A DNA stretch of 64,000 nt, taken from positions 1 through 64,000 of the forward strand of contig NZ_RBIN01000004.1 of NCBI RefSeq assembly GCF_003633775.1, read 5' to 3'. Below are positions 1 through 64,000 of the stretch, piece by piece (position 1 is the first letter of the stretch; each line of letters opens with the position of its first letter). Both the position numbers and the translations under genes were made by a program. The notes under the pieces are model-generated. The model did not search any database and was not told the origin of the DNA. It was given only the letters and a program-made list of their open reading frames with translations. Source of the stretch: Kushneria sinocarnis. GTDB taxonomy: Bacteria; Pseudomonadota; Gammaproteobacteria; Pseudomonadales; Halomonadaceae.

Positions 1-146
1 TCATCGGGTAGCTCGGTCAGGTGGTGACAGGGTAGCCAGATTCTACCCCGCCGATGGCGATCAGGCAGCTGCGGCGGGATTTATGCAGCGTTTCCCTAGC
101 CGAGATACCATGGCCCTTTTCAGCCGACCAGCAGAAGGCTCGCCCC

Positions 147-482
147 ATGACGGCACACACTCGACCGTGCGCCATCCTGCTCATTGCCGCCCTGATGACC
201 GGGGGCTGCAGCGCGACCACCTCCCATGCCCCGGCCGCCCCTCAGGGCGCCTGCGACAGGGTGGCCGATTACGCCATTCCGGCGCAGCGCTTCGATGAGA
301 CGGCCCAGCAGCTCGCGCACGCCACCGGCTGTTTCATCCGCACCGACCTCTCCCGGACCGGCGCGATCCCCGTGCAGCCCGTCACGGGCACGATGAGCCT
401 GCGTCAGGCGCTCGAGCGCGCCCTGCAGGGCACCGGGCTGAGCATCACCGACCATCGGCCGGATACCCTTACCGTTTACTGA
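147..482 (+). CDS. Small STN-domain (secretin/TonB N-terminus) lipoprotein
   Basis: Encodes 111 aa. The N-terminus (about residues 1-22) is basic then hydrophobic and ends in MTGGCS, a lipobox-like site with an atypical -3 residue, so an exported lipoprotein is likely. Residues about 40-110 look like an STN domain (YAIPAQRFDETAQQLAHATG, then VTGTMSLRQALERALQGTGL and a terminal LTVY), as found at the N-terminus of secretins and TonB-dependent transducers. Here it stands alone, with no receptor or secretin following. The ATG at 147 is chosen because the signal peptide starts there; an upstream in-frame ATG at 54 would add 31 non-signal residues. Function unknown; it may sense or bind a partner in the periplasm. 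Confidence 0.65.
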   Translation: MTAHTRPCAILLIAALMTGGCSATTSHAPAAPQGACDRVADYAIPAQRFDETAQQLAHATGCFIRTDLSRTGAIPVQPVTGTMSLRQALERALQGTGLSITDHRPDTLTVY

Positions 483-579
483 GCACTCCCTGGCCACTGC
501 GCTCTTCCCCACTCCGACTGCCCCGGGCAGCGGCCGGTTCCTCGCCAGCCTGCAACGATCATTGGTCGTGTGCACGGAA

Positions 580-602
580 CTGTACAGGAAATATGTGTAC
601 AG
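580..602. promoter_or_regulatory. Perfect inverted repeat CTGTACA-N9-TGTACAG
   Basis: Two 7-bp arms, perfectly complementary, are separated by 9 A/T-rich bases, 70 bp upstream of the small membrane protein gene at 673. The geometry (about 16 bp between arm starts) fits a dimeric regulator site better than a terminator, because no T-run follows. The cognate regulator is unknown. Confidence 0.45.
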
Positions 603-672
603 AACTGCTACAAATGTAAGTGTGCGTTACGACGCTCATTTCCATACAGGCCGGTCTTCACAGGGAGGTGAA

Positions 673-771
673 ATGACTTATTGGCTGACCGCGATCGTTT
701 CCGTGGCAGGTATCGTGCTCTGTGCCTACGGCACCATGGAGGGACTGTTCATGATGGCCGGTGTCCAGTAG
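673..771 (+). CDS. Small membrane protein, 32 aa
   Basis: A 32-residue ORF beginning MTYWLTAIVSVAGIVLCAYG and ending MMAGVQ. Nearly the whole chain is one hydrophobic segment, so it is a single-span inner-membrane microprotein. The start is supported by a strong Shine-Dalgarno sequence (GGGAGGTGA) a few bases upstream. An in-frame start at 562 would add 37 polar residues with no ribosome binding site. I do not recognise the family. It follows an inverted repeat at 580-602 that could control it. Confidence 0.55.
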   Translation: MTYWLTAIVSVAGIVLCAYGTMEGLFMMAGVQ

Positions 772-944
772 CGAGACATCCGGCAGGAGCGATCGCAGTG
801 GCTGATGGGGCCGCCGCGAACGCCACACGCCCCGAACCGGCACCGCAACCTGATTTCGGTAAAGGAATTGCCCGCCCGGCTTCCGTTAACATCCGCCAAC
901 TTTCGGATACCGAATCAACCCATCGGGAGGACCGGGCAGACCCC

Positions 945-1121
945 ATGAAAGTATTGCTGAAAGCGCTGACGCCCCTTGTGCTGCTGCTGAGCGCGGCCCT
1001 GATTTACAAGTTCTGGGCCGGGTCGCGCAGCGATCCTGACAACCCCGATGCCGAAGGGGATCGACTGATTCGTCATTACGACAAGCAGAGGCAGCAAGAC
1101 CGGCAGCAGCAGGAGCGCTGA
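945..1121 (+). CDS. Small single-pass membrane protein, 58 aa
   Basis: Starts MKVLLKALTPLVLLLSAALI, one N-terminal transmembrane helix (about residues 5-25), followed by a highly polar tail rich in Asp, Gln and Arg (RHYDKQRQQDRQQQER). The topology suggests an inner-membrane anchor with a charged tail on one side. A GGGAGG motif lies about 15 bases before the ATG, a rather long spacing. No family recognised; lack of overlap with other genes and the hydrophobic pattern support it being real. Confidence 0.5.
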   Translation: MKVLLKALTPLVLLLSAALIYKFWAGSRSDPDNPDAEGDRLIRHYDKQRQQDRQQQER

Positions 1122-1279
1122 TGCCCCTGCCCGAAGCGACCCGGCCGCCAGCACCGGCTGCCCGGCAAGACCGCAATAACATTGTGCTGCAGAACTGCCC
1201 TGCCGGTAATTCGGGAGCGCTTTGCTGACAGTTCGCCACCGGAAGCCGCGCCTTCGTAAACAAACACCACTGTCGCGTT

Positions 1280-4105
1280 TTACCGGCCCACTACACTGCG
1301 ACCTCCCTGAACGGAGGAGGTCGCAGAATGTGGGCATGGATCGCAACAAGCTGGGGCTGGATCACGGCCAATGCCACCGTGTTCAGCGGGCTGACCAGCG
1401 TGGGCATGCTGCTGATCTGGGGCATCTATCTGCAGCTGATACTGCATAACTTCCGGATGCAGCGGCGCCCCCAGATCATCATCAATCGTGACCGCGGCCG
1501 GGATATCAACTCGCTGTGCCTGATCAGCAACATGAGCCAGGAAGCGGTCTTCATCGAAACCATCTTTGCCCAGCTGGAAACCTCGCGCGGCAGCTGGTTC
1601 ATCGATATCACCGATATCATTGACGAACAGGCCACCCGTCATGATGAACAGCACCAGACCGGGGCGGATACCCGCATGCTGAGCCGGGTGACCCATCAGG
1701 GCCCGCTCAACAAGGGCCAGTACATGGAAAGCGGTACCATCGGTCTGATCATCCGGCGCATCGCCGACGCCAACGGGCTCGAACTGAACGAGACCTGTCA
1801 TGCCGGTTCGGCAGAGGTCGAACTGCACTCGCTGGCGATCTTCCTGATCGCGGTATTCGGCAACGAGAAGCGGCCCATCGGGGCCCGGCGGCGCTTCAAG
1901 CTGGTCGATGACGATGAGCGGCGCCTCTCGCTGGTGCCGGACGAGCCCGGTACACGCCAGCTCAACAGTCGTCGCCACCGGCTGGAGATCCGGCGCTGGC
2001 AGCAGGCCCTGCTGTAGGGCCGAAAGCGTCACGCGGCCCTCGTCCAGAATATCGAGCCGGCCCGGTCGGCCGAAGAGGTACCCCTGCAGATGCGAGCAGC
2101 CCTCGCGCTGCAGCAGGTCGACCTGCTCGGCACGCTCCACGCCCTCGGCAGTCGTTTCGATGTCCAGGCTGCGGCTCATGCTGGTAATCGCCCGCACGAT
2201 GGCCAGCGCCTCGCGGCTCTCGCAGACCTCGTTGATGAAGCTCTTGTCGATCTTGATCTTGTCGAAGGGGAAGGTGCGCAGATAGCGCAGCGAGGAGTAG
2301 CCGGTACCGAAGTCATCCAGCACGATCCGCACGCCGAGCTGCTTGAGCTGGCGCAGGGTTTCGAGATTGCGCTGGGTCTCGTCGAGCAGGACGGATTCGG
2401 TGATCTCCAGTTCGAGCCGCTGCGGGGCGAGCCCTGACGTGGCCAGGGCCCCTTTCACCCGGTCGACCAGATTGCGGCGGCCGAACTGGATCGGCGACAG
2501 ATTGACCGACACCACCTGCTCCGGTGGCCAGCGCATGGCTTCCCGACACGCCTCGACCAGCACCCACATGCCGATCTCGTGAATCAGCCCGGTCTCCTCG
2601 GCAATCGGAATGAACTGCAGCGGCGGAATCAGCCCCTTGGTGGGATGATTCCAGCGCAGCAGCGCCTCGTAGCCCGACAGGGCCATGTTCGCCGAGTTCT
2701 TGATCGGCTGATAGTACAGCAGCAGCTCATGGCTGGTCAGCGCCTGGCGCAGATCGGTTTCGACATCCAGCCGGTGACGCGCCACCTCTTCCATGTCGCA
2801 GCGAAAGAATTCGTACTGATTGCGCCCGTTGCGCTTGGCTTCATAGAGCGCCAGGTCCGCCTGACGGAAAAGCTGTTCCGCGCTGTCGACCCCTTCGGAG
2901 GAGAGGGCAATGCCGATGCTGATGCCGGTCTGGATCTGGTGGCCATTGATGAAAAACGGCGATCTGCTGACACTCACCAGCTGCCGGGCCAGATCCTCCA
3001 CCTCTGCGTGATGCCGGCAGGCCGGCGCCACCACCGCGAACTCGTCACCACCGATCCGGGCGAGCGTCTCACCGGCGTTCAGGGCCTCGCCCAGCCGACC
3101 GGCCAGCTGTCCCAGCAGTTCGTCACCGGCCTGATGGCCCAGCACGTCGTTGACATCCTTGAAGTTGTCGAGATCGAGCAGCAGTGTGCCGACCCGCTGC
3201 TCCCGGTCATCGGCGTGTCGCAGCGCCTGGCCGAGGCGCTCGCCGAACAGCATCCGATTGGGCAGGTTGGTCAGCGCATCGTGATGCGCCATGTGCCGTA
3301 TCAGTTCATTGGCCGCATGCTCTTCGGTCACGTCCTCGATCAGGTACATCAGGTGTCCGGAGTGCTGCTCGCCTCCCTGCAGGATCAGGATGCGACACTT
3401 CAGCCGGCTGGGTACCGCGCCGGTATCCAGCTCGATTTCCGTTTCCACGCACCGCCCGGTCGTCATCACTTCCGCGGCCTGGGCCTCGAGATGCGCCAGG
3501 ATCTGTGCCGGGCGGGAGGCCTGGCCGATCCGCTCGTCCGCCTTGCCGGGCCGGGCCGGAAGCTCATCGTGGTTGCTCAGCAGTACCCGGCCGCTGCCGT
3601 GATCCTGCACGATCACCCAGGTGGGAATGTTGTCGATGACCGTATTGAGAAAGCCGGAAAGCACGCCCAGCTCTTCATTGCGCTGCTCGGTCTGCTGCCG
3701 GGCATGGACAAGCTCATCCTCATAGCGCTTGCGCTCGGTCATGTCGCGGGTGATCTTGGCAAAGCCGATCAGCGCGCCGCCCTCGTGCACGGCATCGATC
3801 ACCACGCTCGCCCAGAAGGCGCTGCCATCCCGCCGTATGCGCCAGCCTTCGGCCACATAGCGCCCCTCCTGACGGGCCGCCGCCAGCCCCCGATCGGGCA
3901 GCCCGGCCCGGCGCTCTTCTTCGCTGTAGAAACAGGAGAAGTGCCGCCCGATGACTTCATCGCGGTCATAGCCCTTGATGGCCCGGGCGCCGGCATTCCA
4001 GCTGGCGATCCGGCCCTCGGGATCAAGCATGTAAATGGCGTAATCGGTAATGTTCTCGACCAGCTGACGGTAGGACTGGTCATTATCGATCAACACGGAA
4101 TCCAT
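1280..4105 (-). CDS. PAS-PAS-GGDEF-EAL cyclic-di-GMP protein, over-extended 3' end
   Basis: Sensor with both c-di-GMP synthesis and hydrolysis domains. From the ATG at 4105 (GAGG just upstream): PAS 1 about residues 8-115 (YRQLVENITDYAIYMLDPEG), PAS-like region about 130-245, GGDEF about 260-425 with intact RIGGDEFAVV, and EAL about 440-685 with intact EALLRW, ITES and DDFGTGYSS. Both domains look catalytically competent. No transmembrane segment, so cytosolic. The EAL domain ends near GYLFGRPG (around 2070), where the protein should stop, yet the frame stays open to a TAA at 1280-1282, adding about 240 residues antisense to the convergent gene. That tail looks non-coding, so the stop has probably been lost or a frameshift is present. 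An in-frame start at 4339 is unlikely because it would nearly abut the divergent gene and precedes a junk-like stretch. Confidence 0.85.
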   Translation of the reverse strand: MDSVLIDNDQSYRQLVENITDYAIYMLDPEGRIASWNAGARAIKGYDRDEVIGRHFSCFYSEEERRAGLPDRGLAAARQEGRYVAEGWRIRRDGSAFWASVVIDAVHEGGALIGFAKITRDMTERKRYEDELVHARQQTEQRNEELGVLSGFLNTVIDNIPTWVIVQDHGSGRVLLSNHDELPARPGKADERIGQASRPAQILAHLEAQAAEVMTTGRCVETEIELDTGAVPSRLKCRILILQGGEQHSGHLMYLIEDVTEEHAANELIRHMAHHDALTNLPNRMLFGERLGQALRHADDREQRVGTLLLDLDNFKDVNDVLGHQAGDELLGQLAGRLGEALNAGETLARIGGDEFAVVAPACRHHAEVEDLARQLVSVSRSPFFINGHQIQTGISIGIALSSEGVDSAEQLFRQADLALYEAKRNGRNQYEFFRCDMEEVARHRLDVETDLRQALTSHELLLYYQPIKNSANMALSGYEALLRWNHPTKGLIPPLQFIPIAEETGLIHEIGMWVLVEACREAMRWPPEQVVSVNLSPIQFGRRNLVDRVKGALATSGLAPQRLELEITESVLLDETQRNLETLRQLKQLGVRIVLDDFGTGYSSLRYLRTFPFDKIKIDKSFINEVCESREALAIVRAITSMSRSLDIETTAEGVERAEQVDLLQREGCSHLQGYLFGRPGRLDILDEGRVTLSALQQGLLPAPDLQPVATTVELACTGLVRHQREAPLIVIDQLEAPPGPDGPLLVAEYRDQEDRQRVQFDLCRTGMTGLVQFEPVGVGDAPDDQTDGTAFHVLALVERALMGHPAQHAGIRPGLVLFIMTGGLFVNDIGDIDEPAAARGFQLGKDGFDEDRFLAHVADQAQRVDIPAAVTIDDDLGAPLHPEVMQYQLQIDAPDQQHAHAGQPAEHGGIGRDPAPACCDPCPHSATSSVQGGRSVVGR
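1297..1325 (+). promoter_or_regulatory. Hairpin sequestering the ribosome binding site of the 1328 gene
   Basis: TGCGACCTCC (1297-1306) is perfectly complementary to GGAGGTCGCA (1316-1325), with a 9-base loop. The right arm contains part of the GGAGGAGG Shine-Dalgarno sequence directly before the ATG at 1328, so the folded RNA would hide the ribosome binding site. No T-run follows, which argues against a terminator. Candidate translational control element. Confidence 0.4.
1328..2017 (+). CDS. Membrane-anchored protein of unknown function
   Basis: Encodes 229 aa. Residues about 15-42 form one or two hydrophobic segments (FSGLTSVGMLLIWGIYLQLI), followed by a basic stretch (RMQRRPQ) and a soluble domain with beta-strand character (INSLCLISNMSQEAVFIETIF). 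This resembles uncharacterised membrane-anchored proteins I associate with Halomonas-type genomes, so the assignment is from memory of sequence style only. A strong GGAGGAGG ribosome binding site precedes the ATG. It is convergent with the PAS-GGDEF-EAL gene, whose frame reads antisense through the whole of this gene in exact codon register. The hydrophobic pattern and ribosome binding site favour this strand as coding. Confidence 0.6.
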   Translation: MWAWIATSWGWITANATVFSGLTSVGMLLIWGIYLQLILHNFRMQRRPQIIINRDRGRDINSLCLISNMSQEAVFIETIFAQLETSRGSWFIDITDIIDEQATRHDEQHQTGADTRMLSRVTHQGPLNKGQYMESGTIGLIIRRIADANGLELNETCHAGSAEVELHSLAIFLIAVFGNEKRPIGARRRFKLVDDDERRLSLVPDEPGTRQLNSRRHRLEIRRWQQALL

Positions 4106-4276
4106 CCCCTCACAAGTCGGCGCGAACGGTAGGTTGAACGGTGCCGCCGGCACCCTGTGGCCAACGTTATTGCCGATATCGACCGCAAGCATCATGTTCT
4201 TGACCCCCGGCGGGATGTTCACTTCAGCCGGTTCCTGCATCCAAGGTATAAGCCCGGCGCCCGCCACCCCTCTGCT

Positions 4277-4295
4277 ATCGTGGCTGCGCCACGAT
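4277..4295. promoter_or_regulatory. Inverted repeat ATCGTGG-N5-CCACGAT
   Basis: A perfect 7-bp inverted repeat in the 251-bp divergent region between the c-di-GMP gene and the FAD-linked oxidase gene, about 60 bp before the latter's ATG. It could be an operator or a leader hairpin. No other support. Confidence 0.3.
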
Positions 4296-4356
4296 CTCAT
4301 CTTGCGCATGCCCGGCCAGCGCCTGCCCATCTTCATCAATCACCGGAAGCCGCCTC

Positions 4357-5790
4357 ATGACATCGAGTGCCAGCGCCATCGCCGACCAACTGACCGCCCT
4401 GCTCGGCAGCAGGGGGGTACTGCAGCATGACGCGGACCTCGGCCGCTACATGGAGGACTGGGCCGGTCACCGGCGCGGTCGGCCACTGGCCGTGGCGCGC
4501 CCGGCAAGCACCGAGGAAGTCGCCGCGGTGGTGCGCTTCTGTCATGCCAACGGCATTCGCATGGCGCCCCAGGGGGGCCATACCGGGCTCGTGGACGGCG
4601 CCCTGCCGGCCGAAACCGACGATGAGCTGATCATCAGTCTGGAGCGCCTCAATCGTATTCATGCCATCGACCCGATCAGTTTCACCATGGACGTGGACGG
4701 CGGCTGTATCCTGGCCGATATCCGGGAGGCAGCACAGGCGCAGGCATGCTTCTTCCCGCTCTCCTTCGCTGCGCAGGGCAGCTGTCAGATCGGCGGCAAC
4801 ATTGCCACCAACGCCGGCGGCATGAATGTGCTGCGCTACGGGGTCACTCGCGAGCTGGTGCTGGGGCTCGAGGTGGTGCTGCCCGACGGGCGCATCTGGA
4901 ACGGCATGAAGGCCCTGCGCAAGGACAACCGCGGCTACAATCTCAGGCAGCTGTTCATCGGCAGTGAAGGCACCCTGGGCATCATCACCCGCGCCGTGCT
5001 GAAGCTCTTTCCGAAGCCCGATCAGACGGCGACCGCCCTGCTGGCAGTGCCCTCGGTGGAAGCCGCCGTGCGCCTCTACGGCGAGGCCCGGCGCGGCTGC
5101 AGCGATCTACTGTCGGCCTTCGAACTGATTCCCCGCAGCTGCCTGGAACTGGCCTTCGAGGCGACCGACCAGCTCAGCGACCCGCTCTCCACGGCCTACC
5201 CCTACTACGTTCTGCTGGAAGCCTCGGCCACCGGCCCAATCGAGCTCGATACCATGGTCGAGCAGCTGCTCGAACACGCCATGGCGCAGGAGCTGCTGCT
5301 CGACGGCGTGCTGGCAGCCAGCAGCTCCCAGGCCGAGCGGCTGTGGCTGATCCGCGAGAGCATGCTGGAGGGACAGCGCGCCCGGGGCCCTCATCTGCGC
5401 ACCGATATCGCCGTTCCACTGGCCCGGATTGCCGAATTCGTGACCGAGGCGAGCGCTGCTGTCGAAGCCGCGTCGCCGGACTCCACGGTGCTGGTCTATG
5501 GCCACATCGGTGATGGCAACCTGCACTATAATATCCTGCCACCATCACAGCTCCCGGAAGCCGACAAGCACGCCCTGCTGCATGACCTCGAGGCCCTCGT
5601 CTTCAGCGTGCTTGACCGCTTCGACGGTAGCCTCAGCGCCGAGCACGGCATCGGCCGGCTCAAGCAGGCTGCCTGGCTGGAGCGCGTCTCGAGCGATGAG
5701 CTCGCCCTGCTGACCGGCATCAAGGCGGTATTCGATCCCGATCAGCTGCTGGCCGCCAACCGCATCCTGCCCGCCTCAGGGCGCGACTGA
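4357..5790 (+). CDS. FAD-linked D-2-hydroxyacid dehydrogenase (GlcD/D2HGDH family)
   Basis: Encodes 477 aa. The N-terminal half (about residues 35-215) is an FAD-binding PCMH domain, with the typical flavin loops MAPQGGHTGL and QIGGNIATNAGGM and the IGSEGTLGIIT segment. The C-terminal half is the FAD-linked oxidase cap with GHIGDGNLHYNI (about residue 384) and SAEHGIGRLK, which carry the metal and substrate-binding residues. The family oxidises D-2-hydroxyglutarate, D-lactate or similar acids, passing electrons to a quinone or ETF. Cytoplasmic or peripheral membrane. The substrate cannot be fixed from sequence; D-2-hydroxyglutarate (linked to SerA) is the likeliest. GGAAG precedes the start. 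Confidence 0.85.
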   Translation: MTSSASAIADQLTALLGSRGVLQHDADLGRYMEDWAGHRRGRPLAVARPASTEEVAAVVRFCHANGIRMAPQGGHTGLVDGALPAETDDELIISLERLNRIHAIDPISFTMDVDGGCILADIREAAQAQACFFPLSFAAQGSCQIGGNIATNAGGMNVLRYGVTRELVLGLEVVLPDGRIWNGMKALRKDNRGYNLRQLFIGSEGTLGIITRAVLKLFPKPDQTATALLAVPSVEAAVRLYGEARRGCSDLLSAFELIPRSCLELAFEATDQLSDPLSTAYPYYVLLEASATGPIELDTMVEQLLEHAMAQELLLDGVLAASSSQAERLWLIRESMLEGQRARGPHLRTDIAVPLARIAEFVTEASAAVEAASPDSTVLVYGHIGDGNLHYNILPPSQLPEADKHALLHDLEALVFSVLDRFDGSLSAEHGIGRLKQAAWLERVSSDELALLTGIKAVFDPDQLLAANRILPASGRD

Positions 5791-5871
5791 CACCGGCAGC
5801 AAGAGGCACAGGCAGCGGGCCCGTCACGACGCAGGGAGCCCGTGGTTACCCGATTTCGGATGGAGCCGCCC

Positions 5872-6471
5872 ATGATGATCGCGTTCGAAGGTCCCATCGG
5901 CGTCGGCAAGACCACGCTTGCCGAACAGCTGGCCGATTTTCTCGGCCCGCAGACCCGGCTACTGCTGGAGGATTTTGCCGGCAACGCCTTTCTCGACGAT
6001 TTCTACGCTCAACCGGAACGCTGGGCGCTGCCGGCCCAGCTCGAATTCCTGGTCTCGCGCCACGAACAGCTCAGCGCCTGCGTGCCGGACCCGGCTGCAC
6101 CGACCATTGCCGATCACAGCCTGATGAAGGATCGGATATTCGCCGAGCTGCTGCTGAGCGGCCGGGAGCGGGCGCTGTACGACCGCCTGGCCGCCCGGCT
6201 GCAGGGCGAAGAGATCACGCCCGACGTGCTGATCTATCTGGATGCCGAAACCGGAGTGCTGCTCGAGCGCATCGCCCGGCGCGGGCGCACCTTTGAACGC
6301 GATATCAGCGGCCATTATCTAAAGGCTCTGCGGCAGGGCTATGAACGCCATCTCGCTGCCCTGGCCGACTCGACCCTGCTGCTGCGCCTGGATACCTCGA
6401 ACATGGTGCCGACATCGGCCAACGAGCTGGCCTCGCTCTGGCATCGCATTCAACACTCCTGCCCGGAGTAG
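5872..6471 (+). CDS. Deoxynucleoside kinase family protein
   Basis: Encodes 199 aa from the ATG at 5872. It begins MMIAFEGPIGVGKTTLAEQL, a P-loop of the dNK type. DHSLMKDRIFAELLL around residue 80 matches the family substrate/nucleotide motif, and RIARRGRTFERDI about residue 140 is the LID arginine region. The family phosphorylates deoxyadenosine or deoxyguanosine with ATP in salvage. A GGAG lies 6 bases before this ATG, and the protein starts at the family N-terminus. A GTG at 5842, also with a GGAG, would add 10 residues. In many gammaproteobacteria a kinase of this type sits near folK/panB; it does not here. Confidence 0.8.
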   Translation: MMIAFEGPIGVGKTTLAEQLADFLGPQTRLLLEDFAGNAFLDDFYAQPERWALPAQLEFLVSRHEQLSACVPDPAAPTIADHSLMKDRIFAELLLSGRERALYDRLAARLQGEEITPDVLIYLDAETGVLLERIARRGRTFERDISGHYLKALRQGYERHLAALADSTLLLRLDTSNMVPTSANELASLWHRIQHSCPE

Positions 6472-6554
6472 CACGGAGGCGGATCGTAGTGCCGTCATCC
6501 GTCAGCCACCCCGCAACCGTATCCGATTCACGGCTGACAGTCGCTCTCATCAGC

Positions 6555-6583
6555 TTGACGGGATAATCTGCCCTGTTTATTTT
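6555..6583 (+). promoter_or_regulatory. Predicted sigma70 promoter of mntH
   Basis: A -35 hexamer TTGACG (6555-6560) and a -10-like TATTTT (6578-6583) are 17 bp apart, in the most A/T-rich stretch of the intergenic region. The predicted start is near 6590, giving a leader of about 155 nt before mntH. Confidence 0.5.
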
Positions 6584-6597
6584 TAACCATGGTTTAA
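6583..6597. promoter_or_regulatory. Palindrome overlapping the mntH promoter start, candidate repressor operator
   Basis: AACCATGGTT (6585-6594) is a perfect 10-bp palindrome flanked by TT and TAA, so the symmetry nearly extends to 15 bp. It sits over the predicted transcription start, where a metal-responsive repressor (MntR, Fur or Mur type) would block transcription. It does not match the E. coli MntR box, so the regulator is open. Confidence 0.45.
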
Positions 6598-6655
6598 TAT
6601 CGTAAACCCGGGAATATTACCTCACCCGGCCCGATCAACGTACAAGGAGCCAGAC

Positions 6656-6748
6656 GTGAGCGCACGGCAACCAACGGGTACCTGTCCAGCGCCCGGACAG
6701 CACTCCGCCGGCCCGGAGCACCGGAGCGGAGACGGGAGCAGCCGGTAA
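6656..6748 (+). CDS. Possible 30-aa leader ORF translationally coupled to mntH
   Basis: A GTG at 6656 is preceded by a near-perfect AAGGAG at 6644-6649 with ideal spacing. The frame runs 30 codons (VSARQPTGTCPAPGQHSAGP and on) and ends in TAA at 6746-6748, whose last A is the first base of the mntH ATG. The stop-start overlap suggests coupling. Composition is low in hydrophobic residues and one Cys is present. It may instead be an untranslated leader with a chance ORF. Confidence 0.35.
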   Translation: MSARQPTGTCPAPGQHSAGPEHRSGDGSSR

Positions 6749-8043
6749 TGAGCAGCCAGCAGGGAGAAACGCTCGAACATCTACCCGGAGAAACCGCCAC
6801 CATTCACGCGGCCCAGTCGGCGCTCGAGGGCCATCAGCGAGGGCTGCGGCGTCTGCTGCCCTTTCTGGGCCCCGCCTTCATAGCCTCCGTGGCCTATATC
6901 GACCCCGGCAATTTCGCGACCAACATCCAGGCCGGCTCCACCTACGGCTACATGTTGCTGTGGGTGGTACTGGTCTCCAACCTGATGGCAATCCTGATCC
7001 AGTCGATGTCGGCCAAGCTGGGGATCGCCACCGGTCGCAACGTGCCGGAAGTCTGCCGGGAACGCTTCTCGCGTCCGGTCACCATCGCACTGTGGATCCA
7101 GGCCGAAATCATCGCCATCGCCACCGATCTGGCGGAGTTCATCGGTGGCGCCCTGGGGCTCAACCTGCTGTTCGGCATACCGCTGTTTCCGGCCGCCGTG
7201 ATTACCGGGATCTTCTCCTTTGCCCTGCTGGAACTGCAGCGCCGCGGTTTTCGTCCGCTCGAGGCCGGCATCACCGCACTGGTGGGGATCGTGGTGGTCT
7301 CCTTTGCCTATGAAGTCATCATTGCCCGCCCCGATGGCAGCGCACTGCTGGCAGGCCTGACCATCCCCCGCTTCGACGGCACCGACAGCATCCTGCTGGC
7401 CGCCGGCATCCTGGGGGCCACCGTCATGCCGCACGTCATCTACCTGCATTCGGCACTGACCCAGCGCCGGGTCGTCGGTCGTACCGAAAACGAGCGGCGG
7501 CGCATCTTCCGTTTCGAATTCATCGACATCCTGATCGCCATGGGCGTTGCCGGGCTCATCAACGGCGCCATGCTGGTGATGGCGGCCGGCCTCTTCTTCG
7601 GCAGCGATGTCACCATCTCCACCCTCGAAGGGGCCTTCGCCCATCTGGATGACAAGGTCGGGCCACTGGCCGCCATCCTGTTCGGGGTCGGCCTGCTGGC
7701 CAGCGGCTTCTCGAGCTCCTCGGTCGGCACAATGAGCGGGCAGATCGTGATGCAGGGCTTCATCAACCGCCGGATTCCGATCTTCCTGCGCCGGCTGATT
7801 ACCATGGGGCCGCCGCTGCTCATTCTCGGCCTGGGGCTCGATGCCACCTCGGCACTGGTACTCAGTCAGGTAGTGCTCTCGTTCGGCATTCCGTTTGCCT
7901 TGATCCCGCTGCTGCTGTTCTGCTCCAACCGTGAACTGATGGGCTCACTGGTCAATCACCGCCTGACCACCGTGACCGCCTGGCTGATTGCCGCTGTCAT
8001 CATCAGCCTCAATATCTTCCTGCTGGTCAGAACCCTGACCTGA
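6748..8043 (+). CDS. mntH: Nramp-family divalent metal (Mn2+/Fe2+) transporter
   Basis: Encodes 431 aa with about 11 transmembrane helices. The two Nramp metal-site motifs are intact: YIDPGNFATN in helix 1 (about residue 51) and ATVMPHVIYLHSA in helix 6 (about residue 228). This family imports Mn2+ (and Fe2+) with protons across the inner membrane. The N-terminus carries a polar extension of about 30 residues before the first helix. GGGAG lies 9 bases upstream of the ATG. It is preceded by a promoter with an overlapping palindrome and a possible leader ORF, and followed by a hairpin, so it looks monocistronic. Confidence 0.92.
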   Translation: MSSQQGETLEHLPGETATIHAAQSALEGHQRGLRRLLPFLGPAFIASVAYIDPGNFATNIQAGSTYGYMLLWVVLVSNLMAILIQSMSAKLGIATGRNVPEVCRERFSRPVTIALWIQAEIIAIATDLAEFIGGALGLNLLFGIPLFPAAVITGIFSFALLELQRRGFRPLEAGITALVGIVVVSFAYEVIIARPDGSALLAGLTIPRFDGTDSILLAAGILGATVMPHVIYLHSALTQRRVVGRTENERRRIFRFEFIDILIAMGVAGLINGAMLVMAAGLFFGSDVTISTLEGAFAHLDDKVGPLAAILFGVGLLASGFSSSSVGTMSGQIVMQGFINRRIPIFLRRLITMGPPLLILGLGLDATSALVLSQVVLSFGIPFALIPLLLFCSNRELMGSLVNHRLTTVTAWLIAAVIISLNIFLLVRTLT

Positions 8044-8050
8044 ACCGGCG

Positions 8051-8073
8051 TGAGCAGCCCGTTCGGCTGCTCA
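8051..8073 (+). terminator. Hairpin after mntH
   Basis: TGAGCAGCC and GGCTGCTCA form a perfect 9-bp stem with a 5-base loop, 8 bases after the mntH stop. No clear T-run follows, so intrinsic termination would be weak. Confidence 0.5.
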
Positions 8074-8170
8074 TGGCTGACGCCCCGACTGCGACATTTC
8101 ACCACTCAGCTTTTGCCCCCTGCCGCCGATAATCCGGCGAAGCCGAAAGCAATTACAGGGGCAAGGCACG

Positions 8171-9943
8171 ATGAAGTGGCTCGAAAACATGACGGTCAGG
8201 GTCAGCTGGACCCTGGTGCTGCTGGTCTTTTTTGCACTGGTGCTCGGCGTCAGCTCGCTGGGACTGTATACGCTGCACTACAGCAGCGAATCGCTGGCTC
8301 GCCTGCATCAGGTCAACGTCAGCCAGCAGACCCTGCTCGACCGGGTCAACACCCGCCTGCTGGCACTGCGCCTGGACATTGCCCACCAGACGGGCTCGGC
8401 CCGGGTGGACACGGCCGGGCTGAACCAGCAGCTCGACAGGATTCGAACGACCTTCCAGCAGTTCACCGCCCTGCCCTTCGCAAGCGAGCAGCGTGCCGGT
8501 GTCGAGGCCCTGCGGCAGGATTTTTCACAGCTGGTCAGCGAGGGGCTCACCCCCCGCATCAGTGCCTTGCGCAGTGACCCGGCCAGCAGTGAGGCCGATG
8601 ACCGGCTGCACACCCTGGGCGATGCCTTCATGGCGGATGCCGAGACCTTCATCAGCTCGGCGGAGCGCACGGGCAATACCCTCTACAGCCGCTTCCAGCA
8701 GCACGCCACCCTGCTGCAGGTGCTGATGATTGCCGCCATCATCGCCGCCGTGGTGATCAGCCTGATCGTGATGTGGGGCGTGACCGCCAATGTCATCCGG
8801 CCGCTCAAGCGTCTCGTGGGTCACTTCGAGCGCATGGCCCGTGGCGATCTCTCCGCGGTGAACGAGCGCCACGGCAACAACGAGATCGGCAAGCTGTTCA
8901 GCGCGCTGGCGCGCACCCGACAGAGCCTGGCCGACACCGTGACCACGGTGCGCGCCGGCAGTGACCACATCAACAGTGATGCCCGTACCATCGCCCGCGA
9001 CAACATCGATCTCTCCTCGCGCACCGAGCAGCAGGCAGCCTCGCTGGAAGAGACGGCCGCCAGCATGGAGCAGCTGACCTCCACGGTACAGCAGAACGCC
9101 GACAACTCCCGCCAGGCAAGCCAGCTGGCCAACCGCGCCAGTGACACCGCACAGCGGGGCGGCAAGGTCATCGGCGAGGTGCGTGAAACCATGCAGGAGA
9201 TCTCCAGGGGCGCGCATCAGATGGTCGATTTCATCGCCCTGATCGACTCCATTGCCTTCCAGACCAACCTGCTGGCGCTCAACGCGGCCGTCGAGGCCGC
9301 GCGTGCCGGTGAACAGGGCCGCGGATTTGCCGTGGTGGCCGGCGAGGTACGCGCCCTGGCCGGCCGCTCCAGTGAAGCGGCGCGAGAAATCCGTTCCCTG
9401 ATCGACACCTCGATCGAGCGGGTCGACAGTGGCTCGAACCTGGCCGACCAGGCCAATGACACCATGCGCGAGATTGTCGAGGCGGTGCAGCGTGCCACCG
9501 AGCTGATGACCGAGATTGCCGCCGCCTCCGAGGAGCAGAGCAGCGGCATCAGCCAGGTCAATCAGGCGGTTTCGCAGATCGACCAGGCCACCCAGCAGAA
9601 TGCCGAACTGGTGCAGAACGCCGCCCAGGCCGCACGCGAACTCGAGCAGCAGGCCGAAGCGCTGCGCGCCTCGGTGGCCGTGTTTCAGCTGGAACAGACC
9701 GACCGTTCGCCCCGCCCCCGCACCGCAACCACCGAGGCCCGCCAGCAGCCGCGGGAGGCCGGCACAAGACGTTCGAACACGGCGGAGCAGCCTTCGGGCG
9801 AGCCGCAGAGCAACCCGGCATCACGCTCGCCCTCCCGGCCGCAGCCGGAGGCCTCGTCCCACCCGGCCGCCACCACGGCCACACTGCCGGCACGTCCTGC
9901 CCGGGCCGCTACCCGCGACGAGGATGAGTGGGAAACCTTCTGA
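8171..9943 (+). CDS. Methyl-accepting chemotaxis protein with CheR-docking tail
   Basis: Encodes 590 aa. Transmembrane helix 1 is about residues 9-33. A periplasmic four-helix-bundle type ligand domain spans about 35-180, and helix 2 about 182-205 ([20 protein letters not shown]). HAMP follows ([20 protein letters not shown], about 210-260), then the cytoplasmic signalling domain with the invariant hairpin tip ([20 protein letters not shown]). The C-terminus is a long Pro/Ser/Arg/Thr-rich linker ending EDEWETF, close to the NWETF pentapeptide that docks CheR and CheB in high-abundance receptors. The ligand is not predictable. No other chemotaxis genes are adjacent. Confidence 0.93.
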
Positions 9944-9965
9944 AGCATCGCCGCTACACCGTCAT

Positions 9966-9993
9966 GACACAGCCGCCTCCGGGCGGCTGTGTC
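9966..9993 (+). terminator. Strong hairpin after the chemoreceptor gene
   Basis: GACACAGCCGCC pairs perfectly with GGCGGCTGTGTC around a TCCG loop, a 12-bp stem just after the stop. The downstream T-content is low (GTT). Confidence 0.6.
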
Positions 9994-10142
9994 GTTCAGG
10001 AGCCGGGGCACAGGGAGAGCGCCGGGGGAGCTCTTCCCGGGCTTTCCCCGCCGACATCGAGCGCGGACAATGGTGCCGTCTCGGTGGCGCTCGCCGACAA
10101 TGGCGTGCCATCTTCACTCCACGACCGCGAAAGGAGCAGAAC

Positions 10143-10337
10143 ATGAACAGCGGTGACGAGCTGGTCATCGGCCTCGATATGCTGCCCGAAGGGGCGGATG
10201 TCGGCACCATCGTGCATCTCGAACTGCCTGCGGACAGTGAGGGCCAGGCCCCTGCCGGGCACTACGCCCTGCTGGTACGCCAGCTGGGCCCGGAGGAAGC
10301 GCTCTGTGAGGTCATGGCCATCGCGCCGACCCACTGA
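10143..10337 (+). CDS. Small acidic cytosolic protein, 64 aa
   Basis: Begins MNSGDELVIGLDMLPEGADV and ends VMAIAPTH. A good AGGAG lies 7-8 bases before the ATG. It has a beta-rich pattern (ADVGTIVHLELP, HYALLVRQLG), no signal peptide and no membrane segment. Acidic, as expected in a halophile. Family not recognised. It sits alone between the chemoreceptor terminator and another small acidic gene. Confidence 0.5.
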   Translation: MNSGDELVIGLDMLPEGADVGTIVHLELPADSEGQAPAGHYALLVRQLGPEEALCEVMAIAPTH

Positions 10338-10436
10338 CGTGCCGCCGCCCGAGGCCGGATCACCGATTCGCCGAGCCGGCCGACTTCGAACTACACTGTG
10401 GGCGTCGTTGTTCGTTATTACTGCAGGGAGGCATAC

Positions 10437-10850
10437 ATGGCCGAACAGCATCGCAATCAGCACGCAAGGGAAGAGCCCGAGCGGCGCGAAGAGGCGCTGG
10501 AGCCGCACGAGGATGAGCTCACCGCGACGGCCGAAGAGGTCGAGTCACTGACCGATCGCTCCGAAGAGGACTTCGACGGCACGGCATCGACCCAGCCGGC
10601 CGAGGAGCTGCCCCAGGAGTTCGATGAGCAGGCCGAGGAGGCGGTGATCGGCGATCTCGACCGGGACGAGGCCGAGCTGGCCCGCAAGGAGGCCGAGCTG
10701 GAAAACGAGCTGGAGGTCACCGGCGCGGATGAGGAAGGCGTGGAAGCGCACATCAAGGAGCTCGATTTCGATGAGGCCGAGGGCGAGGATGGCGTCGATC
10801 CGGAAGCCACCCGACCGGATCGCCAGAGCCGCGACCCGGATTCGCTCTGA
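10437..10850 (+). CDS. Very acidic, Glu-rich protein, 137 aa
   Basis: About two fifths of the residues are Asp or Glu. The N-terminal half is low complexity (HEDELTATAEEVESLTDRSE), and the region RDEAELARKEAELENELEV (about residues 80-98) has a heptad pattern compatible with a short coiled coil. The GGGAGG ribosome binding site supports the ATG at 10437 over an in-frame start at 10398. No signal peptide, so cytosolic and probably disordered. Function unknown. Confidence 0.55.
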   Translation: MAEQHRNQHAREEPERREEALEPHEDELTATAEEVESLTDRSEEDFDGTASTQPAEELPQEFDEQAEEAVIGDLDRDEAELARKEAELENELEVTGADEEGVEAHIKELDFDEAEGEDGVDPEATRPDRQSRDPDSL

Positions 10851-10891
10851 TCGACCCTTGCCCTGATCGACCATTGATAGTGGTCAAGTCT

Positions 10892-10923
10892 GAAGCGCAT
10901 CGCGACTGAAGTCGCTCCTGCAA
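10892..10923. repeat. REP-like hairpin element
   Basis: GCGACTGAAGTCGC (10902-10915) is a hairpin followed by TCCTGCA. The arrangement closely resembles the Pseudomonas/Halomonas REP core (GCGA-N-TGA-N-TCGCTCCTACA). It lies between two convergent genes, where such elements are usually found. I see only this copy in the window. Confidence 0.45.
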
Positions 10924-10932
10924 TACCAAAAC

Positions 10933-13359
10933 TCAGGGCTCATCGCGCGCCGGCAGCCGGGCATGGCCGTTCGACCAGACCCACTCGGTGATCTCGGGCA
11001 TATCCTCGAAGTGCTCCTGAATGTAGCGCTCGTGACGCTTCAGCAGCGCTTCCAGATCGCTGATGATACCGGCAGCACGCTCCAGCTGCTTCGGCACATA
11101 GCGCAGCGCATCCAGCGCCAGGTGGATCCGGCTCATGCGATTGAGCACGGTCATGTCAAAGGGCGTGGTGGTGGTGCCCGCTTCCATGTAGCCGCGCACA
11201 TGCACCCGGTCGGTGCCGGGACGGTGATGGATCAGCTGATGCACGACTCCCCGGTAACCGTGGAAAGCGAACAGCACCGGCCGATCGGCGGTAAACAGCG
11301 AGACAAAGCGCGCCTGACTGATACCGTGCGGGTGATCGACATCGAGGCTCATCAGATCGACCACGTTGACCACACGCACCTTCAGCGCCGGCAGGTAGCT
11401 GCGCAGCAGATCGACGGCCGCCAGCGTCTCCTGGGTGGCGATATCACCGGCACAGGCCATGACGATGTCCGGCTCCTCGTCGCCGCAGTTGCTCGCCCAC
11501 TCCCAGACATCACAGCCCAGCCGACAGTGCTCGCGTGCCTCCTCCATCGAGAGATACTGCAGCTGCGGATGCTTGTCGATGACGATGGCGTTGAGGTAAT
11601 CGACACTCTGAAAGCAGTGCTCGGCCACCGACAGCAGGCAGTTGGCATCCGGCGGCAGATAGATGCGGATCACCTCGGCCTGCTTGGTCAGCAGGTTGTC
11701 GATGAAGCCCGGCCCCTGGTGGCTGAAACCGTTGTGATCGTTGCGCCAGCAGGTCGAGGTCAGCAGATAGTTCATCGACGGCACCGGCTCCCGCCATGAG
11801 ACATTGCGGGCGTGCTCGAGCCACTTGGCGTGCTGGACCGCCATCGAATCGATGATCGAGGCAAAGGCCTCGTAACTGGCAAACAGACCGTGCCGGCCGG
11901 TCAGTACATAGCCTTCCAGCCAGCCGTTGCAGTTATGCTCGCTGAGCACCTCCATCATGCGGCCGTCGCGGGATACCTGCTCGTCCTGATCGTGAATCTC
12001 GCTGACCAGGCAGCGGTCGGTGGCCTCGAACACCGCCCCCAGCTTGTTGGAGTTGACCTCGTCGGGACAGAACAGCCGGAAGGTCGTGGGGTTGTCGCGA
12101 TAGATGTCGCGCATGTACTGCCCCAGCCGCTCGGTCGAGCCGTGCAGCTCCCGGGCTCGATTGTCTTCGGTGACCTCGACCGCATACGCCTGCAGATCGC
12201 GCAGTGTCAGCGGCTGTCGCAGCTTCCCGCCGTTGGCGTGCGGGTTGCTCCCCATGCGCTGCTCGCCGCGCGGCGCCCGATCCGTGATCTCCCGGTGCGG
12301 GCGACCCTGCTCGTCGAACAGCTCTTCGGGGCGATAGCTGCGCATCCAGCGCTCGAGATGGGCGCGATGCTCATCGTTGTCGCGCACGCCTCCCATCGGC
12401 ACCTGGTGGGCATGAAAGGTGCCTTCCACCGGCACGCCATCCACCCGATCGGGGCCGGTCCAGCCCTTGGGCGTGCGCATCACGATCATCGGCCAGGCCG
12501 GCTTTTCGCGCACACCCTCTTCACGGGCACGGCGCTGGATGGCATGAATTTCGTCGATCACTTCGGTCAGCGTCTCGGCCATGGCGCGATGCACCGTCAT
12601 CGGATCATCGCCCTCGACAAACCGGGGTTCATAACCGTGCCCGCGGAAATAGTGGGTCAGGGTCTCGTCGCTTTCGCGTGACAGCACCGTGGGGCTGCCG
12701 ATCTTGTAGCCGTTGAGGTGCAGGATCGGCAGCACGGCACCGTCGCGGGCCGGGTTGAGAAAGCGCATCCCCTTCCAGGAGCCTTCCAGCGGCCCGGTTT
12801 CCGCCTCGCCATCGCCGACTACGGCAGCAGCAATCAGACCGGGATTGTCGAAGACGGCACCAAAGGCGTGCACCAGCACATAACCGAGCTCGCCACCCTC
12901 GTGGATCGAGCCGGGCGTGGGCACACTGACGTGACTGGGTACGCCGCCGGGAGTGGAGAACTGGCGAAACAGCTGGCGCATGCCGGCCTCGTCACGGCTC
13001 ACATGCGGGAAGTGCTCGCTGTAGCTGCCCTCCAGCCAGACATTCGCCAGCAGCGCCGGTCCGCCATGTCCGGGACCGGTCAGATAGGTCATGTCGAGCT
13101 CACGGGCACGGATCTGCTCGTTGAGATGGGCATAGATCAGGTTGAGCCCCGGCGAGGTGCCCCAGTGCCCCAGCAGGCGCGGCTTGATGTGTTCCGGTTC
13201 GAGCGGTTCGCGCAGCAGCGGATTGTCCTGCAGATAGATCTGGCCAACCGCCAGATAGTTGGCGGCCCGCCACCAGCGATCGATCTGTTCGAGCGTGGAT
13301 TCGTCGGGCGCCAGCGTGGCGGCCTGCTGTCGGGTCTGCGCGGTATCGTGGGCTGCCAT
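10933..13359 (-). CDS. xfp: Phosphoketolase (xylulose-5-P/fructose-6-P)
   Basis: Encodes 808 aa, close to the family length. A thiamine diphosphate enzyme splitting xylulose 5-phosphate (or fructose 6-phosphate) with phosphate to acetyl phosphate and an aldose phosphate. Visible signatures: LGHWGTSPGLNLIYAHLN, GPGHGGPALLANVWLEGSY, EGGELGYVLVHAFGA, and the ThDP-binding GDGEAETGPLEGSW. The ATG at 13359 has a GGGAGG upstream and starts MAAHDTAQ; a longer frame to 13401 is unlikely. It lies 54 bp downstream of the acetate kinase pseudogene in the same direction, the usual partner for converting acetyl phosphate to acetate and ATP. Confidence 0.95.
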   Translation of the reverse strand: MAAHDTAQTRQQAATLAPDESTLEQIDRWWRAANYLAVGQIYLQDNPLLREPLEPEHIKPRLLGHWGTSPGLNLIYAHLNEQIRARELDMTYLTGPGHGGPALLANVWLEGSYSEHFPHVSRDEAGMRQLFRQFSTPGGVPSHVSVPTPGSIHEGGELGYVLVHAFGAVFDNPGLIAAAVVGDGEAETGPLEGSWKGMRFLNPARDGAVLPILHLNGYKIGSPTVLSRESDETLTHYFRGHGYEPRFVEGDDPMTVHRAMAETLTEVIDEIHAIQRRAREEGVREKPAWPMIVMRTPKGWTGPDRVDGVPVEGTFHAHQVPMGGVRDNDEHRAHLERWMRSYRPEELFDEQGRPHREITDRAPRGEQRMGSNPHANGGKLRQPLTLRDLQAYAVEVTEDNRARELHGSTERLGQYMRDIYRDNPTTFRLFCPDEVNSNKLGAVFEATDRCLVSEIHDQDEQVSRDGRMMEVLSEHNCNGWLEGYVLTGRHGLFASYEAFASIIDSMAVQHAKWLEHARNVSWREPVPSMNYLLTSTCWRNDHNGFSHQGPGFIDNLLTKQAEVIRIYLPPDANCLLSVAEHCFQSVDYLNAIVIDKHPQLQYLSMEEAREHCRLGCDVWEWASNCGDEEPDIVMACAGDIATQETLAAVDLLRSYLPALKVRVVNVVDLMSLDVDHPHGISQARFVSLFTADRPVLFAFHGYRGVVHQLIHHRPGTDRVHVRGYMEAGTTTTPFDMTVLNRMSRIHLALDALRYVPKQLERAAGIISDLEALLKRHERYIQEHFEDMPEITEWVWSNGHARLPARDEP

Positions 13360-13413
13360 GGATTCCCTCCCGTTCGTGGCCTGTCGGTAACCTCCCGGCA
13401 ATCGCTTGCCGGT

Positions 13414-14618
13414 TCAGTGCGAGCGCCACAGTTGCCAGGTATGTTCAGCCAGCATCGCCTCCTCGTCGGTCGGCACGACGCGGACGGTAATGGCGCTGTC
13501 CTCGCTCGAGATCAGCCGGGGCGAGTCGCCGCGATTGGCGTCGCTGTCCAGCCGCACCGACCACAGCGGGGTCAGCCGTTCGATGATCGCCTCGCGAATG
13601 GGGGCGGCATGCTCACCAATGCCGGCGGTAAACACGATGCCATCGACTCCGCCGAGCGCGACCGCCATGCGCCCCATCTCCTGGGCGGCGCGATACACGA
13701 AGAAATCGATCGCCCGGCGCGCCTCCGGCGCCTCACTCTCCAGCAGCACGGCCATGTCGCTGTCGATGCCGGAGAGCCCCAGCAGACCGGACTCGTGATA
13801 GAGCAGATGCTGCAGGGCATCCTCGTCGAAGTCGTGCTGGCCCTGCAGATAGAGTACCGCACCGGGATCGAGTGCCCCGCAGCGAGTGCCCATCGGCAGG
13901 CCGTCGAGCGCGGTGAAGCTCATGGTCGTCTCGCGACTCCTGCCGGCCTCCATGGCACACAGGCTGGCGCCATTGCCCAGATGGGCCACGATCACCCGTC
14001 CGCGCGCCAGGGCCGGATCAACCTCCGCGAGCCGCCGGGCGATGTACTCATAGGAGAGCCCGTGGAAGCCGTAGCGCCGTATACCCTCCTCGTAATAGCG
14101 TCACGGCAGACCGGTCAGCTGGGCGATCTCGGGTCGGGCGAGATGAAAGGCACTGTCGAAACAGGCGACCTGCATGACCTCCGGCGCAAAACGACTGACG
14201 GCATCGATGCCGGAAAGATGATGCGGCTGATGCAGCGGTGCCATGGGGGTCAGCGAAGCGATGCGCTCGCGCACGTCACGGTCGATCACCACCGGCGCAT
14301 CGAAGAAGCGACCGCCATGCACGATCCGGTGCCCGACCGCTACCAGCTGAAAGGCATCGAGCTGCTCATCGAGCATGCGGCGAATGCGCTCATAGCGTGA
14401 TCGTGATCGGGCACTTCCTCGCTGGAGGGGTCTTCGTCCGTCACTACGGTGCCATCGGCGAGCTCGCCGGCCAGATGGGGATGGCTCCCGATACCGTCGA
14501 GTTGAGCGTGTGCCAGCAGTTCGGGGGGCGTCTCGCGGTCCACTCGATACAGTGACAGCTTGATGCTCGACGAGCCTGCGTTGACCCCGATGATGACGGT
14601 TCGATTCGAATCCGGCAT
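13414..14618 (-). pseudogene. ackA: Acetate kinase, inactivated by frameshift and nonsense codon
   Basis: The full acetate kinase is traceable over about 400 codons. The N-terminus is IIGVNAGSSSIKLSLY from the ATG at 14618 (GGGAG upstream). The middle is VGHRIVHGG and FDSAFHLARPEIAQLTGLP. The C-terminal part is YGFHGLSYEYIA, VIVAHLGNGASLCAM and VDGIVFTAGIGEHA. One base is missing near 14395, between DHDH and YERIRRML. An in-frame TGA lies at 14101-14103, between TGLP and RYYEEGIRRYGFHG, where an Arg codon (CGA to TGA) is expected. All active-site motifs are otherwise preserved, so the inactivation is recent or an artefact of assembly. It heads a transcript with xfp. Confidence 0.9.
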
Positions 14619-14799
14619 GCGCGCTCCCTGCGTAACCGATGAAGGTGGCCCCTGAGCATCAAGCGTAGCCAGGATAGCCGCCCCCGGCGCAAGAATCGCC
14701 ACTCCGGCAGTCACCGCACAGCGAACCCGTCAGCCCGGTCGAAGAGTCCGTCTCCCTCTTCTACTCTGTAACGGCACACATCTGCGACAAGGAGCTGTC

Positions 14800-15072
14800 A
14801 TGCCTATTGTTCAACGACTCGAAGACGTTACCCGCACCATGATCGAGGATGCCGAAGCTGCCACCGAAACCGGGCCGGATGCCAACCCGGGTGGCCATGA
14901 GCACAGCAGCAATCCGGTGGCGGATCTGGGCATGTCGCTGAAGCCGCACATCGACCAAGGCATGTCGCGCAAGGAAGTGGCCGAGCGGATCGGTGCCTCC
15001 ACCGATCTGGTCGATCGCTGCCTCAGCCATCCGATCGTCACCCAGCTCGACGAGGGCACCGACGGACGATGA
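14800..15072 (+). CDS. Small protein with helix-turn-helix-like segment, 90 aa
   Basis: Begins MPIVQRLEDVTRTMIEDAEA, with AGGAG 7 bases upstream. The middle is polar and Gly/Asn/His-rich. The C-terminal part GMSRKEVAERIGASTDLVDR (about residues 54-73) has the spacing of a helix-turn-helix, followed by CLSHPIVTQLDEG. It could be a small DNA-binding protein, but the similarity is only by pattern. No family recognised. Confidence 0.5.
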   Translation: MPIVQRLEDVTRTMIEDAEAATETGPDANPGGHEHSSNPVADLGMSLKPHIDQGMSRKEVAERIGASTDLVDRCLSHPIVTQLDEGTDGR

Positions 15073-15119
15073 GCCCCCACCCCTGATGGCAACAGGCCGC
15101 GTTCCCACGCGGCCGACCG

Positions 15120-17225
15120 TCAGTTATCTTCCCGGCCCAGCGCCGGGCGGATTTCCGGCTCGGGGCTTTCGGCACTCAGGTTGGCGTAGCGCCTGAGGGT
15201 GATCACCAGCCGCTCGTTGAGCCCTTCCAGCAGATCGATCTGATCGCTGTCCAGCCGGCCCGAACCGCGCAATGCACTCACCAGCTGTGCTCCGTCGCGC
15301 TCGAAGGTCTCGTCGTACTCTCCCCACGCACTGTGCTCGTAGGCCCGCGCCAGGGTGTACTGCCAGCGCCGCAGCGTCGCGCGTACCCGGGGCGTGTCAT
15401 CATTGGTACTGATGCGCCGGTTCATGCGCAGGATCAAATGGCCGAGATTGAGCCCGCTCAGGCCCATGTCGAGCAGGTAGCGCTCATCCTCGGGCAGCGC
15501 GCTGTCGTGCCCCGACAGGCGCTGGATGCGCTCGATCATGCGCCCGTTGAACCAGTCGGCGGTGCTCTCGCGGGAGTGCTTCTGCGAATGCTCCCAGAGA
15601 TGCAGCAGGTCATCGGTGATCGCGCCAATGGCCCGCCGGCGCATCACCAGCGGCCCCGGGCCGGGAAAGAGCCGGAACACGGTCCACAGGATGATCAGAC
15701 CGAGAATCACGGCCACGGCCCGATTGAAGAAGCTGACCACGCTGAAGGTCATGTCATTGCTGGGCTGCACCGTGATCACGAACAGAATGCTGAACCCCAG
15801 CGCATAGGGCAGCGTGACGAAATTGGCAATGCCCATCAGCCCGAAGAACAGCGGTACGCCGAAAATCAGCGCCAGCATTTCGTAAAAGCCGGTGGACTGC
15901 GCCAGAAAGACATAGCCGAACACCAGCGCCGCCACCAGCCCCAGCACGCCCCCCTTGAGAACGTTGCGAATCATGACGGTAGGATTGGGAAAGCGGTTGA
16001 ACATGATGCCGAAGATCACCGGCAGGATCATCATCAGTACCGCCGAGTTCCACTGGGTGCCGACATAGATCACCGCACCGATGATGAACAGCACACCGGC
16101 CCGCAGCGCGGTATTCATCGCCTGCAGATAGTCGCGATGATGGGCAAAGCGCCGCGCGCGCAGGCGCATGGTGGAGGTATGGCGGATGGCACCACGGGCC
16201 TGCACCATGACATGCGCGCAGTTGAGCAGCTCATGCAGCGCCTGCCCGAGCCGGCGCTGCAGATGCGACCCCGAGCTTGCGCTGGTCAGATCGGCATCCT
16301 GCACCCGCCGGCGCAGGGCATTGAGCACCCGGCGGCGCTCCTCGGTATTCTCCAGCGAACGCAGGCGCGAGAAGGTGCGCCGGATATCCTCCAGCACCGC
16401 CTTCATGGAATCGGTCATCAGCTCGGAATGATTGCGCACCAGCCGTCCGGACACCTGCATCTCGGAGAGCAGGGTCAGCGTGCGCTGGGCCAGCAGCTGC
16501 GCCGCCCGGGCACGCCCGGGACCTTCCGGCCCTTCGTAGATGATGGCACTGCTGTCGGTATTGAGGGTGACCGCCGCCTGCAGCGCTTCTACCGTCATGC
16601 CCTGCGCGCGGCCCAGCGAAACCTCCGGATCGAGCTCCGCCTCCAGGGCAGCAAAGGCCTTGTCGATGACCTGACTGGCATGGCCGTTGACGACTTCGCG
16701 CACCCGCACCGGCCAGACCAGCATGCTGACCAGGGTTGCGCAGGTGGCCCCCAGCCCGATTTCGCTCATGCGCGCCACGGCGGTCTGGAAGACCCCATAG
16801 CTGGAGTTGTTGCTGATCATCGGGATCAGCACGATCAGTGCCGCCGTGGCCGCGCCGATGGCAAAACCGTAGGTGAGATTGTTGTTGCGGGTCAGGGTGG
16901 AGACCGCTGCATTCAGACAGATCCAGATCATCAGAAACATCAGCCCCAGGCCGGGCAGCTGCATGAACTGCGCCATGATGATGATGCCCACGGCACCCCC
17001 GATCAGGGTGCCGCCGATCTGGCAGATGCCCTTCTCGATCACCAGTCCGCTCTGGGGCCGGATCTGCAGAAATACCGCGGAGATGACCGCCCAGTAGGGG
17101 CGATCCAGACTCATCAGCATGGCCAGATAGAGCGCCAGCGACATCGCCAGCACTCCCTTGAAGGCAAACCGCAGGGTGTTGATGTCCGGCGTGAGATAGA
17201 CGCCGAGCTTGGGTCCCAGCTTCAT
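15120..17225 (-). CDS. aaeB: FUSC/AaeB-type aromatic acid efflux protein
   Basis: Encodes 701 aa with two clusters of about five or six transmembrane helices. The first is roughly residues 20-175 (LRFAFKGVLAMSLALYLAML) and the second about 370-520 (AGVLFIIGAVIYVGTQWNS). A cytosolic helical region follows each cluster, the fusaric acid resistance/AaeB layout. Works with a HlyD-type periplasmic adaptor to export aromatic carboxylic acids. Its start overlaps the stop of the adaptor gene by 4 bases. Substrate inferred only from the gene order. Confidence 0.8.
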   Translation of the reverse strand: MKLGPKLGVYLTPDINTLRFAFKGVLAMSLALYLAMLMSLDRPYWAVISAVFLQIRPQSGLVIEKGICQIGGTLIGGAVGIIIMAQFMQLPGLGLMFLMIWICLNAAVSTLTRNNNLTYGFAIGAATAALIVLIPMISNNSSYGVFQTAVARMSEIGLGATCATLVSMLVWPVRVREVVNGHASQVIDKAFAALEAELDPEVSLGRAQGMTVEALQAAVTLNTDSSAIIYEGPEGPGRARAAQLLAQRTLTLLSEMQVSGRLVRNHSELMTDSMKAVLEDIRRTFSRLRSLENTEERRRVLNALRRRVQDADLTSASSGSHLQRRLGQALHELLNCAHVMVQARGAIRHTSTMRLRARRFAHHRDYLQAMNTALRAGVLFIIGAVIYVGTQWNSAVLMMILPVIFGIMFNRFPNPTVMIRNVLKGGVLGLVAALVFGYVFLAQSTGFYEMLALIFGVPLFFGLMGIANFVTLPYALGFSILFVITVQPSNDMTFSVVSFFNRAVAVILGLIILWTVFRLFPGPGPLVMRRRAIGAITDDLLHLWEHSQKHSRESTADWFNGRMIERIQRLSGHDSALPEDERYLLDMGLSGLNLGHLILRMNRRISTNDDTPRVRATLRRWQYTLARAYEHSAWGEYDETFERDGAQLVSALRGSGRLDSDQIDLLEGLNERLVITLRRYANLSAESPEPEIRPALGREDN

Positions 17226-18205
17226 TGCGACTGCCCGGGCGGCGCGCTGCCGGCGCCGGTTGCTCCCTCGATGCGCGGTGCAGCGCCCTGCTCGCTGCTG
17301 TTGTGCTGGATGGCCTCGGGGGGCGTATCCCGGTTGCTGTCATCACGATCTTCCGGCGCGATCCTGACCGTCGCCGTCATGCCGGCACTGAGATAGACCC
17401 CATCGGGGATATGATCGATCACGATATCGACCGGGATGCGCTGGGAGAGGCGCACCCAGGTAAAGGTCTGCTGCACCTGGGGCAGCAGCTGGTTGTTGCC
17501 GGTGGTATTGGTATTGGCGATGCCTCGACCGATGCTCGCCACATGCCCGGTCAGCTCCTTCGCCCCGCTCATCAGATGAATCGAGGCCCGGTCGCCGACA
17601 TCGATCGGGGGCAGCTTGGTTTCGGCAAAATAGGCCGTGACATAGAATGAGCCGGCCCGGATCAGCGACATCTGCGCATTCCCCTGGCTGACGTAATTGC
17701 CCTCGCGCAGGTTCAGGTTGACGACGGTGCCATCGGTCGGTGCCCGGATCACCGTGCGCTCCAGGTCGATCTGCGCGCTCTCGAGCTGCGCCTGCGCCTG
17801 CTCATAGCTGGCTTTCGCGCTCTGGGCGTTGAGCTGGGCCGTATCGAGACTTTCACTGCTGATGGCATTGCTCGAAAGCCCCCGGCGGCGCTGGTAGTCA
17901 TGCGCCTGCAGCCGGTACTCCGCCTGACGCTGTGACACGGTCGCCTTCGCCTGGTCGAGGGCCGCCTGGTAGCGGCGATCGTTGATGCGAAACAGCACAT
18001 CGCCCTTGTGAACATCCTGGCCATCCTGAATATCCATCTGCGATACCCAGCCGGAGACATCCGGGGCGATGGTGATGACATCCGCCCGGACGCGAGCATC
18101 GCGGGTCCAGGGCGTGTACATGTAGTAGTGCCAGAGCCAGAGTCCGAGTGCAGTGGCCAGCGCCACCATGACGAGAGTAATCAATACTTTCAGGAAGGTA
18201 CGCAT
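17222..18205 (-). CDS. aaeA: HlyD-family membrane fusion protein (AaeA type)
   Basis: Encodes 327 aa. One N-terminal transmembrane anchor (LKVLITLVMVALATALGLWL), then a biotinyl-lipoyl-like half (RADVITIAPDVSGWVSQMDI), an alpha-helical hairpin (about residues 75-145), the second lipoyl half (TVIRAPTDGTVVNLNLREGN) and a beta-barrel. It couples the AaeB-type pump to the outer membrane side. The C-terminal 40 residues are Asp/Gln/Ala/Gly-rich and disordered. Middle gene of a three-gene operon. Confidence 0.88.
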   Translation of the reverse strand: MRTFLKVLITLVMVALATALGLWLWHYYMYTPWTRDARVRADVITIAPDVSGWVSQMDIQDGQDVHKGDVLFRINDRRYQAALDQAKATVSQRQAEYRLQAHDYQRRRGLSSNAISSESLDTAQLNAQSAKASYEQAQAQLESAQIDLERTVIRAPTDGTVVNLNLREGNYVSQGNAQMSLIRAGSFYVTAYFAETKLPPIDVGDRASIHLMSGAKELTGHVASIGRGIANTNTTGNNQLLPQVQQTFTWVRLSQRIPVDIVIDHIPDGVYLSAGMTATVRIAPEDRDDSNRDTPPEAIQHNSSEQGAAPRIEGATGAGSAPPGQSQ

Positions 18206-18218
18206 CCGGATTCCGTGT

Positions 18219-18425
18219 TTAGTCCATCGAAGTCAGCACGTAGGTCACGACTGCCAGTACGCAGACGAACAGCGATACATCAAACCAGGCTTCCTGCCAG
18301 ACAAGGCGTGACAGCACGCTCTTGTGGATCAGGGTCCGCAGCAGGGTAGCGACAACCAGGCTGATCAGCACGAAGATCAGCATGGGACTGTAGAAGATGC
18401 CCCCCAGGGCCATTTCATGCAGCAT
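18219..18425 (-). CDS. aaeX: DUF1656 small membrane protein (AaeX type)
   Basis: Encodes 68 aa with two transmembrane helices (SPMLIFVLISLVVATLLRTL and SLFVCVLAVVTYVL). It begins MLHEMALGGIFYSP, typical of DUF1656. It lies 13 bp upstream of the HlyD-type gene, the known first position in aaeXAB operons. An AGGAG (GAAGGAGCC) precedes the ATG. Role is presumed assembly or function of the efflux pump. Confidence 0.8.
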   Translation of the reverse strand: MLHEMALGGIFYSPMLIFVLISLVVATLLRTLIHKSVLSRLVWQEAWFDVSLFVCVLAVVTYVLTSMD

Positions 18426-18618
18426 GACGAGGCTCCTTCTGTCATCCCGGACAGGCCGGCAGGTGATCGGACACTTCAGGCAGGAACGGGTTCAGCGCGG
18501 GGCATGGTGGTCTGCCAACGGGCAATTCTATCCAGGTTGGCAGGCTGTTGCGAAACCGGTGTCGAGTGATGCCGAAAAACCGACCGGCCGCTACCGGGTC
18601 ACCCCGAGGGCACAACGT

Positions 18619-18648
18619 AAAAAGCCGGCCCGCAATGGGCCGGCTTTC
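18619..18648 (-). terminator. Intrinsic terminator of the porin gene
   Basis: AAAGCCGGCCC and GGGCCGGCTTT form a perfect 11-bp stem with a 5-base loop. On the minus strand it is followed by a run of five Ts, 30 bp after the porin stop. Confidence 0.85.
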
Positions 18649-18678
18649 TCTGGCTTGCTTCAGCCGAGCGGGGTCTGC

Positions 18679-19875
18679 TCAGAAGCTGTAGACCACGCCG
18701 GTAGCCACACCGGTGCCATTGTCTTCTTCGCGATCGTAGCTAGCACCCTCCAGATAGACGTACATCTGGGCGCTCAGGTTATAGGTACCACCCAGCACGA
18801 CCTCGTTGTAGCTCTTATCGTTGGTATTATCCGTGTCAAAACCTTCCGGATCGACCAGACGAACAGCATTGGCTTCAGCATCAACGTACTGATAGGAGCC
18901 GTAGAGATCGCCGTTGCCATAGCCCCAGCGGGCGCCCAGCGCGTAGCGGTCGACGTCGGCATTGCTCGACCAGTCAGCATCCAGCTTCTCATACTTGAGG
19001 GCCACGCGCAGGGTGTCCCACTGGTAGCTGGCGTTCATGCCATAGACGCTGCCGAAGTCTTGCTTGTTGTCATAGTTACCAACGTTGACGGTAGTAGTAT
19101 TACCGAATGCATCTGTATTGGTAACTGTAGTAGTGCCTGCAAAATCCTGATAAGCAAAGTTATCCAGATCGTCATACACAGCAGCCAGAGTCAGGCCACC
19201 AGTTGTGTAGCGCACACCACCGAACGGGGAGGCCTTGCCATCGCGACCGACGAAGCGGCCCTGATCTTCGGGAATATTATCATTATAAGCGTAATCATCC
19301 AGTTCGTCGTCGTCACCGTAGTAGTTGAAACCAACGGCAAACTGCAGACCCGCCATGATCGGCGAGGTGTAGGTAATCTTGTTGCCTTCGTGCTTCTGAC
19401 TGGAAATGTCCGACTGGGCTTCGGTGTTGTCGAAGTATTCGTTGTTGGAGATCGGATCGTCGATCCAGTCATCCATCAGCGGGTCCCAGGAACCGATGCG
19501 CAGGTCACCGAACTCGCCGGTCAGCCCCAGGTACGCCTGGTCACCCTTGGAAAGTCCCGAGCCATCCGAGTTATTATCCAGAGAGTCGTAGTAGCCCTTC
19601 TGCTCGTCGGCGTTGAATTCGAACTCGGCGCGGAAATAGCCGGTCAGGTTCGGATTGATGATGTGCTCGCCACGGAACCCGATGGTGGAACCGTTGTCGA
19701 AGAGTTCATCCTGATAATTACCGTCTTCGTCCTGCACATTCTTCCAGCTGATCTGGAGGTTGCCGTAGACGTCGAGCTTGGAGCCGTCCTGGTTATAGAC
19801 AGTAGCGGCCTGGGCACCGGTGGCCAGAGTTCCCACAACACCGGCGATTGCAGTCGCGAGGAGCGTCTTTTTCAT
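18679..19875 (-). CDS. Gram-negative general porin (OmpC/OmpF-like)
   Basis: Encodes 398 aa. Signal peptide MKKTLLATAIAGVVGTLATG with cleavage after AQA, a mature N-terminus ATVYNQDGSKLDVYGNLQIS, alternating beta strands and a C-terminal aromatic ending VVYSF, the outer-membrane insertion signal. The sequence is strongly acidic. It forms trimeric channels for small hydrophilic solutes. Codon usage includes more A/T-ending codons than neighbouring genes, which may reflect high expression or different ancestry. AAGGAA lies upstream of the start; it has its own promoter and terminator. Confidence 0.9.
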   Translation of the reverse strand: MKKTLLATAIAGVVGTLATGAQAATVYNQDGSKLDVYGNLQISWKNVQDEDGNYQDELFDNGSTIGFRGEHIINPNLTGYFRAEFEFNADEQKGYYDSLDNNSDGSGLSKGDQAYLGLTGEFGDLRIGSWDPLMDDWIDDPISNNEYFDNTEAQSDISSQKHEGNKITYTSPIMAGLQFAVGFNYYGDDDELDDYAYNDNIPEDQGRFVGRDGKASPFGGVRYTTGGLTLAAVYDDLDNFAYQDFAGTTTVTNTDAFGNTTTVNVGNYDNKQDFGSVYGMNASYQWDTLRVALKYEKLDADWSSNADVDRYALGARWGYGNGDLYGSYQYVDAEANAVRLVDPEGFDTDNTNDKSYNEVVLGGTYNLSAQMYVYLEGASYDREEDNGTGVATGVVYSF

Positions 19876-19983
19876 CGTGATGGTTCCTTGACTAGCTTAC
19901 TGTTCGATTATTGTCTGCCTGGGCAGAAAGCTCGCCGCCTAAGGCGTTGAGCATGGTTATTGTCTGTATGCTCGCCCGAGCAC

Positions 19984-20013
19984 CTTATACCGGGCTTTTT
20001 GAGAACGCAACAA
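19984..20013 (-). promoter_or_regulatory. Predicted porin promoter
   Basis: On the minus strand TTGTTG (20013-20008) and TATAAG (19989-19984) are 18 bp apart. The predicted start is about 100 nt upstream of the porin ATG. The 328-bp gap (19876-20203) is A/T-rich with an A9 tract at 20012-20020 and is otherwise free of genes. Confidence 0.45.
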
Positions 20014-20145
20014 AAAAAAACACTGTTTTCGTTCCGGGTGCCATCGTTCTGCAGGGCGCCATGATCAGGGTTTCATGTGCCATTTCAATGACACTTTGGT
20101 GTCTTCTACCAAGGGATAATGCCGCCCTGAATCAGGCGTTTTGTT

Positions 20146-20176
20146 CACTGTCTGCAATTTCTCATTGCAGACAGTG
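20146..20176. terminator. 13-bp perfect hairpin between porin promoter and proQ-like gene
   Basis: CACTGTCTGCAAT pairs with ATTGCAGACAGTG around TTCTC, a perfect 13-bp stem located 27 bp past the stop of the minus-strand ProQ-domain gene. There is no strong T-run on either side, so it may be a terminator, an RNA 3'-end stabiliser or a binding site. Confidence 0.5.
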
Positions 20177-20203
20177 AGTCAACTTCGCCGGAAGGCAGGG
20201 CCG

Positions 20204-20977
20204 CTACTGATGACCATGGCGGGAGGCCAGCGCCGAGAGCTTGCTGGCCATGCGTTTCGACTGCGCCTGCTGCTCACGCTCACGCTGTTTCTGCTGCAGT
20301 GAAGTCAGCTGCTCGGCGGCATGGTGGGCATCCTGCTCACTGACTTCACCTGCCTCACCGCCATCCAGATCGACGCGCACATTGCCGTGGCGTACCGACT
20401 TGAGATAGCGCGGCAGATTGACGTAACCGGCCAGCGCCCGTCGGATCAGCTTTTCCGGCCAGGGCTCGCGTTCGGCCAGGTCGTGATGGATGCCGATCTT
20501 CAAAGGTCGGGTGTGGCCCCTGAAAAAGGCGTTCGGATAGCGCTGATACCACTGCTTCAGCAGGGCCTGGGGGGAAGGGGGTTGTGATGCGGGCTGTTCG
20601 GCCTCGCTGGCGCCATGAGAAGGCGACGACTCGACTGCGGTGCTTGCCTGCTGCCCGGTCGACGGCGACGGTGCCTCGTCGGCGGGCTCGTCCGCCGTGG
20701 CCATGTGTTCGGTCGAAACGCTGTCACGCTCCGGCGCGGCGTTCCCGGGCGATTCGCCGGCAGCCGCGGCAGCCTGCGTGTCATGCAGGCTGGAGGGGCC
20801 GTCGGCAGATGCCCCACCACCTGCGGCATCCAGGATATGACCGAGGCGCTGCTCGAGCGCCTGATTGCGAACTTCCAGCTCATGAATACGCTGATGTGCC
20901 GATTCCAGCTGCGAGCGTGCCTGCGAGGCCTGCTGTTCCAGCGCGTCCAGCAGCTCACCGAGACGATGGGTCGTCAC
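20204..20977 (-). CDS. ProQ/FinO-domain RNA-binding protein
   Basis: Encodes 257 aa. Residues about 5-50 form a coiled coil (LGELLDALEQQASQARSQLE). Residues about 55-135 are a disordered Ala/Ser/Glu/Pro-rich linker. Residues about 138-210 are the ProQ/FinO domain (WYQRYPNAFFRGHTRPLKIG, then GIHHDL and YLKSVRHGNVRVDLDG). A basic tail follows. The family binds structured sRNAs and mRNA 3' ends. The GTG at 20977 (GGGAG upstream) is chosen; any start further up overlaps folA. The coiled-coil plus linker before the domain is unlike E. coli ProQ, where the ProQ domain is N-terminal. Confidence 0.85.
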   Translation of the reverse strand: MTTHRLGELLDALEQQASQARSQLESAHQRIHELEVRNQALEQRLGHILDAAGGGASADGPSSLHDTQAAAAAGESPGNAAPERDSVSTEHMATADEPADEAPSPSTGQQASTAVESSPSHGASEAEQPASQPPSPQALLKQWYQRYPNAFFRGHTRPLKIGIHHDLAEREPWPEKLIRRALAGYVNLPRYLKSVRHGNVRVDLDGGEAGEVSEQDAHHAAEQLTSLQQKQREREQQAQSKRMASKLSALASRHGHQ

Positions 20978-21059
20978 TACGCTGTTCTCCCTGCTGCCCT
21001 GTTCAATCGGAGCCGACTCGTCATGCACGCCCTCGGCGCCATGACGGCGTGATGATGGG

Positions 21060-21581
21060 TCATGCCTGTTCACGGCGCTCGTAGCGCACGAAGTCGTAAT
21101 GCGGCCTGTCGGGCGCCTCTTCGCCGGGGTGACGCTCGACCTCCTGCCAGCCCTCGTCCAGCGGCGGAAAGAAGGTATCCCCGTCGATCTCCGCATCCAC
21201 TTCGGTCAGATACAGCCGCTGCGCCAGCGGCATGGCCCGGGTATAGATCTCCCCACCCCCGATGACCATGATCTCCTCGCACGCATCCAGCATCGCCTGA
21301 TGATCGGCCATGTCGAGCGCGCTCTCCAGATCATGACAGACCCGCACGCCCTCGTGATGAAAGTCCGGATTGCGGGTCACCACGATGTTGAGCCGATTGG
21401 GCAGCGGGCGACCGATCGATTCAAAGGTCGCCCGCCCCATCACCAGCGGCTTGTCCCGGGTGACTGCCTTGAAGAACCTCAGGTCCTCGGGCAGATACCA
21501 GGGCAGTTTGCCCTGCGCGCCGATGACCCGGTTGCGCGACAGCGCGGCAATCATGGCCACCGGCACGACCAGCTCGTTCAT
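21060..21581 (-). CDS. folA: Dihydrofolate reductase
   Basis: Encodes 173 aa. Reduces dihydrofolate to tetrahydrofolate with NADPH. Recognisable: [20 protein letters not shown] with the active-site W and the following [11 protein letters not shown] acid residue, [18 protein letters not shown], and [16 protein letters not shown]. Its start overlaps the thyA stop by 4 bases, so the two are translationally coupled, which makes sense because ThyA produces the dihydrofolate that FolA recycles. Confidence 0.97.
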
Positions 21582-22372
21582 ACGGCCACCTGCGCCCTGA
21601 TGTGAGGATGCGGCTCATAGCCCTCGATCGCAATATCCTCGTAGCGGAAGGCGAACAGGTCACGCACCTCGGGGTTGAGTTTCAGCCGGGGCAGCGGCTG
21701 TGGTGTCCGCGACAGCTGCAGCTCGGCCTGCTCGAGATGATTGAGGTAGAGATGCGCATCACCGAAGGTATGAATGAACTCGCCCGGCGCCAGATCGCAG
21801 ACCTGCGCCACTATGTGCGTCAACAGTGCGTAGCTTGCGATGTTGAACGGCACGCCGAGAAAGATATCGGCACTGCGCTGGTAGAGCTGGCAGGAGAGCC
21901 GGCCATCGGCCACGTAGAACTGGAACAGGGCATGACACGGCGGCAGCGCCATCTCGTCCACCAGCGCCGGGTTCCACGCCGACACGATCAGACGGCGGGA
22001 GTCCGGGTTGCGACGGATCTGTTCGATGACATTGGCGATCTGATCCACGCTGCCACCGTCCGGGCGCGGCCAGCTGCGCCACTGGTAGCCGTAGACCGGG
22101 CCCAGCTCGCCGTTCTCGTCGGCCCAGGCGTCCCAGATGCGAACGCCGTGCTCCTTCAGGTAGGCGATGTTGGTCTCCCCCTGCAGGAACCACAGCAGTT
22201 CATGAATGATCGAGCGCAGATGCAGCTTCTTGGTAGTGACCAGCGGAAAGCCATCGGCGAGGTCGAAGCGCATCTGATGGCCGAAGACCGACAGGGTCCC
22301 CGTACCGGTGCGGTCGCTCTTGCGCGTGCCGTGATCGAGCACGCGCTGCATGAGATCCAGATAGGGCTGCAT
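21578..22372 (-). CDS. thyA: Thymidylate synthase
   Basis: Encodes 264 aa, the exact E. coli-type length. Converts dUMP and methylenetetrahydrofolate to dTMP. The catalytic Cys lies in [12 protein letters not shown], followed by [20 protein letters not shown] with the dUMP-binding Arg/Asp/Asn. It starts [15 protein letters not shown], 3 bp after the lgt stop, so coupling is likely. Confidence 0.98.
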
Positions 22373-22375
22373 GAA

Positions 22376-23203
22376 TCAGACTTCTTGCGCTTGGGGTGAA
22401 GAATCGGCACCGGTGCGTGACCAGTCGGGCGTCCGGCGGCGCGACCAGACCATCAGGGCGATGCCGGCCAGGATCATGGGAATGCACAGCAGCTGTCCCA
22501 TGGTCATCCAGTCAAAGGCGATGAAGCCCAGCTGGGGATCAGGGCGGCGTACGAACTCCACCGAGAACCGGAAGAGGCCGTACAGCACCAGAAAAAGCCC
22601 CGAGATCAGTCCGCGCCGCCGCGGCTGTCGTGATACCCACCAGAGTATGGCGAAGAGAATCACGCCTTCCAGCAGAAATTCGTAAAGCTCCGAGGGATGA
22701 CGCGGCTGCGAGCCGTACCGGGGATAGATCATCGCCCAGGGTACATCGGTCACCCTGCCCGGCAGCTCCTGATTGATGAAGTTGCCGAGCCGCCCGGCCC
22801 CGAGACCGATCGGCACCATGGGGGCGATGAAGTCGGTCAGCTGCAGGAAGGCCAGCCGATGGCGCCGGGCAAACAGCAGCGCCGCCATCAGGACCCCGAT
22901 CAGCCCGCCATGAAAGCTCATGCCGCCATCCCAGACCTGGAAGAGCCACAGCGGATTGTCGAGAAAGCGCTCCCAGCCGTAGAACAGCACGTATCCCAGG
23001 CGGCCGCCGAGGACCACCCCGAGCGCGCCGTAGAAGATCATGTCGCCGACCTGGTCGCGGTTCAGGCCCAGCCGGGCGGCACGGCAGCGCGCCAGCCACC
23101 AGGCCGAGACAAAACCGATGACATACATGATCCCGTACCAGTGAATCTGCAGCGGGCCGATCGCAAAGGCCACGGGGTCGAACTCCGGATAGTGCATGTA
23201 CAT
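22376..23203 (-). CDS. lgt: Prolipoprotein diacylglyceryl transferase
   Basis: Encodes 275 aa with about seven transmembrane helices. Transfers diacylglycerol from phosphatidylglycerol to the lipobox cysteine of prolipoproteins. Visible signatures: [19 protein letters not shown] at the N-terminus, MSFHGGLIG and the Lgt signature [17 protein letters not shown]. The ATG at 23203 gives [10 protein letters not shown], matching the family start; a GTG four codons upstream (23215) is possible. Same order (lgt-thyA-folA) as in Pseudomonas. Confidence 0.95.
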
Positions 23204-23240
23204 GCTTGATTCCACTCGGTTGACCGGGCTTGCCAGCGGG

Positions 23241-24029
23241 CTAGCCCAGCAGGAACTTGAAGGCCACCAGTACGATCAGGGCAGCGAAGATGCGCTTGAG
23301 CACCCGATTGGGCAGCGCGCTGGCCACCCGCGCCCCGAGTCGGGCGAAGGGAACGCTCAGAATGACGATACCCAGAAAGGCCGGCCAGTAGACATAACCG
23401 GTTGCCCACGGCGGCAGCCCCTCTGCCCCGCTGCCCACCCCCATGGCGGTCAGCGCACCGATCACGGCGATCGGGATGCCGGCGGCCGACGAGGTGCCCA
23501 CCGCCTGTTTCATCGGCACGCTGCGCCATTCGAGAAACGGCACCGAGAGCGTGCCGCCTCCGATGCCGAACAGCGCCGATACCGCACCGATCACGCCGCC
23601 TGCCGAAATCATCCCCGGCCGGCCCGGCAGCGGTCGGCGCCCGCCCGGCTGCAGATTGAACACCAGCTTGATGGCCATCAGCAGAAAGAAGATGCCCAGC
23701 AGCAGCGACATGGCGCCACCGGAAAGCGCGCCGCCGATGAAGACGCCGAGCACCGCCCCGGCGATCAGCCCCGGCAGCAGCGGTAGCAGACAGTCGCGGC
23801 GGACATTGCCCCGCTGATAGTGCGCCCGGGCCGAGGAGAGCGAGGTCAGCGCAATCGTGGCCAGCGAGGTGCCGATGGCCAGATGCAGGATGATCCCTTC
23901 GGGAAGCTGCTGGAGTCCGAAGGCAAAGGCCAGCAGCGGCACGATCACGACACCGCCCCCGATGCCGAACAGGCCCGCCATGAAACCGGCCAGCGCACCA
24001 ATGACTGGGTATAACAGGATGGACTCCAC
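23241..24029 (-). CDS. TauE/SafE-family membrane permease
   Basis: Encodes 262 aa with about eight transmembrane helices and the two family glycine motifs ([20 protein letters not shown] near residue 15 and [19 protein letters not shown] in the second half). Members export sulfite, sulfoacetate or other small organic anions. Located 37 bp upstream of lgt. This placement is conserved in Pseudomonas, but no substrate follows from it. Confidence 0.88.
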
Positions 24030-24168
24030 CCGACGCTCCTCTCTCCCGGGGCAAGGGGCGCCAGTTTAAAGGCAGCGCGCACGACTGTCATGCCACAGGA
24101 TGATGTGCCCCGTCACACCGCTTTCAGGGCTTCGAACGCGCGGACAGCCATGGCAGCGAAAAGCTTCC

Positions 24169-26436
24169 TCAGCGGTCGTCACGGGGAGGCAGCAGATGCG
24201 CCAGCCCCCATTCACTCATGCGCTTGAACAGGTGGGCGTGCACCTCGGTCAGGGTCGGCAGGGCCAGCGTTTCGTCGGCCAGGGCACAGGCATGGTGGCT
24301 CTCCACCCGGCGAATGGCAGCACGTACCCGCGGCAGACTGGTGGCATTCATCGACAGGGTACGAAAGCCCATCCCGGCCAGCAGCAGGGCCCCGGCCGGA
24401 TCCCCCGCCAGTTCGCCGCACACCGAGGTCGGGATGCCCAGCCGCTCGGTGTCCCGCGCCAGCCGCTGCAGGGCATGCAGCACCGCCGGATGACAGGCGT
24501 CGTACAGGCCGGCCACACGGGCATTGTTGCGATCCACCGCCAGCAGATACTGGGTGAGGTCGTTGCTGCCGACCGAGAAGAAATCGACCCGGGTTGCCAG
24601 CGCATCCAGCAGGTAGAGTGCCGAGGGCACCTCGATCATCACGCCCAGCCGCGGGCGCTTGACGTCCAGCCCGTCCTCGCGCAGCTCCTCGATGGCACGA
24701 TCGAGCAGCCGCAGCGCCGTGTCGATCTCCTCGATGCTGGAGATCATCGGCAGCAGCAGACGCAGGTTATCGAGACCCTCGGCGGCGCGCAGCATGGCCC
24801 GCAGCTGGACCATCAGCACCTCGGGGTGATCGAGCATCACCCGGATGCCGCGCCAGCCGAGAAACGGATTGGCCTCCTCGATGGGGAAGTACGGCAGATC
24901 CTTGTCACCACCGATATCCAGCGTGCGCATCACCACCGGCAGCGGCGCAAAGCCGGAGAGCTGGTCGCGGTAGAGCCGCGCCTGCTCCTGCTCGCTGGGA
25001 AAGCGCTGATGCATCATGAAGGGGACCTCGGTGCGATAGAGCCCGACGCCATCGACCCGAGCGCTCAGCGTACTGCTCAGTTCCGCGGTAAGCCCGGTAT
25101 TGACCATCAGCCGGATACGCTCACCGTCACGGGTTTCGGCCGGCAGCGACTGCTCGCCCTCCAGCACTTCCGCCAGTGCCCGCTCCTCGTCGATCAGACT
25201 GGTATAGCGTGCCTCGAGGTCGCTGTCCGGCCGCACGATCAGCTTGCCGCGATGGCCATCGACGATCATCCGCGTGCCCGAGAGCCGGGAGAGCGGCAGG
25301 TCGGTCATCCCCAGCACCGCAGGAATGCCCATCGCCCGCGCCAGAATGGCCACGTGGGAGGTATTGGAGCCGCGTGCGGCCACCAGCCCGACCAGCTTGT
25401 TGCGCGGCACTTCACCGAGCTGGGCGGCGCTGATCTCGTCACCGACCAGCAGTGTCTGATCCGGGTAGCGCGCCGGCGAGGCACTGCTTTCCTGCTGCAG
25501 ATGCCCCAGCACCCGACGCCCGAGATCGCGGACATCGGCGGCGCGCTCGCGCAGATAGTCATCGTCGACCCGCTCCAGATACTGCACATGACGACGCACC
25601 ACCTGCGCCAGCGCCCCCGGCGCCCACTGGCCGTCGCGAATGCGGTTCTCGACCTCCTGGCCCAGCGCCGCCTCACCCAGCATCTGCTGATAGACATCAA
25701 AAAGCGCCTGCTCCTGGGTGGAGATTCGGCTGGCCAGCCGCTCGGCCGCCAGCCGGATATCCTGACGCACCCGGCCGATGGCATCGTGCAGGCGGCGCAC
25801 TTCCAGCTCGATATCCTCGGCGGCGCGCTCGGGCACGGCGTCCAGATTGGCCGGCGGAATCACCACGAAGGCTTCACCGATCGCCATCCCCGGCGAGGCG
25901 GCCACACCACTCAGCACGGCCTGGCCATCGGGATCGCTCAATCGCGCCAGCGCCCCGGTCGCCAGCGCGTGCATCAACACGCCCGAGAGCTGGGCGGCCA
26001 TGGTGATCAGAAAGGCTTCCTCACCCTCTTCGAAGCGGCGCATCTCGCGCTGCTGAACCACCAGTACGCCCAGTACCCGGCGCTGATGAATGATGGGCAC
26101 GCCCAGGAAACTGGAGTAGCGCTCCTCGCCCGTTTCGGCGAAGTAGCGAAAGCCCGGATGGGCGGGGGCATTTTCGAGGTTGAGCGGCTCCTCGCGCTGG
26201 CCCACCAGGCCGACCAGCCCCTCGCCCGGACGCAGGGTGACATGGCCGATGGCGCCGGCATTGAGTCCGATGGTATCCATCAGCACGAAGCAGTCGTGCT
26301 CCTCGTTGCGCAGGTAGACCGAACACACATCGGTCTGCATGGCCTTGCGAATGCGACGCACGATGATCGACAGTGCCGCATCCAGGCTGCGGGCACCGTT
26401 GACCTCCTGAATGATGCGTCGAAGCACCTCGAGCAT
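24169..26436 (-). CDS. ptsP: PTS-Ntr enzyme I (PEP-protein phosphotransferase)
   Basis: Encodes 755 aa. N-terminal GAF domain (about residues 15-165), then the EI N-domain with the phospho-His in GSNTSHVAILARAMGIPAVL (about residue 355), then the PEP-binding TIM barrel (RTLDIGGDKDLPYFPIEEAN, GVMIEVPSALYLLDALATRV, SVGSNDLTQYLLAVDRNN, VCGELAGDP). Phosphorylates NPr from PEP at the head of the nitrogen-related PTS, in the cytosol. Lies downstream of rppH, the conserved rppH-ptsP pairing. Confidence 0.97.
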   Translation of the reverse strand: MLEVLRRIIQEVNGARSLDAALSIIVRRIRKAMQTDVCSVYLRNEEHDCFVLMDTIGLNAGAIGHVTLRPGEGLVGLVGQREEPLNLENAPAHPGFRYFAETGEERYSSFLGVPIIHQRRVLGVLVVQQREMRRFEEGEEAFLITMAAQLSGVLMHALATGALARLSDPDGQAVLSGVAASPGMAIGEAFVVIPPANLDAVPERAAEDIELEVRRLHDAIGRVRQDIRLAAERLASRISTQEQALFDVYQQMLGEAALGQEVENRIRDGQWAPGALAQVVRRHVQYLERVDDDYLRERAADVRDLGRRVLGHLQQESSASPARYPDQTLLVGDEISAAQLGEVPRNKLVGLVAARGSNTSHVAILARAMGIPAVLGMTDLPLSRLSGTRMIVDGHRGKLIVRPDSDLEARYTSLIDEERALAEVLEGEQSLPAETRDGERIRLMVNTGLTAELSSTLSARVDGVGLYRTEVPFMMHQRFPSEQEQARLYRDQLSGFAPLPVVMRTLDIGGDKDLPYFPIEEANPFLGWRGIRVMLDHPEVLMVQLRAMLRAAEGLDNLRLLLPMISSIEEIDTALRLLDRAIEELREDGLDVKRPRLGVMIEVPSALYLLDALATRVDFFSVGSNDLTQYLLAVDRNNARVAGLYDACHPAVLHALQRLARDTERLGIPTSVCGELAGDPAGALLLAGMGFRTLSMNATSLPRVRAAIRRVESHHACALADETLALPTLTEVHAHLFKRMSEWGLAHLLPPRDDR

Positions 26437-26520
26437 GGCGGAAGATCATCCCTGGTTGTTGTGAGGTCCGAAGGCCCCGTGGCACTCCCTGCCCGGGATC
26501 GGACCGAAATCGACAGTGTC

Positions 26521-27015
26521 TCAGCGCTCGAGCCGCTCGCCGGTCAGTACCAGCCGGGGAGCCAGTTCATGCAGCGCCCGGCGGTAGACATCGCGCTTGA
26601 AGGAGACGACCTGACCGAGCGGATACCAGTAGCTGACCCAGCGCCAGCCATCGAATTCCGGCTTCGGGGTACTGTCGACGCAGATGCGCGTCTCCTGGCA
26701 GCGGATACGCAGCAGGAACCATTTCTGTTTCTGGCCGATACACAGTGGACGTGAGTGAGTTCGGATCAGACGCCTGGGTAGACGATAGCGCAACCAGCCA
26801 CGGGTACAGGCGAGCACATCGACGTCATCGGCGCACAGGCCGATCTCCTCTTCCAGCTCGCGGTACAGCGCCTGCTGCGGTGTCTCGTTGGCCTGAATCC
26901 CCCCCTGCGGAAACTGCCAGGCATTCTGTCCGACCCGTCGCGCCCACAGCACCTGGCCTTCGCAGTTGGCAATGATGATGCCAACATTGGGCCGGAAGCC
27001 ATCAGGGTCGATCAC
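26521..27015 (-). CDS. rppH: RNA pyrophosphohydrolase
   Basis: Encodes 164 aa. Removes pyrophosphate from the 5' end of mRNAs to trigger RNase E decay. The Nudix box [23 protein letters not shown] is intact. The N-terminus [15 protein letters not shown] and the middle QKWFLLRI are typical. The GTG at 27015 gives [13 protein letters not shown], matching the family start, with AAGG upstream; a GTG at 27030 would add five residues. Followed by ptsP after 84 bp. Confidence 0.95.
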
Positions 27016-27216
27016 GGGTACTACCTTCACTGAAATCTGTTACCGGCATTCTTCCACAAAGCGCAAAAGCGCATCAACAAGGCTTGTGTCAAGGCGTGAC
27101 GCTGATCGTGGCGTGCTCATCAACCCTGTTACCGAGTGTGAGTTCCTGCCATCATGACCCTCTGACATGGCGCGACAGCCGACGCGCTCAAGCAGTCACC
27201 AGGCAAGGAGAGATGC

Positions 27217-27876
27217 GTGCGTCTGGCCATTTTCGATCTCGACAACACCCTGCTCGGCGGCGACAGCGACCACAGCTGGGGCGAGTTTCTGGTAGAGCAG
27301 GGAGCGGTCGACGCCGAACACTACCGGCGCGAGAACGACCGTTTCCACGAGGACTACAACAACGGCGTGCTGGATATCGACGCCTATCTGCGCTTTGCCC
27401 TGGCACCGCTGGCCGAGCACCGCCCGGAGCAGCTGGATGCCTGGCACCGGCAGTTCATGGCCTCACGCATCGAGCCGATGATCCTGCCCCGTGGCGAAGC
27501 CCTGCTCGCCGAACACCGGGCACGCGGCGACCAGCTGCTGATCATCACCGCCACCAACCGCTTCGTCACCGGCCCGATCGCCGAACGCCTGGGCGTGGCG
27601 GATCTGATTGCCATCGAACCCGAACGTCGCGAGGGACGCTATACCGGCCGGGTCAGCGGTGTCCCCAGTTTCCGGGAGGGCAAGATCACCCGCCTCGAGC
27701 AGTGGCTGGCCGAGACCGGGCACTCGCTCGAGGATGCCTGGTTCTACAGCGACTCCCTCAACGACCTCCCCCTGCTGGAACGGGTCGATCATCCGGTCGC
27801 GGTCGATCCCGATCCCGCACTGGCCGCCATTGCGCGCGAGCGGCACTGGCAGATCATCAGCCTGCGCGATGAGTGA
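27217..27876 (+). CDS. HAD-superfamily (subfamily IB) phosphatase
   Basis: Encodes 219 aa. HAD motif I is [20 protein letters not shown], motif [14 protein letters not shown], motif III Lys in [12 protein letters not shown] and motif [14 protein letters not shown]. The cap is the small helical IB type shared with SerB-like enzymes. Substrate is probably a phosphorylated small molecule (phosphoserine or histidinol phosphate are possible). It starts at a GTG (27217) with AAGGAG 6 bases upstream. Divergent from rppH, the arrangement also known in Pseudomonas. Confidence 0.88.
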
Positions 27877-27893
27877 TTCACGTCAGCTGCGGA

Positions 27894-27923
27894 TTCGCGC
27901 TTACCCAGGGGATTCCTTATAAT
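27894..27923 (+). promoter_or_regulatory. Predicted mqo promoter
   Basis: A consensus -10 TATAAT at 27918-27923, with a weak -35 (TTCGCG, 27894-27899) 18 bp upstream. The predicted start is near 27930, giving a leader of about 200 nt. Confidence 0.5.
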
Positions 27924-27937
27924 GAACCCCAGCAGCC

Positions 27938-27985
27938 ATAACTCCGGGCTTTTCGTTGTAAATCAACAACGCGACGAGGAGTTAT
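27938..27985 (+). promoter_or_regulatory. Nested hairpin in the mqo 5' leader
   Basis: ATAACTCC (27938-27945) pairs with GGAGTTAT (27978-27985). Inside it, CGTTGT (27954-27959) pairs with ACAACG (27966-27971). The outer 3' arm contains GGAG, resembling a ribosome binding site, followed by TATACTAA. The structure lies immediately after the predicted transcription start and 150 nt before the mqo ATG. Confidence 0.4.
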
Positions 27986-28133
27986 ACTAACGATCAGGGT
28001 CCTGTTGATCCCATCGAATCATCCACTGATCAGCGTGCCTGCCCGCTACACCGTCACTGCTTCCGTCAGGCATCACCTGGTGCGTCGGGTCATTTCAGGC
28101 AACTGGTTCGCACAACGACGAGCGTGAGTAGCC

Positions 28134-29543
28134 ATGGCAGCAACGACATACGATGTCCTGATTGTAGGCGGCGGTGTATCCGGCACTGCCCTGCTTTACG
28201 AACTGGCCCGCTACACGGATCTGAAGTCGATCGGCCTGGTCGAGAAATATGACAGGGTGGCGATCGTCAACTCGCACGGGCGCAACAACAGTCAGACCAT
28301 CCACTGCGGCGATATCGAGACCAACTACTCCCTCGACAAGGCCCGGGTCACGCAGCGCACCGCCGGCATGATCGTCAACTTCGGCACCAAGCTGCCCGCC
28401 GAGGAACGCGACAATATCATCTTCAAGTATCCCAAGATGGTACTGGCCGTCGGCGACAAGCAGTGCGACTTCCTGCGCCGGCGCTTCGAGACCTTCAGTG
28501 AGCTCTTTCCGCGCATGAAGCTGATGGAGCGCGATGACATCGCTGAAGTCGAGCCGCAGGTGGTCGAGGGGCGCGACCCGAATCAGCAGATCGTGGCGCT
28601 GGGCTCGACCGACGAGTACACCGCGGTCAACTACACCACGCTTTCGGAAGCGTTCATCAAGTACGCCGAGCAGGATGCCGAGCGCAAGGGCATGGACTGC
28701 GACGTGCACCTCTCCACACCGGTCGAGGACATCGTCAAGGAAGGCGACCTGTTCAAGGTGCACACCCCCAATCACGGCGTGCTGCAGGCGCGCTACGTGG
28801 TCGTCGCGGCCGGTGGGCATTCGCTGCTGTTCGCGCACAAGATGGGCTACGGCCTCGACAAGTCCGTACTGCCCATGGCGGGCTCGTTCTACTTCACGCC
28901 GAAGGTACTCAACGGCAAGGTCTATACCATCCAGAACGAGAACCTGCCCTTTGCCGCCGTGCACGGCGACCCGGACGTACTGGTGGAAGACAAGACCCGC
29001 TTCGGCCCCACGGCGCTGATGCTGCCGCTGCTGGAGCGCTACAACTCGAAGACCTTCTCCGAGTTCCTGCGCGTGTTCCGCTTCGACTCGAGCGTGGCGA
29101 AGGTCTTCTGGGACCTGCTCAAGGTGCCGGATATCCGCAACTACGTGTTCAAGAACTTTCTCTACGAAGTCCCGGTGCTGCGCGAGAAGCTCTTCCACAA
29201 GAGCATTCAGCATATCGTGCCCGGCGTGAAGTCAAGCGATGTCACCTTCGCCAAGGGCTTCGGTGGCGTTCGCCCGCAGCTGATCGACAAGAGCTCGAAG
29301 AAGCTGATGATGGGCGAGGCGAAGATCGATCCGGGCACCGGCATCGTCTTCAACATGACGCCCTCCCCCGGCGGCACCAGCTGTCTGGGCAATGCCGAAA
29401 AGGACATCCTGCTGGCCCAGCAGCATCTCGGCTTCAACTTCGACCGGGAGACCTTCGAGCGCGACCTGCTGCAGGGCGAGGTGGAATTGCGCGAGCAGAA
29501 GGGCCCTGCCACCAGTGAGGCCACCCAGCAGGTCGAGGGCTGA
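28134..29543 (+). CDS. mqo: Malate:quinone oxidoreductase (FAD-dependent)
   Basis: Encodes 469 aa. It begins with a Rossmann FAD motif YDVLIVGGGVSGTALLYELA, followed by the family region VNSHGRNNSQTIHCGDIETN. VVVAAGGHSLLFAHKMGYG and a C-terminal FAD segment (FNMTPSPGGTSCLGNAEKD) complete the fold. Oxidises malate to oxaloacetate with electrons to the quinone pool as a peripheral inner-membrane enzyme. It is the shorter Mqo type, so a related 2-hydroxyacid oxidase is an alternative. Own promoter and terminator. Confidence 0.82.
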   Translation: MAATTYDVLIVGGGVSGTALLYELARYTDLKSIGLVEKYDRVAIVNSHGRNNSQTIHCGDIETNYSLDKARVTQRTAGMIVNFGTKLPAEERDNIIFKYPKMVLAVGDKQCDFLRRRFETFSELFPRMKLMERDDIAEVEPQVVEGRDPNQQIVALGSTDEYTAVNYTTLSEAFIKYAEQDAERKGMDCDVHLSTPVEDIVKEGDLFKVHTPNHGVLQARYVVVAAGGHSLLFAHKMGYGLDKSVLPMAGSFYFTPKVLNGKVYTIQNENLPFAAVHGDPDVLVEDKTRFGPTALMLPLLERYNSKTFSEFLRVFRFDSSVAKVFWDLLKVPDIRNYVFKNFLYEVPVLREKLFHKSIQHIVPGVKSSDVTFAKGFGGVRPQLIDKSSKKLMMGEAKIDPGTGIVFNMTPSPGGTSCLGNAEKDILLAQQHLGFNFDRETFERDLLQGEVELREQKGPATSEATQQVEG

Positions 29544-29574
29544 GCCCGGCCCGCCCGACCGATGGCATGATCGC

Positions 29575-29600
29575 AAAAGGGCCCCCGAGGGGGCCCTTTT
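29575..29600. terminator. Bidirectional terminator between mqo and dsbB
   Basis: AAAAGGGCCCCC pairs perfectly with GGGGGCCCTTTT around GA. The A-run on one side and T-run on the other serve both convergent genes. Confidence 0.9.
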
Positions 29601-29621
29601 GGTGGTGCGCCGAAAGTGGGC

Positions 29622-30179
29622 TCAGGCGTCGGCCGCCGCAGGCGAGGCGGCTCGCCCGCCTCTGCCGGCCCCGGGGCGGTGAGCGAACATCAGCCCCAGT
29701 GCCAGCGCGATCAGTACCACGAAACCGATCAGGGTCCAGCCCGGCAGGGTCAGCCCCAGCCAGCGCGCCGAGATGTTGGCGCATTCACCCGAGCCACGCA
29801 GCACCTGGGTAATCACGCTCTGGATCGGCAGCGCATCGAGCATGTAATCGAGCCCCGGCCCGCAGCTGGGTACCTGCTCCTCGGGCAGACGCTGGATCCA
29901 GACATGACGCCCCGCGATCAGCGCGCCGGCGACACTGCCGAGCAGGGCGATGCCGCCGTAGACCACCCGCCCCCAGCGCCCGGCGTTATGGCAGATGCCG
30001 ATCAGAAAGCCGAGCAGCGCCCCCAGCACCGCGACACGCTGAAAGATGCACAGCGGGCAGGGCTCCAGCCCGAACCCGTACTGCATGATCAGCGCCACTG
30101 CCAGCATGAAGACACAGAACCCTGCCCCCGCCAGCGACCAGGCGCGGCAGGAGGCCCCGGACATTAACGCCATTGCCAT
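29622..30179 (-). CDS. dsbB: Disulfide bond formation protein B
   Basis: Encodes 185 aa with four transmembrane helices. The first periplasmic loop has the CPLC redox pair (FGLEPCPLCIFQRVAVLG) and the second loop has the second Cys pair (VPSCGPGLDYM and SGECANIS). It reoxidises DsbA and passes electrons to ubiquinone. The C-terminus has a Gly/Arg/Ala-rich tail. The first ATG (30179) is used, although ATG codons at 30173 and 30164 are also possible. Lies 41 bp downstream of gshA, so both thiol genes may be co-transcribed. Confidence 0.93.
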   Translation of the reverse strand: MAMALMSGASCRAWSLAGAGFCVFMLAVALIMQYGFGLEPCPLCIFQRVAVLGALLGFLIGICHNAGRWGRVVYGGIALLGSVAGALIAGRHVWIQRLPEEQVPSCGPGLDYMLDALPIQSVITQVLRGSGECANISARWLGLTLPGWTLIGFVVLIALALGLMFAHRPGAGRGGRAASPAAADA

Positions 30180-30220
30180 GATCCTCGTTGGTGATAACGG
30201 CAGATACCGTCCGCTGACAC

Positions 30221-31819
30221 TCAGGCTTCCTGGAAGGTATGGGGCTGACGGGCCCGTTCGAAATAGCGTGCCAGAAACTCGGCAAACGCCACGTCGTCAT
30301 CGCCCTCGGTATCCCGCTGCTGCTCATGGGAGGTTTCGCTGAGCTGCTCGAGCAGCGCCTCCCGCGCCCGATCCATCGGTGTCGACCGGAACCACTCGGC
30401 CTGACGGCGCGCCTGGTCGGCCACCCAGTCCACGAAATCGCACTGCTCTTCGCGCATCAGCCGCTCCAGCCGCCCGGCCGGCGTGAGACCGGGATCGTCG
30501 ATGCGCGGCGCCAGCGCCTGCAGGGCAGCCTGATGAGGCGTGGCGTCCTCGCCGCTGTCGAGCAGCCGTGCCACCTTGTCGAGTTCGGCGAAGATCTCGT
30601 GGGCGCAGGTGCTCATGCGGCGCGGGCCATCGGCAAAGTCGAGCTCCAGACCGGGCTGGCGTCCATAGCGCACCACCCGGGCACGGTTGTCATCGAGGCG
30701 ATCGCACTCGGCATCCGGAATCCACGGGCTCTCGCGCAGCAGACACCAGACCAGAAAGGTATCCAGAAAGCGGATCTCGGTTTCGTCGATGCCCAGCGGC
30801 AGGAACGGGTCGAGATCGAGACAGCGCACCTCGATATATTCGACGCCGCGGGCCTCCAGGGCCTGGGTGGAGGTTTCATCGTGACGCGCCACCCGCTTGG
30901 GGCGGATATCACTGTAGTACTCGTTCTCGATCTGCAGGATGTTGGAGTTGAGCTGGCGCCACTCGCCGTCCTGCTCGACGCCGATACGCTCGTAATCCGG
31001 CCACGGTGTGGCGATCGCATGGCGCAGCGTGCCGACATAGTTTTCCAGCGAGTTGAAGCAGATGCGCAGCTGCTCCTGGACCTTGTTCTGATACCCCAGA
31101 TCACTCATCCGCAGCGTCGAGGCCGTGCTCGAAAGCAGCGTGTGCTCGCCGTGGTGGTCGAGCCCGGCATCGCGCCCGTCGAGAAAGCTGCGATCAACCG
31201 CCGGCGAGGCACCGAACAGATACATCAGCAGCCAGCTGTTGCGCCGGAAGTTGCGGATCAGATCGAAGTAGGCGCGCGAACGGTAGGCATTGGGCGAGGC
31301 ACTGCTCTCCCCCTCGAGCTGCTGAAGTTCGCTCCACAGCGCATCGGGCAGGGAGAAGTTGTAGTGAATCCCCGCGATCGACTGCATGATGCGGCCGTAG
31401 CGCACATCCAGTCCGCGTCGGTAGACATGCTTCATGGTGCCGACATTGGAGTGGCCGTAGTCCGCGATGGGCACGCTGACGTTGCCCTGCAGCCGTGACG
31501 GCATGCTGGCCGGCCAGATCAGTTCGTCACCGAGATAGCGGTAGGTGAAACGATGCAGATCGGCGAGAAAGTCGAGCGCATCCTGCGGCCGGCAGAACAC
31601 CGGCGTGATGTATTCCAGCAGCGCTTCCGAATAATCGGTGGTGATGTGCGGATGGGTCAGCTTCGAGCCCAGTGCCCGGGGATGCGGCGTCTGCTCGATA
31701 CTCCCCTGCTGATCAACACGCAGCCCTTCCTTTTCGATCCCACGGCGTATGCGGGCGAACAGACCCCGCTGGGCCGCCCCTTTCAATCCCTCGATACGAC
31801 GGGCGAGTTGCTCGGACAA
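30221..31819 (-). CDS. gshA: Glutamate-cysteine ligase (type 1)
   Basis: Encodes 532 aa, similar in length to the E. coli enzyme. Joins glutamate and cysteine with ATP, the first step of glutathione synthesis. Family motifs: RRGIEKEGLRVD at the N-terminus, ITTDYSEALLEYITP, and YGHSNVGTMKHVYRRGLDVR. The start codon is TTG at 31819, supported by GGTGG six bases upstream and the conserved N-terminal distance to the IEKEGLR motif. gshB is not in the window. Confidence 0.95.
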   Translation of the reverse strand: MSEQLARRIEGLKGAAQRGLFARIRRGIEKEGLRVDQQGSIEQTPHPRALGSKLTHPHITTDYSEALLEYITPVFCRPQDALDFLADLHRFTYRYLGDELIWPASMPSRLQGNVSVPIADYGHSNVGTMKHVYRRGLDVRYGRIMQSIAGIHYNFSLPDALWSELQQLEGESSASPNAYRSRAYFDLIRNFRRNSWLLMYLFGASPAVDRSFLDGRDAGLDHHGEHTLLSSTASTLRMSDLGYQNKVQEQLRICFNSLENYVGTLRHAIATPWPDYERIGVEQDGEWRQLNSNILQIENEYYSDIRPKRVARHDETSTQALEARGVEYIEVRCLDLDPFLPLGIDETEIRFLDTFLVWCLLRESPWIPDAECDRLDDNRARVVRYGRQPGLELDFADGPRRMSTCAHEIFAELDKVARLLDSGEDATPHQAALQALAPRIDDPGLTPAGRLERLMREEQCDFVDWVADQARRQAEWFRSTPMDRAREALLEQLSETSHEQQRDTEGDDDVAFAEFLARYFERARQPHTFQEA

Positions 31820-32031
31820 GGTTGACCACCTTCTCTTGCGGGAGTGCGGGTCGTGGCAGGCGCGGGCCGGCTTGTCGGCACCGTCACTCCGGTCGGTTTC
31901 GCCGGCAGCACCGGCGGTTGCTGTGATACGGGACCCGAGTCCCCGAATGGTCCCTCATTATGGAGACCTGGGCCCGGCTTTCAAGCGCCCGGGTCGCGGT
32001 TCAGCGGTAGCGCACAGCCACCGCCGCCCGT

Positions 32032-34359
<2,328 letters not shown>

Positions 34360-34434
34360 GACACCTGACTATCGGCTCGTGGATGGCGCCAGGGTACCAC
34401 GAAAGGCGCCCTCATGCCCCGGCAAAACGACAGC

Positions 34435-34456
34435 GGGGAGCGCCTGAGCGCTCCCC
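34435..34456 (-). terminator. Hairpin after pckA
   Basis: GGGGAGCGC and GCGCTCCCC form a perfect 9-bp stem with a 4-base loop, 45 bp after the pckA stop. On the minus strand a short T-run (GTTTTG) follows a few bases later. Confidence 0.6.
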
Positions 34457-34500
34457 GGAGCAGCGTGCCACTCCCGATCTGCTGCAGTCGAGAGTCTGCT

Positions 34501-36069
34501 TCAGTCGAGAGTGGGGCCCGCGGCAACGATGGCCTCATCGACCCCTTCGAATCTGTGGAAATTCTCAACGAAACGATTGATCAGCTCACGTGCCCGGGCC
34601 TCGAAGGCCGCCTGATCCGACCAGGCCCGACGCGGATCGAGCAGTCGCTCATCAACCCCGTCGACGTGGGTCGGCACTGCCAGGTTGAGCCCTTCAAGCC
34701 ACTGCGTCTCGACGCCCTTCAGCGCGCCGGAGTGGATGGCCGCGATGATGGCGCGGGTCGTTTTCAGGCTGAAACGCTCACCGCCCTCACCGAAGGCGCC
34801 ACCGCTCCAGCCGGTATTGACCAGATAGACCCGGGAGCCGAAGGCCTCGATCCGCTTGATCAGCAGCTCGGCGTACTCGCGCGCCGGACGCGGAAAGAAC
34901 GGGGCCCCGAAGCAGGTCGAGAAGGTGGCTTCCAGCGCGCTGGCACTGCCCGTTTCGGTCGACCCGAGCCGGGCCGTGTACCCTGACAGGAAGTGATAGG
35001 CCGCGGCCTCCCGCGACAGGATCGATACCGGCGGCAGCACGCCACTCATGTCACAGGTCAGAAAGATGAGCGTGGTGGGTTCACCGGCCCGCCCGGCCTC
35101 GACCCGCCTGTCGACGAACGACAGCGGATAGGCCGCCCGTGCATTCTGGCTCAGGCAGTCATCGCCGTACTCCGGCCGCCGGGCATCGTCGAGCACCACG
35201 TTTTCCAGCACGCTGCCGAACCGGATGGCGCGATGAATGATCGGCTCGTGCTCCTCGCTGAGATCCATGGTTTTGGCATAGCAGCCGCCCTCGAGGTTGA
35301 AGACGGTCCCCTCGCCCCAGCCATGTTCGTCATCGCCGATCAGATAGCGCGCCGGGTCCGCCGACAGGGTGGTCTTGCCGGTGCCCGAGAGACCGAAGAA
35401 GAGTGTCGTCTCGCCATCCTCGCCGAGATTGGCGCTGCAGTGCATCGGCAGCACGCCCTTCTCCGGTAGCAAAAAGTTCTGCACCGTGAACATCGCCTTC
35501 TTCATCTCGCCGGCGTAGCGCATGCCGGCGAGCAGCACCCGACGCCGGGCGAAGTTGATGATCACCGCCCCCTCGGAACGGGTGCCGTCACGCTCGGGAT
35601 CACAGGCGAAGCCGGGCGCGCCGAGAATCGTCCACTCCCGCTTGTCCTTGGGATTGAACGGTGCCGGACGCACGAACAGGTTGCAGGCGAAGAGGTTATG
35701 CCAGGCGTACTCGGTGACCACCCGGATCGGCAGATAGTGCTCGGCGTCGGCCCCGACGTGCAGCTCGGACTCGAAGCGCGACTGCCCCTCCAGCCAGCCC
35801 TCGACCCGCTCCCACAGCGCATCGAAACGGCTGGCGGGAAAGGGCTGATTGACACTCCCCCAGTCGATCTCGGCACTGGTGGAGGGCTCATCCACGATGT
35901 AGCGATCCTTCGGCGACCGACCCGTGCGACTGCCGGTTTCGGCCACCAGCGCGCCATTGGCCGCCAGCCGGGCCTCGCCATTGAGAATGGCGTGCTCGAC
36001 CAGCTCGGCAGGACTCGGGTTGAGGCGGGGCCGCGAGGCGCGCTCCCGGCTCGTGGTTGTGTTGCTCAT
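34501..36069 (-). CDS. pckA: Phosphoenolpyruvate carboxykinase (ATP)
   Basis: Encodes 522 aa. Converts oxaloacetate and ATP to phosphoenolpyruvate and CO2 in gluconeogenesis. The kinase-1a P-loop [14 protein letters not shown] is intact, as are [14 protein letters not shown], the [10 protein letters not shown] segment, and the [12 protein letters not shown] metal-binding region. GAGGA lies upstream of the ATG. Follows hslO as in E. coli, with a terminator between them. Confidence 0.97.
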
Positions 36070-36269
36070 GCGTTGTCCTCGGCGAAACCGCTTCTCTCCA
36101 GCCCGGTTACGGGTGCCGACCCGTCACCACCCCGGTCAGCGCCATGCACGGCTCATCCCGAACGGCATCAATGCCCGCGGGAAGCTGGGCAACGGCCCTC
36201 TTCACCGCTGCGTTGTCCCGGCGGCTCCGACGGAACGGACGAAGCCACGGCGGTTCACCATTATGGCAG

Positions 36270-36301
36270 AAACCCCGGGGGCGCGGAACGCGCCCCCGGG
36301 G
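36270..36301 (-). terminator. Intrinsic terminator after hslO
   Basis: CCCCGGGGGCGCG pairs perfectly with CGCGCCCCCGGGG around GAA, a 13-bp stem. On the minus strand it is followed by TTTCTG, 50 bp past the hslO stop. The rest of the 281-bp gap between pckA and hslO shows no gene. Confidence 0.8.
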
Positions 36302-36350
36302 TAGCTTCGGCAACCGGGCACGGCTGGCGCCCTGACACGCCGGGGCGCTG

Positions 36351-37241
36351 TCAGTGCACGATCGGCGAACTGTCGTCCGGGGAGTCGATCAGCGACTCCA
36401 CCGCCGCCGCCGAAAACACGTAGCGGGTATTGCAGAAATGACAGTGGGTTTCGATCTCCCCCTGCTCGGCCACGATGCTGCGCAGCTCCTCGGCACCCAG
36501 CTGATGGAGCCCGTTGGCAAAACGCTCCCGGGAGCAGGTGCAGCCGAACTCGACCGGCGCGGGATCGAACAGCCGCGGATTGTCCTCGTGAAACAGCCGG
36601 TTGAGGGTATCCAGCGGCGCGAGATCGAGCAGCTCCCGCTGGCTGATGGTATCGGCCAGCATGGCCAGCCGGTTCCAGGCATCCGGATCCTGATTGCGCT
36701 CGTCGTCGGGCAGCTGCTGCAGCAGCAGACCGGCAGCGCCCTCGGCATCGGCCGCAAGCCACAGCCGGGTGGGCAGCTGCTCGGAACGCTCGAAGTAGGC
36801 CTCCAGACAGCCGGCGAGCGTATCGGCCTCCAGCCCCACGATGCCCTGATAGCGCTGCCCCTCCTTCGGGTCGAGCGTCATCACGATCTGGCCTTCACCG
36901 ACCAGTTCCGCCAGCCCGGCGGAGTCGCCGGACACGGCGGTGACATCGTTGAAGCGGGCGATGGCGCGCAGCTGCTGGCCCTGCTCTGCCGTGGCCGGAT
37001 TGGACTCCGCCATCAGCAGCGATACCGGGCCGTTGCCGCGCACCTCCAGGCTCAGTACGCCGTCGAGCTTGACGGTTGCCGTCAGCAGCGCCACGGCCGC
37101 CAGCATCTCGCCCAGCTGATGGGCGACCGGCTCGGGATAGTCGGCGTGGCGGCTGCGCACTTCGCGCAGGGTCTCGGGAGCATTGACCAGCTCACCGCGG
37201 ACATTGGTCTGGTCGAAAATAAAACGTTGAATGCGATCCAT
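36351..37241 (-). CDS. hslO: Hsp33 redox-regulated chaperone
   Basis: Encodes 296 aa. Holdase activated by oxidation through a C-terminal zinc switch, seen as CTCSRERF and then CHFCNTRY (CxC and CxxC, about residues 232-268). The N-terminal domain includes [20 protein letters not shown] and the [10 protein letters not shown] region. The ATG at 37241 is chosen because the family starts there; an in-frame start 13 codons earlier adds an Arg-rich stretch. Downstream of hslR, as in E. coli. Confidence 0.95.
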
Positions 37242-37306
37242 GAAAGGTCTCGTGCGAAGTCGAGCGACGGCCGGAAGCATCCGGCCCGCCGCCTCGGCCT
37301 CGATGG

Positions 37307-37699
37307 TCAGTCGTCGGACATCTGCCGCTGAAAGCGCTGGATATCGCGACGATCGCGACGGTCCGGACGCCGCTTCGGCGGCTGCATGATCTGGTTGTTG
37401 AGGCGGCGGTTTTCCACGTCCTGCTGGCGACGCTCGGCGCTCTCTTCCGTCTCGCGGTAGAGGGTGCGGGCCTCGGGTGCACTGCGGCGCTTGTCGCTGA
37501 CACCCAGCACTTCCACCTCGATGCGCGACCAGCCCTGGGGAATTTCCAGATGGGCACCGACCTCGACGGCCTTGCTGGTCTTCACCCGTCCACCGTTGTA
37601 GTGCACCTTGCCACCTTCAACAGCCTTCTGGGCCAGACCGCGGGTCTTGAAAAAGCGCGCGGCCCAGAGCCACTTGTCGAGCCGTACCTGGTCACTCAT
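37307..37699 (-). CDS. hslR: Hsp15, S4-domain ribosome-rescue protein
   Basis: Encodes 130 aa. S4 RNA-binding domain at residues about 4-60 ([20 protein letters not shown] and [12 protein letters not shown]), followed by a basic, disordered tail. Hsp15 binds the 50S subunit carrying a nascent chain after heat shock. AAGGAG is placed before the ATG at 37699. Overlong upstream extension of the frame is rejected because it runs into the neighbouring gene region. Lies between yrfG and hslO as in E. coli. Confidence 0.95.
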
Positions 37700-37805
37700 G
37701 CGCTCTCCTTGTGCTTGCCGGCATGATCTCGCGGCGTGGTTCACTGCCGGACCACTGTGGTCCGAATCAGCGTATACCCGATCCATGGGGGCAGGTCGTG
37801 CGGAC

Positions 37806-38456
37806 TCAAGCCCCCATGACGGCTGCAAAGCGATCCAGACAGGTAAACGCCTCGCTGTCGACCGGCGCGCGCTGGCTGTCGGGCTGGCGAATCCCCAGCA
37901 GATGCCGGATGCCACTGGCCCGGGCGCACTGCAGCACGGCCGGATTGTCGTCGATCAGCAGCGTCCGCTGCGGATCATGGGGCTCATGATTCAGCAGCGC
38001 CTGCCAGAACTCCGGCGACTCCTTCGGCGCGCCCAGGTCCTCGGAAGAGACCAGCGCATCGACATACCGGTCCAGACCGGTGAGCTCGAGCTTCAGGGCC
38101 ATCCCCGCACGATCGGCGTTGGTCGCCAGCACCACCCGCTGCGGCGCGGCATGCAGCCACTCGAGAAACGCCCGGGCATCGCTGCGATAACCGATCAGAT
38201 GGCTGATCTCGCGCTTGAGGGTGAGCATGTCGACCTCGAGCTAGCGCTGCCAGTAGCGCAGGCTGTACCAGTCCAGCGTCCCGCGCTCGGCCAGGATACG
38301 CTCGACCAGGGCATGGCCATGCGACGTCTCGAGGCGATGGATCTCGCAGTAGCGCCGCGGCAGGTGCTCCAGCCAGAAATGGGTATCAAAGTGCAGATCC
38401 AGCAGGGTACCGTCCATGTCCAGCAGCACGGTATCGATATGACGCCAGTCGATCAT
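37806..38456 (-). pseudogene. yrfG: HAD nucleotidase YrfG, interrupted by in-frame TAG
   Basis: A GMP/IMP-type HAD nucleotidase frame of 216 codons. Motif I is VLLDMDGTLLDLHFDTHF near the start, motif II VVLATNADRAGM, motif III Lys in SSEDLGAPKESPEFW, and motif IV LLIDDNPAVLQCA. An amber TAG at 38241-38243 (codon 72) breaks it after WYSLRYWQR. The frame resumes at once with LEVDMLTLKREISHLIGYR, with no frameshift. All four motifs otherwise remain, so it is a recent nonsense mutation or a base error. Position between nudE and hslR matches E. coli yrfG. Confidence 0.85.
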
Positions 38457-38556
38457 GGGCAGTTCGCCACCGGGAATTCACCCTTCATTGTACGGGACGC
38501 ATCGCTTCGCGCCCATCGCGGTGTCATCATGGGCGATCGTTGTGGAGGAAGCACTC

Positions 38557-39129
38557 ATGTCACGTCATCACCGCCCCGTGATCCATCAGCGCCGCGAGGT
38601 CGCTGCCAGTCGCCTGTTTCGCATCGAGTCACTGGAACTCGAGTTTGCCAACGGCAATCGCCGTACCTTCGAACGCCTGCGCAATGCCGGTCGCGGTGCC
38701 GTGATGATCGTGGCCCTGCCCGATCCGGAGCATGTGCTGCTGATTCGCGAGTATGCCGCCGGCATCGACGACTACGTGCTGACCCTGCCCAAGGGCGTCA
38801 TCGACCCCGGTGAGGACATGATCACCGCGGCCAATCGCGAACTCCAGGAGGAGTGCGGCTTCAGCGCCGCCCGTCTGGAACCGCTGATCGAGCTGACCCT
38901 GGCGCCCAACTACATGAATCACCGCATCAGTGTCCTCATGGCCAGCGAGCTGCAGGAGTCGCGCCTGCCCGGCGACGAACCGGAGCCGCTGACCGTCGAG
39001 CGGATGCCGCTGGAGCAGCTGGACAGCCTGCTGGCCACCGGCGAGCTGCACGAAGGCCGGGCCGTGGCAGCGCTGCTGATGGTCCGGGAGCGGCTGCGCG
39101 AGCGCCAGGAGCTGCCGACCCTGTGGTAG
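38557..39129 (+). CDS. nudE: ADP compounds hydrolase NudE
   Basis: Encodes 190 aa. Nudix box GVIDPGEDMITAANRELQEECGF is intact at about residue 80. Hydrolyses ADP-ribose, Ap3A and NADH. The N-terminal RLFRIESLELEFANGNRRTF and the LTLAPNYMNHRISVLMASEL region fit NudE. The ATG at 38557 has TGGAGGAA upstream; an earlier in-frame start lacks this. Divergent from yrfG, as in E. coli. Confidence 0.94.
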   Translation: MSRHHRPVIHQRREVAASRLFRIESLELEFANGNRRTFERLRNAGRGAVMIVALPDPEHVLLIREYAAGIDDYVLTLPKGVIDPGEDMITAANRELQEECGFSAARLEPLIELTLAPNYMNHRISVLMASELQESRLPGDEPEPLTVERMPLEQLDSLLATGELHEGRAVAALLMVRERLRERQELPTLW

Positions 39130-39176
39130 CCCCGGCACGGCAGGTGTGCCCGGATGAGCGTGGCAGGGCACGGGCA

Positions 39177-39209
39177 TGAAAAAACCGCCGTCGGCGGACC
39201 GACGGCGGT
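39177..39209 (-). terminator. Terminator between nudE and the repeat-protein gene
   Basis: ACCGCCGTCGG pairs with CCGACGGCGGT around CGGA, an 11-bp perfect stem. On the minus strand it is followed by six Ts, giving a strong terminator for the gene at 39237. It can also serve nudE. Confidence 0.88.
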
Positions 39210-39236
39210 GAATTCAGCTACGAACGGGGCAGCGGA

Positions 39237-39689
39237 TTACTGCTGATCCTGGCCCTGGTCAACGCCGCCACCTGCCTGGGTGGGATCGCTGTCACCATCG
39301 GGCACGGTGCTCTCCATCTGCGAGGAGTGCCCCTGGCGACCGGTCGGCGTTTCAGCCGCACCGCTGGCGCCACGATTCATGTCCGACTGCTGGTTGTCCA
39401 TGCCGGCACCAGCGTTGTGCTGATCGTCATTGCCGTCGGGCATGGCATTTTCCATCTGTGCGGAATGCCCCTGACGCCCGGTATCGGTGGCATCAGTGCT
39501 GGTGCGGCTGTTGTCCATGGTATCGGCCGTACTGGTCGCTTCGGAGCCCATCTTGGACTGGCCTTCATCATCCTGATAGGCCGAGGACTGACCCATCGCG
39601 GATTCGCTGTCATCGGCCGCCAGCGCCCCGACGGTCGGTAGTGCCAGCAGAGTCGAAACGGCGGCTACGGCAAAGGTTCTCTTCATCAT
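39237..39689 (-). CDS. Exported acidic disordered protein with RQGHS-x-QME repeats (A)
   Basis: Encodes 150 aa. MMKRTFAVAAVSTLLALPTV with cleavage after GALA (about residue 22), then a Ser/Asp/Gln/Gly-rich acidic chain with no hydrophobic core. Two motif copies are present: TGRQGHSAQMENAMPDG (around residue 72) and TGRQGHSSQMESTVPDGD (around 119). It is followed by a strong terminator and preceded by a good ribosome binding site (GGAAGG). The start at MMKRTF gives a clear signal peptide; an upstream extension to 39821 lacks one. It shares its repeat with the next gene. No known family recognised. Confidence 0.7.
   Translation of the reverse strand: MMKRTFAVAAVSTLLALPTVGALAADDSESAMGQSSAYQDDEGQSKMGSEATSTADTMDNSRTSTDATDTGRQGHSAQMENAMPDGNDDQHNAGAGMDNQQSDMNRGASGAAETPTGRQGHSSQMESTVPDGDSDPTQAGGGVDQGQDQQ
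39315..39488 (-). repeat. Two copies of a 36-bp repeat within gene A
   Basis: Copies at about 39315-39350 and 39453-39488 read on the plus strand as CATCTG-N2-GAGTGCCCCTG-like, ending in GGTCGG or GGTATCGG. On the minus strand they encode the RQGHS-x-QME motif. Related copies lie in the gene at 39998. Confidence 0.7.
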
Positions 39690-39841
39690 GATTCCTTCCC
39701 TTGATTCCGGATTCCGGGATGGTGGAAGCCATCCGGTGCCATCCTGACACCATGCTTTAGCCGGGTAATCGGCTGAGGACACTCCGTGAAGTGGCGATGA
39801 TTCGAAGACGGTGGCAACCATCCCGTTGATTTACACTCCAA

Positions 39842-39870
39842 AAGTTAGTCGCCAACCTTTCTTCTGTCAA
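39842..39870 (-). promoter_or_regulatory. Predicted promoter of repeat-protein gene A
   Basis: On the minus strand, TTGACA (39870-39865, perfect consensus) and TAACTT (39847-39842) are 17 bp apart. The leader is about 150 nt. An inverted repeat TGTAC-N7-GTACA at 39876-39892 lies just upstream of the -35, in an activator-like position. The 308-bp gap 39690-39997 otherwise shows only terminator-like hairpins. Confidence 0.5.
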
Positions 39871-39905
39871 AGCCGTGTACATCATGCGTACAAGTTTTTA
39901 AGAAA

Positions 39906-39935
39906 AATCCAGGCGAGAGCCTGATGACCCTCGCC
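39906..39935 (-). terminator. Terminator after repeat-protein gene B
   Basis: On the minus strand, GGCGAG and CTCGCC form a 6-bp stem with a 12-base loop followed by TGGATTTTT. A second hairpin CGACAC-N6-GTGTCG lies between it and the stop at 39998. Confidence 0.5.
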
Positions 39936-39997
39936 CGGAACGACACCGTCACGTGTCGGGCAGCGGCGCCTGCAGAACCGATCAGATGACTCGGGTC

Positions 39998-40435
39998 TTA
40001 CCGGTCATTGTAATCGCTCTGGTTGTCGCCATCGGGAAGCGTGCTCTCCATCTGTCCGGAGCGCCCCTGACGGCCGGTCGGGGTATCGTTGTCGAACTGT
40101 CCGCTGCCATTCGCTGTACCGCTGGGTGCAGGCGCAGTATGACTGGTGCCATTGCTCCACTGCTGATGACTGCCCTGACCGGAGTCGTGCATGGTGTCCT
40201 GCATCTGGGCGGAGCGTGGCTCGCGATCGGCCGGCGTGGCGTTATCGAACTGGCCGTTGCGGACATTGCCCCGGTCCTGATTGCCAAGGGTGTCTTCCAT
40301 CTGCGCGGAACGCCCCTGCCGGCTGGTCGGGGTGCCGTTGTCGAACTGCGCATTCTGATCGGGCTGGCCGGCACACCCCTGCAGCGCGGTCAGGCCAAGA
40401 CCGGCGATGGCGACAGCTGTCAAAGTCCTTTTCAT
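39998..40435 (-). CDS. Lipoprotein with RQGRS-x-QME repeats (B)
   Basis: Encodes 145 aa. MKRTLTAVAIAGLGLTALQG followed by Cys gives a lipobox-like LQGC, so a lipoprotein is likely. The mature chain is polar and acidic, with three copies of a unit close to QFDNxTPTxRQGRSxQMExT (TSRQGRSAQMEDTL, ADREPRSAQMQDTM, TGRQGRSGQMESTLPDGD). GGGAG lies upstream of the ATG at 40435. It shares the motif with the adjacent gene A, so the two are paralogous in the repeat though not in the rest. No family recognised. Confidence 0.7.
   Translation of the reverse strand: MKRTLTAVAIAGLGLTALQGCAGQPDQNAQFDNGTPTSRQGRSAQMEDTLGNQDRGNVRNGQFDNATPADREPRSAQMQDTMHDSGQGSHQQWSNGTSHTAPAPSGTANGSGQFDNDTPTGRQGRSGQMESTLPDGDNQSDYNDR
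40049..40333 (-). repeat. Three copies of the 36-bp repeat within gene B
   Basis: Copies at about 40049-40084, 40202-40237 and 40298-40333, spaced 96 to 153 bp. They align with the two copies in gene A at DNA level (CATCTG-N2-CGGARYG-CCCCTG), so all five derive from one ancestral unit. Confidence 0.7.
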
Positions 40436-40461
40436 GTGACTGCTCCCATTGTCCTGAATGA

Positions 40462-41361
<900 letters not shown>

Positions 41362-41382
41362 TCCGGCAGGGAGCCCCTTATC

Positions 41383-43014
41383 ATGGATCACTTCTATAAC
41401 CACCCCGATCGGCTGATCGCCGATGTGCTCGAAGGCGTGGCACTGACCACCGGCGTGCACTACTCCGAGGATCCGGCAGCCCGGATTTTGATGCGGCCCG
41501 ACTGGCAGCCCGACCGCGAGGGCCGTGACCGCGTGGCGGTCATCTCCGGAGGCGGCTCCGGTCATGAGCCGGCACACGCCGGATTCATCGGCCAGGGCAT
41601 GCTCACCGCCGCGGTCGCCGGCGAGCTGTTCGCCTCTCCCAGCGTGGAAGCGATACTGGCCGCCATTCGTGCCTGCTGTAGCGATGCCGGCTGCCTGCTG
41701 GTGATCAAGAACTACACCGGTGACCGGCTCAACTTCGGACTCGCCGCCGAGCGCGCCCGCGAAGAGGGCTACCGGGTCGCCAGCGTGATCGTCGCCGATG
41801 ACATCGCCCTGCCCGATACCGACCAGCCCCGGGGGCTGGCAGGTACCGTGCTGGTCCACAAGGTGGCCGGCTTTCATGCCGAGCGTGGCGATGACCTCGA
41901 CACCGTCGAACAGCGCACGCTGCACATGGTGCAAGGCGTGAAATCACTGGGCATGGCGCTTTCCAGTGCTGCCCTGCCGGGTCAGCGCGGCGAGCGCCGC
42001 AGCCCCGAGCTGGGGCTGGGCATTCACAACGAGCCCGGTGCCCGCCGGGTCGATCCGGGCACGGCCGAGGAAGCCGCGGCACTGGTCGTCGATCCGCTGA
42101 AGGAGGCGCTGACCGATACCGACAACACCCTGATGCTGATCAACAACCTGGGCGGCTGTGCGCCCCAGGAGATGCAGGTGCTGGCGCGCGAGTGCCTCAA
42201 GCGCTGGGGCAGCGACCGGGTACGCTGCCTGGTGGGGCCGGCCAGCCTGATGTCGTCGCTCGACATGCACGGCTTCTCGATCAGCGTGGTCGCCGCCGAC
42301 GATGATCTGACCGAAGCCGTCACCGCACCGACCACGGCCGCCGCCTGGCCGGGCGCGACCACCGAACGGCAGGCGACAGCCTTCACGCCCACCTTCAGCC
42401 GCACCACCGAACCGGGCAGCGGGGCCCGCGACGCCGAGCGTGCCAGCCATCTGACCCGGCTTGCCGAGGCCATCCGCGACAGTGAAGCCGAACTCGACGA
42501 ACTCGATGCCCGCACCGGCGATGGTGATGCCGGCGCCACCTTTGCTGCCGGCGCCCGGGCGATACTGGAAGCGCTGAAACAGGACCGGCTCTCCACCGGA
42601 GACGATGCCGAACTGGCCGGCGAACTGGGACGACTCTTCGCCAGTGCCATGGGTGGCTCGAGCGGCGTGCTGCTCTCCATCCTGATGACCGCCACCGCCC
42701 AGGCACTTGAAGCGGGCAGCGACTGGCCGAATGCACTTCAGGCCGGGGTCGAACGCATGCAGCACTATGGCGGTGCGCAGGAGGGGGACCGCACCCTGCT
42801 CGACGCCCTGATCCCGGCAGTGCGCACCCTGGTGGAGGGTAACCCGATGGCGGATGCGGCCCGCCGTGCCCGGGAAGGTGCCGATGCCACCGCGAAGCTG
42901 GAGCGTGCCGGGGCCGGCCGCTCGGCACAGGTGCCCTCGGAGTCGCTGAGCGGCGTGGTCGACCCCGGCGCCGAGGCGATCGCCCGGGCGCTGGAGGCGC
43001 TCGCCCGGAGCTGA
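41383..43014 (+). CDS. ATP-dependent dihydroxyacetone kinase (fused DhaK-DhaL)
   Basis: Encodes 543 aa. DhaK half about residues 1-320, with VISGGGSGHEPAHAGFIGQG and the covalent-substrate His in LGLGIHNEPG. DhaL half about residues 350-543, with LDARTGDGDAGATFAAGAR (ADP-Mg binding) and FASAMGGSSGVLLSILMTA. The single-chain layout is the ATP type, not the PTS type. Phosphorylates dihydroxyacetone to DHAP. Co-directional with the SDR gene. An imperfect hairpin (43018-43068) follows the gene. Confidence 0.93.
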   Translation: MDHFYNHPDRLIADVLEGVALTTGVHYSEDPAARILMRPDWQPDREGRDRVAVISGGGSGHEPAHAGFIGQGMLTAAVAGELFASPSVEAILAAIRACCSDAGCLLVIKNYTGDRLNFGLAAERAREEGYRVASVIVADDIALPDTDQPRGLAGTVLVHKVAGFHAERGDDLDTVEQRTLHMVQGVKSLGMALSSAALPGQRGERRSPELGLGIHNEPGARRVDPGTAEEAAALVVDPLKEALTDTDNTLMLINNLGGCAPQEMQVLARECLKRWGSDRVRCLVGPASLMSSLDMHGFSISVVAADDDLTEAVTAPTTAAAWPGATTERQATAFTPTFSRTTEPGSGARDAERASHLTRLAEAIRDSEAELDELDARTGDGDAGATFAAGARAILEALKQDRLSTGDDAELAGELGRLFASAMGGSSGVLLSILMTATAQALEAGSDWPNALQAGVERMQHYGGAQEGDRTLLDALIPAVRTLVEGNPMADAARRAREGADATAKLERAGAGRSAQVPSESLSGVVDPGAEAIARALEALARS

Positions 43015-43155
43015 ACCGAGCGGGGGCGGCAGCACTGCGGTTCCGGCACAGTACTACCGCCGCCGCTCGACTACCCTGAAGAGGGTAGCGGTCGGCCACA
43101 ACGCCACTCCCGTTCGCAGGGCGCATCAGCGCCTTCTCCCGAGCCAGGAGTGGCA

Positions 43156-44595
43156 ATGACTGACAACAGCTACAATGAAATGTTCGAGCCTACGGGGGCG
43201 TGCCGGGCGCACTACGACGCCTATCAGCGCTGGCTGGCCGACACGCCCGAAGAGCTGCTCTCGCGCAAGCGTCATGAAGCCGATCTGCTCTTTCACCGTG
43301 CCGGCATCACCTTCACCGTCTATGGCGACGAATCGGGCACCGAACGCCTGATCCCCTTCGATCCGCTGCCGCGCATCATTCCGGCCCGCGAGTGGGCCAT
43401 GCTGGAAGCCGGCTGCCGCCAGCGGGTGCAGGCCCTCAACGCCTTTCTGGACGACATCTACCACGACCAGCACATCCTGAAGGAAGGCCTCATCCCGGCC
43501 GAGCAGGTGCTGGCCAACCCCCAGTACCAGCTCGCCATGCAGGGCGTCACCCTGCCCCACGGCATCTACAGCCACATCAGCGGTGTCGATCTGATCCGCG
43601 ATGGCAACGGTCGCTACTGCGTGCTCGAGGACAACCTGCGCATCCCCAGCGGGGTCTCCTACATGCTGGAGAACCGGCGCATGATGATGCGGCTGTTCCC
43701 GGAGCTCTTCACCCTCAACCGCATCGCGCCGGTCGATCACTACCCCAACCTGCTGCTGGAGACGCTGCGCTCGAGTACGCCGACCGACGCCCCCTGCGTG
43801 GTGGTGCTCTCGCCCGGACGCTACAACAGCGCCTATTTCGAACACGCCTTCCTCGCCCAGCAGATGGGCGTCGAGCTGGTCGAGGGGCAGGATCTGTTCG
43901 TCAGCGATGGCCGGGTGCGGATGCGCACTACCGCCGGCCCGCGGGTGGTGGATGTCATCTATCGTCGGGTCGATGAGGCCTTTCTCGATCCGCTCGCCTT
44001 CAACCCCGATTCCATGCTCGGCGTGCCGGGGCTGCTGTCGGTCTATCGCGAAGGCGGCGTGGTGCTGGCCAACGCGCTGGGCACCGGGGTGGCCGATGAC
44101 AAGTCGATCTACCCGCATGTGCCGGCGATGATCCGCTTCTATCTCGACGAGGAGCCGATTCTCGACAACGTGCCCACCTGGCAGTGTCGTGATCCGGAGC
44201 AGTGTCGTCATGTGCTCGACCATCTCGGCGAACTGGTGGTCAAGGAAACCCAGGGTGCCGGGGGTTACGGCATGCTGATCGGCCCGGCGGCCAGCCGCGA
44301 ACAGCTCGAGGAGTTCCGCCGCCGGGTGAAGGCCAATCCGGCCGGCTACATCGCCCAGCCGACCATGGCCCTGTCGACCTGCCCCACCTTCGTGGAAGCC
44401 GGCATCGCTCCTCGCCACATCGATCTGCGCCCCTACGTGCTGTCCAGCTCGCAGGGGGTACGGCTGGTCCCCGGCGGGCTGACCCGGGTGGCGCTGCAGG
44501 AAGGCTCGCTGGTGGTCAACTCCTCCCAGGGCGGCGGCACCAAGGATACCTGGGTGCTGGAAGACAACCCCACCTCGGAGACGTCATCATGCTGA
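43156..44595 (+). CDS. Circularly permuted ATP-grasp protein (Anbu locus)
   Basis: Encodes 479 aa. The type-2 circularly permuted ATP-grasp family: YCVLEDNLRIPSGVSYMLEN (about residue 155), LVVKETQGAGGYGMLIGPAA (about residue 360), IDLRPYVLSSSQGVRLVPGG and SLVVNSSQGGGTKDTWVLED at the C-terminus. It is predicted to be an amide-bond ligase acting on peptides. The ATG at 43156 is preceded by AGGAG; a GTG two codons earlier is weaker. Its stop overlaps the alpha-E start by 7 bases, so they are coupled. First gene of the cluster also found with Anbu in many bacteria. Confidence 0.9.
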   Translation: MTDNSYNEMFEPTGACRAHYDAYQRWLADTPEELLSRKRHEADLLFHRAGITFTVYGDESGTERLIPFDPLPRIIPAREWAMLEAGCRQRVQALNAFLDDIYHDQHILKEGLIPAEQVLANPQYQLAMQGVTLPHGIYSHISGVDLIRDGNGRYCVLEDNLRIPSGVSYMLENRRMMMRLFPELFTLNRIAPVDHYPNLLLETLRSSTPTDAPCVVVLSPGRYNSAYFEHAFLAQQMGVELVEGQDLFVSDGRVRMRTTAGPRVVDVIYRRVDEAFLDPLAFNPDSMLGVPGLLSVYREGGVVLANALGTGVADDKSIYPHVPAMIRFYLDEEPILDNVPTWQCRDPEQCRHVLDHLGELVVKETQGAGGYGMLIGPAASREQLEEFRRRVKANPAGYIAQPTMALSTCPTFVEAGIAPRHIDLRPYVLSSSQGVRLVPGGLTRVALQEGSLVVNSSQGGGTKDTWVLEDNPTSETSSC

Positions 44596-45533
44596 GCCGT
44601 ACTGCCGCCAACCTCTACTGGCTGGGCCGCTACATGGAGCGCGCCGACAGTCTGGCCCGCCTGCTGGATGTCAGCGCCCGGCTGGCACTGCTGCCGCGCT
44701 CCGCGGCACGCGAGGAGCTGACCGCCATCCTCAGCGTCAGCGGGGTCAGCGACGCCTTCTGGTCCATGCGCAGCCAGCTCGACGCCAACGCCCTGCTCAA
44801 TTTCATGATCGGCGATATCAGCAACGTCTCGAGCATCCACAACTGCCTGCTGACGGCGCGCCAGAATGCCCACGCCGTGCGCGGCCACATCACCTCCGAA
44901 ATGTGGGAAGCGGTCAACACCACCTGGCTCGAGCTGCGGGACTGGACCACGCCCGGCGTTACCCTGCGCACCGCGCCGGCCTTCTTCGACTGGATGCGCC
45001 AGCGCACCCATATCTATCGCGGTGCGCTTTACGGCACCGCACTGCGCGATGACGGCTTTCGCTTCATGCGCCTGGGCGGCTGTCTGGAACTGGCCGACAA
45101 CACCCTGCGGCTGCTCGATACCAAGTATCAGATGATCGATCTGGCCGATGACGTGGCGATTCCCGATGCCACCGTGCGCGCGGAATATCTCTGGCAGGCG
45201 GTGCTCGAGGCGCTGGGCGCACGCGAGGCCTATACCCGGGCCTACAGCTATCTGATCGAGGCCGGCCAGGTGATCGAGCTGCTGATCCTGCGCGAGGATG
45301 TGCCGCGCTCGCTGCGCGCCTGTCTGGAGGAGCTGGTCGAACTGCTCGATGAGCTGGAAAGCCCCGGCGGCCGGCAGGCCAAGCGGCTGGCCGGTGAGCT
45401 GCATGCCCGGGTCCGCTACGGCGAGATCGCCGACATCGTCAGCTTCGGCCCCCATGACTGGCTGACCACCACCATTGATGATGTTGCACTGCTGGCACGG
45501 CATGTGCAGGCCGCCTATCTGGAGGTAACCTGA
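44589..45533 (+). CDS. Alpha-E (DUF403) protein, Anbu locus
   Basis: Encodes 314 aa, all-helical. It begins MLSRTAANLYWLGRYMERAD, which is diagnostic, followed by FWSMRSQLDANALLNFMIGD and SSIHNCLLTARQNAHAVRGH. The alpha-E family is always found with circularly permuted ATP-grasp proteins; it may supply part of the active complex or a substrate-binding surface. Start overlaps the ATP-grasp stop by 7 bases and it ends 2 bases before the transglutaminase gene, so a single operon. Confidence 0.92.
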   Translation: MLSRTAANLYWLGRYMERADSLARLLDVSARLALLPRSAAREELTAILSVSGVSDAFWSMRSQLDANALLNFMIGDISNVSSIHNCLLTARQNAHAVRGHITSEMWEAVNTTWLELRDWTTPGVTLRTAPAFFDWMRQRTHIYRGALYGTALRDDGFRFMRLGGCLELADNTLRLLDTKYQMIDLADDVAIPDATVRAEYLWQAVLEALGAREAYTRAYSYLIEAGQVIELLILREDVPRSLRACLEELVELLDELESPGGRQAKRLAGELHARVRYGEIADIVSFGPHDWLTTTIDDVALLARHVQAAYLEVT

Positions 45534-45534
45534 G

Positions 45535-46326
45535 ATGCAGCTCGCGGTGCAGCACTGCACCCGCTACCGCTACGAGCACGCCGCCCGTTCGAGCATCCAG
45601 TATCTGCGCCTGCAGCCGCGCAACGGGCCGGGGCAGCGCATCGACGCATGGCAGCTGAGCCTGCCCGGCGGCAGCCGGCCGCCGATCATCGAGGACGGCT
45701 TCGGCAATCTCATGCAGGTGCTGGTGCTGGAGCGGGCTCATCGCGAGATCGCGATCGAGGCCCGGGGGCTGGTGACCCTGACCGATCGCTTCAACGGCCG
45801 CCGGCAGGATGCGCTCGATCCGCGCCCCTTTCTGCGCCCCACGGCGCTGACGGCCCCGGACGGCGCGCTGGCGCGGCACCACCTCGGCCGGCAGCGTGAT
45901 CTCGCCGCCCTCTGCACCCTGCAGCAGGCCATTCTGGCCGCCATGCCCTACACCCCCGGTGCCACCGAGGTCTGGCACAGCGCGCGCGACGCCTGGGCCA
46001 TCGGCTCGGGCGTATGCCAGGACCATGTGCATGTCATGCTCGGCTGCGCCCGGCTGATGGGGCTGCCGGCCCGTTATGTCAGCGGCTATCTGCACAGCGC
46101 CGACGACACCCACCTGGCCTCTCACGCCTGGGCGGAAATCCACCTCGAGGGCGGCTGGCAGCTCTTCGATGTCACCAATGGCCTGACACAGCCGACTCAT
46201 CATGTCCGGCTGGCGATCGGCATGGATTACCTCGATGCCTGCCCGATACGCGGCATCCGCCGCGGTGGTGGCGCGGAGGTCATGGCGGCCGGGGTCAGGG
46301 TGCAATACGCGCCGACCGATCAATAG
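45535..46326 (+). CDS. Transglutaminase-like cysteine peptidase/amidase (Anbu locus)
   Basis: Encodes 263 aa. N-terminal beta domain (LAVQHCTRYRYEHAARSSIQ, about residues 3-80), then the transglutaminase-like catalytic core with Cys in GSGVCQDHVHVMLGC (about residue 162), His in LASHAWAEIHL and Asp in WQLFDVTNGL. All three catalytic residues are present. Such proteins in this locus are predicted to make or break amide bonds in a peptide product. Cytosolic; no signal peptide. Third gene of the operon. Confidence 0.92.
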   Translation: MQLAVQHCTRYRYEHAARSSIQYLRLQPRNGPGQRIDAWQLSLPGGSRPPIIEDGFGNLMQVLVLERAHREIAIEARGLVTLTDRFNGRRQDALDPRPFLRPTALTAPDGALARHHLGRQRDLAALCTLQQAILAAMPYTPGATEVWHSARDAWAIGSGVCQDHVHVMLGCARLMGLPARYVSGYLHSADDTHLASHAWAEIHLEGGWQLFDVTNGLTQPTHHVRLAIGMDYLDACPIRGIRRGGGAEVMAAGVRVQYAPTDQ

Positions 46327-46344
46327 ACCGGTGACCGGCCCATT

Positions 46345-47334
46345 TCAGGAGTCGATCGGATGCAGGGTCACCGAGTCGGCATTCACCGCGCCGTCGGGTA
46401 CTTCACCACGCAGGATCCGGCGCACCTGCTCGACCGTCTGCAGGGCCTGATACTCGATGGCCTCGGGTACCATGCCCCCGATATGGGGCGTGGCCAGTAC
46501 CCCCGGCATGGCCGCCAGTGCCGCGGCCGGCACATCCCCCTCGCCGCTGCCGACATCCAGTGCCGCACCGGCCAGCGGCCCCTCATTCAGCGCCTGCTGC
46601 AGCGCCCGCTCATCCACCAGTGCCCCGCGGGCGGCATTGATGAACCAGCTCCCCGGTTTCATGGCGGCGAATGCCGAATGATCCATCATGCCCTCGGTTT
46701 CCCGGGTATGAGCCGCCAGACAGATGACCGCATCCGCACGCGCCAGCAGGGTTTCCCGGCTCACCGCTTCACCACACTCCGGCGGCACCGTCACCCCGGG
46801 ATCATGGATCAGTACCTGCATGCCCAGCGCCCTGAGCATAGGCGTCAGGTAACGCCCGATATGTCCCAGTCCGAGCACCCCGGCCGTCAGCCCTGCCAGC
46901 TGGCGCCCCATGACCGGCCGGGGCGTTTCCCCCCCGCGCCAGGCCAGCGTATAGTCGGGCAACCCCCGCGCCAGATTGATCAGCTGGGCTACCACCCACT
47001 CCGACACCGCCTGCACGAAGCCCGGTCCGGCATGCGTCACCAGTACGCCCCGGCGGGACGCCGTCTCGACATCGATGGTGCGAATATCCATGGCGCAGCG
47101 CACCACCGCCCTGAGCTCGGCCCCCGCCTCGATCAGCTCGGCAGGCACGGGGGTGGCGCGGTCGGCCACGATCAGCTGACAGTCACGGGCCTCGTGCAGC
47201 AGGGCCTCCCGGGACCACTGCCGCTCCGGACAGACCACCGGCTCGCCCAGTTGTGCCAGTCCGGCCAGTGCCCTTTCGCCATACCAGTACTGCAACGCCT
47301 CGGCGTCATGGGTCAGCAGAATGCGACAGCTCAC
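46345..47334 (-). CDS. D-isomer-specific 2-hydroxyacid dehydrogenase
   Basis: Encodes 329 aa. NAD-binding motif AGVLGLGHIGRYLTPMLRAL (about residue 150), substrate Arg in FINAARGALVDERAL and the catalytic His in VLATPHIGGMVPEA. The usual Glu-containing loop is less standard (DVGSGEGDVP). The substrate is unknown; a glycerate or other 2-hydroxyacid is likely. It starts at a GTG (47334) with GGAGGA upstream. It sits on the opposite strand between the transglutaminase and Anbu genes, so it is not in the Anbu operon and may be a local insertion. Confidence 0.85.
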   Translation of the reverse strand: MSCRILLTHDAEALQYWYGERALAGLAQLGEPVVCPERQWSREALLHEARDCQLIVADRATPVPAELIEAGAELRAVVRCAMDIRTIDVETASRRGVLVTHAGPGFVQAVSEWVVAQLINLARGLPDYTLAWRGGETPRPVMGRQLAGLTAGVLGLGHIGRYLTPMLRALGMQVLIHDPGVTVPPECGEAVSRETLLARADAVICLAAHTRETEGMMDHSAFAAMKPGSWFINAARGALVDERALQQALNEGPLAGAALDVGSGEGDVPAAALAAMPGVLATPHIGGMVPEAIEYQALQTVEQVRRILRGEVPDGAVNADSVTLHPIDS

Positions 47335-47501
47335 TCGTGATTCCTCCCGGTCCGCTCATGACTCATCTTCCTGCGGCAACAACTGCCGGCCGCTCGATCC
47401 GGCGATGTGCTGCCGGACATGTCGCGATTGCAATTCGCCGGGTTTTACCTTTCACTGCCGCTGAAGCCCTGGTTTCAGTATGAACTATCGGAAAACGATC
47501 C

Positions 47502-48248
47502 ATGACCTACTGTGTTGCCATGGCCCTCGGCGAGGGCGTTGTCTGTATCTCCGATACGCGCACCAATGCCGGCATCGACCAGATCGCCAGCGTGCGCAAG
47601 CTGATGGTTTACGGCACCCCGAACGAACGCGCCCTCATCATCCAGACCGCCGGCAACCTGTCGACCTCGCAGGCCGTGCTGACCCGACTCGAACAGCAGT
47701 TCGGCAGCGAGGGCGAGCATCTGCTCAATGTACCGACGCTGTTCGATGTCGCCCGGCTGGTCGGCACCACCCTCAAGGGGATCGTCGCCGACTACGGCAG
47801 CGACCCCGCCATGCAGGGCATCGATGTCACCGCCTCGTTTCTGATCGCCGGCCAGATCCGCGGCGGACGCACCGAGGTCTACAATGTCTACCCGCAGGGC
47901 AACTTCATCGCTGCCACGCCGGATACGCCCTACTTCCAGATCGGCGAGAGCAAGTACGGCAAGCCGGTGCTGGACCGGGTGCTGGACTACCACACCCCGC
48001 TCAACGAGGCCCTGCGCTGCGGGCTGGTCTCGTTCGATTCGACCCTGCGCAGCAATCTCTCGGTGGGCATGCCGCTGGACATCGCGCTCTATCCCAACGA
48101 CCTGCTCACGCCCCCGCTGATCCGGCGCATCAACGAGGACGACGACTACTTCACCCTGCTGCGCAGCCGCTGGTCAAGCGGGCTGCAGGCACTGATGGAG
48201 AGCATCGACCCGCCGGAAGAGCCGTACTGGCGCACGCCGCCCGCATGA
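47502..48248 (+). CDS. Anbu, bacterial proteasome-like peptidase
   Basis: Encodes 248 aa. After Met removal the N-terminal Thr is exposed (MTYCVAMALGEGVVCISDTR), the nucleophile of the Ntn-hydrolase fold. SDTRTNAG supplies the Asp and VRKLMVYG the Lys of the active site. The downstream FGSEGEHLLNVPTLFDVARL and the C-terminal DPPEEPYWRTPPA are typical. Anbu forms an open spiral or ring and its physiological substrate is unknown. The ATP-grasp, alpha-E and transglutaminase genes upstream are its usual partners. The weak Shine-Dalgarno (GGAAAA) and a 160-bp divergent region suggest its own promoter. Confidence 0.92.
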   Translation: MTYCVAMALGEGVVCISDTRTNAGIDQIASVRKLMVYGTPNERALIIQTAGNLSTSQAVLTRLEQQFGSEGEHLLNVPTLFDVARLVGTTLKGIVADYGSDPAMQGIDVTASFLIAGQIRGGRTEVYNVYPQGNFIAATPDTPYFQIGESKYGKPVLDRVLDYHTPLNEALRCGLVSFDSTLRSNLSVGMPLDIALYPNDLLTPPLIRRINEDDDYFTLLRSRWSSGLQALMESIDPPEEPYWRTPPA

Positions 48249-48264
48249 GCCGGTCGGGCCGGTT

Positions 48265-48306
48265 CTTCATGACCTGCCCTTCATGACCCGCCCTTCATGA
48301 ACAGGG
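48265..48306. repeat. Three tandem 14-bp repeats after the Anbu gene
   Basis: CTTCATGACCTGCC, CTTCATGACCCGCC and a decayed third copy CTTCATGAACAGGG follow each other directly. They begin 17 bp after the Anbu stop and run into the terminator hairpin. Confidence 0.7.
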
Positions 48307-48333
48307 CCCGCATGCCTTGCGGCATGCGGGCCC
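48304..48333. terminator. Convergent terminator between Anbu and lon
   Basis: GGGCCCGCATGCC pairs perfectly with GGCATGCGGGCCC around TTGC, a 13-bp stem between the two convergent genes. No T-run is evident. Confidence 0.7.
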
Positions 48334-48367
48334 GGAAGCACGACTGTCGGCGGGACGACATCCTCGC

Positions 48368-50779
<2,412 letters not shown>

Positions 50780-50892
50780 CCATGCATCCTGTTCAGTAAC
50801 GGGAAGCCCGCGATGACGATCGCGGGCATGTGACTGTTATCAGGGATGAGGTCTGCCAGGGGCGTTATCAAGCCCCGACGACATGCCGGGCC

Positions 50893-52173
50893 TCAGGGCA
50901 CGCTCAAAAGTCGCCCCAGCGGCAGCAGCGGCTGGTCGTTGACACGCAGTTCACCATCGCTGATCGCAAACTCGATGGGGTTCTGATCCGGATTCTGACC
51001 AATGATCAGCGCCAGCAGCGGCGGCGCGTGGGAGAGCGTGAAGCTGCCCGTCAGACGCTGCAGGAAGTGACGCATGCCCGCCGGCCGGCGCAGTTCGGCG
51101 ATCCGGGTCTCGGTCACCCCCTCCCCGTTGAAGGTCAGCTGGCCGCTCAGCGCGATCGGCTGATCGAGCATCGGACTGCGGACCTGCAGCTCACTCAGGG
51201 TCAGCTGCGGCGACGGCGCCAGCATGGCCAGAAACGACGACTCCACCGGCTCGATCAGCCCCAGCCAGTCGTCGGCGGTGGAGGCCGGTGAGCGACGCAG
51301 CCCCGCCATGAACCGCTCGGCCGCCTCGGCGCCGAGTCGATCGAGGGTGGCGTTCAGCTTCAGGCTGCCCAGCCCCTGCTGCGACACCCGGATACCCTCG
51401 ATGCGACTCGAGAGCGCGTAGCTCAAAAGGCCCTGACGACGTTCGGCATGGCCCTGCCAGTGGAGCCCCCTGAGGGTGACCGGCAGCGCGCCCGGCGAGT
51501 GCACCTGCAGCTGCTCGATGCGCAGCTGCTCGATGCGCTGTTCGTCATCCTCGCCGGAGGCATTGGCCATCCGGCGCCGCGAGGAGAACTCGCCGGTGCC
51601 GAGCGCCAGCGAGCCGCTATCATCCGCCAGTTGCAGGCTGTCGAAATGCCCCTTCAGGTTCAGGTGGTGCTCGTCGCCCTCAAACTGCAGGCGGGCGCCG
51701 GCGAGCGTGGCCCGGCGCGGGCCCTGCGTCATGCCGACCCGCTCGGGAAACGTCACGTCCAGTTCGCCGTTGCGCTGAAAGTGATGAATCACCGCCGAAA
51801 GCTGCACCCGCTCCCCCGGCGACAGCCGGTCGGCGAACAGCCGCGGACCGTCATCGCCGCCGCGCACATCGGCCTCGCCGCTGAACCGGGTGGCAAGAAT
51901 ACCGTGGCGCGCCTGCCAGGGCATGACCAGCTCGATCGGTTCACCGGCCAGCGTGGCCTGCTGCCAGGTGACCACCAGCGTGCCATGGGTCCGAAGGAAA
52001 CCGCGCTCGAGCTGCTGCTGCGAGGCCGAGAGCGCCGGCGACGCATTGAGCCGGGTCATGACCTCATCCAGGCGCTCGGCAAAGACATGCCGGCTCCAGG
52101 CAATACCGCCCAGCCAGGCGCCGCCCAGCACGATGGCGACCGCCACCAGACTGCCAATGACTCGTTTCTTCAT
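50893..52173 (-). CDS. DUF945 (YdgA-like) periplasmic or membrane-anchored protein
   Basis: Encodes 426 aa. One N-terminal hydrophobic anchor (MKKRVIGSLVAVAIVLGGAW) and then a long beta-rich domain (about residues 40-420) of the DUF945 type. Function unknown, probably periplasmic and inner-membrane attached. The ATG at 52173 has GGGAGAGG upstream; the frame to 52353 adds a non-hydrophobic Cys/Arg-rich stretch and overlaps pgpA. Last gene after pgpA. Confidence 0.8.
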   Translation of the reverse strand: MKKRVIGSLVAVAIVLGGAWLGGIAWSRHVFAERLDEVMTRLNASPALSASQQQLERGFLRTHGTLVVTWQQATLAGEPIELVMPWQARHGILATRFSGEADVRGGDDGPRLFADRLSPGERVQLSAVIHHFQRNGELDVTFPERVGMTQGPRRATLAGARLQFEGDEHHLNLKGHFDSLQLADDSGSLALGTGEFSSRRRMANASGEDDEQRIEQLRIEQLQVHSPGALPVTLRGLHWQGHAERRQGLLSYALSSRIEGIRVSQQGLGSLKLNATLDRLGAEAAERFMAGLRRSPASTADDWLGLIEPVESSFLAMLAPSPQLTLSELQVRSPMLDQPIALSGQLTFNGEGVTETRIAELRRPAGMRHFLQRLTGSFTLSHAPPLLALIIGQNPDQNPIEFAISDGELRVNDQPLLPLGRLLSVP

Positions 52174-52222
52174 GCCTCTCCCTGAACCGGCACCGCCGGA
52201 TACCTGCCGGATGAATCCGGGT

Positions 52223-52696
52223 CTAGTGCAGCCAGAACCACAGGTGCATCGTGCTCCACGCATACACCCCGGCCAGCACATCATCGAACATGATGCCGAA
52301 GCCGCCGGTGACGCGACGATCGACAAAGCGCACCGGCCACGGCTTGATGACATCGAACAGCCGGAACACGGCGAAGCCCCACAGCGCCGCCGGCCAGGAA
52401 AACGGCACTGCCATCATGGTCACCCAGTAGCCGACGAACTCGTCCCAGACGATCCCGGAGTGGTCGTGCACGCCCATGTCCCGGGAGGTGCGATCACACA
52501 GATGAATCCCCCACAGCCCCGCCACCAGCAGCACCAGCAGGTAGACCGACAGCGGCAGATCGGAGAGCAGCCAGTAGAACGGGATGGCGGCCAGGGTGCC
52601 GAAGGTGCCGGGGGCAAACGGTGCCATGCCACTGCCCAGCCCGAAGGCGAGAAAATGGGTGGGGCGGCGCCAGACGCTCGAAGGGCCGCGATTCAT
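52223..52696 (-). CDS. pgpA: Phosphatidylglycerophosphatase A
   Basis: Encodes 157 aa, three or four transmembrane helices. It dephosphorylates phosphatidylglycerophosphate. Family signatures: FGLGSGMAPFAPGTFGTLAA at the N-terminus, the acidic HDHSGIVWDEFVGYWVTM motif (about residue 77) and FDVIKPWPVRFVDRRV. Its start overlaps the thiL stop by 4 bases. Confidence 0.94.
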   Translation of the reverse strand: MNRGPSSVWRRPTHFLAFGLGSGMAPFAPGTFGTLAAIPFYWLLSDLPLSVYLLVLLVAGLWGIHLCDRTSRDMGVHDHSGIVWDEFVGYWVTMMAVPFSWPAALWGFAVFRLFDVIKPWPVRFVDRRVTGGFGIMFDDVLAGVYAWSTMHLWFWLH

Positions 52697-53721
52697 GGCG
52701 CTGCTCCCGTCTCCGGATGATCGTCGACCTCGACATCAAAGTGCTGCCAGCCGACCCGCCCGGGCGGCACGCCATGGATGCCCGGCTCGCCGACCGTACG
52801 GCCGATGATCGCAAGGTGACTGCCGACCTCGGCCAATCGCGCCTGCGCCCGGTCGCGCACACTCTCCGGCAGGGTACACAGCAGCACATAATCGTCGCCG
52901 CCGGTCAGCGCGGCCTGCTGCGCCTGCGCCTCACCGAGACGCTCGCCCAGCCCGGCAGCCAGGGGCAGCCGCTCGACCTCCAGGCGTGCGCCCACCCCGG
53001 AAGCGCGGCAGACATGGGCCAGATCCGCGACCAGCCCATCGGAGATGTCGATGGCCGAAGTCGCCAGATCGCGCAGCGCTTCACCGGCGGCCAGCGCCGG
53101 CTCCGGCCACAGGAAGTCCACGAGCAGTGGATCGGCCGGGTCACGCGCGCCCGCCTGCCAGGCCTGCAGGCCGCCATGGGCGCCCCCGAGCGGGCCGGTC
53201 ACCGCGATCAGCTCATCGACACCGGCGCCGTCACGGCGCAGGGCACGCTGCCGTGGCACCTCGCCATGCACGGTAATGGTGATCGACAGCGGCCCGCGGG
53301 TAACATCGCCGCCCACCAGCCGGATGCCGCTGCGATCGGCGAGTGCATGCAGCCCGCGCGCAAAGCCGGTCAGCCACTCCGGGTCGATGTCGGGCAGGGT
53401 CAGGGCCAGCACGTACCAGCGCGGCCTGGCGCCCATCGCGGCCAGATCGCTGAGATTGACGGCCAGCGCCCGGTGGCCGATCGCCTCTGCCGGCGCCCCG
53501 GCCGGAAAGTGCACATCCGCAAGCGAGGTATCGACACTGACCGCCAGCTGCCAGCCGGGGGTGGGCTCCAGCAGGGCACAGTCATCGCCCTGCCCCAGCG
53601 CGATGCCGGCGGCGGGATCGTCGCCGCCATAGCCGTCGCGACGCGCCGTACCGGCCGGGGTATCGCGCACGAAAAAACGGCGAATCAGGTCGAACTCGCC
53701 CAGACGTTGTGAGTCGCTCAT
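52693..53721 (-). CDS. thiL: Thiamine-monophosphate kinase
   Basis: Encodes 342 aa. Phosphorylates thiamine monophosphate to the diphosphate. ALGQGDDCALLEPTPGWQLA, VSVDTSLADVHFP and the C-terminal LTGGDDYVLL hold the metal and phosphate-binding acids. The ATG at 53721 gives MSDSQRLGEFDLIRRFF, the family start; upstream in-frame Met codons lack support. Spaced 57 bp from nusB, the usual nusB-thiL-pgpA order. ThDP made here supports the phosphoketolase. Confidence 0.95.
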   Translation of the reverse strand: MSDSQRLGEFDLIRRFFVRDTPAGTARRDGYGGDDPAAGIALGQGDDCALLEPTPGWQLAVSVDTSLADVHFPAGAPAEAIGHRALAVNLSDLAAMGARPRWYVLALTLPDIDPEWLTGFARGLHALADRSGIRLVGGDVTRGPLSITITVHGEVPRQRALRRDGAGVDELIAVTGPLGGAHGGLQAWQAGARDPADPLLVDFLWPEPALAAGEALRDLATSAIDISDGLVADLAHVCRASGVGARLEVERLPLAAGLGERLGEAQAQQAALTGGDDYVLLCTLPESVRDRAQARLAEVGSHLAIIGRTVGEPGIHGVPPGRVGWQHFDVEVDDHPETGAAP

Positions 53722-53778
53722 CGCTGTCGCTTCCTCCGGGACGCTTGCCGAACCCTGGATAGCGGTCGCCACACCGGC

Positions 53779-54279
53779 CTAACGGCGGCGCGCACTGACC
53801 TCGACACTGCGCAGCTGATGGGCGAGCCGGTCGAGCAGGGAGTTGACGTACTTGTGACCGTCGGTGGCCCCGAAGCCCCTGGCCAGTTCGATGCCCTCGG
53901 TGATCACCGAGATGTAGGGGACTTCAAGGCGGTGGGCGAGCTCATAGGCGCCCAGCCGGAGAATCGCCAGCTCGATCCGATCGAGCTCCTGCAGGGAACG
54001 ATCGAGCAGCGGCGCAAGCTGCTCGTCGAGCTCATCACAGCGCTTGACCACGCCATGCAGCAGTTCGTGAAACAGCGCCAGGTCGGCGATCTGCATCACC
54101 TGCACCCAGTTCTCGTGCGGCGCCAGATCCTCGTCGGCGGTCTGGGCCCGAAACTCGGTTTCCAGCTGGGTGACCGGCTTGCCGGTCATCTGCCACTGAT
54201 AGAGCGCCTGAACGGTCAGCTCACGGGCGGCCCGGCGTGCCTGCTGGGCCTTCGAGGGCGTTCGGCCATCGCGACTCAC
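53779..54279 (-). CDS. nusB: Transcription antitermination factor NusB
   Basis: Encodes 166 aa, all-helical. It begins with a basic segment ([20 protein letters not shown]), then [10 protein letters not shown] and the C-terminal [20 protein letters not shown], which are typical. Acts with NusE in rRNA antitermination. Its start overlaps the ribH stop by 4 bases (ATGA), the common ribH-nusB coupling. Confidence 0.96.
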
Positions 54280-54779
54280 GCCTCACCTCCTTCTCCGGCC
54301 GGCGCACCGCCGAGCTGGCGCAGCAGCGAGACCATTTCCATCGCCGCCATGGCGGACTCGAAGCCCTTGTTGCCGGCCTTGGTCCCGGCCCGTTCGATGG
54401 CCTGCTCGATCGAATCGACCGTCAGCACGCCATTGGAGACCGGCGTGTCGTAATCGAGCTGAAGCCGGTTCATGGCCGAGTTGCACTGGCTGGCGATGTG
54501 CTCGAAGTGAGGCGTCCCGCCCTTGATCACCGCGCCCAGCGCAATCACGGCATCGGGATGCAGCCGATCGAGCACCCGCTTGACCGCCAGCGGCAGCTCC
54601 CAGGAGCCCGGCACATGGATGATGTCGATCTGCTCCTCATCGACGCCGTGGCGGACCAGCGCATCCACGGCTCCCTCGACCAGCGAGTCGACGACATGAT
54701 GATTGAAGCGGCCGACCACGATGGCGTAACGCCCTTCGACGTCGTTGAATCGACCCTCTACCTGCGCAATCGGTTGCAT
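54276..54779 (-). CDS. ribH: 6,7-dimethyl-8-ribityllumazine synthase
   Basis: Encodes 167 aa. Makes lumazine from 5-amino-6-ribitylaminouracil and DHBP. The family motifs [36 protein letters not shown] and [19 protein letters not shown] (active His) are all present, and [17 protein letters not shown] follows. A 132-bp gap separates it from ribBX, with a small hairpin GGTGCAG-GAC-CTGCACC inside. Confidence 0.96.
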
Positions 54780-54911
54780 TGATACGAATTCCCTGATCGC
54801 CCTCGCTCACCGGCAAGGGACGGTTGATCTCATGGTGACCGGCGCCGCTGCGGCCCGATCACTGACGTTGCCCGGCCACGGTGCAGGACCTGCACCGGGC
54901 CGCTGGCGGAG

Positions 54912-56066
54912 TCACTGCGACGGGGTCGCGTCATCTCCGCTGATCTGTTCGACCACTTCAAGATCGAAGCCGGAAAGCGCGGAAAACTTCCACGGCGAAC
55001 TCAACAGTCGCATCCGGCCGACACCGAGCCGGCGCAGGATCTGCGCGCCGGTGCCGATGGTCTGGTAGTTGCCGGTGCCATCGACATGGGCATCCCGTGG
55101 CACCCGGCGCCGTTCGAAAAAGATGTCCAGCTGCTCGCGCAGGTCCTGCACCGGACGGTTGCTGTCGAGCAGAACCAGTACCCCGCTTTCGCTGCGGGCA
55201 ATTTCATCAAGTGCACTGTGCGCCGTCCAGCTGCTGCCGCCGCCCGGGCGCTGCAGCCCCAGCAGATCACGCAGCGGATCGGTCACGTGGACCCGCACCG
55301 TCGTCGGCCGTTCGGGCTGCGGCGCGCCGTGCACCAGCGCGAGATGATGGCGGCCCTGGATGCGATCGCGAAAGCAGTGCAGCTGAAAGCTGCCACTGGC
55401 GGTGTCGACCGGCTGGGTATCGACATGCTCGATGGTCTGCTCGTGGTGCATCCGGTAGTGGATCAGATCGGCAATGGTGCCGATCCGGATCCCGTGTTCG
55501 GCGGCAAAGCGCTCCAGCTCCGGCCGACGGGCCATGGTGCCGTCATCGTTCATCACCTCGCAGATCACGCCACACGGCTCGAACCCGGCCATCGCCGCCA
55601 GATCACAGGCAGCCTCGGTATGACCGGCGCGGCGCAGCACCCCGCCCGGCTCCGCCATCAGCGGAAAGATGTGACCGGGCTGCACGATATCGTCGGACCG
55701 CGCCCCGCGCGCGGCGGCGGCCCGCACCGTACGCGCCCGATCGGCGGCGGAAATGCCGGTGGTGATGCCGCTGGCCGCCTCGATCGACACCGTGAACTTG
55801 GTGCCGAAGCCGGAGCCGTTGTCGTTGACCATCAGCGACAGACCGAGCTGCTCGCAGCGCTCGCGGGTCATCGGCTGGCAGATCAGACCGCGTGCATGGC
55901 GTGCCATGAAATTGATATGCGAGGCCTCGACGCACTCCGCCGCCATGATCAGATCGCCCTCGTTCTCGCGATCCTCGTCATCCATCAGAATGACCATTTT
56001 TCCCTGGCGGATGTCCTCGACCAGCGAGGCGATATCACTCAGTGTCTGCGTGGGCTGTGAAGTCAT
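54912..56066 (-). CDS. ribB: DHBP synthase with degenerate GTP cyclohydrolase II domain (RibBX)
   Basis: Encodes 384 aa. The N-terminal domain (about residues 5-205) is 3,4-dihydroxy-2-butanone 4-phosphate synthase with intact [28 protein letters not shown] and [14 protein letters not shown]. The C-terminal domain (about 208-384) aligns in layout with GTP cyclohydrolase II, but the zinc-binding Cys motifs (CLTGD and CDCG) are absent. This fits the RibBX type, a monofunctional RibB with an inactive RibA-like domain. A separate ribA must exist elsewhere. The ATG at 56066 is chosen by family start. Confidence 0.9.
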
Positions 56067-56210
56067 GCACCTGTGCCGAACGTCGTCGGCCCCCTTCGCG
56101 GTTGGATTCTGATCTGCCGGCACCTGCCGAGGTGCGGACTGCGGACAGACCGGGGATGGCATCAAAGCGCGCCGATTGTCGCACTACGCGGGCCACAGGG
56201 AAACTGTTGC

Positions 56211-57377
56211 TCACTCCGGCGCGCTCGTCGCCGGGCGCGGCCGAGCGGTGATGCACCAGTCCTCGCCCACCGCCCGGATGTCGTCGATGATCATGCCACG
56301 CTGCTGCGCCATGCGCTCGAGCCCGGGCAGGTTCAGCAGGCCGCGCGCCTCGTGGCCCAGCAGGGTCGGCGCCATGAAGAGCTTCAGTTCATCGACCAGC
56401 CCGGCCTCGAACATCGCCCCGGCCAGCCGCGGGCCGCTCTCCAGCAGCACCTCGTTGCAGGCCTCGTGTTCGCCGAGATGGCGCATCAGCGCGGCCAGCT
56501 CGACGCGTCCGTCACGTGCGGGCAGTACCACCGGTTCGGCACCCGCGGCAATCAGCGGCGCCTGTCGCTCGGGGCCGTCCACCAGGGTCGCCACCAGGGT
56601 GCGCCCCGGCCCGGCCAGGATCGGCGCCCGGGGAGAGAGCCGCAGCGCCGAATCGATCACCACCCGCAACGGCTGGGTGCGCGTCGCCTCGCGCGCCGCC
56701 TCCGGTGACAGACCGGCATCAATCAGCGCCTGATGACGCACCGTCAGCCGGCTGCCATCCAGGCTGACGGCATCGACACCGCTGACAATGGCACTCGAGC
56801 GCGAGCGCAGGCACTGCACCACGCCGCGGGCCGCGGGTCCGGTAATCCACTGCGACTCGCCGCTGGCCATGGCCGTCCGGCCATCCAGACTCATCGCCAG
56901 CTTCAGCCGCACGAACGGCAGACCGTGCGCCATGCGTTTGACAAAGCCGGGATTGATGGCCGCCGCTTCCTGCGCCATCAGATCGCACTCGACCTCGACC
57001 CCGGCCTGTTCCAGCATTGTCAGACCTCGTCCGGCCACCATCGGGTTGGGATCGCGCATTGCGGCCACGACCCGGGCCACGCCGGCTTCGGCCAGCGCCC
57101 GGGCGCAGGGGCCGGTACGCCCCTGGTGGGAACAGGGTTCGAGCGAGACATAGGCCGTGGCGCCGCGCGCCTGCTCGCCGGCCGCCTGCAGGGCATGCAC
57201 CTCGGCGTGCGGTTCACCGGCACGCTCATGCCAGCCCTCGCCGACCACGGCCCCCGCGCGCACCAGTACGCAGCCGACCCGCGGATTGGGATGCGTGGTA
57301 TAGAGCCCCCGGCGGGCCAGCTCCAGCGCCCGCGCCATCCAGCGAGCATCGTCGGCGGCCGAATCAGTGCTGCTCAT
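56211..57377 (-). CDS. ribD: Riboflavin biosynthesis deaminase/reductase RibD
   Basis: Encodes 388 aa. Deaminase domain (about residues 10-155) with the zinc motif [11 protein letters not shown] and [19 protein letters not shown]. Reductase domain (about 160-388) starting [20 protein letters not shown]. It carries out two steps after GTP ring opening. It overlaps the nrdR end by 14 bases. A 144-bp non-coding gap follows before ribBX; ribE (riboflavin synthase), usual at this spot, is absent. Confidence 0.95.
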
Positions 57378-57867
57378 GATCCGGCTCGCTGGAATCGTCC
57401 ACGCTCGGGGTGGCGGGCTCCCGGGTCAGCCGATCGATCTCGGCGCGGAATTCGTCGAGGTCCTGAAAGCGGCGATAGACCGAAGCGAAGCGGATATAGG
57501 CGACCTGATCGAGCCGCTGAAGCTGGGCCATGACCTCTTCACCGATCAGGCGGGCGTTGATCTCGCGCTCCCCGCGCGCCCGCAGCCGCTGGCGAATCCG
57601 CTCGAGTGCGCCCTCGATGCGCTCGCTGGAGACCGGGCGCTTTTCCAATGAGCGCAGCATGCCCGCCCGCAGCTTGGCCGCATCGAAGCTTTCCCGCGAA
57701 CCGTCGGCCTTGACGACCCGCGGCATGATCAGCTCGGCGGTTTCATAGGTCGTGAAGCGTTCGCCACAATGACCACACTGACGGCGCCGTCTGACCTGAT
57801 CGCCTTCGGCGACCAGCCGCGAATCCGTGACCCGGGTTTCCTGTGCGCCACAAAATGGACACTGCAT
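57364..57867 (-). CDS. nrdR: Transcriptional repressor NrdR
   Basis: Encodes 167 aa. N-terminal zinc ribbon [17 protein letters not shown] and [15 protein letters not shown], then the ATP-cone ([20 protein letters not shown]). Represses ribonucleotide reductase genes according to dATP/ATP. The ATG at 57867 gives the conserved N-terminus MQCPFC. The acidic C-terminal tail ([18 protein letters not shown]) extends past the usual end. First gene of the nrdR-rib operon. Confidence 0.96.
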
Positions 57868-58143
57868 GATAGTGATCGCCGCTGCCGGTTGAAGGATGCC
57901 CGCCATGCGCGGGCATCTTCGCTACAGTGTAACGCCCGCCGCCGGTAGCCGAAAATGCAGGACGAGGCGTGCCTTGCGAATCCCGGTGACGCCGGGTGCG
58001 CGCATTTGTCGCACGGCACGGGTTGCCCTGCCGGGTCGCGTGGCACGGATAATGGGGCATGGACACGCTCGTCCCGGCTGCCCGCGGTGCACCCGCCGGG
58101 CACGGGGGGCGACCGGTTTACCCGTCTTCAAGGGAGGGCTTGC

Positions 58144-58416
58144 ATGAATCTCATTTCCTGGCTGTTCGCCAGCCTGCTGGTCGGCGTCATTCTCAGCTTC
58201 CTGACGCCCTCACGCTACAACGCCGGAGCGCTGGGTTCGATGGGCATCTGCGCCATGGGCGGCGTGACGTTCGGCTTCATCTCGACCCTGTTCGGGCTGG
58301 CCGCCGAGCTGCACTTCGACCTTCGCAGTCTGGTGGCCGCACTCATCGGCGCGGTCCTGGCCTGGGCGGCGCTGGTGGCCTATATCGTCATCGCGCAGCC
58401 GCGCCTGCATGACTGA
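58144..58416 (+). CDS. Small membrane protein, 90 aa
   Basis: Starts MNLISWLFASLLVGVILSFL and has three predicted hydrophobic segments (GSMGICAMGGVTFGFISTLF and ALIGAVLAWAALVAYIVIAQ). GGGAGGG lies upstream of the ATG, supporting 58144 over an earlier in-frame start at 57955. Pattern similar to small GlsB/YeaQ-like membrane proteins, but I cannot assign it. It lies just before a GlsB-type gene. Confidence 0.6.
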   Translation: MNLISWLFASLLVGVILSFLTPSRYNAGALGSMGICAMGGVTFGFISTLFGLAAELHFDLRSLVAALIGAVLAWAALVAYIVIAQPRLHD

Positions 58417-58545
58417 TTCGAGCGGATTTTCTGCCGGGGCGGGCGGCCCGCTTGCCCCGTTCCCGATCGGCGTCTAGTTTCACATCAGGAGGGCGTGTTT
58501 CAACGCTCAAACCAGGTGTTACAACGTACGATCAGGGAGGATTAC

Positions 58546-58794
58546 ATGGGTATCATTGCGTGGATCATCTTCGGGCTGATAGCCGGGGCCATTGCCAAGT
58601 TCCTGATGCCCGGCAAGGATCCGGGCGGCATCATCGTCACCATCATCATCGGCATCGTCGGTGCCCTGCTTGGCGGCTGGATCGGTACGGCGCTGGGCTT
58701 TGGCGGAGTGTCGGGCTTCAACTTCGGCAGCTTCGTCATCGCGATTCTCGGGGCGATCATCCTGCTGTTCCTCTATCGGGTCGTGCGTCGCTGA
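58546..58794 (+). CDS. GlsB/YeaQ/YmgE-family membrane protein
   Basis: Encodes 82 aa. Gly-rich helices GIIAWIIFGLIAGAIAKFLM, GGIIVTIIIGIVGALLGGWI and AILGAIILLFLYRVVRR, with KFLMPGKDPGG between the first two. This is the GlsB/transglycosylase-associated family, associated with envelope stress. GGGAGG lies upstream of the ATG at 58546. Followed by a strong terminator. Confidence 0.88.
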   Translation: MGIIAWIIFGLIAGAIAKFLMPGKDPGGIIVTIIIGIVGALLGGWIGTALGFGGVSGFNFGSFVIAILGAIILLFLYRVVRR

Positions 58795-58817
58795 CGCCGA
58801 TTCCGCGTGTCATGATG

Positions 58818-58844
58818 ACCCGGCAGTCCGGCTGCCGGGTTTTT
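58818..58844 (+). terminator. Intrinsic terminator of the GlsB-family gene
   Basis: ACCCGGCAG pairs with CTGCCGGGT around TCCGG, followed by TTTTT, 23 bp after the stop. Confidence 0.9.
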
Positions 58845-59085
58845 CATGTCCGGCACATGGCTGCCTCCGGCACCCGCCCCGGCGATAAGGCCGTGTTCTG
58901 ATCCTGCCCTTCTTTCATCACTTCCCATCATCGTTCAGACGCACAATGTCGCCCCGGGTCATGAAAACGTCGCCTCACGCCAACCGAGAGCCCGGCGATC
59001 ACGCAAGCTGAAAAGGGCCGTGCGCGCATCTCCGTCCGCCGTCGCCTTTTGATAACACCTTTCATAATAAAGCCAGGGGATTTTC

Positions 59086-60030
59086 ATGACGCTCTCCCGA
59101 CCGTTGCTGTCTGCCGCGACGCTTGCCACCCTGCTGACCGGACCTCTGCTTTCGCTGCCCGCCCACGCCGCGCTGGATCAGGTGCGCTTCGGGGTGCCGC
59201 CCTGGCCGGGCGTGACCGTCAAGACCGAGGTGGCCAGTCAGCTGCTCGGCGAGCTGGGCTACCGGCCGCAGGCACAGGAGCTGGCCGTGAGCGTGGTGAT
59301 CAACGGGCTGGCCAGCGGCAACCTCGACGCCTACCTGGCCGGCTGGTATCCCACCGAGCAGCCGCTGATCGAGCCACTGGTCGAAGAGGGCCGGCTCGAG
59401 AAGGTGGTGGCCAACGTCAGCGATGCGGTCAACGGCCTTGCCGTGCCGGATCATGTCTGGAACGCCGGCGTGCACACGATCAGCGACCTCGACCGCCATG
59501 CCGACCGCTTCAACTCGACCATCTACGGCATTGAAGCCGGTGCGTCGATGAGCGAGGTGATCGACAACCAGATCAAAGACGATTACGCCGGGCTGGGCGA
59601 CTGGACCCAGAAAAACAGCAGCACCGCCGCAATGCTGGCCCAGGTGGGCCAGGAGATCGACAACGACCAGTGGGTGGTGTTCAACGCCTGGAAGCCGCAC
59701 TGGATGAACCTGACCTACAAGCTGCACTATCTCACCGATGACCGGCCGGACTCGCCCATCGCCAACGTCAGCTCGACGGTATGGACCGTGGTCCCGTCAG
59801 GGCTGAAGCAGGACGACCCCAACCTTTACCGCTTCTTCCACCAGTTCGTGGTCGACAGCCGCATTCAGAGCCAGTGGATCTACGACTACAGCCATGAAAG
59901 GAACGATCCCGAACAGGTCGCCCATGACTGGATCGCGGCCAACCTGGAGACCGTGCAGGAATGGCTGGACGGCGTGAAGACGAAGGACGGCCGGGATGCC
60001 TTCGAGGTCGTCAGCGCCGACTTCCGCTAG
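59086..60030 (+). CDS. caiX: Carnitine/betaine-type substrate-binding protein (CaiX-like)
   Basis: Encodes 314 aa. Signal peptide ending LLSLPAHA (about residue 28). OpuAC/ProX-like periplasmic binding fold with aromatic cage residues in FGVPPWPGVTVKTEVASQL, YLAGWYPTEQPLIEPL and FNAWKPHWMNLTYKLHYL. Binds quaternary ammonium compounds for an ABC importer. Located next to cdhR and the carnitine genes, so carnitine is the likely ligand (in P. aeruginosa CaiX has this role). No permease or ATPase gene is here, so it must use one encoded elsewhere. AGGGGA precedes the start. Confidence 0.82.
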   Translation: MTLSRPLLSAATLATLLTGPLLSLPAHAALDQVRFGVPPWPGVTVKTEVASQLLGELGYRPQAQELAVSVVINGLASGNLDAYLAGWYPTEQPLIEPLVEEGRLEKVVANVSDAVNGLAVPDHVWNAGVHTISDLDRHADRFNSTIYGIEAGASMSEVIDNQIKDDYAGLGDWTQKNSSTAAMLAQVGQEIDNDQWVVFNAWKPHWMNLTYKLHYLTDDRPDSPIANVSSTVWTVVPSGLKQDDPNLYRFFHQFVVDSRIQSQWIYDYSHERNDPEQVAHDWIAANLETVQEWLDGVKTKDGRDAFEVVSADFR

Positions 60031-60051
60031 CCACCGGCCCGGCGCCTGACA

Positions 60052-60072
60052 GGGCCTGCCCGGCGCAGGCCC
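60052..60072 (+). terminator. Hairpin between caiX and cdhR
   Basis: GGGCCTGC and GCAGGCCC form an 8-bp perfect stem with a 5-base loop, 22 bp after caiX. No T-run. Confidence 0.4.
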
Positions 60073-60169
60073 CTGCGGACAGGACCTGGACGTCATCGGC
60101 CTCGGGCGCCATGCTGGAGTGTGCCAGACGACTGCCCTGCCTTCACGGCCATCCTGACCCGGCGATTTC

Positions 60170-61159
60170 ATGCGACTCGACTACCACGGCCCCGAACCGG
60201 AACCGATCGGCTATCTGCTGATCGATCAGTTCTCGATGATGGCGTTCTTTTCCGCTACCGAGCCGCTGCGCATTGCCAACCGGATTGCCGGGCGGGAGCT
60301 GTTCCGCTGGCTGCTGATCAGCGAGGACGGGGAAGCCGTGACGGCCTCCAACGGCATGCGGCTGATGGTCGATCATGCCATCGGCGAACTCCATCACCTG
60401 CCCAGTCTGGCCATCTGCAGCGGCTTCGGGACCGTGCGCGGCAGCAACCGCGCGCTGCTCGCCTGGCTGCACCGGCTCGCCCAGAGCGGCTGCGCGCTGG
60501 GAGGCATCGACACCGGCTGCTTCGTGCTGGCCGAGGCCGGGCTTTTGGCCGACGACCGGGTCACCCTGCACTGGGAGAGCCTGCCGGCCTTTCGCGAACG
60601 CTTTCCCGATGTGGCCACCACGGAGTCGCTGTTCGAACTCGGCCGCCGGCGCTTCTCCTGTGCCGGCGGTACCGCCGCCATGGACATGACGCTGGAAATG
60701 ATCGCCCACCGCCATGGCGACGGGCTGGCCCATGCGGTGGCCGAGCAGCTGATTCATGCCCGCATGCGCTCGCGCGACGACCATCAGCGCCAGTCGCTGG
60801 CCCACCGCCTCAACGTGCATCACCGGCCACTGCTGAAGGCGATCGCGCTGATGGAGACGCATCTGGAAGCCCCGCTGTCGCCCGGCGAGCTGGCGGCCCA
60901 GGTGGGCCTGTCGGCCCGTCAGCTGCAGCGGCTGTTTGCCCGCCAGCTCGAGACCACCCCGGCGCAGTGGTATCTGGAGCTGCGCCTGGCGCGCGCCCGC
61001 TCTTTGCTGCAGGAGACCGACATGACGGTCATCGCCGTGGCGCTGGGCTGCGGGTTCAGCTCCAGTTCGAGCTTTTCCCGCGCCTATCGCCGCCACTTCG
61101 GCCATCCCCCGCGGCAGGAGCGCCTGCCCCGCGACAGCCGCCAGCAGCCCCTGCTGTAG
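60170..61159 (+). CDS. cdhR: AraC-family carnitine regulator CdhR
   Basis: Encodes 329 aa. The N-terminal domain (about residues 10-200) is GATase1-like, with GFGTVRGSNRALLAWLHRLA and GGIDTGCFVLAEAGLL near the nucleophile elbow (Cys in DTGCFVL). The C-terminal AraC helix-turn-helix pair (about 225-320) reads ELAAQVGLSARQLQRLFARQ and ALGCGFSSSSSFSRAYRRHF. This is the GlxA-like layout. Next to carnitine genes it fits P. aeruginosa CdhR, the activator of caiX-cdhCAB. It ends 29 bp from the convergent cdhB. Confidence 0.88.
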   Translation: MRLDYHGPEPEPIGYLLIDQFSMMAFFSATEPLRIANRIAGRELFRWLLISEDGEAVTASNGMRLMVDHAIGELHHLPSLAICSGFGTVRGSNRALLAWLHRLAQSGCALGGIDTGCFVLAEAGLLADDRVTLHWESLPAFRERFPDVATTESLFELGRRRFSCAGGTAAMDMTLEMIAHRHGDGLAHAVAEQLIHARMRSRDDHQRQSLAHRLNVHHRPLLKAIALMETHLEAPLSPGELAAQVGLSARQLQRLFARQLETTPAQWYLELRLARARSLLQETDMTVIAVALGCGFSSSSSFSRAYRRHFGHPPRQERLPRDSRQQPLL

Positions 61160-61167
61160 CCCCGCCA

Positions 61168-61185
61168 CGGGCGGCGCAGCGCCCG
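61168..61185. terminator. Short hairpin between convergent cdhR and cdhB
   Basis: CGGGCG and CGCCCG around a 6-base loop fill the 29-bp gap between the two stop codons, usable in both directions. Confidence 0.4.
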
Positions 61186-61188
61186 CAC

Positions 61189-61650
61189 TCAGTGCCGCCG
61201 GATACCGATCCGCCGCCCGGCCTGTTCCGGCCACTGCTCCGGGACGGTCTGCCCGAAGCCCTCCAGTGTCGCGTTCACGCCCGCCGGCAGTGCGGTCGGC
61301 CGGCCGCCGCCGAGTGCCATTGCCATCAGCATCTGCTCGCTGGTCGCCAGCAGCTGGCCGTGCTCATCGCGCAGCCGGAAGAAGACGTGCAGCCGCTTGC
61401 TGTCGCGATCCAGCACCTCCAGCGTCACCGAGAGCTCCTGCCCTTCGTAGGCCTGGCCGAGATAGCACAGGTGCGTCTCCAGGGTATACACGGTCACCCC
61501 ATTCTCGCGACGCCCGACCTCGTCCAGGCCGACATGATCGAGCAGCGCCTCGACCGCCAGCGAAAACAGGCGGGCGTATTCGGCATCGTTCAGATGGCCG
61601 TTGTAATCGACCCACTCCGGCAGCACCCGGGTCTTCATCAGCGCCTTCAT
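61189..61650 (-). CDS. cdhB: Hotdog-fold thioesterase CdhB
   Basis: Encodes 153 aa. The 4HBT-type hotdog motif VDYNGHLNDAEYARLFSLAV holds the catalytic Asp. It begins MKALMKTRVLPEWVDYNGHL. In the carnitine pathway it hydrolyses the betainyl-CoA formed by CdhC to release glycine betaine. Its start overlaps the cdhA stop by one base (TGATG), so it is coupled. Last gene of cdhC-cdhA-cdhB. Confidence 0.9.
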   Translation of the reverse strand: MKALMKTRVLPEWVDYNGHLNDAEYARLFSLAVEALLDHVGLDEVGRRENGVTVYTLETHLCYLGQAYEGQELSVTLEVLDRDSKRLHVFFRLRDEHGQLLATSEQMLMAMALGGGRPTALPAGVNATLEGFGQTVPEQWPEQAGRRIGIRRH

Positions 61651-62627
61651 CAGATGCGCCCCTCCAGCCCTTCGGCCTCGGGCCAGTAGCGCTCGACCAC
61701 TTCCAGAAGCTCGGTCAGGAAGGCGTCGCGGCGCGACTCCAACTCGGTGATCGAACGGCCAGCGGCCTGATGCTCGCTGCCCTCGACCACGCGATCGATC
61801 AGCTCATCGGTCAGTTCCGGCGCCTCGAGCTTCGTCCACGGCAGCTTCAGCGCCGGGCCGAACTGTTCGAGCATGTGACGCATGCCGGCCTCGCCTCCGG
61901 CGAGATGGAAGGTCAGGAAGGTGCCCATCAGCGACCAGCGCAGCCCCGCGCCGTAGACCACGGCAGCATCGATCTCCTCGGTGGTGGCCACGCCGTCGTT
62001 GACCAGATGCAGCGCCTCGCGCCACAGCGCCTCCATCAGCCGGTCGGCGATATGGCCCTCGATCTCGCGGCGCACCACCAGCGGCCGCATGGCCAGCTGT
62101 CGGTACGCCTGCTGCCCCTGTTCGAGCCGCGCCGGAGGGGTCGCCTCGCCCCCCACCAGCTCGACCAGCGGCAGCAGATAGACCGGATTGAAGGGATGCG
62201 CGACGATCACGCGTCCCGGCGCCCTGGTGCAGCGGGCCTGCAGCTCGGTCGGCTTGATGCCCGAGGTCGAGGAGCCGATGATGACGTGCTCCGGAGCCAG
62301 CGCATCGAGCTGCGCCAGCACATTCTGCTTGAGCTCGGTACGCTCGGGGGCGTTCTCCTGGATCAGCTCGGCGCCGTCGACCGCGGTCGCCACATCGGTG
62401 GTGAACTGCCAGCGATCACGCCGCGCGCCGGGTGCCAGCCCGCGCTTCTCCAGCGCAGGCCAGGCGGTGTCGATCGCCGCCTTCAGGCGGGCCTCGGCCG
62501 CCGGATCGGGATCACAGGCGATCACCTCACAGCCGCTCGCCAGTGCCCGGGCGGCCCAGCCGTTGCCGATCACGCCGCAACCGATGACGGCGACCGTGCG
62601 CATGGTCTGTCGGGTCATGTCGGTCAT
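61650..62627 (-). CDS. cdhA: L-carnitine dehydrogenase CdhA
   Basis: Encodes 325 aa. NAD-binding motif VAVIGCGVIGNGWAARALAS (about residue 12), then the 3-hydroxyacyl-CoA dehydrogenase fold with IIGSSTSGIKPTELQARC and VIVAHPFNPVYLLPLVELV (catalytic His). It oxidises carnitine to 3-dehydrocarnitine. The ATG at 62627 overlaps the cdhC stop (TAATG). The frame running upstream to 63026 is antisense-like and rejected. Confidence 0.93.
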   Translation of the reverse strand: MTDMTRQTMRTVAVIGCGVIGNGWAARALASGCEVIACDPDPAAEARLKAAIDTAWPALEKRGLAPGARRDRWQFTTDVATAVDGAELIQENAPERTELKQNVLAQLDALAPEHVIIGSSTSGIKPTELQARCTRAPGRVIVAHPFNPVYLLPLVELVGGEATPPARLEQGQQAYRQLAMRPLVVRREIEGHIADRLMEALWREALHLVNDGVATTEEIDAAVVYGAGLRWSLMGTFLTFHLAGGEAGMRHMLEQFGPALKLPWTKLEAPELTDELIDRVVEGSEHQAAGRSITELESRRDAFLTELLEVVERYWPEAEGLEGRI

Positions 62628-63532
62628 TACTGGCCTCCCGGAGTACGCAGATTGAGCTGTTCGCGGGTTTCGGCGGGCGACATCACCCGTGCCCCCAGCG
62701 CCTCGATAATGCCCGCGGCCTTTTCCACCAGGCCGGCGTTGTCGGCCTTCACGCCCTTCGACAGATAGAGGTTGTCCTCCAGCCCGACGCGCACATGGCC
62801 GCCCAGCAGCACTGCCTGCGCCACCATCGGCATCTGCATCCGGCCGATGCCGAACGCCGCCCACTGCGCATTGGCCGGCAGCCGATCGCGCATGGTCAGC
62901 ATCGTCCGGGTCTCCGCTTCCGCCCCCCAGGGAATCCCCAGACAGAGCTGGAACAGCGGGTCGCCGTCGATCAGCCCCTCCTCGATCAGCTGCCGGGCAA
63001 ACCAGACATGGCCCAGATCGAAGCACTCCAGCTCCGGCTTGACCCCGGCCTCGCGGACCAGCCGGGCATGCTCGCGCAACCAGTCGGCGCTGTTGAGATA
63101 GACCATGTCACCGAAATTGAGACTGCCGCAGTCGAGTGTGCAGATCTCCGGCAGCAGCTCACCGATCGGGGCATGGCGCTCCGACGGCGTCTGCAGGTCA
63201 GAGCCGGCGGCGGCACGGATCTGGCGCGCCTCGCCCTCGGCGCCGGTGAGCTCCGGAAACAGATCGCCCCCGCCACCGGCGGTGAAGTTGAGCACCACGT
63301 CGGTGTCCGAGTCGCGCACCCGATCGACGATCTCGCGGAAATACTCGGTCCTGTGGCTGTGCGCGGCGGTTTCGGGATCACGCACATGGACATGGGCGAT
63401 CGAGGCCCCGGCCTTCGCGGCGGCAATGGCCGATTCGGCAATGGCCTGCGGCGTCACCGGCACATTGGGGTTCTTCGCGGTGGTATCCCCCGCGCCGGTA
63501 ACGGCACAGGTGAGCATGACGTTGCGGTTCAT
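62627..63532 (-). CDS. cdhC: 3-dehydrocarnitine cleavage enzyme CdhC (BKACE family)
   Basis: Encodes 301 aa. BKACE (DUF849) family, a zinc enzyme condensing a 3-keto acid with acetyl-CoA. Motifs: [34 protein letters not shown] (His-x-His zinc site), [29 protein letters not shown], and [14 protein letters not shown]. Splits dehydrocarnitine to betainyl-CoA and acetoacetate. First gene of the operon, with GAGGAG before the ATG at 63532. Confidence 0.93.
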
Positions 63533-63650
63533 GGCTGAACTCCTCGCTGAACAGTCACCTGATTGTCGCCGCCGCCCTGCCGCGATATTTGACGCCGCGC
63601 GCCGGCACCTTGACCACAGCCGACGGATCATTGCGTCAGCCGCCATCCGC

Positions 63651-63898
63651 TACTGCTGGATGCGTTTCGAACCTGCCGATGAAGGCAAGGAAGATCTGGA
63701 GTTCATTAGCGCAGTGGCCGGAGGGGTCATATCGAAGGAGTCTCTGCCGACCATCCACCGGGGCATCGAAGAAGAGATGACCAATGGCGAAGTATTCGAC
63801 TATTCCACCCGGGGCGCGCCAGCTACCTGGAACCGGCACGCTACAGCGAGGTGCCGCCCGCCCTGGCGCGCGAGATCATCGCCCGCACCCGCCGCTGA
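63651..63898 (+). pseudogene. Decayed fragment of an elongation factor G-like gene
   Basis: A first piece reads WMRFEPADEG, then DLEFISAVAGGVISKESLP and TIHRGIEEEMTNGEV, closely matching EF-G domain IV. After a frameshift near 63811, the second piece reads GRASYLEPARYSEVPPALAR then EIIARTRR and a TGA at 63896-63898, matching the EF-G C-terminus. Roughly 120 residues between the two pieces are missing, and nothing before domain IV remains. No start codon or GTPase domain is present. A terminator-like hairpin follows at 63942. Confidence 0.75.
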
Positions 63899-63941
63899 AC
63901 GGTGTCACTCGCTTCCGGGCGAAATCGGGGTCCGGAACAGA

Positions 63942-63970
63942 AAGGGCCCGCGCCGGTAGCGCGGGCCCTT
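63942..63970. terminator. Hairpin after the EF-G remnant
   Basis: AAGGGCCCGCGC pairs perfectly with GCGCGGGCCCTT around CGGTA, a 12-bp stem. The final 30 bases of the window show nothing assignable. Confidence 0.7.
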
Positions 63971-64000
63971 CGTCGCAGGCGAGCCCCCTTCAGTGCTCGG

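Follow-up and report, generated by a model that had tools for sequence, protein, structure and literature searches.

The window, by which we mean the whole 64,000-nt stretch of contig NZ_RBIN01000004.1 from Kushneria sinocarnis that was analysed, contained two adjacent genes on the minus strand coding for a signal-peptide protein (P0001) and a lipoprotein (P0002), as had been predicted from the letters of the DNA (Table 1). Reading by eye placed the end of the P0001 signal peptide at ALA/AD, leaving a mature part of about 126 aa, and the lipobox of P0002 at LQG/C. The original prediction had given these proteins two and three copies of one short motif, and this count held: the pattern R[QE][GP][HR]SxQM[EQ] had 2 + 3 matches in mature P0001 and P0002, compared with 1 in 200,000 shuffles of both chains. 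The repeat was recognised in the DNA at all five places as well, the other four copies being 64-81% identical to the reference copy over 64 nt. That the motif was the only conserved part of the chains proved incorrect, since P0002 repeats a longer unit, QFDNxTPxxR(Q/E)xRSxQM, and a GQE segment is kept in most homologues. An antisense ORF was considered as the true gene and ruled out by the signal peptide, the ribosome site (read by eye) and the pattern of changes. Six terminator-like sites were detected in the region versus 1.2 expected from shuffles and, because one such hairpin follows P0002, the two genes are likely to be read as separate transcripts.

Table 1. Positions of the motif genes, their repeats and the flanking features in the window
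Feature	Position	Strand	Remark
nudE, ADP compounds hydrolase, convergent neighbour marking the locus	38455..39129	+	NCBIfam NF008736, 248.2 bits, cut-off 169; start not fixed
Terminator-like hairpin, 3' of P0001, between P0001 and nudE	39184..39209	-	terminator scan
P0001, exported protein, 150 aa, two motif copies	39237..39689	-	nudE-adjacent copy; homologues in 13 further genomes
P0001 motif copy 2, TGRQGHSSQM, C-terminal copy	39315..39344	-	coordinates by arithmetic
P0001 motif copy 1, TGRQGHSAQM	39453..39482	-	coordinates by arithmetic
Likely P0001 promoter, TTGACA-17-TAACTT, conserved among homologues	39842..39870	-	upstream comparison; generic scan did not report it
TGTACA element, 4 nt before TTTGAC	39876..39881	-	upstream comparison
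Terminator-like hairpin, 3' of P0002	39908..39939	-	terminator scan
P0002, lipoprotein, 145 aa, three motif copies	39998..40435	-	duplicated copy, also in G090
P0002 motif copy 3, TGRQGRSGQM	40049..40078	-	coordinates by arithmetic
P0002 motif copy 2, ADREPRSAQM, degenerate	40202..40231	-	coordinates by arithmetic
P0002 motif copy 1, TSRQGRSAQM	40298..40327	-	coordinates by arithmetic

Homologues were present in all 10 Kushneria genomes searched. At E 0.1, profile A1 matched 23 of the 202 genomes of the family, 14 of which were accepted, namely the 10 Kushneria, three of genus g8 (Larsenimonas, including G007, L. rhizosphaerae) and one of g10 (Phytohalomonas tamaricis); the nine weak matches (E 0.002-0.09) were discarded as two FKBP-like proteins, two proteins of the GSANT type described below and five taken as chance. 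At the level of the order, 5 of 390 genomes matched, four being Kushneria and the fifth a weak match (G538, E 5.4e-4) inside a 487-aa frame. Scanning the genome contigs of 84,980 species with the motif pattern returned 16 stretches, eight of which were Kushneria, Larsenimonas or Phytohalomonas loci; the other eight lay in frames that are short or rich in arginine and code for no such protein, one of them having an internal stop, and no further protein of the RQG type was found by this pattern, which misses variants such as RQGHSAEM. A viral origin of the motif was rejected as well: five viral contigs matched the degenerate DNA pattern, but none of them showed GRQGHSxQM within an open frame. 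With the RQG type, all matches to Pfam and NCBIfam families were below the respective cut-offs; it had been stated earlier that no family defined by the motif was known. Against solved structures the best E was 0.11. Four sequence phrases of the RQG and GSANT repeats occurred in no paper of the literature searched, and in further searches, judged by title and beginning of the abstract, no paper named such a protein. As far as searched, the RQG-type proteins form a small, undescribed, nudE-adjacent family of Kushneria, Larsenimonas and Phytohalomonas.

The motif gene was convergent with and adjoined nudE in 14 of 14 genomes, with gaps of 65-153 nt in the 13 loci besides the window. In the window it is P0001 that adjoins nudE, and P0002 does not. 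Among the genomes searched, the P0001/P0002 pair was found only in the window and in G090; the 8 other Kushneria genomes had the motif at the same nudE-adjacent place, as one gene in seven and as a different tandem pair in G097. Because of this common place, the pair in the window would most simply have come from tandem duplication of a whole gene with later gain of the lipobox, and the earlier proposal, in which repeats were duplicated from one neighbouring gene into the other, accounts for it less well. Of the two genes, the one next to nudE looks ancestral and P0002 its duplicate; since G097 has a tandem pair of its own, such gene duplication probably happened twice. It was also noticed that in Phytohalomonas (G009) the direct neighbour of the motif gene codes for another exported hydrophilic protein, this one motif-less (L139, about 4213-4648, minus strand). 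Elsewhere in the window's own genome (G000:C5:64723-64968; L144:1330-1746, minus strand), an exported-looking hydrophilic protein of 138 aa, rich in Ser, Gly and Gln, has a sub-threshold YbgS match (22.6 bits) and holds TGRDSSSEGM, which is faintly motif-like.

Comparison of the upstream regions revealed two patterns, TGTACA-N4-TTTGAC and TTGAC-18-TANNNT, each preceding 13 of the 14 nudE-adjacent genes, the exceptions being G103 and G097, respectively. The exact form of the former occurs once in the window's genome. Four other upstream regions were read, those of P0002 in the window, P0002 in G090, the outer G097 copy and the motif-less Phytohalomonas neighbour; among these genes, none of which is nudE-adjacent, TTGAC-18-TANNNT was seen only at the outer G097 copy and TGTACA-N4-TTTGAC at none. 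The promoter would leave a leader of about 146 nt before P0001 (window 39690-39840), in which blocks are conserved among the clade A species defined below (TTGCAGGAAGTAT); in the window its fold was not unusual (z -0.39).

To what extent the motif itself is maintained was seen most clearly in its C-terminal copy, where R, Q, G, S and M were invariant in 17 proteins from three genera. All four CGN, GGN, TCN and GCN codons were used among 30 motif copies, which had been picked by a pattern demanding R, S and M and are uninformative on the invariance of these three residues. In seven Kushneria species (clade A), pN/pS, taken as simple proportions uncorrected for multiple hits, was 0.02 for the C-terminal motif (13 columns), 0.14 for the signal peptide and 0.32 for the rest; the 10 core residues were identical in the seven species while their synonymous sites differed, so that 0 of 10 core columns were variable versus 54 of 94 other ungapped columns (Fisher p 0.0004). 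Between the window and G090, pN of P0001 was 0 in the motif and 0.150 in the rest, whereas the two canonical motif copies of P0002 had a pN/pS of 0.32 versus 0.21 for its rest. The block test gave a weaker result: of 301 random draws of blocks, 19 were as conserved as the motif for clade A (using the first 10 of its 21 pairs), 13 for the P0001 pair and 141 for the P0002 pair. These results indicate strong purifying selection on the motif, acting at the level of the protein, in the nudE-adjacent gene and, given the 141 draws conserved equally well, no special constraint on it in the lipoprotein. A dN/dS near 1 on the motif, named beforehand as the finding that would speak against a functional motif, was not what the nudE-adjacent gene displayed; in P0002 the motif was no more constrained than its surroundings. 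A function of the repeat at the DNA level was rejected, synonymous positions varying freely.

The internal copy in clade A was canonical in one of the seven species and degenerate in the other six (TGQxxNGxSAQM or TGQTxSGSAQM), which suggests that several copies are not strictly needed. Repeats have probably been duplicated inside genes in G015 and G097. The G015 gene (L030:7548-7967) has three units, of which the C-terminal copy is canonical and the other two are degenerate and alike (TGQTNSGSAQM and TGQTKSGSAQM), and internal duplication of these two is therefore probable.

nudE, used as bait in 25 genomes, was found in 24, and in our own reading six loci outside the three RQG genera had an exported hydrophilic ORF beside nudE, one in g2, one in g4, three in g7 and one in g19 (G019, read in the same direction as nudE). 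Shadow frames that were basic, Arg-rich or parts of longer genes were discarded by eye; inspection by eye of the nudE loci of 17 other genomes (16 further genera and G019) revealed no other such gene. Five of these proteins were combined into a profile (A3), which had matches in 35 of the 202 family genomes, in g2, g4, g7 and g19, and in 2 of 390 genomes at the level of the order, both within the family. The repeat of this second, GSANT type is TGSANTxxGSxKxEGGTA. nudE was present in 29 of the 30 A3 loci returned, the remaining one (L122) being a short contig end; for the five A3 genomes from which no locus was returned, the gene lay beside nudE in four of g19, and in G136 (g4) neither an intact gene nor nudE was seen within 5 kb. 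The GSANT-type gene of G136 (L138) was split over three matches, one of them interrupted by a stop, and may be a decayed or misassembled copy. The G019 locus (L069:174-560) codes for an exported acidic protein with DDGVDAIEDRD/DKGVDAREDRND repeats, located after nudE and on the same strand, at a site where four other g19 genomes have a convergent GSANT-type gene instead.

The GSANT type shares with the RQG type its place beside nudE, the signal peptide, the presence of 2-3 repeats and a hydrophilic chain, but it has another repeat, and neither RQG-type promoter pattern was found in its upstream regions (0 of 5). Profiles including the signal peptides gave a probability of 94.8%, aligned mainly in the signal peptide, whereas the mature parts had no profile similarity (probability 0.6%), and common descent of the mature parts is not supported by this comparison. 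In a NudE tree of 32 rows, from which g24 was missing and in which 13 of 29 inner forks were unsure, the RQG genera formed one group with g16 and g17 (97/91), and g7 was its sister (95/94); g16 and g17 are without such a gene beside nudE. The simplest account would be one old nudE-linked exported gene, followed by a change of repeat and some losses. Independent arrival of the RQG and GSANT types at the nudE site is also possible, since their mature parts lack profile similarity.

Regarding composition, which rests on cleavage sites guessed by pattern, the 17 mature RQG-type chains had 8.5-14.3% Gly (17 of 17), a GRAVY of -1.00 to -1.70 (beyond -1.00 in 16, one being borderline at -1.00 as printed), a pI of 4.05-4.79 and 0-8.6% of V, I, L, F, W and Y together. 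Charge-hydropathy placed 22 of 22 chains, five of the GSANT type included, on the disordered side, and the RQG-type chains are predicted from composition only to be disordered. By the hydrophilin criterion given in PMC7448490 (Gly above 6% and a hydrophilicity index above 1), both window proteins have a hydrophilin composition. The RQG type resembles hydrophilins and LEA-like proteins in Gly content above 6%, hydrophilicity of about 1 or more and disordered-type composition; unlike them, it is exported and acidic and carries a strictly conserved linear motif.

We consider it about evenly balanced whether the following reading is the right one, namely that these are exported proteins of the hydrophilin class in which the motif docks to a putative envelope partner. 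It starts from what the sequences themselves display: the proteins have export signals and a composition of the disordered type, their genes are orthologous by place and have a conserved promoter, and the motif is under selection at the protein level. The acidic chain of P0001 would lie in the periplasm and that of P0002 would be tethered to the outer membrane, the latter placement using the lipoprotein sorting rule of E. coli. The chains would dock to one envelope partner through their short RQGxSxQM copies, 1-3 in each, and the linkers would need only to stay soluble and acidic in salt. The motif Arg would be a natural contact point, since several Kushneria species have no other basic residue, or hardly any other, in the mature chain (no other K/R in 3 of the 17 proteins). 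By analogy with hydrophilins, these proteins may protect the envelope when cells face salt or drying stress. A linear binding motif, as originally put forward, fits the strong purifying selection in the nudE-adjacent gene; in the lipoprotein the motif is under no special constraint.

It is unlikely, although the chains do have the numbers of hydrophilins, that these are bulk hydrophilins only, in which composition is what counts and the motif, left over from internal duplication, has no binding partner. The probable duplications inside the G015 and G097 genes, the lack of special constraint on the P0002 motif and the borderline block test for the others would agree with this; against it, the C-terminal copy has kept its 10 core residues in seven species over differing synonymous sites and its R, Q, G, S and M in three genera. 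Still less probable is a methionine-rich, sacrificial envelope antioxidant working like MrpX/BcrX, the exposed Met residues of which would soak up hypochlorite or other oxidants and be repaired by MsrPQ. The mature chains contain 1.9-9.4% Met (3.2-9.4% in 16 of 17), the usual content of proteins being about 2-2.5%; none of the 17 proteins has lost the motif Met from its C-terminal copy, and outside the core Met is the residue best kept in clade A (0.82, with Pro at 0.81 and Gly at 0.80). However, the motif's R, Q, G and S, for which a sink would have no use, are kept as strictly, Phytohalomonas has 1.9% Met, and no msrPQ was recognised by eye among the neighbours in the locus neighbourhood, where most ORFs were not named. 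MrpX/BcrX (PMC8315932) and the SilE protein treated below are weaker parallels than the hydrophilins. The RQG type resembles MrpX/BcrX in its small exported chain and perhaps in its many Met, and differs in having conserved non-Met residues.

Three further readings appear very improbable. Small disordered periplasmic proteins rich in His and Met and with a repeated motif, of the SilE/PcoE type, are on record (PMC5008109), and HSxQM sets His and Met four residues apart, as might suit a metal sponge binding Cu+ or Ag+; the spacing, however, is HxxxM and not the HxxM/MxxH reported for SilE (PMC5008109), His is not strictly conserved, being replaced in 7 of 30 motif copies, and among neighbours read by eye, most of them unnamed ORFs, no copper or silver gene was recognised. 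Equally little speaks for a lineage-specific offshoot of the YbgS family (PF13985), an exported protein that enterobacteria make under RpoS control. In E. coli, ybgS depends on RpoS (PMC2907692) and is among the HU-regulated genes shared with an osmotic-shock set (PMC2634741), and its product has been found with the signal peptide removed (PMC8629258); the RQG type agrees with it in export signal, small size and richness in Gly, Asn, Ser and Asp, and one GSANT-type protein of the nudE site scored 29.9 bits with PF13985 (cut-off 27). Yet this cut-off was exceeded in only 2 of the 202 family genomes, each a g7 genome with a protein of the GSANT type; when the mature part of the 29.9-bit protein was shuffled, 7 of 9 versions still matched, at 13.2-21.1 bits, and hhalign with E. 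coli YbgS aligned the signal peptide and little more. None of 15 RQG-type proteins matched PF13985 at E 0.1, nor did two further ones, and YbgS itself has two Cys and lacks RQGxSxQM. We take YbgS, by analogy, as a functional parallel only for the RQG type. As for a processing or cross-linking site, the other role first suggested for the motif, the strictly kept Arg, in 3 of 17 acidic chains the sole basic residue, would suit a trypsin-like cut, but the 1-3 copies stand at no fixed distance from the C-terminus, there is no C-terminal anchor, and the only candidate enzyme recognised by eye was a Lon-like protein (cluster cl6, in 10 of 12 neighbourhoods), Lon being a cytoplasmic protease; the suggestion found no support.

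Returning to the docking motif, exported disordered proteins of bacteria have mostly been treated as bulk protectants; with one motif frozen and the rest drifting, the RQG type would offer a testable case for a specific partner of such a protein. A bolder and rather doubtful proposal, which we put forward tentatively, is that seven genera kept a nudE-linked, exported, disordered protein with 2-3 repeats in which, on the stem leading to Kushneria, Larsenimonas and Phytohalomonas, TGRQGxSxQMExT took the place of TGSANTxxGSxKxEGGTA as the repeat in a wholesale exchange. If this is true, a disordered envelope scaffold would have had its docking motif, and presumably the receptor, swapped while its position and architecture stayed unchanged.
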